Below, one piece after another: positions 1 to 38,742 of a DNA stretch of 38,742 nt. The notes under the pieces are model-generated. The model was given only the letters and a program-made list of their open reading frames with translations, did no database searches and was not told the origin of the DNA. Source of the stretch: Sphaerochaetaceae bacterium (GTDB lineage Bacteria; Spirochaetota; Spirochaetia; Sphaerochaetales; Sphaerochaetaceae); NCBI GenBank assembly GCA_024698005.1, contig JAILRW010000115.1, forward strand, positions 1 through 38,742, written 5' to 3'. Numbering within the stretch: the first letter of the stretch is position 1; the number at the start of each line of letters is the position of its first letter. The translations under genes were made by a program, and so were the position numbers.

Positions 1-1506
1 ATTTATATCCTCTTCTCCATCCATGGCGACTTCTTCAAAAGGCATAAGAAGAGTGACACAGGTCCACTTTCCTTCTTCAGAGTCTATCGAAAGACCGCTC
101 TCCTTTCCCAATAGTCGCAAGCGAACAGCTACATTATAAAGTCCAATATGATCCTCTATCTCATTAGCACCTTTAAGCTCTTCTCTTATTTGTTCAAGTT
201 TTTCCTTCGCGATACCCAGACCATCGTCCCTTATCTCAATTTTAAGATATTCACCTACTCTGGAGATATCTATATCGACATGACCTGGCTCTACCTTCTT
301 TCCAAGTCCATGTTTGAATGAGTTCTCTACCAAAGGTTGCAATATGAAGGATGGAACCATAGTTTCTGTAACTTCCACATCATCTGAGGCATTCCAGGAA
401 AGAGAGATACGATCCAAGAAACGAGCCTTATAGAGAGAGACCAATTCAGATACTATTCCAATTTCACGGGAGAGCAGTACCTTGTCCTCATTACTTCCAA
501 GAGCGTACCTATATAGACGACCTAGAGAACCAATAAGAGCTTCAGTATCGCTAGCCTTCTCTTCATGCGCTGAATACTTTATTACATTCAATGTATTGAA
601 CAGGAAGTGAGGATTTATCTGACTTCTCAGCTTCTGGAGCTTCTCCTGATTGAGCAAGTTCTTGAGCATGAGCTTCTCTTGCTCAACCCTGCTGTTCTCC
701 TCAAGAAGGTCAACCTGCTTCTTCATTGATCTCTTCATTCCATTGAAGGCGCTGGCCATATGCCCTATCTCATCATTTCTTGATGAGTCTACATCCTCAA
801 GGTCAAAATTACCGTGGCTTATCTCTACCGACTGATTTGCAAGCACTCTCAAAGATGCAAGTAGGCGGAAAATGGACAGGAATAGAACAAAACCGAGGAA
901 TATATTTACATATACAGATAAGGATATGAGAATGTTCAGTTTTCTGTTTTTCTCTATCATCTCCAAATTCAATATACGGTTTTCCTTGATTGAACTTACC
1001 AAAAGTTGCTGTGAGTAGGACTGGAGATAGGAAGTACATGGCAGATAACGGTCATAGAAGAAGCTGGTCAACTCCTCGTTATCCTTTTCAACTATGAGCT
1101 CTCTTAAGTGCTCGTTCATCTTCTTCCAGCTTTCAAAATTATTGCTGATTGCATGGTATAGAACAGCTATTTCGTTATTTGAATTTGGATCAATGCTGAT
1201 TTCATCAAAAAGCTTTATCTCTTCCTTCATATGGGTAGATAGTACATAGATAAAACTTTTTGGATCTCCGAATTCCCATCTGACATTCTCATATTCCTGG
1301 ATTATCTTCTCATTGTAGTCCAGGAACTGGCTTATCTTCTGGACATTCTCCATTCTGCGCTGCTCAGGCTCGAATAGCTTCTGTTCTCGATAATAGGAGA
1401 GATACATCTGAAGCAGAATAAATGCAAAAAAGACGACCATAAAAAGTATGATCCTCTCAAAAAGACTGAGATGCCTTATTCTCTTTTTCTTTTCCACTTC
1501 TGCCAT
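1..1506 (-). CDS. Sensor histidine kinase, LytS/YehU family (3' end outside window)
   Basis: Open frame of 502 codons running off the left edge; the C-terminal end is missing. Visible order: short cytoplasmic N-terminus, membrane helix at about residues 17-36, an extracytoplasmic sensor region of about 150 residues without a recognised fold, second helix at about 190-213, HAMP-like linker with a coiled coil to about 285, then a His_kinase domain with INPHFLFNTLN (phospho-acceptor His300) and an ATPase domain with N-box LVENSFKHG (Asn395) and G-box RDDGLGI. This arrangement is typical of kinases that phosphorylate LytTR- or AraC-type response regulators; the partner is presumably left of the window. 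The start at 1506 has no Shine-Dalgarno but has a TATTCT box with TG extension 7 nt upstream, so a leaderless message is possible. Signal sensed: unknown. Confidence 0.9.
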   Translation of the reverse strand, partial: MAEVEKKKRIRHLSLFERIILFMVVFFAFILLQMYLSYYREQKLFEPEQRRMENVQKISQFLDYNEKIIQEYENVRWEFGDPKSFIYVLSTHMKEEIKLFDEISIDPNSNNEIAVLYHAISNNFESWKKMNEHLRELIVEKDNEELTSFFYDRYLPCTSYLQSYSQQLLVSSIKENRILNLEMIEKNRKLNILISLSVYVNIFLGFVLFLSIFRLLASLRVLANQSVEISHGNFDLEDVDSSRNDEIGHMASAFNGMKRSMKKQVDLLEENSRVEQEKLMLKNLLNQEKLQKLRSQINPHFLFNTLNVIKYSAHEEKASDTEALIGSLGRLYRYALGSNEDKVLLSREIGIVSELVSLYKARFLDRISLSWNASDDVEVTETMVPSFILQPLVENSFKHGLGKKVEPGHVDIDISRVGEYLKIEIRDDGLGIAKEKLEQIREELKGANEIEDHIGLYNVAVRLRLLGKESGLSIDSEEGKWTCVTLLMPFEEVAMDGEEDIN

Positions 1507-1513
1507 GAAATCA

Positions 1514-1519
1514 AGAATA
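1514..1519 (-). promoter_or_regulatory. Candidate extended -10 box of the sensor kinase gene
   Basis: TATTCT preceded by TGT, ending 7 nt before the ATG at 1506. No convincing -35 was found and no ribosome-binding site lies between box and start. This is one of several promoters here placed for a leaderless transcript. Confidence 0.35.
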
Positions 1520-1549
1520 ACATCATTTCATTATGAGGTGGAAATACTT

Positions 1550-1555
1550 TATACT
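1550..1555 (+). promoter_or_regulatory. Candidate -10 box of the YcxB-like gene
   Basis: TATACT (5 of 6 consensus bases) ends 7 nt before the ATG at 1563. The hexamer 17 nt upstream (TTCATT) is a poor -35. A GAGGTGG string at 1535-1541 is too far from 1563 to act as a normal Shine-Dalgarno. Confidence 0.35.
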
Positions 1556-1562
1556 CGTATCT

Positions 1563-2066
1563 ATGACCATTGAATGCAAACTCGACGAGAAAACCTTCAA
1601 GGATTTTACTCGCTTTGATATTTTAAGAAGAAAGAAGTACTGGAAGAGTCCAGTTATATTTGCCTGTCTGATGAGCATATCTGCCATCGTCTGTTTTATG
1701 ATGAACTCTGTAAGGGGTGCTGTGATGCTTGGTTGTGTCCTTGCCTGTGTTGGCTGGGGTATGCCACTGATTTACTTCACAACCTTCTTCTTCTCGCTTA
1801 ACAAGACTGCAAAACTCCAGAAGCTTGACCCTCCTCGCCTTGTTTACACTCTTGAACTTACAGAGGCAAAGGATGGAATAAAAATCAGGAACGAGAAAGA
1901 AGAGGCTTCCTACCTCTGGAAAGATGTATTTCATGCCTATAGGGACAAATCCTGCATTTACTTATATATAACAGCAGGTAGAGCCTTCCTCCTTCCTGAG
2001 AAGAATGAAGAAGTTTGGCTTTTGATAATAAAAAAACTGGGAGCAGAAAGAACAACAGTTCTATAA
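1563..2066 (+). CDS. YcxB-like membrane protein
   Basis: A 167-residue protein with two adjacent membrane helices at about residues 30-80 and a soluble C-terminal beta-rich part. The pattern YLWKDVFHAY followed by IYLYIT and AFLLP is typical of the YcxB-like family, a PH-like domain of unknown function attached to two helices. I chose the ATG at 1563 because a TATACT box ends 7 nt before it and the family usually begins close to this point. An in-frame ATG at 1533 would add 10 residues but has no ribosome site. It is divergent from the sensor kinase and convergent with hisIE, separated from the latter by a shared terminator. Family call fairly sure, role unknown. Confidence 0.75.
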   Translation: MTIECKLDEKTFKDFTRFDILRRKKYWKSPVIFACLMSISAIVCFMMNSVRGAVMLGCVLACVGWGMPLIYFTTFFFSLNKTAKLQKLDPPRLVYTLELTEAKDGIKIRNEKEEASYLWKDVFHAYRDKSCIYLYITAGRAFLLPEKNEEVWLLIIKKLGAERTTVL

Positions 2067-2082
2067 AAACCCCATATAATGC

Positions 2083-2112
2083 AAAAAGGCTTCCATTTGG
2101 AAGCTCTTTTTG
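2083..2112. terminator. Bidirectional Rho-independent terminator between ycxB-like gene and hisIE
   Basis: GCTTCC (2089-2094), ATTT loop and GGAAGC (2099-2104) are flanked by an A-run at 2083-2087 and a T-run at 2107-2111. It can therefore end transcription of the plus-strand YcxB-like gene and of the minus-strand his operon. Confidence 0.8.
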
Positions 2113-2127
2113 TCTAAAGCAATTGAT

Positions 2128-2736
2128 TTATCTTGTATGTCTATCCTTCAAAACTTCAGTGACATCTGCAAGGGTACAGTTCTTCTCTTCAAGCAAGACC
2201 AGGAAGTGGTACATGAGATCAGCACATTCACCGAGGAACACTTCCTTATCATCATCCATTGCCGCAATGATCAGTTCAACGGACTCTTCACCAACCTTCT
2301 GAGCAATTCTATTGAGACCTCGAGAGAAGAGGTGGTTGGTATATGAGCCATTCTGAGGACTATTTCTTCTATCCTGAATTACACTCTCAAGGTAGGTAAG
2401 GAACTGAGTATTCTCCATTGCATCAGGATTGTTGATCTCTGAAAAACAGGTATCGGAACCAGTGTGACAGACTGGACCATCAGGAACAGCCTTGACAAGC
2501 AGTGTATCGCCATCGCAGTCGATAAGAATCTCTCTCAGGTGAAGAAAGTTTCCACTGGATTCCCCTTTGGTCCAAAGTCTCTTTCTGCTTCTAGACCAGA
2601 AAGTAACAAGACCTCTTTCAAGTGTTATCCTATAAGCTTCCTCATTCATATAGCCCACCATAAGAATGCGATTTGTTACTGCATCCTGTACAACAGCAGG
2701 GACTAGACCATTACCTTTTTCAAAATCAATTGTCAT
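2128..2736 (-). CDS. hisIE: Bifunctional phosphoribosyl-AMP cyclohydrolase / phosphoribosyl-ATP pyrophosphatase
   Basis: Fusion of HisI (about residues 1-105) and HisE (about 112-200), catalysing steps 3 and 2 of histidine synthesis in the cytoplasm. The HisI part has FWSRSRKRLWTKGESSG, DCDGD (73-77) and the zinc cysteines C74, C90 (GPVCHTG) and C97. The HisE part has the helical GEESVELIIAA and ECADLMYHFLVLL motifs that bind pyrophosphate-linked substrate with acidic residues. Length 202 is normal for the fusion. It is last in the operon and unusually separated from hisF by 101 nt, which contain a possible own promoter; a GGGAG site 6 nt before the ATG supports this start. A terminator follows immediately. 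Confidence 0.95.
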   Translation of the reverse strand: MTIDFEKGNGLVPAVVQDAVTNRILMVGYMNEEAYRITLERGLVTFWSRSRKRLWTKGESSGNFLHLREILIDCDGDTLLVKAVPDGPVCHTGSDTCFSEINNPDAMENTQFLTYLESVIQDRRNSPQNGSYTNHLFSRGLNRIAQKVGEESVELIIAAMDDDKEVFLGECADLMYHFLVLLEEKNCTLADVTEVLKDRHTR

Positions 2737-2759
2737 CTCTCACTCCCGAATGATAAGGA

Positions 2760-2788
2760 ATAATAGAGTACAGATTTACTTTTGTAAA
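2760..2788 (-). promoter_or_regulatory. Candidate internal promoter for hisIE
   Basis: TTTACA (minus strand of 2783-2788), a 17-nt spacer and TATTAT (minus strand of 2760-2765), located in the only sizeable gap of the his operon. Both boxes match consensus at 5 of 6 positions. A small ATTTAC/GTAAAT hairpin overlaps the spacer. Confidence 0.4.
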
Positions 2789-2837
2789 TACTGGCACAAT
2801 TCTTTTTACATAAGATAATTCCTAGGACAGTAAGGAA

Positions 2838-3614
2838 CTACAATCTGACAGATATTCCTTTTGAAGCAAGATAGCGCTTCAGATCCATGATATCAACTTC
2901 ATGATAATGGAAGATGGATGCAGCAAGACCAGCATCTGCACAGCCAGAAGTGAAAACCTCTTCAAAGTGCTCAATAGAGCCAGCACCACCTGAAGCGATT
3001 ACAGGAATTGAAAGGGAGGTGCTTACTCTTCTAGTAAGATTGTTGGCAAAACCCTCTTTTGTTCCATCATGATTCATACTTGTAAGTAGTATTTCACCAG
3101 CACCCAGTTCTTCTACTCTCTTTGCCCATTTTATGCCATCGATTCCTGTTGGGGTTCTTCCTCCATCGAGATATACTTCCCACCCTTCTCCATCTTCAGA
3201 GTCAAAAATAGGATTTCTTCTCACATCGATTGCACACACAACACACTGAGAGCCAAAACGATATGAAAGAGCAGTGACAAGCTCAGGCTCTCTGACTGCT
3301 CTGCTGTTGATGGAAATCTTATCAGCACCTGCATCCAGGATCTTATAGGCATCTTCAACACTTTTTATTCCACCGCCGACAGTGAAAGGAATGTTGATCC
3401 TATCGGCAATTCTTCTGACAAGAGGAGCAAGGGTGTCCCTTTTCTCTACTGTTGCTGTTATATCGAGAAAGACAAGTTCGTCAGCGCCAGCCTGTGAATA
3501 TCTTGCTGCATTCTCAACAGCGTCTCCAGCATCTCTAAGAGAGAGGAAGTTTATACCCTTTACTGTGCGCCCATCCTTTATATCAAGGCAAGGTATGATT
3601 CTTTTAGCTAGCAC
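2838..3614 (-). CDS. hisF: Imidazole glycerol phosphate synthase cyclase subunit
   Basis: A 258-residue (beta/alpha)8 barrel that uses ammonia from HisH to turn PRFAR into imidazole-glycerol phosphate and AICAR. Catalytic Asp11 (PCLDIKDG) and Asp130 (CAIDVRR) are present. The phosphate-binding VGGGI (79-83) and ASGGAG motifs are intact. The start is GTG with a GGAGG site 6 nt upstream, and the first 11 nt overlap the end of hisA, indicating translational coupling. Nothing looks unusual. Confidence 0.97.
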
Positions 3615-4329
3615 TGTTTACCTCCCCTAGTTCAGAAAGTGTAATTCTATTCTCATAGAATGCCTTGCCAACTATTGCACCAAATAATCCAGCTTCCTTC
3701 AGAGTATAGAGGTCTTCTACGCAGGAAACACCACCAGAGGCTATAAGCTTAAGTCCTGGTTCTTTTTCTAGGATCTTCTTATAGAGGTCCACAGAAGGTC
3801 CCATCAACATACCATCCTTGGCAATATCAGTACTTATGCAGTAGACCATGCCCTTCTTGTGATAGGAGTCGATGAAAGAGGTAACTTCAAGAGTGCTGTC
3901 CTCAAGCCAGCCTGAAGCTGAAACCATACCATTTCTGCAATCAGCACCCAATATCAAACGTTCTGGCCCGAACTTCTCAAGCCAACTCAGCACAAGCTCA
4001 CGATCCTTTATTGCAATGGAACCACAGGTTACCTGACTTGCACCTGCATTGAAGGCTCTTTCAAGCTCCTCTGTACTCTTGACTCCACCACCAAAATCGA
4101 TGACAAGAGTTGTTTTTGAGGCAATTCTTTCAAGGGTCTTTATATTTACTATGTGTCCTGCCTTTGCTCCTTCCAGATCCACAAGATGAAGTCTTTCAAG
4201 GCCAGCACCTTCAAAGGCCTTTGCCGCTTCAAGCGGATCATGGTAGTAGACAGTTCTAGTACTGTAATCACCTTTTGTAAGGCGAACAGCCTCACCAGCG
4301 ATTATATCTATTGCAGGTATTATCCTCAT
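3604..4329 (-). CDS. hisA: ProFAR isomerase (phosphoribosylformimino-AICAR-P isomerase)
   Basis: A 241-residue barrel protein that opens the ribose ring of ProFAR to PRFAR, step 4 of the pathway. Asp8 (IIPAIDI) and Asp130 (LGADCRNG) are the conserved catalytic pair; FGGGV and ASGGVS bind the two phosphates. Two ATG codons stand in tandem at 4332 and 4329. I chose 4329 because it lies 7 nt after a GGAGG sequence and overlaps the hisH stop by one base (TGATG). The frame extends further upstream, but that extension lies inside hisH and has no similarity to HisA. Confidence 0.96.
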
Positions 4330-4925
4330 CATTCCACCTCCAAGGTAAGGAAGTTCTTGAGGATTTTCTCCCCAACTTCTCCACTCTTTTCTGGGTGGAA
4401 CTGGCAACCATAGAAGTTGTCCTTTCCCATGCTTGCAGTAAATGAAATTCCATCGTAATTGGTCCTAGCAATCGTATTTGGAGAAAGAGGAACGTAGTAT
4501 GAGTGGACATAATAGACATAGCTTCCACTTCCAACCCCTTCAAAGAGAGGTGAAGATTCTACATCTATGCTATTCCAGCCAACATGAGGAATCTTGACTC
4601 CTTCTGTTTGTGGGAAAAGAGAAACCCTGTTATCAAACAGGGATAGCAGGTCGACATTTCCCTCCTCAGAAAAAGCATTCATAAGCTGCATGCCAAGACA
4701 GATTCCGAGAAAAGGTCTCTTTACCTCTTTGAGAGTGCTCATCAAATTTCTCTTTTCAAGCTCCACCATGGCACTTTTTGCCTGACCGACACCTGGGAAT
4801 ATTACTCTATCCGCACTCAATATCCTGTCTCTTTCACAAGTGAGCTCAGCCTTGGCTCCAAGGCGCTCTAGAGCACAGAGAACAGAGCGGACATTTCCTG
4901 CATTGTAATCAACAACTGCTATCAT
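4329..4925 (-). CDS. hisH: Imidazole glycerol phosphate synthase glutamine amidotransferase subunit
   Basis: A 198-residue class I glutaminase that supplies ammonia to HisF. The catalytic triad is visible: Cys76 in GICLGMQL, His177 and Glu179 in QFHPEKS. The N-terminal DYNAGN and the FPGVG motif of the family are also present. The ATG overlaps the hisB stop by one base, with GGGAG 7 nt upstream. Position between hisB and hisA is the usual order in his operons. Confidence 0.97.
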   Translation of the reverse strand: MIAVVDYNAGNVRSVLCALERLGAKAELTCERDRILSADRVIFPGVGQAKSAMVELEKRNLMSTLKEVKRPFLGICLGMQLMNAFSEEGNVDLLSLFDNRVSLFPQTEGVKIPHVGWNSIDVESSPLFEGVGSGSYVYYVHSYYVPLSPNTIARTNYDGISFTASMGKDNFYGCQFHPEKSGEVGEKILKNFLTLEVE

Positions 4926-5848
4926 CAGAGAACTCCCTTTGTTGATGGAAGTTCCTTGGAACCTGGAACTCTCTTCACTGCCATCCTGATAGCACGTGCA
5001 AAGGCCTTGAAAGCCGCTTCAGCTTGGTGATGGGTATTTCCATCAGTGACCTCTATAGAAAGGTTGCACTGCGCTGCATCAGAGAATGACTTGAAGAAGT
5101 GCTCGAACATCTCTGTTGGGAAACCACCAACCTCCTGACGCTTGAAATTGACCTTCCAAATTAGGTATGGACGACCAGAGAAATCCACAGCAACTGTTGC
5201 AAGAACATCGTCCATCATGAGTATATCGTGCCCATAGCGGTTGATACCTCTCTTATCTCCAAGTGCATAGCGGAAGGCCTGACCCAAAGTGATGCCAAGG
5301 TCTTCAACAGTGTGATGCTCATCGACCTCCAGATCTCCCTTGATGATACCGTTGATATCACAGCGGGAATGCTTTATTACCTGCTCAAGCATGTGGTCGA
5401 AGAATCCAACACCTGTCTTCAGTTCGCCCTTACCACTTCCATCGAGATCCAAGGAGAGATAAATCTGGGTCTCTCTAGTATTTCTCTCAACACTGTAGCA
5501 TCTGTGCTTGATTGTCTCTTCCGGGAGGAAGAATTCAAGTAGAGAGCTGTAAGAATCAAAGTTTTTGAGAGCGCAATCTTTTGACTTTGACACCTGATAT
5601 GAGTTATCTGTATCAACATTATCAAGTGAGATTTCTTTCACTTCAGAATCGAAGTAGATATCTTCACCTGCAAGAGTTTCATAAAAGAGTGAAGGAAGAG
5701 TCTCATTCCCAACTCTAACTATCTCCAGCTCCCCTGCTCTTCTTACACACCTGAGCGCTTCAAAGAGATGCTTCTCATAGTGAAAGCCCTTCTCATCAAC
5801 AAAGCCCAACATATCATCGTAGACAAACAAAACTCTTCTCTTGTTCAT
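4925..5848 (-). CDS. hisB: Imidazoleglycerol-phosphate dehydratase with degenerate N-terminal phosphatase-like domain
   Basis: Two parts in 307 residues. From about residue 120 onward this is a complete IGP dehydratase with the metal-binding repeats EHHTVED and HHQAEAAFKAF and the C-terminal SKGVL. Residues 1-118 resemble the HAD histidinol-phosphatase half of bifunctional HisB but appear inactive: the DxDGT nucleophile motif is replaced by YDDML (Tyr10), the GDxxxD metal motif by SKSKD, and the zinc-binding cysteine loop is missing. The junction RNTRETQI matches the bifunctional enzyme closely. Start ATG 5848 lies one base after the hisC stop with GAGGAG 7 nt upstream; a TTG at 5863 is an unlikely alternative. 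Dehydratase call certain, the vestigial reading likely. Confidence 0.93.
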   Translation of the reverse strand: MNKRRVLFVYDDMLGFVDEKGFHYEKHLFEALRCVRRAGELEIVRVGNETLPSLFYETLAGEDIYFDSEVKEISLDNVDTDNSYQVSKSKDCALKNFDSYSSLLEFFLPEETIKHRCYSVERNTRETQIYLSLDLDGSGKGELKTGVGFFDHMLEQVIKHSRCDINGIIKGDLEVDEHHTVEDLGITLGQAFRYALGDKRGINRYGHDILMMDDVLATVAVDFSGRPYLIWKVNFKRQEVGGFPTEMFEHFFKSFSDAAQCNLSIEVTDGNTHHQAEAAFKAFARAIRMAVKRVPGSKELPSTKGVL

Positions 5849-5849
5849 A

Positions 5850-6896
5850 TCAGAGCTCCTCAAGTGCCTTCATCAGCTTGTCATTCTCTTCCTTTGAACC
5901 AACTGTAATTCTCAAGCAGTTCTCACAATTGAGCTCACGACTTCTATTTCTGACGACAATACCCTTCTTTTGAAGCGCAAGATAGATAGAGTTTGCATCG
6001 AGTACCTTGACAAGCAGGAAGTTGGAATCTGAAGGATAGACCTTTACAACCTTGCTACTCTTCTCAAGCAATCCTCTAAGGCGCTCTCTCTCAAGTTTTG
6101 TGTACTCGACACCCTCTCTTACTGCAGCTGCATTAGCCAATGCCTTCAGTGCCTCAGTTGAAGATGGAAGACCAATATTATATGGGTACTTTACGTTGTA
6201 CATTGCTTCGTGAATTGGCTTTGAGCACATTGCAATTCCAATTCGGGCAGAAGCAAGACCCCAAGCCTTGCTCAAAGTCCTCATCAGGACAACACGTTCA
6301 TTCTCCTTGACCAGGGCACTTGCACTCTTCTCTGTAGAGAAGTCCCAATAGGCTTCATCGACAACAGTTATTCCACTGTTATAAGTTGCAATTTCCTTGA
6401 TTATCTCATAAGGAATTGCATTGCCTGTCGGGTTGTTAGGAGTACAGAGGAAGACAAGCTTAGGGCTTGTTTCATCGATCATCTTTTTGACAAGAGGTAC
6501 ATCGACCTCAAAATCCTTGGTAAGGGGCGCAATGTTTACCTTTATATCATTGATAGAGGCGAAGACCTTATAGGCTCCATAGGTTGGTCCCATCAAAAGT
6601 GCACTGTCCTTTCCTGGATCACAGAAGATCCTGAAAAGGAGGTCGATTATCTCATCAGAACCATTTCCAACGATTGTCATATCGTAGTCAAGGCCGAGAA
6701 CCTCTTCTATAGCCTTCCTAAGCAGAGCAGAGCGAGGATCTGGATAGCGATTGATATCTCCTGGAAAGTCAATATACCTCCTCCAGGATTCGTTTGCATC
6801 AAGATATACTTCAGCAACTCCTTCAAACTCATCCCTCGCACAGCGATATGGATCAAGAGAGGCAATATTTGCTCTCATTAATTTTTCAATACTCAT
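5850..6896 (-). CDS. hisC: Histidinol-phosphate aminotransferase
   Basis: A 348-residue fold-type I PLP enzyme that transfers an amino group from glutamate to imidazole-acetol phosphate. The Schiff-base lysine is Lys210 in TLSKAWGLASARIG. CTPNNPTGN (Asn155) and VVDEAY (Asp180, Tyr183) position the cofactor. GNGSDE near residue 78 binds its phosphate. The ATG overlaps the hisD stop as ATGA with GAGG just upstream. Length and motifs are ordinary for HisC. Confidence 0.96.
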   Translation of the reverse strand: MSIEKLMRANIASLDPYRCARDEFEGVAEVYLDANESWRRYIDFPGDINRYPDPRSALLRKAIEEVLGLDYDMTIVGNGSDEIIDLLFRIFCDPGKDSALLMGPTYGAYKVFASINDIKVNIAPLTKDFEVDVPLVKKMIDETSPKLVFLCTPNNPTGNAIPYEIIKEIATYNSGITVVDEAYWDFSTEKSASALVKENERVVLMRTLSKAWGLASARIGIAMCSKPIHEAMYNVKYPYNIGLPSSTEALKALANAAAVREGVEYTKLERERLRGLLEKSSKVVKVYPSDSNFLLVKVLDANSIYLALQKKGIVVRNRSRELNCENCLRITVGSKEENDKLMKALEEL

Positions 6897-8188
6897 CTCA
6901 TCCTCACTCTTGCAGCTTCAGCGTGTGCGCTGAGGTTCTCTGCCATAGCCATTGTTACAACGGCAGGCGCCAGACTGTCTATCCCCTTCTTGGAAAGATG
7001 CTGGAAAGTAATCTTCTTTATATAACTGTCGACACTTACACCAGAGGATGCACTTGCGTGACCACTAGTAGGAAGTGTGTGGTTAGTTCCTGAAGCATAG
7101 TCTCCAGCAGACTCTGGAGAGTATGGTCCCAAGAATACAGAACCTGCAGAGACAACTTTTTCAGCAAGTTCCATATAGTTCTCTGTGTTTATGATCAAAT
7201 GCTCTGGAGCATACTCATTAGCAATGCTCATAAGCTTCTTATCGTCATATAAGGCTATTGCAGCAGAGTGTGAAAGGGATGGTAACATGTACTCCTTTCT
7301 TCCCAGCCTCTCAAGCTCCATCGCAAGCTCAGAATCTATTCTGGCAAAGATTCGTTTTGCACTCTCTTCATCTTTAGCCCTGATCAAAAGAATTACCTGG
7401 CTGTCCTTTCCATGTTCTGCCTGAGAGAGAAGATCTGTTGCAACAAATAGAGGATTTGCCTTTTCATCGGCAATTACCATGACTTCACTTGGGCCAGCAA
7501 CCATATCGATTGCACAGAAGCTGGAAACTCTATTCTTTGCAAAAGCAACAAATCTGTTGCCTGGGCCAAATATCTTATCAACTCTTTCAACAGACTCTGT
7601 TCCATAGGCAAGAGCGGCAATGGCCTGGGCACCACCAACTTTGAGTACCCTATCTACACCACAGCGTCTAGCAGTATAAAGAACGACAGGATTGACACTT
7701 CCACCCTGGGCAGGAGTTGCCAGTGTAATGCTCGGACAAGAAGCAACCTTTGCAGGAATAGAAAGCATAAGAACAGTTGAGAAAAGAGGTGCAGTACCAC
7801 CTGGGATGTAAAGACCTACTCTCTGGATTGGCACAACCTTTCTCCAGCAATCGACACCCTCCATTGTCGTAACCCTCTCGCCTTCTCTAAGCTGAGCCTT
7901 ATGAAAAGCAGTGATATTCTTATAGGCAACTTCAATTGCTGCTTTAACATCCTCGCTGACCAGCTCTTCAGCTCTCTTGAACTCTTCGTCACTCACATAG
8001 AGGTCAACAAGCTCGTTATTGCCAAACTTTCTTTCATACTCTCTCAGAGCCTCATCTCCGCGAGTTCTTACATTCTCGAGAATATCATCGACAATCTTCT
8101 CGACCTTACTGTCATCAGCAAGAGATCTCTTCAAAAGCTCTGAATATACATCCTTTTCAGGATTCAGATATAAAGGTATTGTGCTCAT
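6893..8188 (-). CDS. hisD: Histidinol dehydrogenase
   Basis: A 431-residue zinc enzyme that oxidises histidinol to histidine in two NAD-dependent steps, the last reaction of the pathway. The zinc ligands are visible as Gln256 and His259 (LLSQAEHG), Asp363 (GDYASG) and His422. The catalytic pair Glu329-His330 lies in APEHL. The GPGNRFVAFAK motif is complete. It begins 2 nt after the hisG stop codon, with GGAG five bases before the ATG. Confidence 0.97.
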   Translation of the reverse strand: MSTIPLYLNPEKDVYSELLKRSLADDSKVEKIVDDILENVRTRGDEALREYERKFGNNELVDLYVSDEEFKRAEELVSEDVKAAIEVAYKNITAFHKAQLREGERVTTMEGVDCWRKVVPIQRVGLYIPGGTAPLFSTVLMLSIPAKVASCPSITLATPAQGGSVNPVVLYTARRCGVDRVLKVGGAQAIAALAYGTESVERVDKIFGPGNRFVAFAKNRVSSFCAIDMVAGPSEVMVIADEKANPLFVATDLLSQAEHGKDSQVILLIRAKDEESAKRIFARIDSELAMELERLGRKEYMLPSLSHSAAIALYDDKKLMSIANEYAPEHLIINTENYMELAEKVVSAGSVFLGPYSPESAGDYASGTNHTLPTSGHASASSGVSVDSYIKKITFQHLSKKGIDSLAPAVVTMAMAENLSAHAEAARVRMR

Positions 8189-8190
8189 AT

Positions 8191-9063
8191 TTACTCCGTC
8201 ATCTTCTCGATATTCAGAACAAGGATGCCTTCAGCTCCGATAGCCCTAAGACTTTCAAATACAGACCAGAATCTATCTTCACTGACTACAGACTGGACAG
8301 ACACCCAAGATTTATCCATCAAAGGAGTGACGGTCGGGCTCTTCATACCACCAATGATTTCAGCTGCCTTTTCAAGATTATCCTTTGGAAGGTTGAAAAG
8401 AATGTACTTCTTGTTCTTTGCAAGGTTCACAGCTTCCATCCTAGTAAGAAGACGCTGAAGGATGTTCCATCTCTCACTATCCTTTTTCTGCATTTGTTTG
8501 CCTGCAATCATTACAGCAGAAGTGCGATAGATGACTTCAACCTCTTTAAGCCCATTCATCTTCAAGGTTGTGCCAGTACTGACAAGGTCACAGATACAGT
8601 CGGCGATACCGATTTGTGGAGTAATCTCAACAGAGCCAGAAACCTCAACAAAGGAGGCCTTAACTCCATTTTCTTCGAGGATCTTTCCAGTAATTCTAGG
8701 ATAACTGGTTGCAATTCTCTTGCCTTCTAGACACTTAAGGCCTGTATATTCCATTTCGTTTGGAACAGCGATAGAAAGGCGGCACTTTGCAAATCCCAGA
8801 TCTTTTATGACGTCAAGGTCGTAGCCAGACTCATCGTATCCATTTCTTCCTACTATACCGATATCTGCTACTCCATCATTTACGAGTGTTGGAATATCAT
8901 CATCACGGACAAACAAGAATTCGAGTGGGAAGTTCGAGGCAACGTCTCTAAGAACTCTCTCATCGACACCGAAGTCGATTCCACAGGCCTTTATCAGATC
9001 CTGACTTTTTTCACTGAGTCTGCCCTTCTTCTGCAGTGCTATTCTCAATCTCTTATCGCTCAT
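8191..9063 (-). CDS. hisG: ATP phosphoribosyltransferase, long form
   Basis: First enzyme of the pathway, joining ATP and PRPP. At 290 residues it is the long form: catalytic domains 1-215 with ALQKKGRL and the PRPP loop around ISDLVSTGTTL-like DLVSTGTTLK, and a C-terminal ACT-like regulatory domain of about 75 residues. The latter normally makes the enzyme hexameric and inhibitable by histidine, so no HisZ subunit should be needed. The ATG has AAGGAG 7 nt upstream. Transcription reaches this gene only after passing the his attenuator, giving both enzyme and transcript level feedback by histidine. Confidence 0.96.
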   Translation of the reverse strand: MSDKRLRIALQKKGRLSEKSQDLIKACGIDFGVDERVLRDVASNFPLEFLFVRDDDIPTLVNDGVADIGIVGRNGYDESGYDLDVIKDLGFAKCRLSIAVPNEMEYTGLKCLEGKRIATSYPRITGKILEENGVKASFVEVSGSVEITPQIGIADCICDLVSTGTTLKMNGLKEVEVIYRTSAVMIAGKQMQKKDSERWNILQRLLTRMEAVNLAKNKKYILFNLPKDNLEKAAEIIGGMKSPTVTPLMDKSWVSVQSVVSEDRFWSVFESLRAIGAEGILVLNIEKMTE

Positions 9064-9086
9064 ATATTGTCTCCTTTGCTCTATCT

Positions 9087-9116
9087 AAAAAATAAACCTC
9101 CGACATGCGGAGGTTT
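9087..9116 (-). terminator. his operon attenuator terminator
   Basis: In the minus-strand RNA, AAACCUCCG (9116-9108) and CGGAGGUUU (9102-9094) form a perfect 9-bp stem around a 5-nt loop, followed by AUUUUUU. It lies between the hisL stop codon and the hisG ribosome site, so it would stop transcription before hisG unless the leader folds into the alternative structure. Confidence 0.9.
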
Positions 9117-9174
9117 CCATATATATGCAGAAATACCAGCCATGCCCTTGATGGTTACGTGAGGAAATGGTGGT
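9104..9174 (-). promoter_or_regulatory. Mutually exclusive pairing regions of the his leader RNA
   Basis: Read on the minus strand. Region 1, ACCACCAU at 9174-9167, lies inside the His codons and pairs with region 2, AUGGCUGGU at 9143-9135, as 8 bp with one bulged C. Region 2 extended (9144-9130) can instead pair with region 3 (9117-9104), which is the 5' arm and loop of the terminator: UUUC with GAAA, GG with CC and CAUG with CAUG. Ribosome stalling at the His codons would mask region 1, release region 2 to pair with region 3 and prevent termination. Pairings were found by eye; energies were not computed. Confidence 0.75.
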
Positions 9175-9196
9175 GATGATGCTTTCTATTTGTCAT
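9155..9196 (-). CDS. hisL: his operon leader peptide
   Basis: A 13-codon frame, MTNRKHHHHHFLT, ending in TAA 36 nt before the attenuator stem. Five consecutive codons are histidine (CAT CAT CAC CAC CAT), just like the run in the enterobacterial hisL, whose N-terminus MT is also similar. Its role would be to report charged tRNA-His: stalling at the run lets the downstream RNA fold into an antiterminator. The ATG has no Shine-Dalgarno and coincides with the predicted transcription start, so translation may begin on a leaderless RNA. Confidence is high because peptide, pairing regions, terminator and hisG occur in the right order. Confidence 0.92.
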   Translation of the reverse strand: MTNRKHHHHHFLT

Positions 9197-9202
9197 GGGC
9201 AA

Positions 9203-9232
9203 ATTCTAAACATATAGTCTATTTAGCGTCAA
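9203..9232 (-). promoter_or_regulatory. his operon promoter
   Basis: TTGACG (minus strand of 9227-9232), 18-nt spacer, TAGAAT (minus strand of 9203-9208) with an upstream TGTT. A start seven bases downstream falls on the A of the hisL ATG at 9196. It lies in the 47-nt gap after the HdeD-like gene and is the best promoter-like match there. Confidence 0.65.
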
Positions 9233-9243
9233 TGATTAAAGCC

Positions 9244-9837
9244 TTATTTTTCGCTAAATTCTGCTTCTGCAACATTCTGCGACTTACTTGTCTGGTTATA
9301 GGCCCTTACAAGCTTGAATGTTCTAATTCCCCAAACAATATTTACAAGGCCTATGAAGACGATACAGAGACCAATCATTGAGACAAAACTAGAACTTACG
9401 AATTTCGGGAATAGGAACATTACAAAAGAGAGGATCAGGGAAATGATTCCAGGTCCTGCAAATGTAATGTCTGCGCTATTTGAGTAGAGGATAATGGAAC
9501 CAAGGATATCTGAAATAGCAGATACAAGCAGCGTAAATGCGATGATATATACGATAAATTCCCCAAGCTCCTGACCGCTGTTTGACAAAGCCATCATTGA
9601 AGCCAGAAGACCAACTGCAGAGTCGAGAGTAGCTTTGATGATATTCAAGGTAAATGCCAAGGGACTTATATATCTTAGCTTGAAAGAGTAGATAAAACTG
9701 AGAATACCATTGAAGAGAGTATAGAGACCAAAACCCAAAACCATTATGACAATTGCTTTGGAAGTGTTTGTAAGGATAAAAAGTCCGAGCAAAACTGTCA
9801 GGACACCTGTCAATATCCATGTTAAATACTTTTTCAT
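9244..9837 (-). CDS. HdeD-like (DUF308) membrane protein
   Basis: A 197-residue hydrophobic protein with about six membrane helices in three hairpins, the layout of the HdeD/DUF308 family. Members occur widely as inner-membrane proteins, with acid-stress roles described for enterobacterial HdeD; no function can be assigned here. The ATG at 9837 follows AAGGAG by 6-7 nt; the upstream in-frame start would only add a charged stretch. It is divergent from the HAD gene. Its stop lies 47 nt before the his leader, with no terminator visible in between, so read-through into the his attenuator region is possible. Confidence 0.75.
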   Translation of the reverse strand: MKKYLTWILTGVLTVLLGLFILTNTSKAIVIMVLGFGLYTLFNGILSFIYSFKLRYISPLAFTLNIIKATLDSAVGLLASMMALSNSGQELGEFIVYIIAFTLLVSAISDILGSIILYSNSADITFAGPGIISLILSFVMFLFPKFVSSSFVSMIGLCIVFIGLVNIVWGIRTFKLVRAYNQTSKSQNVAEAEFSEK

Positions 9838-9847
9838 ATGAATCTCC

Positions 9848-9876
9848 TTGCCTACTGAACGCAATTATTGTAGCGT
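9848..9876 (+). promoter_or_regulatory. Candidate promoter of the HAD hydrolase gene
   Basis: TTGCCT (9848-9853), 17-nt spacer, TAGCGT (9871-9876), then exactly 6 nt to the ATG at 9883. The -10 is weak (3 of 6). No ribosome site lies before the ATG, consistent with a leaderless message. Confidence 0.35.
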
Positions 9877-9882
9877 TTCACC

Positions 9883-10569
9883 ATGAAGAGCTATAGCACA
9901 CTTCTTTTAGACCTTGATGGTACGCTTTTTGACTTCGGCTCAACTGAAAGGATAGCACTAAAAAAGCTGTTCAACCACATCAGTCTTGAAATAAATGAAG
10001 AAAACCGAAGAATTTACCATGAAGTAAACCTTCTCTGTTGGCAGGATTATGAGCAAGGCATTATCTCTATGGAAAGATTGAAAGTTAAAAGGTTTGAAGA
10101 TTTTCTAGCTGTTCTAGGTCTGAAGTGGAATGCCAAAGAGCTATCAGAACTCTTCATAGAATACCTTTCAGAAGAAGGTATCGTAATTGATGGCTCCATA
10201 AGTACTCTTGAAAAACTTAAAAAGAACTACAAGCTTGTACTAATCACAAATGGAATTGCTTCTGTTCAGAGAGGCAGGTTAAAAGATTCAAATACCGAAC
10301 ATTTTTTTGATAGTTTGGTAATCAGCGAAGAGATCGGTTATCAGAAACCAGATAAGCGCTTTTTTGATGTAGCTCTTTCTATGGCTGACAGCACAAGAGA
10401 GGAGTGTCTTGTAATTGGGGATGGCCTTTCTTCCGATATCAAGGGCGGAAGAGAGAGTGGAATCGATACGCTATACCTGCACCTGAACACTCCTTGCCTT
10501 GCAAATGAAGGAGATTACACTTATGAAGCAGGAAGCTATGCTGAGGTTCTCAAGCTACTTGAGAAGTGA
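9883..10569 (+). CDS. HAD-superfamily hydrolase, YjjG/YfnB-like
   Basis: A 228-residue HAD phosphatase with all four motifs: DLDGTLFD (nucleophile Asp10, Asp12), LITNG, Lys in YQKPDKRFF, and IGDGLSSDIKGG. A helical cap sits between motifs I and II. Motif III/IV context resembles YjjG/YfnB, which hydrolyse noncanonical pyrimidine nucleoside monophosphates; substrate is nevertheless uncertain because HAD enzymes are broad. The neighbouring his operon lacks an evident histinol-phosphatase, so that activity is a possible but unsupported alternative. The stop codon abuts the stop of the convergent FKBP gene with no space and no terminator. Confidence 0.85.
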   Translation: MKSYSTLLLDLDGTLFDFGSTERIALKKLFNHISLEINEENRRIYHEVNLLCWQDYEQGIISMERLKVKRFEDFLAVLGLKWNAKELSELFIEYLSEEGIVIDGSISTLEKLKKNYKLVLITNGIASVQRGRLKDSNTEHFFDSLVISEEIGYQKPDKRFFDVALSMADSTREECLVIGDGLSSDIKGGRESGIDTLYLHLNTPCLANEGDYTYEAGSYAEVLKLLEK

Positions 10570-11325
10570 TCAATCCTTGACCTCTATGAGCTCGATATCG
10601 AAAATGAGCAGCTCATTTGGTCCGATAAGAGTATTTCCAAGGCTGCCATAACCCAGTTCAGGGTGTAGCCATACTCTTACCTTCTCGCCTTCTTTCATCA
10701 TGGAAACGGCTCTAGAAAAACCTTTAACAGTCTGAGAGAGATTGAGTATGGAAGCTTCTCCTCTAACATAGGAAGAGTCTTTTACTGTGCCAGAAAGATC
10801 CTTAAGAAGATAATTTACAACTACAGTCGAATCCTCTCTTGGGCTCTTGCCACCTTCTTTTCCCTCTCGCAAGATTTCATACTGCAGACGATCTGAAACA
10901 CTCTTTACATTACCTCTCTTTGCATTGGCAGAAAGGAATGACTCTGCTTCGAGCAGATTCTTTACAGCCTTCTCTTTTAAAAGTCTATCAGCCTCTTCAT
11001 ACAGCTTTCTCTGGAATCTGTTCAAAATATCCTGACTTTCTTCTTCTGTGAAGTAGGACTCTTCCTTGAAGGCATCATAAACACCTCTTGCCAGATACTC
11101 GAGATCGACCTCTGGATAGTTTCGCTTCAACGTTTTAGCAATCTGGTTTCCGTAGACGTAGCTGAACTGCTGAACAAGTCTCATTGGTTTTTCAAGGGAA
11201 GAGATGCTGTCGTCACTGTGTTTGGATTCATTCTGAGTAGCTTCTACCTTTTTTGTTCCGGAATTGAAACAGGAAGAAAAGAGAATCAAAACCACTAATA
11301 AAATTAATAAAATGCTTTTATGCAT
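10570..11325 (-). CDS. FKBP-type peptidyl-prolyl isomerase lipoprotein (FkpA/Mip-like)
   Basis: A 251-residue envelope protein with signal peptide and lipobox LFSSC (Cys19). A helical FKBP_N-like dimerisation region spans about 50-145 and an FKBP_C domain about 165-250, ending in LLIFDIELIEV. It would help fold secreted proteins at the periplasmic face. The FKBP domain has GTVKDSS where most members have GTVFDSS, and GFSRAV where the classic pocket tryptophan sits, so isomerase activity may be weak and chaperone function dominant. It has an AAGGG site before its ATG and lies 66 nt after the fumarase beta gene. Confidence 0.88.
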   Translation of the reverse strand: MHKSILLILLVVLILFSSCFNSGTKKVEATQNESKHSDDSISSLEKPMRLVQQFSYVYGNQIAKTLKRNYPEVDLEYLARGVYDAFKEESYFTEEESQDILNRFQRKLYEEADRLLKEKAVKNLLEAESFLSANAKRGNVKSVSDRLQYEILREGKEGGKSPREDSTVVVNYLLKDLSGTVKDSSYVRGEASILNLSQTVKGFSRAVSMMKEGEKVRVWLHPELGYGSLGNTLIGPNELLIFDIELIEVKD

Positions 11326-11358
11326 ACTAGTCCCTTCTTTCCCCCACCAGAATGAACT

Positions 11359-11384
11359 AAAAAATACTATATCAAAGGTTGATA
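11359..11384 (-). terminator. Weak AT-rich terminator after fumarase beta subunit
   Basis: On the minus strand TATCAA-CCT-TTGATA (11384-11370) is followed by ATAGTA and a run of six T. The stem is short and AT-rich, so partial termination ahead of the FKBP gene is more likely than a complete stop. Confidence 0.4.
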
Positions 11385-11391
11385 ATAGCGG

Positions 11392-11925
11392 TCAAACAAA
11401 AATAGCACTCGGCAGGTAATTTCCACTGCTGTCTGCCATGCAGATGGTTGGAAAATTCTCAACCTCAAGCAAAAGCAACGCCTCAGGACCAAGCTCTGGA
11501 TATGCAACAACGCTCTTTTTCTTGACACAGGAAGCATAGAGCGCACCACATCCACCAAAGGCCTGGAGGTAGAGACCGTGATACTTCTCAACCGCATCAA
11601 GGACAGCTTTTGCTCTTGGCCCCTTTCCTACCATTACTCTCAAGCCTTTTGACAGCATAAGAGGAGAAAAAGGATCCATTCTCTGGCTAGTAGTTGGACC
11701 ACAGGCACCTATTTCATACCCATCTGGAGCTGGAGATGGTCCCATGTAGTAGATTCCATTTCCCTCAAAGTCGATAGGTAGATTGCCACCCCTGTCCAGT
11801 ATTTCTTTGAAGCGAAGGTGTACCTGATCTCTACCAACATAGAGTTTTCCAGTTATCAGAACTTCATCTCCTGCCTTGATACTTTTAAGCTCTTCTTCCT
11901 CAAACGGTAGGTGCAGTATTGCCAT
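11392..11925 (-). CDS. Fumarate hydratase class I, beta subunit
   Basis: A 177-residue protein matching the C-terminal half of class I fumarases: MGPSPAPDGYEIGACGPTTSQRMD contains the substrate-binding GPTTS..RMD motif, and AFGGCGALYA follows. With the alpha subunit it would interconvert fumarate and malate. Tandem ATG codons stand at 11928 and 11925; the second is 5 nt from GGAGG and was chosen. It overlaps the alpha gene by 26 nt, implying coupled translation. L-tartrate dehydratase beta is the alternative, since the two families are hard to separate by eye. Confidence 0.88.
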   Translation of the reverse strand: MAILHLPFEEEELKSIKAGDEVLITGKLYVGRDQVHLRFKEILDRGGNLPIDFEGNGIYYMGPSPAPDGYEIGACGPTTSQRMDPFSPLMLSKGLRVMVGKGPRAKAVLDAVEKYHGLYLQAFGGCGALYASCVKKKSVVAYPELGPEALLLLEVENFPTICMADSSGNYLPSAIFV

Positions 11926-12766
11926 CATAACCTCCAAGAATTCTTACACTCGCCTTTCTGTCTGCCCAGCAGTTGACGCTGAGTGCAACAGGAAGCCCTG
12001 CAATATGGGTAGGAGCTGATTCAACTGCAATAGAAAGACAGGTGTTTTCTCCACCGAGGCCACCTGGCCCGATATTTACTGCGTTTATCTCTTTCAAGAG
12101 CCTCTCTTCCATTGCCCTGTAGCGTGGATCTGGGTTGTAGCTTCCAGCTTCACGAATGAGCGCTTTTTTGGAAAGCTGCGCTGCTCTATCCATCGTTCCA
12201 CCAACTCCTACTCCCAGAAAAACCGGAGGACATGGCTTGCCTCCAGCCTTTTTCATCATATCGAGTACTGCATTGACAACGCCCTCTTCTCCAGCAGTTG
12301 GATTTATCATCCTGACAGAACTGCAATTCTCACTGCCAAAACCCTTTAAAAGAAAGTGTAGGATTATATCTGAACTCCCTTTCTTGAGTTCATAGTTAAT
12401 TACAGGAGGAAGGTTCGTTTGGGAATTCTCTCTCTCGAAAACAGGCTCAGTTACTATGCTCTTTCTATAGAAAGCCTTCTGTGCTGCACTCTCGCATCCC
12501 TTGTAGATCTCCTCTTCAAGAGCTGCAATATTAAAACGTGCTCTATCTCCGACCTCTACCCAGACATAGAACATTCCACAGTCCTGGCAGAGAGGAAGTG
12601 CTGAAGAGGCAGCGACATCTATATTCTGAACAATCTTCTCAAGAACAAGCCTTCCCCTACTATCTTTTTCTGTTTCCAATGCTTTTCTTATTACTCTTTC
12701 CACGTCCTCAGGCAGGATGCGGACAGCATCAATGAGAGCATTTTCAATGCTTTTGTTAAGTTCCAT
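11900..12766 (-). CDS. Fumarate hydratase class I, alpha subunit
   Basis: A 288-residue iron-sulfur subunit. The three expected [4Fe-4S] cysteines are at C60 (LCQDCG), C179 (CPPVFLGVGVGG) and C266 (VNCWADRKA). The third motif is usually NCHAARH, so two histidines there are replaced by Trp and Lys. NIGPGGLGGENT and PTHIAGLPVA are standard. An oxygen-sensitive cluster fits an anaerobe. The ATG lacks a Shine-Dalgarno; a TAACAT box with TG extension ends 7 nt before it. A homologous tartrate dehydratase alpha subunit is the main alternative. Confidence 0.88.
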   Translation of the reverse strand: MELNKSIENALIDAVRILPEDVERVIRKALETEKDSRGRLVLEKIVQNIDVAASSALPLCQDCGMFYVWVEVGDRARFNIAALEEEIYKGCESAAQKAFYRKSIVTEPVFERENSQTNLPPVINYELKKGSSDIILHFLLKGFGSENCSSVRMINPTAGEEGVVNAVLDMMKKAGGKPCPPVFLGVGVGGTMDRAAQLSKKALIREAGSYNPDPRYRAMEERLLKEINAVNIGPGGLGGENTCLSIAVESAPTHIAGLPVALSVNCWADRKASVRILGGYDGNTAPTV

Positions 12767-12773
12767 GCCAAAA

Positions 12774-12779
12774 ATGTTA
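12774..12779 (-). promoter_or_regulatory. Candidate extended -10 of the fumarase genes
   Basis: TGC-TAACAT on the minus strand, ending 7 nt before the ATG at 12766. The hexamer 17 nt further up (TTCCTT) is a weak -35. No ribosome site follows. Confidence 0.35.
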
Positions 12780-12791
12780 GCACATAAGAAT

Positions 12792-13211
12792 TTAGTAAGG
12801 AAGACAAGAAAATAGCTTGTTTACACAGCCAAGGAAGATGTTACAGAAGGCAAATCCGATTATTAGACCAAGACCATCAGATGCAAGATCCATCATGCTG
12901 CAATCCCTACCAACATACCCCTGGAGAATCTCCATTACGCCACCGTAGGCCATGCCTGCAATGAAAAGTATCAGGATTATGTAGGTGAAGCTGTTAGTAA
13001 GGTGTACAGAGTCATCTTTCTCTCTACCTACCTTCTTTTTCAGCGGCATGAAAGAGAGATACATCGAAAAACCAAGAGCAGAATAGGCAATTGAGTGCAA
13101 GAACTTATCACTTGTCAATCTGGCAAGATTGTTTGCAACTCTGAAAAGAGAAAAATATGTAATGAGGACAAGGCATACTGCCAAGAGAATATAGCCAACT
13201 GTCCTAAGCAT
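12792..13211 (-). CDS. VanZ-like membrane protein
   Basis: About 139 residues with four membrane helices. The family signature is clear: DKFLHSIAYSALGF near the N-terminus and EILQGYVGRDCSMMDLASDGLG near the C-terminus. VanZ relatives are small inner-membrane proteins; VanZ itself gives low-level teicoplanin resistance, but the general role is unknown. Start is uncertain: ATG 13211 places the first helix directly at the N-terminus and has AGG 9 nt upstream; ATG 13232 and a GTG at 13247 are alternatives. It lies between the radical SAM and fumarase genes, all on the minus strand. Confidence 0.8.
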   Translation of the reverse strand: MLRTVGYILLAVCLVLITYFSLFRVANNLARLTSDKFLHSIAYSALGFSMYLSFMPLKKKVGREKDDSVHLTNSFTYIILILFIAGMAYGGVMEILQGYVGRDCSMMDLASDGLGLIIGFAFCNIFLGCVNKLFSCLPY

Positions 13212-13274
13212 ATTTGTTAACCTAATTACCATACAAGTAATAAACACAATATGAGAGGAAAAGTAACAAATTAT

Positions 13275-14231
13275 TTACTCTAGGCATCCTTGTACCCAGC
13301 CATTTCTTTCCATTTCCCTAGCGATCATCTCAAGGATATCCCTCTTGTCCGGAAAGTGTTTTGGACAGAGAAGGCGTGCTTTGGTCGTCTCTGCCATGAG
13401 CCTTTCAACTATACAGGAAGAGTGCAGATGAGCGAGCATCAGAGCCACATCTGAAACATGTCTTCTTATCGAAGAAAGGGCTATGCACCCCTCTTTTAGA
13501 AAAAACTCTTCCATCTTTGTGTGATGAGTGATGTGAAGATTATGAATCTTTACAGCTTCGACCCCTAGCTCATTTATAAGAGCGATGGATTCAAGATAGG
13601 TGCTTCTTCTATCAAAGCAGGGCATCAAAAGCAGATGAGTACATACTTTGAGCCCATATTGATGCAATCTTTTGACGGCATCTATATAGCACTTCCTATC
13701 ATGCCCCCTATTTATCTTTTCAAGAGTTTCATCCGAGCTTGTCTGTAGGCCAACCTCTACCCATACCTCACGCTCTGGAGATTTATAGCTTGCAAGAAGA
13801 GAGCAGACCTCATCAGAAAGCAGATCGGGTCTTGTAGAAATTACGAGTTCAGAGAAGGATCCAAGGGATAGTGCATGATCATAGATTCGCTTCAACTTCT
13901 CAACTGGAGCAAATGTATTGCTCCAAGATTGAAAATAAAGGGAAGCAAGCTTCGCCTTATAGCGATAGCGAATGAATTTCTTTCCTCTCTCTATCTGCTC
14001 TTCGATACTGCAAAGGCGCTTCAAAAAGGCACCTTCAGCCTTTTCTCCACTTTTTTCTTCCTCTCTCTGATAAACAGCTACTGCACCAGTTCCATCACAG
14101 TAGATACAGCCTCCACTTCTATCACAATTTCTGTTTGGACACGAAAAGCCTGCATCTACCCCAATCCTATACACTCTTTCACCATATCGGGATAATAGGT
14201 ATTCAGCGTGAGTATACCAAGGGTAGCTCAT
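13275..14231 (-). CDS. Radical SAM protein, TIGR01212/YhcC-like
   Basis: A 318-residue member of the YhcC family. Cluster cysteines lie in CPNRNCDRSGGCIYC (C31, C42, C45; C36 is extra). Downstream motifs VEVGLQTSSDETLEKINRGH and KIHNLHITHHTKME are characteristic. These proteins are related to Elp3-type radical SAM enzymes and are suspected to act in RNA modification, but the reaction is unproven. The ATG overlaps the stop of the patatin gene by 4 nt, which puts it at the end of the def-fmt operon. Confidence 0.88.
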   Translation of the reverse strand: MSYPWYTHAEYLLSRYGERVYRIGVDAGFSCPNRNCDRSGGCIYCDGTGAVAVYQREEEKSGEKAEGAFLKRLCSIEEQIERGKKFIRYRYKAKLASLYFQSWSNTFAPVEKLKRIYDHALSLGSFSELVISTRPDLLSDEVCSLLASYKSPEREVWVEVGLQTSSDETLEKINRGHDRKCYIDAVKRLHQYGLKVCTHLLLMPCFDRRSTYLESIALINELGVEAVKIHNLHITHHTKMEEFFLKEGCIALSSIRRHVSDVALMLAHLHSSCIVERLMAETTKARLLCPKHFPDKRDILEMIAREMERNGWVQGCLE

Positions 14232-16258
14232 CTAAACTTCAGCCTCAGAGAAAGAAGTCCATCCTGGGAGAAAGCAAATGAGACAGCATAGTAACCAAAA
14301 CTCGTCGTATATCCTATCTCTGAGAACAGACCGAAGCGGATTTTTTCAAGATATTTAAAGGATATATCAGTTTTTTCATCTGATATATCAAAGGCTTTAT
14401 CTTTTTCACCACCACTTACAAACGGACCGATAGAAACACTTGGACCATTCTTTCCCAACATTGAATATTCATATTGCAGCCTCAGAGAAAGATAGTCACG
14501 ATTCAAGATACCAAAGTCATCAGAATAGTAGGAAGCAGATAGCTCATATGGGAAACGAGAGGAGAAGACAAGAGCTGAAAGCTTGACAGCACCTCTCCTA
14601 GTAACAGGAAGAGTCAGCATAGTATCAGCCTTAAACTGGTATACCAGATTATTCCTGAATCCCAATTGCAGATCAAATTGAGTTTCTGTTTCCATAAAAG
14701 AGAAATCCTTCTTGAATCTGCCACTTACATAACCATAAGGGAGGAAGAATTTTTCATTCTTCCACAGCTGTTTTGTTCCATCACTGGTTCTTTCACGGCC
14801 GAGCATGTAGTAATCAAAACCACCACCTAGATATATGTGAGTATCCCTGTAAGCTCTCTTCTTGAAAGTAAGTTCTCCACCGACTGAGAAATCGGAAGTA
14901 GGAATTCTATTCTCCAAGAACCAAGTGCTTATAGCAGAAATTCCACCATAGGCTCCCTTGACTGCAAGAGACAATGAAGGTGTGAACTCATAGCCTATCT
15001 TCACTAAAGCTTTCTGACCCAAACTGACACCTAAAAAGGCGTGCTTATAGTCTGCAGTAAGAGAAAGGATTGGTCCATTGACAAGGCCAATAGAAAGACT
15101 CTTGTCACTCTTTTCTCCTTCTACCATATTCAAGCGGATACACCCATCCAGGAAGGTATATGAAAGCTGGTAAAGGCCTTTCCAATCCTTAATGGATGAA
15201 AGAATATTGGAAATCTCTGAAACTATACTTTCGTTATATTCTGCTCCGATGTATTTCTCAAATAGCTTGCTGTAAGAAGCAAGTTCTGGAGGGATGTAGA
15301 AAGAAGAGATGACATCTGCACTCTTTTCGCTATAAGGCATCGGCTTCTTATCACTCTTCCCCACTCTCTGTTCAATTTCATCAAAGAGCTCTTTATGCTT
15401 TGTTACATACTCCTCACCAGCGGCCATAATCTCTGCTGATTTGCTATAATCCATGAATGGGAATGCTGCGAGCTCCGGGATTATCAGATAATCTATATAC
15501 TTATACTCTTTCTGTACATTTACATGTGCCATTGTAGCCACGTATGAATCCACGGCACTCGCGAGGGTCTTAGGATCAACATTCAGTCTGGTGTCCTCGA
15601 TAACATCGACACCAATTATTATATCAGCTCCCAACTCTTTTGCCTTGGAAGCTCCTAGGTTCATAACAGCGCCACCATCAGAAACAAAGACACCGGAAGA
15701 AAGATAGAAAGGCGTGAAGAGGATAGGAATTGACATTGTACTTCTCAAGGCCTCAAAAAGAGAGCCAGAAGAGAGGGTTATTTCCTTGGAATTCCTTGCG
15801 TCCATGGTAATTGCATAGAAAGGAATTGAAACATCGTCAAAACTTTCTGTTTTATAAATTGCCTTGTGAATCAGTTTGTTTACATCTCTGTCATCTATCA
15901 ATGAAGGCTGGTTTGCGAGAGAATAAACATTAGAATCAAAAATAGAATATGGCCTATCCTTTTCTATATTGGTAGGCGTTGAAAGTTCATTTATTGCTGA
16001 ATTGATATCATTCTCAAGTACAAACTTTTCAAGCTCTTCTCCACTGTATCCTGCAGCATAGAGACCACCGACAAGACCTCCCATGCTAGTTCCAACAATG
16101 AAATCTGGATATATTCCTCTTCTTTCAAGTTCCTTGATAATTGGAATATGAGCACACCCTTTAGCACCTCCACCAGATAAGACCAGAGCCACCTTAGGTT
16201 TTGAGAAGACCGGTAAAGCTATAACTAGACACAATAGAGCAAAAAAGAACCTTTTCAT
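14228..16258 (-). CDS. Patatin-like phospholipase with C-terminal outer-membrane beta-barrel (type Vd autotransporter)
   Basis: A 676-residue envelope protein. Signal peptide 1-19 precedes a patatin domain (about 20-300) with oxyanion loop SGGGAKG, nucleophile Ser58 in GTSMGG and catalytic Asp194 in SDGGA. A short POTRA-like segment at about 330-400 leads into alternating amphipathic strands to the C-terminus LRLKFR, as in BamA-type barrels. This matches PlpD/FplA-like proteins, lipolytic enzymes displayed through their own barrel. It is embedded by 4-nt overlaps between fmt and the radical SAM gene. Domain order is clear; substrate and whether the lipase is released are unknown. Confidence 0.9.
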   Translation of the reverse strand: MKRFFFALLCLVIALPVFSKPKVALVLSGGGAKGCAHIPIIKELERRGIYPDFIVGTSMGGLVGGLYAAGYSGEELEKFVLENDINSAINELSTPTNIEKDRPYSIFDSNVYSLANQPSLIDDRDVNKLIHKAIYKTESFDDVSIPFYAITMDARNSKEITLSSGSLFEALRSTMSIPILFTPFYLSSGVFVSDGGAVMNLGASKAKELGADIIIGVDVIEDTRLNVDPKTLASAVDSYVATMAHVNVQKEYKYIDYLIIPELAAFPFMDYSKSAEIMAAGEEYVTKHKELFDEIEQRVGKSDKKPMPYSEKSADVISSFYIPPELASYSKLFEKYIGAEYNESIVSEISNILSSIKDWKGLYQLSYTFLDGCIRLNMVEGEKSDKSLSIGLVNGPILSLTADYKHAFLGVSLGQKALVKIGYEFTPSLSLAVKGAYGGISAISTWFLENRIPTSDFSVGGELTFKKRAYRDTHIYLGGGFDYYMLGRERTSDGTKQLWKNEKFFLPYGYVSGRFKKDFSFMETETQFDLQLGFRNNLVYQFKADTMLTLPVTRRGAVKLSALVFSSRFPYELSASYYSDDFGILNRDYLSLRLQYEYSMLGKNGPSVSIGPFVSGGEKDKAFDISDEKTDISFKYLEKIRFGLFSEIGYTTSFGYYAVSFAFSQDGLLSLRLKFR

Positions 16259-17184
16259 CTGAGAACACTTCCAATTATGCCTTTATTTCCATTCAAGAAA
16301 GAAAGGCTATCAAGCTCTTTCTTGGTTGGAAGTTGGAGGCGATCGACATATAGATATCCACAGGAAGTAGCGATCTTGAAACCACGCTTTTTTTCATGGG
16401 ATACAACAGTACCTGGAGCTTCAGCACATTCGCATTCTTCTATATCGAATACAGAACCTGAAACAGAACAGAGGTATAGAGGAAGACCATTATAGCTTGT
16501 TACAGCCTTTGGCCATGGATAGACAGCCCTTATCTGAGCATGAAGAGTCTTTGCGCTCTGATTAAAATCAATTGCACCGTCCTCTTTCTTTATGAAGCCC
16601 GCCCAGCTAGCTGTGCCACTCTGCTCTACAGGAGATGGCAAACTATCTGCCATGAACAGAGGAAGCGCAAGTTCAGGAACAAGAGTTGAGACCTTCTCTT
16701 CAAGGCTCTCATTGTTTTCTGTTCCCTGTAGAGGAAATTCTTTCTGAAGGTATAGCTTACCTTCATCACAGCAGAGAGCAATTTCCTGAAGGGAGATTGA
16801 AATACTCCTATCACCATTCTTTATTGCTGCATATACAGGTGAAGGACCTCTGTACTTTGGAAGTGCAGAGGGATGGATATTGCAGGTGTGAGAAAAGAGA
16901 GCAAGGAATTTAGGACCAAATATCTTTCCATAGCAGAAGGAGACCAAGGTATCACAATTAAAAGCTGATACCTCATCTCTCGCAGCACTTCCTAGATGTT
17001 CTGGCTGTAGAACAGGCAGAGAAAGCCTTTCTGCTTCCACCTTGACAGGTGGAGGCACAAGCCCCTTGCCACGCTTTCCTGGAGCATCTGGAGCTGTCAG
17101 GACAGCACCTACTAGCCCCTTCTCAGATAATGCTGTAAGGGTTGGTACCGCAATTTGACCTGTTCCCGCAAATAGAATCCTCAC
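16255..17184 (-). CDS. fmt: Methionyl-tRNA formyltransferase
   Basis: Formylates initiator Met-tRNA using 10-formyl-tetrahydrofolate. The 309-residue protein has the N-terminal formyltransferase fold (MRILFAGTG), the catalytic loop NIHPSALPKYRG with the conserved Asn and His, and Asp in CCDEG, which matches the LDTGD position of other Fmt proteins. A C-terminal OB-like domain binds tRNA. The start codon is GTG, overlapping the def stop as GTGA. Pairing with def is the usual arrangement because Def later removes the formyl group. Confidence 0.95.
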   Translation of the reverse strand: MRILFAGTGQIAVPTLTALSEKGLVGAVLTAPDAPGKRGKGLVPPPVKVEAERLSLPVLQPEHLGSAARDEVSAFNCDTLVSFCYGKIFGPKFLALFSHTCNIHPSALPKYRGPSPVYAAIKNGDRSISISLQEIALCCDEGKLYLQKEFPLQGTENNESLEEKVSTLVPELALPLFMADSLPSPVEQSGTASWAGFIKKEDGAIDFNQSAKTLHAQIRAVYPWPKAVTSYNGLPLYLCSVSGSVFDIEECECAEAPGTVVSHEKKRGFKIATSCGYLYVDRLQLPTKKELDSLSFLNGNKGIIGSVLR

Positions 17185-17705
17185 CTTCTTGACCTCTTCT
17201 TTCCCTTATTCTGGCTCTTTGCCCTTCTTTCATAGACGCGGACCATCATGTCGTGCTCATCCTTATCAAGACGATCGATGAAAAGCTTGCCATAAAGGTG
17301 GTCATTCTCATGCTGGATGACTCTGGCAAGAAGCCCCCCTGCCTTGACAGTAAAAGCCTTTCCGTTGAGATCCTGGGCATGTACTGTGACATGAGAAGGC
17401 CTTACTACATCATGGTATACACCAGGCACTGAAAGACAGCCCTCTTCATAGTGTACGAGGTCTGGACTTGTCTCAAGGATTTCAGGGTTGATGAAACAGA
17501 GTCTTTCATCTTCGCTCTGATGAGTGTCGACAACAAAAATACGCTTGCTGACACCTATCTGAGGAGCAGCAAGGCCTACGCCTTCTGCCTCATCCATTGT
17601 TTCAAACATTGCTTCGACAAGGAGCTTGAGAGCACTGTCGAATTCGGTAACTTTAGTTGTTGGTTCGGAAAGCACATCCTCTCCAAGCTTATAAATATCT
17701 AACAT
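17181..17705 (-). CDS. def: Peptide deformylase
   Basis: A 174-residue metalloenzyme removing the formyl group from nascent proteins. Motif 1 GVGLAAPQIG, motif 2 EGCLSVPG (metal Cys) and motif 3 QHENDHL (HExxH with Asn-Asp in the middle instead of the common Ile-Asp) are complete. It is the first gene of def-fmt-patatin-radical SAM. There is no Shine-Dalgarno; TTGAAA, a 17-nt spacer and TAAATT end 6 nt before the ATG, so the mRNA probably begins at or near the start codon. The charged C-terminus rich in Lys and Arg is a mild extension. Confidence 0.96.
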   Translation of the reverse strand: MLDIYKLGEDVLSEPTTKVTEFDSALKLLVEAMFETMDEAEGVGLAAPQIGVSKRIFVVDTHQSEDERLCFINPEILETSPDLVHYEEGCLSVPGVYHDVVRPSHVTVHAQDLNGKAFTVKAGGLLARVIQHENDHLYGKLFIDRLDKDEHDMMVRVYERRAKSQNKGKKRSRR

Positions 17706-17711
17706 GCTATA

Positions 17712-17740
17712 AATTTAACAATAACATGTTGATATTTCAA
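17712..17740 (-). promoter_or_regulatory. def promoter placed for a leaderless mRNA
   Basis: TTGAAA (minus strand of 17735-17740), 17-nt spacer, TAAATT (17712-17717), then 6 nt (TATAGC) to the ATG at 17705. It fills the 41-nt gap after priA. Confidence 0.5.
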
Positions 17741-17746
17741 CAGCGA

Positions 17747-19708
17747 CTAGAGCAAAGAAAGGGGATCGATATCCACCTCTAAATATACACCACTTGGAAC
17801 CTTGTACAGCTCTAGGGCCCTGGAAACAATTCTAGGAAGCAGAGCAGCAGAATAGGAAGATATAAGAATCTGATGACGGTATGAACCTGCCTTCTTTGAG
17901 ATTATGCAAGGCTGTATACCTATGATTCTCGGACGCTTATCCTCATCGATAGTTTCTGTGATCTTTTCAATTATAGAACCAAGCTCATTGGCACTTCTTT
18001 CACTGTTCTCTTCACTCTTTGAGCGAGTTGTCAGTGCAAGCAGTCTTGAAAATGGAGGGTAACCAAGCAGCTGCCTGACCTCAAGCTCTCTGTCGTAGAA
18101 CTCCTTGGTACGTGAAAACATTACCGCCTTTATTGCCTCATCTTCACTGCGGTTTGTCTGAATTATTACCCTTCCATCATCCTGGTATCTTCCAGCTCTA
18201 CCTGCAACCTGCTTCAAGAGTGCAAAAGTTCTCTCCTCTGCTCTGAAATCAGGAATTGAGAGAGTGCTATCTGCATTTATCACTCCAACGAGTTTCAAGA
18301 GTGGGAAGTTAAGCCCCTTTGCGACCATCTGTGTTCCGAGAAGGATGTCTACATCACCCTTCTTGAAATCTTCGATTACCTTCTTTGCTTTTTCCTTGTC
18401 CCCACTGACGCTATCAGTATCAAGTCTTTCAATTCGGGCAGATGGAAATAGCTTTCTTACTTCTTCTTCTACCTTTTCAGTTCCAAATCCTGAAACGGAA
18501 AGATCGGTTGAACCACACTTGGTGCAGACCTTTTTGAGTTTCTCTGTGTAGCCACAGTAGTGACAGTGAAGACGGTTAAGGCTCTTGTGATAGGTCAAGG
18601 CAACAGAACAGTTTGGACACATTGCTACCTCTCCACAGCTGTTGCAGTGGTAATAGTAGGTATACCCTCTGCGATTCAAAAAGAGTATTACACCCCGCTT
18701 CTCTATCAAAGCGTCTCCGATCGCCTTCTCAAGAGGTCTTGAGATACTTCTTTCCTCCCCCAAGAGGCTTACAATCTCAATGTTTGGTTCTCTTCCACCT
18801 GCAACCTTGTATGGCATGTCTATTCGTTCGACAAGCCCCTTCTTCATCATCAGATACGCTTCCATCGATGGGGTTGCAGAGCCCATAATCATAGTTGCAC
18901 CACACTTACTTGCTCTATACTGAGCTACCTGTCTTGCATGGTAGCGTGGTGTATTTCCACTCTTATAGCTATTTTCATGCTCTTCATCGAGGATTATAAG
19001 GCCAAGCTCCTTACAGGGAGCAAAGATTGCAGATCGCGCACCAATTACCAGATCGACCTTGTGGGTCATGATATCATGCCAGTACTTGAGACGCTGACTT
19101 GGAGTGAGTGCAGAGTGAAGGATTGCTACACGATTCTTGAAACGGGCAATAACATCGTTAGCCAGCTGGTGAGTGAGTGTAATTTCAGGGACCAGATATA
19201 TTACCTGCTTGCCCTTGGCTATAACCTCTTCACAAGCTCTCAGGTACACTTCACTCTTTCCTGAACCAGTTACTCCAAAGAGGTAGTAGAGACCTTTTCC
19301 TTTCCTTATTCTTTCAAGCGCCTCTTCCTGCTGGAAGTGGAGCTTTTCAACAGGGATAAAACTCTCTTCTGAATCAAAAATTGAACTCTCTGTTTCTCTT
19401 TTTCCAGAAGGGATCATGGCAGAAAGGACCTGGCCACGAGAGCACATATAGAAGGAGGCCATCCAGGAGGCAAGGTCAACAAGCTCAGGAGTGAATACCT
19501 CTGATTTATCTATTACCTTCTTTATGGGCTTGATCTCAAAGTCTGAATTGCACTCCTTGGAAATAGAAATAACAAAGCCAGTAACAGTTCTTTTTCCAAA
19601 GGGTACAGTGACTCTGAAGCCAGGCTTTACAGCCTGTTTCTCTTCATCATAGCTATAGGTGAATTCTCCATCGACAGGAATGGGAACAAGACAGGTAAGA
19701 AACATCAT
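17747..19708 (-). CDS. priA: Primosomal replication restart helicase PriA
   Basis: A 653-residue superfamily 2 DNA helicase that reloads the replisome at stalled forks. The N-terminal 3' DNA-binding region covers about 1-110, Walker A GVTGSGKS lies at 145-152 and the DEEH box at 241-244. GSATPS and the later QVAGRAGR motif are present. The zinc module has CNSCGEVAMCPNC and CHYCG..CTKCG pairs. It is somewhat shorter than the roughly 730-residue E. coli protein. The ATG overlaps the stop of the UDG-like gene (ATGA). Being last in the glpK-led operon it appears co-transcribed with truA and the cda genes. Confidence 0.96.
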   Translation of the reverse strand: MMFLTCLVPIPVDGEFTYSYDEEKQAVKPGFRVTVPFGKRTVTGFVISISKECNSDFEIKPIKKVIDKSEVFTPELVDLASWMASFYMCSRGQVLSAMIPSGKRETESSIFDSEESFIPVEKLHFQQEEALERIRKGKGLYYLFGVTGSGKSEVYLRACEEVIAKGKQVIYLVPEITLTHQLANDVIARFKNRVAILHSALTPSQRLKYWHDIMTHKVDLVIGARSAIFAPCKELGLIILDEEHENSYKSGNTPRYHARQVAQYRASKCGATMIMGSATPSMEAYLMMKKGLVERIDMPYKVAGGREPNIEIVSLLGEERSISRPLEKAIGDALIEKRGVILFLNRRGYTYYYHCNSCGEVAMCPNCSVALTYHKSLNRLHCHYCGYTEKLKKVCTKCGSTDLSVSGFGTEKVEEEVRKLFPSARIERLDTDSVSGDKEKAKKVIEDFKKGDVDILLGTQMVAKGLNFPLLKLVGVINADSTLSIPDFRAEERTFALLKQVAGRAGRYQDDGRVIIQTNRSEDEAIKAVMFSRTKEFYDRELEVRQLLGYPPFSRLLALTTRSKSEENSERSANELGSIIEKITETIDEDKRPRIIGIQPCIISKKAGSYRHQILISSYSAALLPRIVSRALELYKVPSGVYLEVDIDPLSLL

Positions 19709-20424
19709 CTTCTTGCTGCTTGTCTCCTTTCTCTTATATCAGCTGCGTCTCCCGCAAGGCGAAGATCATCCCAGACTGGTCTCTTCAGACTCTGGTCAGA
19801 GAGGACCATAGCTGGAGAGAATGTAACTACTGAAGGAATCTTTCTATACCTGAAAAGCTGTCCACGAGTTTCATTGATATTTGGATTGCCGGTTGCAATC
19901 ATAGAGGAGGCTTCACCTAGGAAAACTATTGCCCTTGGCTTCAAGGCATCGACCTCTGATTCAAATATCTTTACACAATTTTCAGAAATCTCGAATTGGC
20001 CACCTGGACACTTGATAATCGAAGAAAGGTGCACTTCCTTATTCTTCTCAAGACACAGCGCTTTGATCCAGCTCTCAAGATATGCCATATCAGGCTTAGA
20101 GAGGAAAGAGCCATCTGGAAGTCTCTTGTCCACAACAAAGAGAATAAGTGGATGAGCTGTTCCCACTCCTGGATGGTCATTATCTGGTCTATTCTGCCAG
20201 AGAGGACAGGCGTGGCAGTTGATATAGCAATCCCTTACCAAAGCTAAAGGAGATAGAGCTCCTTTCTGCACAGCTCTCATAGGAGCAGGCTTCACCTCTT
20301 CCTTGATAGGAGTCACTGTGTAGCGGCACACTCTCAGCTTCTCGGCAAGCTTGTCTTTTGTAACTACTCTCTCAGCCTCATCGAGCAAGGAGAGAAAATA
20401 ACTGTAAGTTTCACTGTTTATCAC
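19705..20424 (-). CDS. Divergent uracil-DNA glycosylase-like protein (family 4/5 fold)
   Basis: About 239 residues. Four cysteines in family 4 spacing (CHAC at 70-73, C139 in IIKC, C150) suggest an iron-sulfur cluster, and the ALKPRAIVFLGE...RGQ stretch and C-terminal KRPVWDDL match the fold. The active-site motifs are altered: the GEAPG loop reads VVDKRLPDG and the HPA motif reads FSPAM (Ser193 in place of His). It may therefore be a noncatalytic or differently specific homologue. Start GTG 20424 has GGAGG 6 nt upstream and overlaps truA; ATG 20460 is possible. It lies between truA and priA. Confidence 0.75.
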   Translation of the reverse strand: MINSETYSYFLSLLDEAERVVTKDKLAEKLRVCRYTVTPIKEEVKPAPMRAVQKGALSPLALVRDCYINCHACPLWQNRPDNDHPGVGTAHPLILFVVDKRLPDGSFLSKPDMAYLESWIKALCLEKNKEVHLSSIIKCPGGQFEISENCVKIFESEVDALKPRAIVFLGEASSMIATGNPNINETRGQLFRYRKIPSVVTFSPAMVLSDQSLKRPVWDDLRLAGDAADIRERRQAARR

Positions 20425-21265
20425 CACTCTCCTCCTCGAACCATCTATACTCCTCTTCATCGTAGCTAATCCTTGAAAGGTATAGCCCATCAGAAGGTGC
20501 TGTCTGGAGCGCACGGGAACGCTCTTTACTTTCAAGTATCTCTCTAAAGATATCACTATCTGAACGAGCCTGTCCAAGAGTCAGCATAGTTCCCACCATA
20601 CTTCTGACCTGATGATATAAAAAAGCATTCCCACAGACTGTGTAGATAAAGATTCTTCTGTTATATATATCTCTTGTTTCACTCCAGTAGGATTCATATA
20701 TATCGCGATACTTGGAAGTACAGTCATCACGTGCAGAACAGAATGTAGTAAAATCGTGAGTTCCTTTTATAAAGGTTGCATAGGAGTTCAAAAGCTCCAA
20801 AGGAGGAAGATGGTGAATACCCGTAATGCGATTAACATCAAAAGGGAGCATGTCACTCTTCTCTTTTACGAAGTATTTGTACTCTCTTGCCATAGCTGTA
20901 AATCGCGCATGGAAAACACCTTCCATCTCTTCAGAGGACAGTACTCTTACACTCTGAGGAAGTTTACAGTTCATTGCAATGGCAAACTTTTCTTGAGGAA
21001 TTGTTACACTTTTTGGAACATCGAAGTGGGCAACCTGGCCTAAGGCATGTACCCCGCGGTCTGTTCTTCCACTTCCCTGTATAGTTACATCAAGTCCTGT
21101 GATTTCTTTCAATGCACCTTCAAGCACCTGCTGGACAGAAATACCATTGTCCTGACTCTGCCATCCATGGAAAGCTGTGCCATCATAGCTTATAGTAAGT
21201 TTTATTCTTCTAGTATTTTCATCGACAGGGTCTACCTGTGGTCTGTGCCAGTCACTTCTTGCCAT
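20411..21265 (-). CDS. truA: tRNA pseudouridine synthase A
   Basis: A 284-residue enzyme forming pseudouridine at positions 38-40 of the tRNA anticodon arm. The catalytic Asp69 sits in GSGRTDRGVHALGQ. SYDGTAFHGWQ at the N-terminus and FLYHQVRSMVGTML in the C-terminal half are family signatures. About 20 extra N-terminal residues precede the core, so an internal start cannot be excluded. It lies 11 nt after cdaR and its last codons overlap the UDG-like gene by 14 nt. Confidence 0.95.
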   Translation of the reverse strand: MARSDWHRPQVDPVDENTRRIKLTISYDGTAFHGWQSQDNGISVQQVLEGALKEITGLDVTIQGSGRTDRGVHALGQVAHFDVPKSVTIPQEKFAIAMNCKLPQSVRVLSSEEMEGVFHARFTAMAREYKYFVKEKSDMLPFDVNRITGIHHLPPLELLNSYATFIKGTHDFTTFCSARDDCTSKYRDIYESYWSETRDIYNRRIFIYTVCGNAFLYHQVRSMVGTMLTLGQARSDSDIFREILESKERSRALQTAPSDGLYLSRISYDEEEYRWFEEESGDKQ

Positions 21266-21276
21266 CTCAAGCTCTC

Positions 21277-21690
21277 TCAGTTTTTCTTGAAGAGAACCTT
21301 CACAATATCAGGATTGGCCCTCACAGTAAGAGCTGCATCCTTGAAGACTTTGCCATTGTATGAAAGCTCAACTGGTACTCTTGCAATCCCTTCCTCGTCT
21401 ACAGCAGAGAAATCTGCAGAAGCAACAATTCCGTCAGGATCTACAAGGTAAATGAGACTATTATTTCCACTGATTACAACACTTACAGAGGTTGGCACCT
21501 TGGATTCTGCAATAACAGAGGAATCAGCTGGAAGCTTGACATCAAGAGGGATAAGGACAGAACGGCTGGCCATATTGAAAAATCTTAATGCAACATAAAT
21601 AAGAATTGCACAGAGCAAAGCCAGAAGCTTTGGAACCCACTTTGAGAAGGAGTTAAGTGAGAAGCTATTTGTTTTATTTTTCCTCTTCAT
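21277..21690 (-). CDS. cdaR: YbbR-domain protein, short CdaR-type regulator
   Basis: A 137-residue protein with one N-terminal membrane helix (about 22-40) and a single extracytoplasmic YbbR domain (about 48-137). In Firmicutes CdaR is encoded next to CdaA and modulates its diadenylate cyclase activity; those proteins usually carry three or four YbbR repeats, so this one is minimal. ATG 21690 is preceded by AAGGAGG at 6 nt, which decides against an upstream TTG. It overlaps cdaA by 17 nt. Symbol given by context and domain. Confidence 0.85.
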   Translation of the reverse strand: MKRKNKTNSFSLNSFSKWVPKLLALLCAILIYVALRFFNMASRSVLIPLDVKLPADSSVIAESKVPTSVSVVISGNNSLIYLVDPDGIVASADFSAVDEEGIARVPVELSYNGKVFKDAALTVRANPDIVKVLFKKN

Positions 21691-22495
21691 TCTTATCCTC
21701 CTTTTCAAGATCCTGTGGTCTTACATCATGATAATTAAAGAGAGACAGGAGAAGTCTCTTGATTGTGTCCTTGTCCAGGTCGTAATAGATGTTCGCATTG
21801 TAGGCAAGTGACATTGCACCACTTTCCTCTGATACGATGATGATAACAGCATCGGACTCCTCAGAAAGGCCAAGGGCTGCACGGTGTCTTGTACCAAAGG
21901 AAGCTCTGATGTTTGTCTGTTCTGAAAGAGGTAGATAGCAGGAAGCGGCAATAATTCTTCCACCCTGTACAACAACTGCACCATCGTGCAGTGGAGTATC
22001 ATGGTCAAAGATTGTATTTATCAAGGCAGAGGATAGTTCTGCGTTGAGTCGGGTTCCTGAATCAATTACTGTCTTGATATCAGTATGACGTGGGAAGATT
22101 ATAAGCGCGCCACGCTTCTTTTCAACCAGAGACTCACAAGCGACAAGGATGGAATCTATCTGGTCTGCAGAAGTACTCTGTGTCAAACGGAAGAAACGGC
22201 CTCTTCTCGTTGCCAAGGTTGAAAAGGATCTTCTCAACTCTGGGTGGTAAAGAACACAGAAGAAGATGAAAAGAGGCAAAGTGATTTTTCGATATAAAAA
22301 AAGCAACATATCGAAATTGAATACATTACAGATTCCGAAACCGAGTGCATAGAAGATAATAACTGGTACAACCTGAGTGGCCTTAGTTTCTGCTATGGCC
22401 TCATATAGGAAATATAATATCCATGCAAGGATTAGAATCTGCAGACCATCGCGTGCATATTCAAGAAACATGGCTGGATTACCAAAATTCCACAT
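21674..22495 (-). CDS. cdaA: Diadenylate cyclase (c-di-AMP synthase), CdaA/DacA type
   Basis: A 273-residue membrane enzyme converting two ATP to cyclic di-AMP. Three N-terminal helices cover about 15-82, followed by the DAC domain with HDTPLHDGA (DGA 171-173) and GTRHRAALGLSE (RHR 203-205), the two nucleotide-binding signatures. The acidic, Lys-rich tail is not conserved. It starts 7 nt after glpK without a strong ribosome site of its own and overlaps cdaR, so synthesis is probably coupled. c-di-AMP commonly controls osmolyte transport and envelope homeostasis. Confidence 0.95.
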   Translation of the reverse strand: MWNFGNPAMFLEYARDGLQILILAWILYFLYEAIAETKATQVVPVIIFYALGFGICNVFNFDMLLFLYRKITLPLFIFFCVLYHPELRRSFSTLATRRGRFFRLTQSTSADQIDSILVACESLVEKKRGALIIFPRHTDIKTVIDSGTRLNAELSSALINTIFDHDTPLHDGAVVVQGGRIIAASCYLPLSEQTNIRASFGTRHRAALGLSEESDAVIIIVSEESGAMSLAYNANIYYDLDKDTIKRLLLSLFNYHDVRPQDLEKEDKNEEEK

Positions 22496-22502
22496 ATTTG
22501 AC

Positions 22503-23996
22503 TCAGTCCTTCTCTTTTTCCCAGTTCAGCGTTCTGGACACGGCCTTTGACCAGAGAGCAATCTTCTCTGAACGAACACCCTCTTCCATGTCAGGTGTCC
22601 ACCTAAGCTGTTCTTTCCAATATCTTGACAGATTTTTTCTATTTTGCCAAATACCAATGCTCAATCCTGCAGCATATGCTGCGCCAAGTGCTGTAGTTTC
22701 TATAACTTTCGGTCTGATTACTGGAATACCGAGGAGATCTGCCTGGAATGCCATCAGTGGAGCAGAGTTTGTAAGCCCTCCGTCAACCTTGAAAGAGGAG
22801 AGAGCAATTCCACTGTCTTTGGCCATCGCCTCAAAGATATCGTAGACCTGGAATGCAGTTGCCTCCAGTACAGCTCGGCAAATATGACGGCGGTCTGCGT
22901 AACCTGTCAGACCAGCAATTACACCGCGTGCATCACTTCTCCAATATGGAGCAAAGAGGCCTGCAAAGGCTGGTACAATGTATACACCACCACAGTCTGA
23001 GACCTCCAAAGCGAGTTCATCAAGCTCCTTGGCATTCTTTACCATCTTCAAATTATCTCTGACCCACTGGACAAGGGAACCAGCTACTGCAATAGAACCT
23101 TCAAGCGCATATACAGGTTTTTCACCTTTGATCTGGTAAGCAACTGTAGAAATCAGACCATACTTTGAAAGGCAGAGCTTTTCTCCAGTATTTTCAAGCA
23201 GGAAACAGCCAGTTCCATAGGTACATTTAGCCTCGCCACTATCAAAGCAGGCCTGACCGAAAAGTGCTGCCTGCTGGTCTCCCAAGATTCCACAGACAGG
23301 AATTGAAGCGCCAAAAAGGGTGCATTCTCCGTAGACTTCCCCTATTGATGGAACTATCTTTGGCAGAGCTCTGGATGGAATAGAAAGCATGTCACACAGC
23401 TCTTCATCCCAAGAAAGAGAACTTATATTCATCAACATATAGCGTGAAGCATTGGTTACATCAGTTACTACCTGACCTGTGAGTTTGTATGTAAGATAGC
23501 AGTCTATTGTTCCAAAGATACAATCGCCACTCTCTGCTTTCTCTTTAAGGCCATCAACATTGTCTAATAGCCACTTTATCTTTGAGCCAGAGAAGTAAGG
23601 AGAGAAGAGAAGACCTGTTTTGGCTCTGAGCCACTCTTCATCGACCTTCTCCTTCAGATTGTCGATGATCTGGCTACCTCTTAAATCCTGCCAAACAATT
23701 GCTCGATGATAAACTTCACCTGTCTTTGGATTGAAAGGTATTATGGTCTCTCTTTGATTCGTAATTCCAATCGCTGCAACTTCACCAGCATCTATACCTG
23801 ATTTGAGAAGAGTCTCCTTCATAGTTGAAACAGTGTTATTCCAAATCTCTTCTGGATCGTGTTCGACCCATCCCGGATTTGGGAAGTACTGCTTGTGCTC
23901 AAGCTGGTGGGACTGGACTATCATCCCATTCTCATCGAACAGGATAAATCTTGTACTTGTTGTACCTTGATCTATTGCACCGATATATCTTGCCAT
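22503..23996 (-). CDS. glpK: Glycerol kinase
   Basis: A 497-residue FGGY-family kinase making glycerol 3-phosphate from glycerol and ATP. Key motifs are DQGTTSTR at residue 9, GWVEHDPEEIW, GITNQRETI, GILGDQQAALFGQ and DGGLTNSAPLMAFQADLL. Length equals the usual 497-505. The ATG has AGAGGA 4 nt upstream and a good promoter ahead. No glpF or glpD is next to it; instead it leads an operon with cdaA, cdaR, truA, a UDG-like gene and priA, an unexpected company for a catabolic enzyme. It may serve phospholipid synthesis. Confidence 0.96.
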   Translation of the reverse strand: MARYIGAIDQGTTSTRFILFDENGMIVQSHQLEHKQYFPNPGWVEHDPEEIWNNTVSTMKETLLKSGIDAGEVAAIGITNQRETIIPFNPKTGEVYHRAIVWQDLRGSQIIDNLKEKVDEEWLRAKTGLLFSPYFSGSKIKWLLDNVDGLKEKAESGDCIFGTIDCYLTYKLTGQVVTDVTNASRYMLMNISSLSWDEELCDMLSIPSRALPKIVPSIGEVYGECTLFGASIPVCGILGDQQAALFGQACFDSGEAKCTYGTGCFLLENTGEKLCLSKYGLISTVAYQIKGEKPVYALEGSIAVAGSLVQWVRDNLKMVKNAKELDELALEVSDCGGVYIVPAFAGLFAPYWRSDARGVIAGLTGYADRRHICRAVLEATAFQVYDIFEAMAKDSGIALSSFKVDGGLTNSAPLMAFQADLLGIPVIRPKVIETTALGAAYAAGLSIGIWQNRKNLSRYWKEQLRWTPDMEEGVRSEKIALWSKAVSRTLNWEKEKD

Positions 23997-24015
23997 AATT
24001 TCCTCTCAAAAGAAA

Positions 24016-24044
24016 ATTATAAGCTATGAGAGAGGTGCGGGCAA
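24016..24044 (-). promoter_or_regulatory. Promoter of the glpK-cdaA-cdaR-truA-udg-priA operon
   Basis: TTGCCC (minus strand of 24039-24044), 17-nt spacer and a perfect TATAAT (24016-24021). The start would lie about 13-14 nt before the glpK ATG, leaving room for the AGAGGA ribosome site. Confidence 0.7.
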
Positions 24045-24058
24045 ACTAAACTTCCACC

Positions 24059-26947
24059 CTACTCTTCATCATCCTCTTCATCAAAACCATCGTATCCCAG
24101 CTCCGATGAAGAAGCCCTTCTTACAGGAAGTTTTCTGACTTCAAAGTCAAGATTTTCATCCCTCATGAGCTTCTCAGGACCCAAAGTAACCTTGAAACCA
24201 GAATCCAATTGAGAAAGGATGCGCTTTGCAGCCTCGATTACATCTTCTTTTTTCATGTCGACAAAGCGACTGAGCCTTTTACTTCTCTCTTCATCTTCAA
24301 TTTCATAGATATATCTTCTGAACCCCAGCATTGACTTCTGAGCTGGTGCCAGTGGTCTGAGATAGCTTCCTAGAACCTGCAATTTTGCATTCTCAAGCTC
24401 TTCATCTGTAAGAGTGAACTCTTCAAGACATTTCTTGAACGAGTCATAGGTGTGCTTGATTGAAGGATCACGGTAGCTTGTGAAACCAAAGAAACCCTCC
24501 ATGGTATCAACCCTGGCCATAACGCCATATGCACCACCTTCCCCTCTTACACTCTGATATAGAGAGCCGGATGAGAGTATTGTTCCAAGTAGCTCTTCAG
24601 CTTCCATCCCTCTCTCTCCCCAAGAGGAGGAAGGAACAGAGATCGAGTTATAGGCAACAAAGGAGGAAAGGTCGTACAGGCACTCTCCCTTCTCTTTTAT
24701 CATTGTTCTCTCTACAGCCTCTACTGGCTTTGATTCCTCAAGCCTTGAGAGAAAATAATTAGCGTTTGCAAGCTCATCATTCGCCTGATTTTCTTCACAG
24801 GTTATGTGTATGGTATATCTGGCTCTTTCCTTCAAAAGTGCATAGAGCCTTATCATATTCTCTTTAGCGGTAACGACATCAAGATTGTCAAAGAACTTCC
24901 AAGCAGTGAGACCCATTACACTCTCTCCCAAAGAAAGAGAAGGTGTCAAAGGAGCAGAGGAGGCATAGGCAGCAAAGGAAGAACCAGAATACTCTACATT
25001 CTCAGAATAATCCCCTAGGATGTCATCGATTGAAAGCTTGATAGCCTCTTCATCATCTATATTGGCCATACAGAATAGGCTATAAACACTATCAAGAGCC
25101 TCTTTGACTCTCTCTTGAAGGCATTTCATCCTGAATACCATCATCGCTCTGACTTTGCCACTGGTACTCTTGCCTGTCTCCAGGTATGTCCAGTTTCCAC
25201 CAGTCTGAAGGCGCAGCTTTCGGTGAATATTGTCCTTATCGCTATCACCTTTGACACCCACAAGAGAAATTGCACGAGTAAGGATACTCATGTACCTCAG
25301 ATCATCTACAGAAAGGTCTTCAAGATTGATTGCAATATCGATGTAGACTATGGAACCAGTTAGCTGTTTCTGTAAGATTATCTGATCCTCTATTTCCTGC
25401 TCGATGATCTCGCACTTTACAGGGATATCTTCGAGTTGCAAAAGAGGTATGCTCTTCTTTGCTTCTTCGCTATCTGCTTCCTTTATGAAAGCCTTGGCTG
25501 CCCTATCTTCCTTCTCGTCATATTTGCCAGCGTTTTCATTGGCCAACCTTTCAAGTGCATTGGTTTCATTTACCAGGTAGTCACTTTCAGGCTTTACATA
25601 TAGTGTCAGACGATGAGGATTCGATAGAAGATTCTTTTCGATCCAATCCTCAAATAGGCGTGGATTCTCTTCAAGCCTTGCTCTCAAATTCTCAAGTTCC
25701 CTCTTCGGATGAAGCATCGAAGATGGATTCTTTCCTCTTTCCCAACCCTTGATACACTTGGAAAAGAGAATGCTTCCATTTGGAATTCCACCAGGAATCT
25801 CCTTGAGAGTGAATTCATACCTTCTCATGGAGGACTCGATTATCTCTTTGTTGATGCCTTCTCTTACAATCTTCTCAAGGCTTTCAAGGATGAACCTTTC
25901 CGCTTTTTCAGTATTCTCCTCTTCCACTCCTGTCATTCCTACAGCGAAAGGAATCTCATAATAATCTGGGCTGATACCACATTGGGAGGAGATATCCTTT
26001 CCTATTCCACTTGTCAGAATTGCCTTGTGAAGAGGACAGGAAGGTGAGCCAAGAAGGATATCGACCAGGAGATTCAAGAATGTAATGTCCCCTCTATCAT
26101 CATTGTGACAATTAGTGAGGAAGGAAAGCATGAGAGTTCCTTCACTCTCTCCTTCGCTTGCAGCGGAAGGGAGAGTCAGATGACGAGGTGCTTTCCACCT
26201 AACTGTTTCTTCTAGCCTTGGAGAGAAGTCAGAGTATTCGAAAGAAGAAAGATATCCATCAAGAAGAGCAAATACTTCATCTATATCGATATCCTTTCCA
26301 TAAAGAAAGAGTCTGCAGTTGGAAGGAGAATAGAACTTTCTGAATGTCTCAAGATATTTCTCATAGCTGAGGGTAGCTATATCTAAAGGCTTGCCACCAG
26401 AATTCTTGCTACAGGGACCGTCATCAAAGAGTCTTGCTGTACACTCTCTGGCGACAACTGATTCGCTCTGGCTTTCATCACCCCGCATCTCGTTGAAAAC
26501 AACGCCATCATAGGTAAAGCCCTTGTCCTTCTTTGTAAGACGAACACCTTCCCCCAAGAATGAAACCTTTCTCATCAATGGTCTGAATACAGCATCTGTA
26601 TAGACTGAGAATATGTTATCAAAGTCCTTCTTTACAGGGGATGCAGCGGGATAGGCTGTCCTTGTAGGATATGTAAGCGCATTCATGTAAGTGTTGCAGC
26701 TTGATGATGAAAGTGCTGTGAATGGATCTTTTACTGGATACTTTTCACTACCAGAGAGGACTGTGTGCTCAATGACATGAAATACTCCACTGCTATCCTC
26801 AGGAAGAGTTACGAACGAGTAGGCAAAATAGAGTTCCTTGTCATTGGATAGAATGTGGTATATCTCCATGCCACTTTTATGTTTGTATAGAAGAGCATCT
26901 GCTGAGTAGTCCTCGAGATAGCTTTTGTCAATTAGCTTGAAATCCAT
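24059..26947 (-). CDS. M16C family zinc metallopeptidase (PreP-like)
   Basis: A 962-residue inverzincin. The inverted zinc motif HVIEH (His57, Glu60, His61) begins FHVIEHTVLSGSEKYPVKDPF-like sequence and the third ligand is in NEMRGDE. Further blocks are VNETNA and the C-terminal GYFGF-like region typical of the two-lobed M16C peptidases that degrade free peptides inside a closing chamber. No signal peptide is seen, so it is probably cytoplasmic. The ATG at 26947 is chosen because TTGTCA-17-TACTTT ends 7 nt before it; there is no Shine-Dalgarno. A TTG further up lies in the promoter. Single gene, divergent from nfo. Confidence 0.9.
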   Translation of the reverse strand: MDFKLIDKSYLEDYSADALLYKHKSGMEIYHILSNDKELYFAYSFVTLPEDSSGVFHVIEHTVLSGSEKYPVKDPFTALSSSSCNTYMNALTYPTRTAYPAASPVKKDFDNIFSVYTDAVFRPLMRKVSFLGEGVRLTKKDKGFTYDGVVFNEMRGDESQSESVVARECTARLFDDGPCSKNSGGKPLDIATLSYEKYLETFRKFYSPSNCRLFLYGKDIDIDEVFALLDGYLSSFEYSDFSPRLEETVRWKAPRHLTLPSAASEGESEGTLMLSFLTNCHNDDRGDITFLNLLVDILLGSPSCPLHKAILTSGIGKDISSQCGISPDYYEIPFAVGMTGVEEENTEKAERFILESLEKIVREGINKEIIESSMRRYEFTLKEIPGGIPNGSILFSKCIKGWERGKNPSSMLHPKRELENLRARLEENPRLFEDWIEKNLLSNPHRLTLYVKPESDYLVNETNALERLANENAGKYDEKEDRAAKAFIKEADSEEAKKSIPLLQLEDIPVKCEIIEQEIEDQIILQKQLTGSIVYIDIAINLEDLSVDDLRYMSILTRAISLVGVKGDSDKDNIHRKLRLQTGGNWTYLETGKSTSGKVRAMMVFRMKCLQERVKEALDSVYSLFCMANIDDEEAIKLSIDDILGDYSENVEYSGSSFAAYASSAPLTPSLSLGESVMGLTAWKFFDNLDVVTAKENMIRLYALLKERARYTIHITCEENQANDELANANYFLSRLEESKPVEAVERTMIKEKGECLYDLSSFVAYNSISVPSSSWGERGMEAEELLGTILSSGSLYQSVRGEGGAYGVMARVDTMEGFFGFTSYRDPSIKHTYDSFKKCLEEFTLTDEELENAKLQVLGSYLRPLAPAQKSMLGFRRYIYEIEDEERSKRLSRFVDMKKEDVIEAAKRILSQLDSGFKVTLGPEKLMRDENLDFEVRKLPVRRASSSELGYDGFDEEDDEE

Positions 26948-26954
26948 GTGATGA

Positions 26955-26983
26955 AAAGTAACCTTAAGAGATAGCTTTGACAA
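26955..26983 (-). promoter_or_regulatory. Promoter of the M16C peptidase gene
   Basis: TTGTCA (minus strand of 26978-26983), 17-nt spacer, TACTTT (26955-26960), 7 nt to the ATG at 26947. The -35 overlaps the nfo -35 on the other strand in the string TTGACAA. Confidence 0.5.
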
Positions 26984-27006
26984 CTATTACAGATAAAAAT
27001 TATGCT
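26977..27006 (+). promoter_or_regulatory. Promoter of nfo
   Basis: Consensus TTGACA (26977-26982), 18-nt spacer, TATGCT (27001-27006), 6 nt to the ATG at 27013, with no ribosome-binding site between. Five of its six -35 bases are shared with the divergent promoter. Confidence 0.55.
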
Positions 27007-27012
27007 GATAAT

Positions 27013-27852
27013 ATGTTCTACATAGGTCCACATGTATCAATTAGCGGTTCACTCAGTCTAGCACCTGAAAGAGCAAGGCTTTTAAATGCTACAGGTTTTG
27101 GAATGTTCACTAGAAACCAAAGGCAATGGAATTCAAAGCCTCTTCAGGAAAATGAGATAGAAGATTTCAAGAAATCCATGAAGGACAATGGATATACTGC
27201 TGATATGGTACTCCCCCATGACAGCTATCTTATCAATCTAGGCTGTCCAGATGAGGAGAAGCGAAAAAAGAGCCTTGCTGCCTTTATTGAAGAAGAAAAA
27301 AGAGTAAGGGCTTTAGGACTTAGATATCTCAATTTCCACCCAGGTAGCCATCTTAAACAGATTTCAAGCGATGAGTGCATGCGACTGATTGCCCTCTCTC
27401 TAATGGAAGCGATGGAAGCAGTTCCCGAGGTCGAACCCGTGCTTGAGATAACAGCGGGAATGGGAAGTAACCTAGGCTCTACACTGGAAGAGCTCAAGAG
27501 AATAATAGAGATGGCAGGTAACGACAGAAGACTTGGTATTTGTATCGACACCTGCCACGCTTTCCAAGCTGGCTATGACTTATCGACTATAGAAAAAGCC
27601 AAGTTCTTCTTCGATGAGCTGGAAAACAAGCTTCCAGGCAGACTGAAAGGCCTTCATCTTAACGATGCAAAGGCAGAGTGCGGAAGACATCTCGATAGGC
27701 ATGAAAGCCTTGGAAAGGGAAAGATAGGAATAGATACATTCCTCTGGATAGCAGAAGATAGCCGTTTTGAAAAAATCCCAATGGTACTTGAAACACCAAA
27801 TCCTGACTTGTGGCCAGAGGAGATAGCAACACTACTCAGAGGTAGTTCGTAA
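27013..27852 (+). CDS. nfo: Endonuclease IV (AP endonuclease)
   Basis: A 279-residue barrel enzyme that cuts DNA at abasic sites using three zinc ions. Metal-binding motifs are in order: GPHVS (His7), NFHPGS, LEITAG (Glu), CIDTCHAF (Asp, His), HLNDAK and DRHESLGKG. Length is standard. An upstream in-frame TTG exists but overlaps the promoter; ATG 27013 aligns with the usual N-terminus. The gene ends 17 nt inside the 3' end of the convergent LPP20-like lipoprotein gene. It fits with other repair genes in the window (OGG1-type glycosylase, UDG-like). Confidence 0.96.
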   Translation: MFYIGPHVSISGSLSLAPERARLLNATGFGMFTRNQRQWNSKPLQENEIEDFKKSMKDNGYTADMVLPHDSYLINLGCPDEEKRKKSLAAFIEEEKRVRALGLRYLNFHPGSHLKQISSDECMRLIALSLMEAMEAVPEVEPVLEITAGMGSNLGSTLEELKRIIEMAGNDRRLGICIDTCHAFQAGYDLSTIEKAKFFFDELENKLPGRLKGLHLNDAKAECGRHLDRHESLGKGKIGIDTFLWIAEDSRFEKIPMVLETPNPDLWPEEIATLLRGSS

Positions 27853-29224
27853 AGTTTGCAGCAAGGTCCTTTCCATATGAGGTGAAAAGGTCCTCAAAAA
27901 CCTCATCTTCATCAGCCCAGCTCAAGCTCTTTATATGGTCATCGCTTGCAATGAGGTAACCATCTGAAAGGCGGAAGAAGTAGGAAATACCTTCTGCTGT
28001 TCTTATATCGTTTCCAGTAGGAGCAGCATAGATATCAGTGGCACCGACCATTCCCCAGATCAAATACTTAGCTTCAGGATAATCCTGCTTGACCTCTTCT
28101 AATATCGCTTCCTTATCCTCTGATTCCAATTTCACACAGGCAGAGTAGATGCCTTCATTGACAAAGTAGGACTTGATTGCTTCCTGAGCATAGGTACTAT
28201 CCAGGAGTTTTCCTTTTGAATCATACTCGCCTATGCAGATTACAAGTTCTCCATCATTTATGTATGAGGTCTTCGAATAGACAAAATCACCTCTGATTTT
28301 ATCATTCACAGAATTGAACTTTTCAAAAGCCGCAGAATCGATATACTTCTCAGCCTTCTCGATCCAAGAAGAGAAATCAAGATAGAAGATTACTGTTCCC
28401 TCATTGGCCATAGGAGAATAGGACTTACTGAAATTAAAGATTCCATCCTCCCCTGTCTTGAATGTAAGAGAAAATCTCTTCCCTTCGTATCCAGAGAGAG
28501 GGAAGTTGGCAGTTACCAGCGCATTTGTAATATTAGGGTGGAAAAGGCCCTTGTCACGGACAAGGCGTACCTTGACAGTTCCCATTTTATCGTTCTTGTC
28601 AGATAGTTTGAGCTTTATATTCGAAAGATATTCCGTCGCTTTATCAATAAGAGCAGTGTACTGGTATTCCGGGTAGTCCATTCTTCCCTCAGAAGAAACA
28701 ATTACCGCTTCTAGACAATATATAACTGACTGAACATCGTTGTTCTTCTTATAACTCTCTTTTGCCTTCTCAAGCAGCTCCTCGATGGTCTTCTCTCTCT
28801 CAAGTACTCGGTTGTACTCACTCTCTCTAACCTTTGACAGGTTCTCTTCAGTTGCAGAAGAAAGGACATAGTAGATGTATACATTGCTCTCTAAATCCAA
28901 TCTGTTGTAATCGTCAACAAGACTTAGACCCGCTTCTTCCACACTTTCATTGGTCATCATCGAGGAGAAGTATTTACCAGTTATATCTGTTCCTAGAGCG
29001 TTTGAAACACTGGCAAGCATATTGTTTATCGCTTCACCCTTTGCCTGTGAAAGAGTTTCTCCAACACCTCTGCCAACAAAATAGACAACACCTTCTTTTT
29101 CAGGAAGTTTATTGACCCATAAAGGAACACCGCTTACACCGGACTTTACTACCAAAGCTATACTCTGGCAGGATGTCATCAACAATAGAGAGATTGTCAG
29201 GAATATAAAGAGAACCTTCTTCAT
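27836..29224 (-). CDS. LPP20-like lipoprotein
   Basis: A 462-residue lipoprotein with lipobox LMTSC (Cys19). Residues about 33-85 match the LPP20 pattern: PLWVNKLP, YFVGRGVGETLSQAKGEAINNML. A Lys/Glu-rich helical part at about 125-165 and a longer C-terminal domain without recognised homology follow. LPP20 proteins are surface or periplasmic lipoproteins of unknown function. The ATG overlaps the stop of the preceding envelope gene by 4 nt, so both are in the pepT operon. Its 3' end overlaps nfo on the other strand. Confidence 0.75.
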   Translation of the reverse strand: MKKVLFIFLTISLLLMTSCQSIALVVKSGVSGVPLWVNKLPEKEGVVYFVGRGVGETLSQAKGEAINNMLASVSNALGTDITGKYFSSMMTNESVEEAGLSLVDDYNRLDLESNVYIYYVLSSATEENLSKVRESEYNRVLEREKTIEELLEKAKESYKKNNDVQSVIYCLEAVIVSSEGRMDYPEYQYTALIDKATEYLSNIKLKLSDKNDKMGTVKVRLVRDKGLFHPNITNALVTANFPLSGYEGKRFSLTFKTGEDGIFNFSKSYSPMANEGTVIFYLDFSSWIEKAEKYIDSAAFEKFNSVNDKIRGDFVYSKTSYINDGELVICIGEYDSKGKLLDSTYAQEAIKSYFVNEGIYSACVKLESEDKEAILEEVKQDYPEAKYLIWGMVGATDIYAAPTGNDIRTAEGISYFFRLSDGYLIASDDHIKSLSWADEDEVFEDLFTSYGKDLAANFTNYL

Positions 29225-30132
29225 AGGGCATAGCCAACCTTTAGAACAGCACCGTAGCTGTTGAGATTCTTTGTTGCCATATTTTCAAAACCAACACCCC
29301 AGAAAATGTGATTGTTGATAAAGTGTTCATAGCAGATAGAAAAACCACCCTTCAAGGTAAAACTACTGAAATCTTCAAATCCGATAAAGCAGGATGCATT
29401 CAATCTTCCATCCTGGAAGAGAGTAAAACGGGTTTGAGTAAGAGTGGATAAAGAAAGGGTCATTCCAAGACCCGCATACATAGCCTGATTCTTTGAATCA
29501 ATTCTGAAAAGAGCCTTCATTCTCATGATAGGAATATTGTAGGAAACAGTTGCACCAAAAGTCGAAACTTCATTCTTTCCCAATCTGGCAAGAGCGCTAA
29601 TTTCCAGAGGAATCGTCCTTTTAAGGTGAAGCCCTGTCATCTCACTCTTGATCCATACAGGTTGCAAGATTACTGCATCATCAACAATGTAGCTGACGTC
29701 ATACAAAGCAATCGGGTTACCTTCAAGGTTGACCAAAGTGAACCTTGAACCATTGGAAACCTTGCCTTCAAGTGAGACTGTAGAGCGCTCTCTTGAAGTA
29801 ATGTAGTCAAGACGTGGGGCCTCCATCTCGAAATCTGGGTTATAAAGCAGAATATCCCTTACAGCATTGAAAATGTTCTTTTCAACGTTCTTGCCTTTTT
29901 CATAGACAAGGAATCTTTCCCTTCCGGAAAGTGAGAGTTTGACTCTAGCAATCTCTCCAAGGTCTTCATAAGAGAGTATATTGCAATAGAGTTCATCCCC
30001 TGAGAGTGGAAAGTAAAGCTTGTTCACTGCCTCTCTGAGTGCAGTATCTTCCTCTTCAGGAATCTGGATTGCTGAAAATAGCAAAGAGGAAAATACAATT
30101 AGTAGAAGTAGTAATAAAGCAAACTTTTTCAC
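29221..30132 (-). CDS. Secreted beta-rich envelope protein, function unknown
   Basis: About 303 residues: a hydrophobic signal peptide to about residue 20, an N-terminal domain (about 25-125) and then alternating short beta strands with turns to the final VLKVGYAL, which resembles a small outer-membrane barrel. I do not recognise a family. Start GTG 30132 overlaps the pepT stop as GTGA, has GGTGG upstream and gives a normal signal peptide; ATG 30147 would add five residues. It is linked by a 4-nt overlap to the LPP20-like gene, and the two may act together in the envelope. Confidence 0.65.
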   Translation of the reverse strand: MKKFALLLLLLIVFSSLLFSAIQIPEEEDTALREAVNKLYFPLSGDELYCNILSYEDLGEIARVKLSLSGRERFLVYEKGKNVEKNIFNAVRDILLYNPDFEMEAPRLDYITSRERSTVSLEGKVSNGSRFTLVNLEGNPIALYDVSYIVDDAVILQPVWIKSEMTGLHLKRTIPLEISALARLGKNEVSTFGATVSYNIPIMRMKALFRIDSKNQAMYAGLGMTLSLSTLTQTRFTLFQDGRLNASCFIGFEDFSSFTLKGGFSICYEHFINNHIFWGVGFENMATKNLNSYGAVLKVGYAL

Positions 30133-31352
30133 TGTTCTGCCCACCATTTAGCAATTTCAATAATAAGATTTACACTCTTTGACATAGTAGGAACACCTAC
30201 CCACTCCTCCAGGGAGTGAAGGTTGTGCCCACCTGTAAATATATTAGGACATGGAGTTCCTGATTCTGCAAGTCTTGCTCCATCAGTTCCTCCTCTTATT
30301 ATTTCTTCATACAACTCAAGACCCAGGCGCTTCCCAGCTTCCATTATGCTTCTTGTCGCCTCAGGTAGCTTGCTGTTGGCCACAGCCATATTTCTGTAGG
30401 TCACACTGCTGTTGACATCTATTTTCGCATGATAGAGCGCTTCAATGGACCTTGCTATCTTCTCAACATTCTCTATCCTTCTGAAAAAGTTATCTGTATC
30501 GAAATCCCTGATGAATATTTGGACTCTCGCCTCTGTCTGATTTCCTTCAAAACCAAGTGCACAGTAGTAACCATAGCGACCATCTGTTGCTTCCGGGCTC
30601 TCTGCTTGTGGAAGTGCAGTTACCAGGTGAGAGGCTACAGTTATTGCATTTACAAGCTTTCCTCTGCCAGATCCAAGGTGTGTAGATACTCCGTGGACAA
30701 CTACCTCTATAGAAGCGGCATTAAAGCATTCACTTTCGATCTCCCCTTCTCTTCCTCCATCTATTGTATAGCAGCAGATACTCTTCTTCTTATCAAAAGG
30801 GAAGAGATCCATACCACTTCCGGTCTCCTCATCTGGAGTAAAGAAAACCTCAATATCCCCATGCTTGATCTCAGGATGGTTCTTCAGATAGACCAGAGCT
30901 TCCATTATCTCGGCAACCCCTGCCTTGTCATCGGAACCAAGCAAGGTAGTACCATCGCTCGTGATAATCTCATCATCAAGATACATAAGCAGGTCTTTAT
31001 TTTCACAGACTTTTATGACAGTCCCATTATTAAGCTCTATATCACCACCCTTATAAATATGACACTGGGCCTTTACATTATTACCCATGACATCATTTGC
31101 AGTATCGACATGGGCCATGAAACCAATGGTCTGGCAGGTAGTGTTCCCCTTCAGTACACCCATGAGAACAGACTCAGAACCTAGATAGGTTTCAAGACCG
31201 AGCTCCTCAAGTTCTTTCTTAAGTTCCTTAAGGAGCACGAGCTGTCCTGAAGTTGTTGGCCTGGTTCTGCCGACAAGGCCATCGTCACTCATAGTGTCAA
31301 ACTGGGTATATCTAATGAAACGTTTCTTTACGCTTTCCTTAAAATCTATCAT
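30129..31352 (-). CDS. pepT: Peptidase T (tripeptide aminopeptidase)
   Basis: A 407-residue M20 family zinc exopeptidase that trims N-terminal residues from tripeptides. Metal and catalytic motifs: AHVDTAND, LLGSDDKAG, FFTPDEETGSG and the late GGTDGARLAESG and TGGHNLHS. The start is ATG 31352; the frame runs 20 codons further up but that part is not PepT-like and covers the promoter. There is no Shine-Dalgarno, and an extended -10 (TGC-CATAAT) ends 6 nt before the ATG. It leads an operon with two envelope genes and is functionally related to the M16C peptidase in peptide recycling. Confidence 0.94.
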   Translation of the reverse strand: MIDFKESVKKRFIRYTQFDTMSDDGLVGRTRPTTSGQLVLLKELKKELEELGLETYLGSESVLMGVLKGNTTCQTIGFMAHVDTANDVMGNNVKAQCHIYKGGDIELNNGTVIKVCENKDLLMYLDDEIITSDGTTLLGSDDKAGVAEIMEALVYLKNHPEIKHGDIEVFFTPDEETGSGMDLFPFDKKKSICCYTIDGGREGEIESECFNAASIEVVVHGVSTHLGSGRGKLVNAITVASHLVTALPQAESPEATDGRYGYYCALGFEGNQTEARVQIFIRDFDTDNFFRRIENVEKIARSIEALYHAKIDVNSSVTYRNMAVANSKLPEATRSIMEAGKRLGLELYEEIIRGGTDGARLAESGTPCPNIFTGGHNLHSLEEWVGVPTMSKSVNLIIEIAKWWAEQ

Positions 31353-31358
31353 GTAACT

Positions 31359-31364
31359 ATTATG
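31359..31364 (-). promoter_or_regulatory. Extended -10 box of pepT
   Basis: TGC-CATAAT (5 of 6 plus the TG extension) ends exactly 6 nt before the ATG at 31352. A plausible but poor -35, TTCTCC, is 18 nt upstream. Confidence 0.5.
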
Positions 31365-31427
31365 GCACACTCTGAACAATTTGGAGAAGTTGGATAATAC
31401 CTTGAGAGACAATAAAGAATGCTAAGA

Positions 31428-31850
31428 CTAAAAACTCTCCTCACACAATAGCTTCCTGATCCTTTCTTCACCAAGCTGTCGCTCTTGAGGTTGGCATTGA
31501 TCGATGGCCAGAAGCATCTCATCAAGCTTGTAGCAATTCTGCTCATAATCGGAAACCATATATAGCCTATCTACAATACGCCAATTCTTGATCACATAAA
31601 CCCCATTGTCACCGTTATCAGTATCCAATCTCTCATATAGGTCTATGCCTATCCCGTTATCACCCGGAGTGAAGAAGTTGGCAATGACTTCACACAATCT
31701 GGCCCACCCATAATTGTCGACTTCCGGCCTTCTGAAGCCAGAAAACCTGCAATATGTCAAGAAAGCTTCGATGCTATCCCGACCGCCATTGTAGTGCAGA
31801 TACACTCCGATATCCTTTTTCTGTGTTGTTATAACTGCCCTATTGCCCAT
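31428..31850 (-). CDS. Conserved small protein of unknown function (MGNRAVITT type)
   Basis: A 140-residue soluble protein starting MGNRAVITT, with GVYLHYNGGRDSIEAFL, NYGWARLCEVIANFF and DNGVYVIKNWRIVDR. I recall similar uncharacterised proteins in gut bacteria, but no domain name or activity can be given. A GGGGT sequence lies 5 nt before the ATG. It begins 3 nt after the stop of the upstream lipoprotein gene, so the two form a pair. No membrane segment or signal peptide is seen. Confidence 0.7.
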   Translation of the reverse strand: MGNRAVITTQKKDIGVYLHYNGGRDSIEAFLTYCRFSGFRRPEVDNYGWARLCEVIANFFTPGDNGIGIDLYERLDTDNGDNGVYVIKNWRIVDRLYMVSDYEQNCYKLDEMLLAIDQCQPQERQLGEERIRKLLCEESF

Positions 31851-31853
31851 ACT

Positions 31854-32714
31854 CTACCCCAGTGAGAATCCATACTTGCTCATAAGTGGCTTCATATTCT
31901 CAAGAACACCATAGAGCGCGTAGACAACGAGTATCAGTCCTGTGACTACTGGAGAACGTTTAGCAGCAGTTCCTGTTGCAATCACTGTGGCTGCAAATGC
32001 CCAATTTCCATAGGTAGTACTGTATACTTCCTTGAGCCAGGTATCCAAAGAATCGAACTCCTTTCCATAGCGATAGTACTCCATGACATTTAGAATTCCA
32101 CTTGCTGCGATACCGGCAGCAACAGAAACTGCACAGGCAGCAGATACCTTGCCCCAGACCATGACACTCGGGATGCACGCATACACAAGCCCTGCTGTCA
32201 TCAATACTACAGCCTTGACAACCATGCTCTTTAGATCCTTGTAGAAAGCCTTCTGCTGAGCACTTGTCATGGCTCTCGAACACTCATCGTAAATAGCTCT
32301 CGCCTTAGCCTCTTCCTTTTCGATATTCTCAACCAGTTCATTGTATTCATCTCTTGGAAGAACTGGTTTTGCAGCCGATAGTATTTCTTCCGTAGTAGTT
32401 GCTCTGGATATATTGTCTGAGAAGACGATATAGTCCATTGCACCCTCTTCGATTGCTCTGGCAACTACATAATCACCATCGGCCTGATATAAAAGATCGA
32501 TATCCTCGATATCGGTAGAAATATCGTCAATTATCTGAGGTATTACTTCATCTAGCTGAGAATCTATAGCCCTTGCGACTCTGCTTTTTACACCACTTTC
32601 AATTTCTGCTTTCGCTGCTTCTGCCTCCATAGTGCAACTAAAAAGCAGAAAACAGGTCATGAACACTAACATAGCGAGATTGATATCTCTTCTTATTGCT
32701 TCAACTACTTTCAC
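31854..32714 (-). CDS. Lipoprotein with C-terminal membrane helices, function unknown
   Basis: A 286-residue protein with lipobox LLFSC (Cys27), an acidic helical region (about 30-150) and about three hydrophobic helices between 165 and 275. An extracytoplasmic lipid anchor combined with membrane helices is unusual. No family recognised. Start is GTG 32714 with GGAGG 5 nt upstream. It is paired with the MGNRAVITT-type gene downstream. A secretion-accessory or immunity role could be imagined but nothing in the sequence shows it. Confidence 0.65.
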   Translation of the reverse strand: MKVVEAIRRDINLAMLVFMTCFLLFSCTMEAEAAKAEIESGVKSRVARAIDSQLDEVIPQIIDDISTDIEDIDLLYQADGDYVVARAIEEGAMDYIVFSDNISRATTTEEILSAAKPVLPRDEYNELVENIEKEEAKARAIYDECSRAMTSAQQKAFYKDLKSMVVKAVVLMTAGLVYACIPSVMVWGKVSAACAVSVAAGIAASGILNVMEYYRYGKEFDSLDTWLKEVYSTTYGNWAFAATVIATGTAAKRSPVVTGLILVVYALYGVLENMKPLMSKYGFSLG

Positions 32715-32822
32715 ATTTGCCTCCTTGAATTGTCATTCATATCTCAAAGCGTAGAGACAATCAGGGGGCAAAAAGGGGCAAATTGAACCCACTTTCATTG
32801 AAAGTGGTTGAATAGATTATTG
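32715..32822. other. Intergenic region with inverted repeat
   Basis: Contains an 8-bp inverted repeat CCACTTTC-ATT-GAAAGTGG (32789-32807). On the minus strand it is followed, after a GC-rich gap, by a short T-run at 32770-32774, so it could be a poor terminator of the upstream beta-rich protein gene. Two GGGGCAAA-type copies lie at 32764-32781. Confidence 0.4.
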
Positions 32823-33365
32823 TTAGTCTTCCTTAAAAAACCAGGGTAGAGAAAATCTGTAGGAGATGACCAAGGCAAAGTAATATTTTGAGTATTGCTT
32901 GAAACAATTAGCAAGTAAGCGTGAATCACTTTCACTCACATTCACTGGATCATTCATAGTAAATCTAGCATCCAACTGGAAATGATTCTTGTAACGATAA
33001 AGATAGCCAAGGTGTACCTGTGTCATTGCAAAGGGATTGCCAGATGGGGCATCGTAACCGCTTAGATAGCTGAGATCAAGTACATTTACACCTGCATATA
33101 GTCCACTGTTACCAAACAGGAAGCAATCAGCGGCCAAAGCAGCTCTAAAGGCGCTCAATGAGATATCAGTTCCAATCCTTTTATAGTAACCAAAAGAGAG
33201 TGAGAACCTGAAATTATCATCTACAACTACCCCACCTTCCCCTCTCAAGGCCAAAGGACCATTCAAACTGTCAAGACTCATCATATCAACACCCAGATAG
33301 GCGTCGATAGCCCAGATGGAAAATGACAAGAACAGAACAAACAGTAAAGTTATAACCTTCTTCAT
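32823..33365 (-). CDS. Secreted outer-membrane-like beta protein, function unknown
   Basis: A 180-residue protein with a clear signal peptide (MKKVITLLFVLFLSF..WA, about 1-19) and a body rich in alternating aromatic strands such as FRFSLSFGYYKR and YYFALVISYRF near the end. This suggests an eight-stranded outer-membrane barrel, but no family is recognised. ATG 33365 gives the natural signal peptide; an upstream ATG at 33389 would add eight residues. No strong ribosome site is seen for either. Confidence 0.65.
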   Translation of the reverse strand: MKKVITLLFVLFLSFSIWAIDAYLGVDMMSLDSLNGPLALRGEGGVVVDDNFRFSLSFGYYKRIGTDISLSAFRAALAADCFLFGNSGLYAGVNVLDLSYLSGYDAPSGNPFAMTQVHLGYLYRYKNHFQLDARFTMNDPVNVSESDSRLLANCFKQYSKYYFALVISYRFSLPWFFKED

Positions 33366-33434
33366 AAGAAAAAGCTTATTTTCTACCATTCTGTGTAAAT
33401 TTCTTATATGAGCCCATTTTCAGCTTTTCTGGTT

Positions 33435-33463
33435 AAAAAAAGAAGAGACAATAGCCTCTTCTT
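33435..33463 (-). terminator. Rho-independent terminator after the 163-residue membrane protein gene
   Basis: On the minus strand AAGAAGAG (33463-33456), 8-nt loop, CTCTTCTT (33447-33440), then a run of T to 33435. It lies about 30 nt after the stop at 33492. Confidence 0.75.
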
Positions 33464-33491
33464 CTTACTGAATATAATTGCAACTAAGTTA

Positions 33492-33983
33492 TTATTCTTC
33501 AGGCCAGCCTAGAGCTTTTCTGAATTCACCCTCTCTGGAAGCAAAATCCTTGCCTGTAAATCTTACTTCACCCTTCTCTCCTTCAACAGTGAATGTCACC
33601 CCTGGGTGATACTCATCCACCTTTCCAAGAGTGTAGCCAATGATGGCATCGACAGGGAAAGAGTATATGAGTTTAGCTTTATTTCCCTTATCTCTCTTGT
33701 AAAAGAGTACATTACCTTCATTTATTACAAGCATTCCTTTTGTAAGGATGCAGGCAGGGCCATCCATGAATATGTAACCAGCCTTTATAGAAAAGAAATC
33801 CTCTTTACCCAGTTTTCTCTTCAACTCTTTCAAGCTGACACTGTCCTCAAGAAAATGAAATATCAGTGCCCAGAACATCATCAGAGGCAGAAGGCCATAA
33901 TAGATAATTCTGTTCTGGATAGGAACAAACATAAAAACAGCAAAGGTAAGAAACAGTAGCAGAAGAACAAATTTTTTCAGCAT
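33492..33983 (-). CDS. Small membrane protein with PH-like C-terminal domain, function unknown
   Basis: A 163-residue protein with two membrane helices (about 4-21 and 27-45) and a soluble C-terminal part of about 105 residues. The latter has the rhythm of a PH/GRAM-like fold: GMLVINEGNVLFYKRD, SFPVDAIIGYTLG, GVTFTVEG, EVRFTG. No precise family is assigned. The ATG has AAAGGA 6-7 nt upstream and TATATT about 20 nt upstream as a -10. It is divergent from the large lipoprotein gene and followed by a terminator, so it is a single-gene unit. Confidence 0.7.
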   Translation of the reverse strand: MLKKFVLLLLFLTFAVFMFVPIQNRIIYYGLLPLMMFWALIFHFLEDSVSLKELKRKLGKEDFFSIKAGYIFMDGPACILTKGMLVINEGNVLFYKRDKGNKAKLIYSFPVDAIIGYTLGKVDEYHPGVTFTVEGEKGEVRFTGKDFASREGEFRKALGWPEE

Positions 33984-34079
33984 TAAATATCCTTTTTAGA
34001 AAATATAGCAAAAAAGTTGAACGAAAAACAGTTTTTTAAATGAAGAGGAGATACAGATACGTATTTTCGGAGGTAACTA

Positions 34080-36137
34080 ATGAAAAAAAGTATTTTCAAT
34101 CTCCTACTTGTCCTTACAGCATTGCTTGTGATCTTTGTAGGATGTAGCACAGAAGAAGCAGATACACAGGATATGAGGATTATTCTTGACAAGGACGCAT
34201 CCAGGACAATTCTTCCTAATGATCTTAACCTTTCTATAAGTGAATACAAGATTACCTGTGTTGGACCTGACAACAAGACCCATGTATACAACACTAGAAG
34301 AAGTACTTTCTTACTAGAGGGCGTCCCTATGGGGTCTTGGAATATTACGGCAGAAGGATGCAATGAAAAAGGAATTGCTATTGTAAAAGGTAGTACTACC
34401 TTCAATCTGAACAGAACCAATACCTCTGTTACTGTAGTTCTGAATCAACTTATTGGTCAGGGAGCCCTGAATCTTACCTATACCTGGTCTGGCACAGATG
34501 TATCAGTTCCAAAGGTTGAAGTAAGTATAGAAGACCAGAGTGGAAATACCTTCCTTCCAACTCGCAATCTTGATGTCAATGCATCAAGTGCAACACTCTC
34601 ACTTTCAGACATTCCTTCTGGTTCCTATGTTGTTCACGCAATTCTCTATGACAATGGCACGAAGGCAGCCGGGTGCATTGAAGCTGTCAGGATTGCTGAT
34701 AACAAGACCACTACCGGTTCTTTGAACTTCAACGTAGATCAGCAGCCAGATGTAATAGGTCATTTGACACTGGAGAACAAGGCAGGTACCCCTATTGTCT
34801 GCACTGTCAAGAATCTGGAAGCTGGTGAGCAGATTGAAGCTCAAACGAACAGAAGTATCTCTTTGGACACCAGCTCGATTTCAAGTAATGATATCTCCAT
34901 TGATTGGTATCTTGATGGCATAAAAGTTGGAAATGGCACGGAAATTGAAATCTGTCCTCCCCCAGGAGAACATCGTCTTGATATAATTGCAAAAACAAAT
35001 ATGCTTGGAACAATTGGCTCGACATCGATACCATTTCAGGCTGCAATCCTAGGACAAACAGGTGTTCCTGTCCTTGCTGGTGTCACTAAAGCTTCTTCAA
35101 ATCTTAAGATTGGAGGAAGAAATACATTGAAGTTCCTTTCAGATGGAAATGTTCTTCTGACTTCAGATGCAACAATGACTGCCACTATCTGTTCCATCAA
35201 GTCCAATGAGCTTGTTGCCAACACCAGCATAAAATATGACTTCCCTGTCTGTGATGCCGCCCAGCTCAATGGCTGCAATAAGATTGTGCTTCTGTATGAA
35301 AATGCGAACATTGATGGAGCTATCAGGGGTGCGGCTGCTCGCTATGCATATGATAGCTCAGCAATGACACTGACAAAGGAAGTCGTAGGGCATGGTCTTA
35401 TCAAGAATACCATTACCGATTATTACTTGAAATCTCCAGTTGGCATTATAAAGAATGCAAGTTGGATGAACGGAAACTTTGGTCTGTTCGGCTATACCAC
35501 ACAGCCAAGAAACTACATCCTGCTTAGAAGCATTGAGAACACAAACACTGCAGTTGGTGGTTCCAATAGCTATTACACAGCAGGTCGCGTCGTTCATGGT
35601 TCATCAAACAGCGTATCTCAATACACTCTTATGAGTGCTTCTGAAGATGGAGAAAGAATGGTATTTGTCAATCCCGATTCTGGCTATATAACATTCAGCT
35701 GGAGCGAAGCAAATCTCTATAAATCTGCTATAAAGGATGATGCTACTGAACTTGTTGGAGCTACTAGCGTTTCCTTGCTCCCTTCAGCTCCGGGTGAGAA
35801 CGCAAGAGCTGTTGTAGCTGTAGGACAGACTCTTTATGTCTACTCCTGCATAGGAAAGGATATCAGCAAAGTAAGTACAATCTCTAGAAACGGTGATGAA
35901 GGAAGTAACGTACAGAGTATGAATATGATTTCAAGCTACAATGAGAAATTCCTCTACATTCTAAATTCCAATTCAATCAGCACCTGGAAGATCGAGAACA
36001 ACCTACCAGTATTTGTTGCCATCACTGAAACCAGTTTTGCACCTGCAAGAGCTGCAATAAGCCCAAGTGGAGCTTACCTGCTCTGCTGTAGTTCAGATAG
36101 CAATACGGTCACAATGTTCAGAATCAAAACGAACTGA
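34080..36137 (+). CDS. Large surface lipoprotein with Ig-like and propeller-like parts
   Basis: A 685-residue lipoprotein with lipobox VFVGC (Cys22). The N-terminal half has at least two beta-sandwich-like repeats; similar phrases are FLLEGVPMGSWNITAEG and LSLSDIPSGSYVVHAI, as in carboxypeptidase-regulatory-like or prealbumin-like domains. From about residue 330 repeats such as LKFLSDGNVLLTSD and AISPSGAYLLCCSSD suggest a beta-propeller. Function unknown; binding or sensing of an extracellular ligand is a guess. GGAGG lies 6 nt before the ATG and a very strong terminator follows, so it is expressed alone and probably abundantly. Confidence 0.75.
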   Translation: MKKSIFNLLLVLTALLVIFVGCSTEEADTQDMRIILDKDASRTILPNDLNLSISEYKITCVGPDNKTHVYNTRRSTFLLEGVPMGSWNITAEGCNEKGIAIVKGSTTFNLNRTNTSVTVVLNQLIGQGALNLTYTWSGTDVSVPKVEVSIEDQSGNTFLPTRNLDVNASSATLSLSDIPSGSYVVHAILYDNGTKAAGCIEAVRIADNKTTTGSLNFNVDQQPDVIGHLTLENKAGTPIVCTVKNLEAGEQIEAQTNRSISLDTSSISSNDISIDWYLDGIKVGNGTEIEICPPPGEHRLDIIAKTNMLGTIGSTSIPFQAAILGQTGVPVLAGVTKASSNLKIGGRNTLKFLSDGNVLLTSDATMTATICSIKSNELVANTSIKYDFPVCDAAQLNGCNKIVLLYENANIDGAIRGAAARYAYDSSAMTLTKEVVGHGLIKNTITDYYLKSPVGIIKNASWMNGNFGLFGYTTQPRNYILLRSIENTNTAVGGSNSYYTAGRVVHGSSNSVSQYTLMSASEDGERMVFVNPDSGYITFSWSEANLYKSAIKDDATELVGATSVSLLPSAPGENARAVVAVGQTLYVYSCIGKDISKVSTISRNGDEGSNVQSMNMISSYNEKFLYILNSNSISTWKIENNLPVFVAITETSFAPARAAISPSGAYLLCCSSDSNTVTMFRIKTN

Positions 36138-36145
36138 TTTATTTC

Positions 36146-36184
36146 CCATATTGGCAGTTATTCTGCCAATATGGATGTTTTTTC
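36146..36184 (+). terminator. Strong Rho-independent terminator
   Basis: Perfect 12-bp stem CCATATTGGCAG / CTGCCAATATGG (36146-36157 and 36163-36174) with a 5-nt loop, then ATG and a T-run. It lies right after the large lipoprotein gene. Confidence 0.92.
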
Positions 36185-36231
36185 ATCTTAATAAGCTTAA
36201 TTATTCATTTTATTTGAAATCTATCTCTTTT

Positions 36232-36237
36232 TATAAT
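36232..36237 (+). promoter_or_regulatory. Candidate -10 box of rex
   Basis: Perfect TATAAT; a start near 36244 gives a 24-nt leader carrying the AGAGG site before the ATG at 36268. No good -35 at 17 nt and no clear Rex palindrome was found. Confidence 0.45.
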
Positions 36238-36267
36238 ACACTCTTCACATTATTAGAGGTATTACTG

Positions 36268-36900
36268 ATGAACAGTGAAATGCTTATTAGAATAACCAGG
36301 TACTACAGAGCTCTAAATAAGCTCAGGACCATCGGTCTAGAAAAGGTTTTCGCACACAATCTAGCAGATGCAGCTGGCGTTTCAGCCGCAATAGTCAGAA
36401 AGGATTTCTCCCAGCTCAATATTCACGGACAAAAGCGTGGTGGTTATGAAATAATCGAACTCATTTCAGCACTGGGAAAAATTCTGGGCAAGGGGGAACC
36501 TGAAAACTTAGTAGTTGTAGGTTGTGGTAGAATTGGTAAGGCCCTTATACATTATTCAGGATTCGAAAATGATGGCCTCAATATAATTGCTGGATTCGAT
36601 AATAATATTGACCTCATTTCTGATGACAGGAATAACGTACCAATCTATCCGATCTCAAAATTTAAAGAGTTCTGTGAGCAGCACAACGTCCAGGTTGCAA
36701 TAATTGCAGTTCCAGAGTCTTCTGCTCAGGATACATACACACATATCCTCGACTGCAACATCAAGGGTATTTTGAACTTCACCCCTATAACCTTGAGACC
36801 TGTACCAACAAAGGATGGCTCTATTCCAGTTGTTCACAATATCAACATCGGCCTTGAACTAGAACAGATATTCTATGAACTCAAGTTTCCAAAGAAATGA
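36268..36900 (+). CDS. rex: Redox-sensing transcriptional repressor Rex
   Basis: A 210-residue regulator that leaves DNA when NADH is high. The N-terminal winged helix (about 1-80) has SAAIVRKDFSQLN, the Rossmann domain has VVVGCGRIGKAL, and the C-terminal domain-swap helix is present (LELEQIFYEL). ATG 36268 has AGAGG 8 nt upstream; the frame runs open 67 codons earlier, but that part crosses the terminator and promoter. It ends 3 nt from the convergent OGG gene. Targets would be fermentation and anaerobic redox genes; class I fumarase in this window is conceivable but no operator was seen there. Confidence 0.95.
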   Translation: MNSEMLIRITRYYRALNKLRTIGLEKVFAHNLADAAGVSAAIVRKDFSQLNIHGQKRGGYEIIELISALGKILGKGEPENLVVVGCGRIGKALIHYSGFENDGLNIIAGFDNNIDLISDDRNNVPIYPISKFKEFCEQHNVQVAIIAVPESSAQDTYTHILDCNIKGILNFTPITLRPVPTKDGSIPVVHNINIGLELEQIFYELKFPKK

Positions 36901-36903
36901 AAT

Positions 36904-37644
36904 TTAAAGCTTGATGTATCTAGCCATGGAAAAGAGATACTGCTGACAGAGTGCAGGATGTGGTTCAAAGTAAGATAGCTCTTTTCCTGGATAGTATGCA
37001 TTAAGGACCTTCTTGATCCATACATCTACAGGGAATGCCTCCATTCTGTGAAAACCAAAAAGCAGAATACAGGAGGCAACTTTTTTCCCTATTCCAGTTA
37101 TGCTCATCAAAAGCTCTTCAGCTTCTGGGTAATCAAGAGATGGAATTCTATCAAGAATATCGTGCTTTTCTATAGCATCCATAATAAAACGATCCCTGAA
37201 ACCTACACGAAGGTCACGAAGTTCTGCGATGCTGGTTTTTGATAGTTCCTCTGGAGTTGGAAAGCTAAAGTAGCCCTTCTCTACTTCATGCCCATATGCC
37301 ATTGAAAGGCGATCATAAAGCATCTTGATTCTCTTGATATTGTTGTTCTGAGACAGGATAAAACTAATAGTGCTAATCCATGGATCCTGGCGTAGGATTC
37401 TGAGGGAAGGAAACTTTTCAACAGCTTCCTTCAAAAGCTCATCCTTACTTGAAATCACCTTTCTTGCTGCAACATAATCAGTATCAGCATCGTAATAAGT
37501 TCTTAAGAAAGCATCACAAAGGAAGTCCTCTTCACCTCTAACTCTGTAGACCTTTTCATTGAGAACAGCCTCGTAGGAGCCGTCTTCTTTTTTTGTCCAG
37601 CTGAATGACTGACCACCAGTCAAGATTTCTTCCAATGCATCCAT
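36904..37644 (-). CDS. ogg: 8-oxoguanine DNA glycosylase/AP lyase, OGG1 type
   Basis: A 246-residue HhH-GPD glycosylase that removes oxidised guanine. GQSFSW at the N-terminus, QDPWISTISFILSQNNN and the HhH segment ITGIGKKVASC with catalytic Lys178 and FPVDVW with Asp197 correspond to K249 and D268 of human OGG1. It is shorter than the eukaryotic protein, as usual for bacterial OGG1-like enzymes. ATG 37644 is 7 nt from GAGGT; GTG 37653 is less likely. It follows the phosphatase-fold lipoprotein gene by about a dozen bases, likely in one transcript. Confidence 0.88.
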   Translation of the reverse strand: MDALEEILTGGQSFSWTKKEDGSYEAVLNEKVYRVRGEEDFLCDAFLRTYYDADTDYVAARKVISSKDELLKEAVEKFPSLRILRQDPWISTISFILSQNNNIKRIKMLYDRLSMAYGHEVEKGYFSFPTPEELSKTSIAELRDLRVGFRDRFIMDAIEKHDILDRIPSLDYPEAEELLMSITGIGKKVASCILLFGFHRMEAFPVDVWIKKVLNAYYPGKELSYFEPHPALCQQYLFSMARYIKL

Positions 37645-37655
37645 CACTATCACCT

Positions 37656-38642
37656 CTAGAAAGATACTCTAAGTTTTACAGCAAAATGGTCACTAAAGCC
37701 AACTCCTGAAGCGCGTTCAAAAGAAAGAGGGATACCATATTCCGATGCTGTCTCATCACCTAAAATATCAAAAGAAAGATCATAAGAACAATCAATAAGG
37801 GTTCTGTTTACTAGCGCTCGGTCATATATATACCAACGACCATTGTAGTAGTAGCTGCCATCAGATGATAATGGAATACTCCTATCATATGCTAAATCAT
37901 ATAGCACAAAGCCATCACAATTATTTATATCTCCAGTTATGGGTACACAGCCTTCGCTTAATGCATTAGAAACATTGATACAAGAAATATCTGCAAGCAT
38001 ATCACAGGTATCAAGTCTCGGCTCTGTGTTGAAATCTCCAATGATAATCAATGGTGTTCTGCTGTAGTACTCTGTAAGAAAAGAAATATGCCGTGCATAC
38101 TCTTTTCTCTTTTTCATGCACTCATCTTCTGACCCCACGTTGCTTTTGGCATGCAAGCATGTGATAACAAACTGTTGATCATTCTTGACCAGTTCAAGAC
38201 ACAAAATAGGCCTTTGCTCCCCTACGCTGTGAACAGAAACAGCTTTTGGAGATATTTTTGAAATATATCCTACCGAAATTGGATTGTCATCTTCTATTAT
38301 TCCATAATATAGAAAACCTCTCATCCTGAGACCTCTATCAAGCAGAGCAACAAGGACTTCACGACTTTCAACCTCTTCAAGGAAGATTACATCTGCATCT
38401 GCATAATTATCACCCTTAAACAACTGCTGGAAGATTGAAATCCTTTTGTTATATAACTCTGTTGTCCAGCCAGAGTGTCTTTTAAACTCATAATATTCGG
38501 TTCCTACCTCCAGATCATCAAATAAGTTCTGTACGTTGTATGAAATTATAGTAAGTGCCTCACTTTCTTTTATCTCCTCCTGAGAACAGGAAAGAAAGAA
38601 TATAATCAGAATGGACAAAAAAATAGAGACGAACCTTTTCAT
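37656..38642 (-). CDS. Endonuclease/exonuclease/phosphatase-fold lipoprotein
   Basis: A 328-residue lipoprotein (lipobox FFLSC, Cys at about 19) followed by an EEP domain: ISYNVQNLFD, LEEVES (metal Glu), HAKSN, IIGDFNTEP and the terminal SDHFAV with the general-base His. All metal and catalytic motifs are present, so it should be an active phosphodiesterase outside the cytoplasm, on nucleic acid, nucleotide or phospholipid headgroup. ATG 38642 is preceded by TAGAG at 6 nt; ATG 38648 is an alternative. It sits between clpP and ogg. A nuclease for scavenging DNA is a guess. Confidence 0.85.
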   Translation of the reverse strand: MKRFVSIFLSILIIFFLSCSQEEIKESEALTIISYNVQNLFDDLEVGTEYYEFKRHSGWTTELYNKRISIFQQLFKGDNYADADVIFLEEVESREVLVALLDRGLRMRGFLYYGIIEDDNPISVGYISKISPKAVSVHSVGEQRPILCLELVKNDQQFVITCLHAKSNVGSEDECMKKRKEYARHISFLTEYYSRTPLIIIGDFNTEPRLDTCDMLADISCINVSNALSEGCVPITGDINNCDGFVLYDLAYDRSIPLSSDGSYYYNGRWYIYDRALVNRTLIDCSYDLSFDILGDETASEYGIPLSFERASGVGFSDHFAVKLRVSF

Positions 38643-38679
38643 ATTCATCTCTATCTATCAATTTAAATGAAATAATGTC

Positions 38680-38742
38680 TTAAATATCCTGCTTGGACTT
38701 TACAATCTTGGAGATAAGACCATATTCCAGAGCTTCTTCAGC
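38680..38742 (-). CDS. clpP: ATP-dependent Clp protease proteolytic subunit (C-terminal end only)
   Basis: Only the last 20 codons and the TAA are inside the window. The sequence AEEALEYGLISKIV matches the conserved ClpP ending (AEEAKEYGLID.V), followed by a short tail. The body of the gene lies beyond the right edge. It ends 37 nt upstream of the EEP lipoprotein ATG without a visible terminator, and clpX is not the next gene. Confidence 0.8.
   Translation of the reverse strand, partial: AEEALEYGLISKIVKSKQDI

Follow-up and report, generated by a model that had tools for sequence, protein, structure and literature searches.

According to the parts of two papers that treat the subject (PMC9413887, PMC2965389), attenuators of histidine (his) operons have been described in Proteobacteria and in a few Firmicutes. 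In the enterobacterial and gammaproteobacterial type (Rfam His_leader, RF00514), a run of His codons lies in a short leader, together with mutually exclusive hairpins and a terminator before hisG. For Firmicutes (the Bacillus cereus group, Peptostreptococcaceae and Erysipelotrichales), the relevant part of one of these papers predicts by comparison his attenuators that combine a His-rich leader peptide with a terminator and an antiterminator before the his operons (PMC9413887). A leader ORF that begins at the first nucleotide of the transcript has been reported for trpL/rnTrpL of Sinorhizobium meliloti (PMC7298713). His attenuation as such and a leaderless attenuator peptide are, in other words, already known. 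Charging of tRNA-His can likewise be sensed, for the control of his genes, by a His-specific T-box riboswitch; T-boxes bind the tRNA directly and do not need a leader peptide.

We studied a window (the whole stretch of DNA analysed, 38,742 nucleotides) from a Spirochaetales bacterium, a host that the first-pass annotation had suspected to be a spirochaete. The named relatives closest to it by HisG are Spirochaetales MAGs from rumen and gut (93 and 92% identical). We consider it very likely that the locus described below controls the his operon by ribosome-mediated transcription attenuation and that translation of its leader peptide takes place on a leaderless mRNA. Our searches of openly licensed papers turned up no account of a his attenuator in a spirochaete. 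This reading would place classical his attenuation in the phylum Spirochaetota; besides the phylum, its apparent novelties are the predicted leaderless start and an antiterminator anchored in the terminator loop.

Downstream of the leader lies a complete hisGDCBHAFI(E) operon, with the same gene order as behind the RF00514 attenuator, an order familiar from enterobacteria. In a search with the RF00514 model, neither the window nor 14 spirochaete relatives gave a match, while five out of five Alteromonas control loci did so in the same search (59–68 bits). The spirochaete his leader is therefore not a member of this family, although, judging by its sequence, it should work like one. The likeness to enterobacterial his operons drawn in the first-pass annotation would hold for the class of attenuator but not for the family, and the design is shorter. 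The terminator follows the leader stop after 22–41 nt in every spirochaete leader analysed, compared with 60–62 nt in Alteromonas. The spirochaete leader further differs from RF00514 in its predicted leaderless start and in an antiterminator strand (region 2) that pairs with the terminator loop.

S. meliloti trpL shares the leaderless attenuator peptide (reported there, predicted here) but differs in its amino acid, tryptophan, in its occurrence in Alphaproteobacteria and in its unrelated sequence. The his attenuators of Firmicutes belong to another phylum, that of Gram-positives, and leaderless starts are not mentioned for them in the part of the source concerned (PMC9413887). We rejected a low-threshold Rfam match to Phe_leader (24 bits), which is far below the gathering score and was attributed to a similar terminator shape. 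The T-box covariance model gave no match in the window. A lone sub-threshold T-box-like match in the genome (L114, G000:C54:9061-9292; 46 bits, E 4e-9) has a canonical-looking GAGTGGTACCGCGG motif and adjoins AMP-binding (acyl-CoA synthetase-like) genes, an unusual T-box target.

The features of the locus are collected in Table 1. Both the 13-codon frame with five consecutive His codons and the 9-bp terminator with a U-run before hisG, which the first-pass annotation had described, are present. The description matches the sequence to the base, from the leader AUG at 9196 to where the U-run ends at 9087, and is confirmed overall. What went unnoticed in it is the leaderless start.

Table 1. Features of the his leader and the his operon in the window.
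Feature	Position	Strand	Remarks
-35 hexamer TTGACG of a predicted sigma-70-type promoter	9227..9232	minus	TTGAC kept at about -36 from the leader AUG in relatives
-10 hexamer TAGAAT of the predicted promoter	9203..9208	minus	18-nt spacer; ends 6 nt before the leader AUG
Leader peptide ORF MTNRKHHHHHFLT and stop TAA	9155..9196	minus	13 codons, without Shine-Dalgarno sequence
Five His codons CAT CAT CAC CAC CAT	9167..9181	minus	proposed ribosome stall site
Region 1: ACCACCAU-U-UCCU	9162..9174	minus	overlaps the last His codons; pairs with region 2 (protector)
Region 2: AGGGCAUGGCUGGU	9135..9148	minus	partner is region 1 or region 3
Region 3: GGAAACCUCCGCAUGUC	9102..9118	minus	terminator 5' arm and loop; pairs with region 2 (antiterminator)
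Intrinsic terminator hairpin 3:4	9094..9116	minus	9 bp, -11.8 kcal/mol
Terminator tail AUUUUUU	9087..9093	minus	
Shine-Dalgarno sequence AAGGAG of hisG	9071..9076	minus	strong, unlike the leader, which has none
hisG	8191..9063	minus	long form with HisG_C regulatory domain
hisD, hisC, hisB, hisH, hisA, hisF, hisIE	2128..8188	minus	rest of the predicted regulated operon

Two neighbouring genes deserve a comment. The HisB protein (gene at 4925-5863, minus strand) corresponds to the dehydratase half of bifunctional HisB alone, over its residues 118-312; neither Pfam nor NCBIfam gave a match for the 117 residues in front. Its start codon is TTG and may be placed too far upstream. On the other side of the leader, a gene for a DUF308 membrane protein (9244-9864, minus strand) runs in the same direction and ends about 12 nt before the -35 box of the his promoter. 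Read-through from this gene into the leader is possible, and such transcripts could have a long 5' UTR.

The leader frame reads ATG ACA AAT AGA AAG CAT CAT CAC CAC CAT TTC CTC ACG TAA. To judge its His run, we counted ATG ORFs of 5-45 codons in regions upstream of hisG and in dinucleotide shuffles of the identical regions. Three consecutive His codons occurred in such an ORF at 32 of 33 spirochaete loci and in 18 of 6600 shuffles, and four at 20 of the 33 loci and in none of 6600 shuffles; these tests make no correction for shared ancestry. Because of the difference for the three-codon run, a chance origin of the His run before hisG is excluded. In a second, held-out set, which had played no part in forming the hypothesis, 54 out of 56 loci carried a His-rich leader. 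The sole exception of the first set (L012) keeps the layout with two His codons, and one of the two held-out misses has the same degenerate leader.

Comparison with the nearest relative (L017) revealed three substitutions in the leader frame, all of them synonymous, one being a change from CAT to CAC within the His run. Outside this run, the peptide varies freely among relatives. An attenuator would have been called into question if close relatives had lost the His run or the competing pairings; our examination of these relatives did not refute it. Taken together, the sequence and more than 80 related loci support the assignment of a predicted his attenuator with a five-His leader peptide.

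The switch accompanies one type of long HisG. Most members in the first set are 60–100% identical to the query, and outlying ones reach 58% (L042) and 53% (L096). In the spirochaete stretches examined, no His leader lies upstream of short-form HisG or of a long-form outlier with 44% identity (G056). The switch thus travels with one long HisG type. The first-pass annotation expected an uncommon occurrence; among relatives the leader is no exception, since nearly all of those with this long-form HisG have one. In a tree made to examine a possible horizontal origin of the operon, the branches outside the spirochaetes are long.

Since the -10 hexamer ends 6 nt upstream of the AUG, the predicted transcription start is the A of this codon, and the leader mRNA should be leaderless. 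In the held-out set, 47 of 49 distinct leaders have 6-8 nt between the end of the -10 box and the AUG, nearly always exactly 6 nt, and the same geometry is seen in most loci of the first set. No Shine-Dalgarno-like motif was found within 18 nt before the leader AUG of the window. An identical scan of the held-out leaders found none in most of them and AGGA before the AUG in a few. Given this near-fixed distance, a mechanism that needs tight coupling of ribosome and polymerase may be able to run on leaderless initiation.

Leaders with 19-44 nt between the -10 box and the AUG, mostly with a Shine-Dalgarno sequence, fall in one genus subclade of the HisG tree (SH-aLRT 99). One member of this subclade (L029) is leaderless, and the more distant locus L096 also departs from the leaderless geometry. 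In the family, leaderless initiation is probably the ancestral state, from which there was one main change to a 5' UTR. Nature thereby allows two modes of initiation to be compared on the same switch, among close relatives that have a 5' UTR or lack one.

This subclade also lends some weight to a reading in which the locus is an ordinary his attenuator with its leader on a 5' UTR transcript, made from an unseen upstream promoter or by read-through from the DUF308 gene, so that TTGACG/TAGAAT would not be the active promoter. In its favour, the DUF308 gene runs in the same direction up to 9244, the strand has no terminator-like site between this gene and the leader (the his terminator is the only such site in 8900-9900), and there is one other promoter-like match upstream, at 9801. 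However, TTGAC, a TANNNT-like box and the fixed 6-8 nt to the AUG recur in very dissimilar leaders, and the window leader has nothing resembling a Shine-Dalgarno sequence where one would be expected. We regard this reading as improbable.

A generic leaderless pattern gave 20 matches in the genome that carries the window versus 14 in controls, which is no evidence for widespread leaderless genes there. None of these matches apart from the his leader contains a run of biosynthetic codons. A phylum-wide search with the pattern TTGAC..ATG..CAYCAYCAY was abandoned as too unspecific, its matches being mostly unrelated.

Returning to the leaderless attenuator, we turn to the RNA structures on which it would depend. 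The terminator has the sequence AAACCTCCG-CATGT-CGGAGGTTT, followed by ATTTTTT, and its U-run ends 24 nt before hisG. In the antiterminator, region 2 is paired to the 5' arm of the terminator and particularly to the terminator loop. The 2:3 antiterminator overlaps both elements, so that it and the terminator cannot form together. The three hairpins of the window differ little in energy (1:2, -10.7; 2:3, -10.3; 3:4, -11.8 kcal/mol).

All the competing pairings proposed in the first-pass annotation can be drawn in the window, but they are not equally well backed. For the 1:2 pairing, 1.4% of shuffles are as good in the window, and across relatives it is weakly supported (median shuffle fraction 0.27). 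For the 2:3 pairing, the window by itself shows no gain in strength over shuffled versions of region 2 (fraction 0.42), and therefore the case for this pairing is comparative. The whole 137-nt leader folds no better than shuffles (z -0.93).

The best support for the competing pairings comes from co-variation of the terminator loop with region 2. Terminator loops differ among relatives, and each is still complementary to its own region 2. The compensatory changes that had been suggested as a check were found in loop pairs such as GGAAUGCG:CGCAUUUC, GGGAUGCG:CGCAUUCC and AUCUAGGC:GCCUAGAU, and further in UAAGUGG:CCGCUUA and GCCAUG:CAUGGC. Cognate region 2 and terminator 5' arms reach -11.5 kcal/mol versus -9.1 when permuted, and loop helices score 14.3 versus 12.0; in both cases none of 20000 permutations was as good, in tests that, like the shuffles, leave shared ancestry out of account, so that their significance should not be read as an exact value.

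As for the energy comparison that had also been proposed, the terminator is somewhat more stable than the antiterminator, and no equilibrium shift appears in the window. There, the terminator is favoured even with region 1 masked (P 0.98 versus 0.99 with the ribosome at the stop codon). In about a third of relatives, the equilibrium model of ribosome positions does shift clearly; we do not use it as support. Because the terminator stays favoured at equilibrium, switching would have to rest on the order of events during transcription. Between regions 2 and 3, the loop of the antiterminator (9119-9135 on the minus strand, with its equivalents in relatives) frequently has a CATATA-like motif that could be a pause site of RNA polymerase.

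The terminator itself argues against control of hisG translation, by sequestration of its Shine-Dalgarno sequence or by translational coupling, in place of transcription termination. Some known attenuators do act on translation, according to part of the literature (PMC9413887), and the leader lies close to hisG; however, all spirochaete leaders analysed are followed by an intrinsic terminator with a U-tail, and the hisG Shine-Dalgarno sequence (9076-9071) is outside the hairpins, which leaves this alternative with very little probability. We give almost no credence to a fixed terminator behind a small His-rich protein (e.g., for metal binding) that does not switch in response to histidine: it would agree with a window terminator that is thermodynamically favoured at all modelled ribosome positions, but the peptide is unconserved beyond the His run, the leader sits directly before hisG of a his operon, and the terminator loop changes in step with region 2.

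The leaderless attenuator that we prefer could work as follows. RNA polymerase would start at the A of the AUG, and a ribosome would load directly on this 5'-terminal codon. With ample charged tRNA-His, the ribosome would reach the stop codon, where its footprint and the 1:2 hairpin would separate region 2 from region 3. The terminator would then form and transcription would stop after about 110 nt. Under a shortage of charged tRNA-His, the ribosome would stall in the His run and mask region 1. The freed region 2 could then pair with the nascent terminator 5' arm and loop ahead of synthesis of the 3' arm. The antiterminator would be complete as soon as the terminator loop is transcribed, at a moment when the 3' arm is not yet made, and transcription would proceed into hisG-hisIE.

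A more far-reaching version appears rather unlikely to us as a whole. It holds that the attenuator is conserved family-wide and ancestrally leaderless, that loading of 70S ribosomes on the 5'-terminal AUG synchronises ribosome and polymerase, that one subclade swapped to Shine-Dalgarno initiation with the switch kept, and that the terminated RNA of about 110 nt or the His-rich peptide may act in trans. Action in trans has been reported for S. meliloti rnTrpL.

Two other candidate leaders came to light. In a trpE locus of another spirochaete family (L118, in G045), at about position 1132, a short ORF, MTVSINRNVSKLSTFSSSKDWWFW, is preceded by TTGACA-18-TATATT-6 nt-ATG; its peptide ends in DWWFW and a large terminator-like hairpin lies downstream. 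It is a probable leaderless trp attenuator. The genome of the window has no TrpE match. In that genome, on the minus strand, a short leaderless-type ORF (MKARASSS, L065) lies upstream of a type III glutamine synthetase-like gene. Behind this ORF come repeats of inverted GGCGUC/GACGCC elements and a U-rich tail, with no Rfam match; this is possibly an unrecognised leader RNA for glnA.
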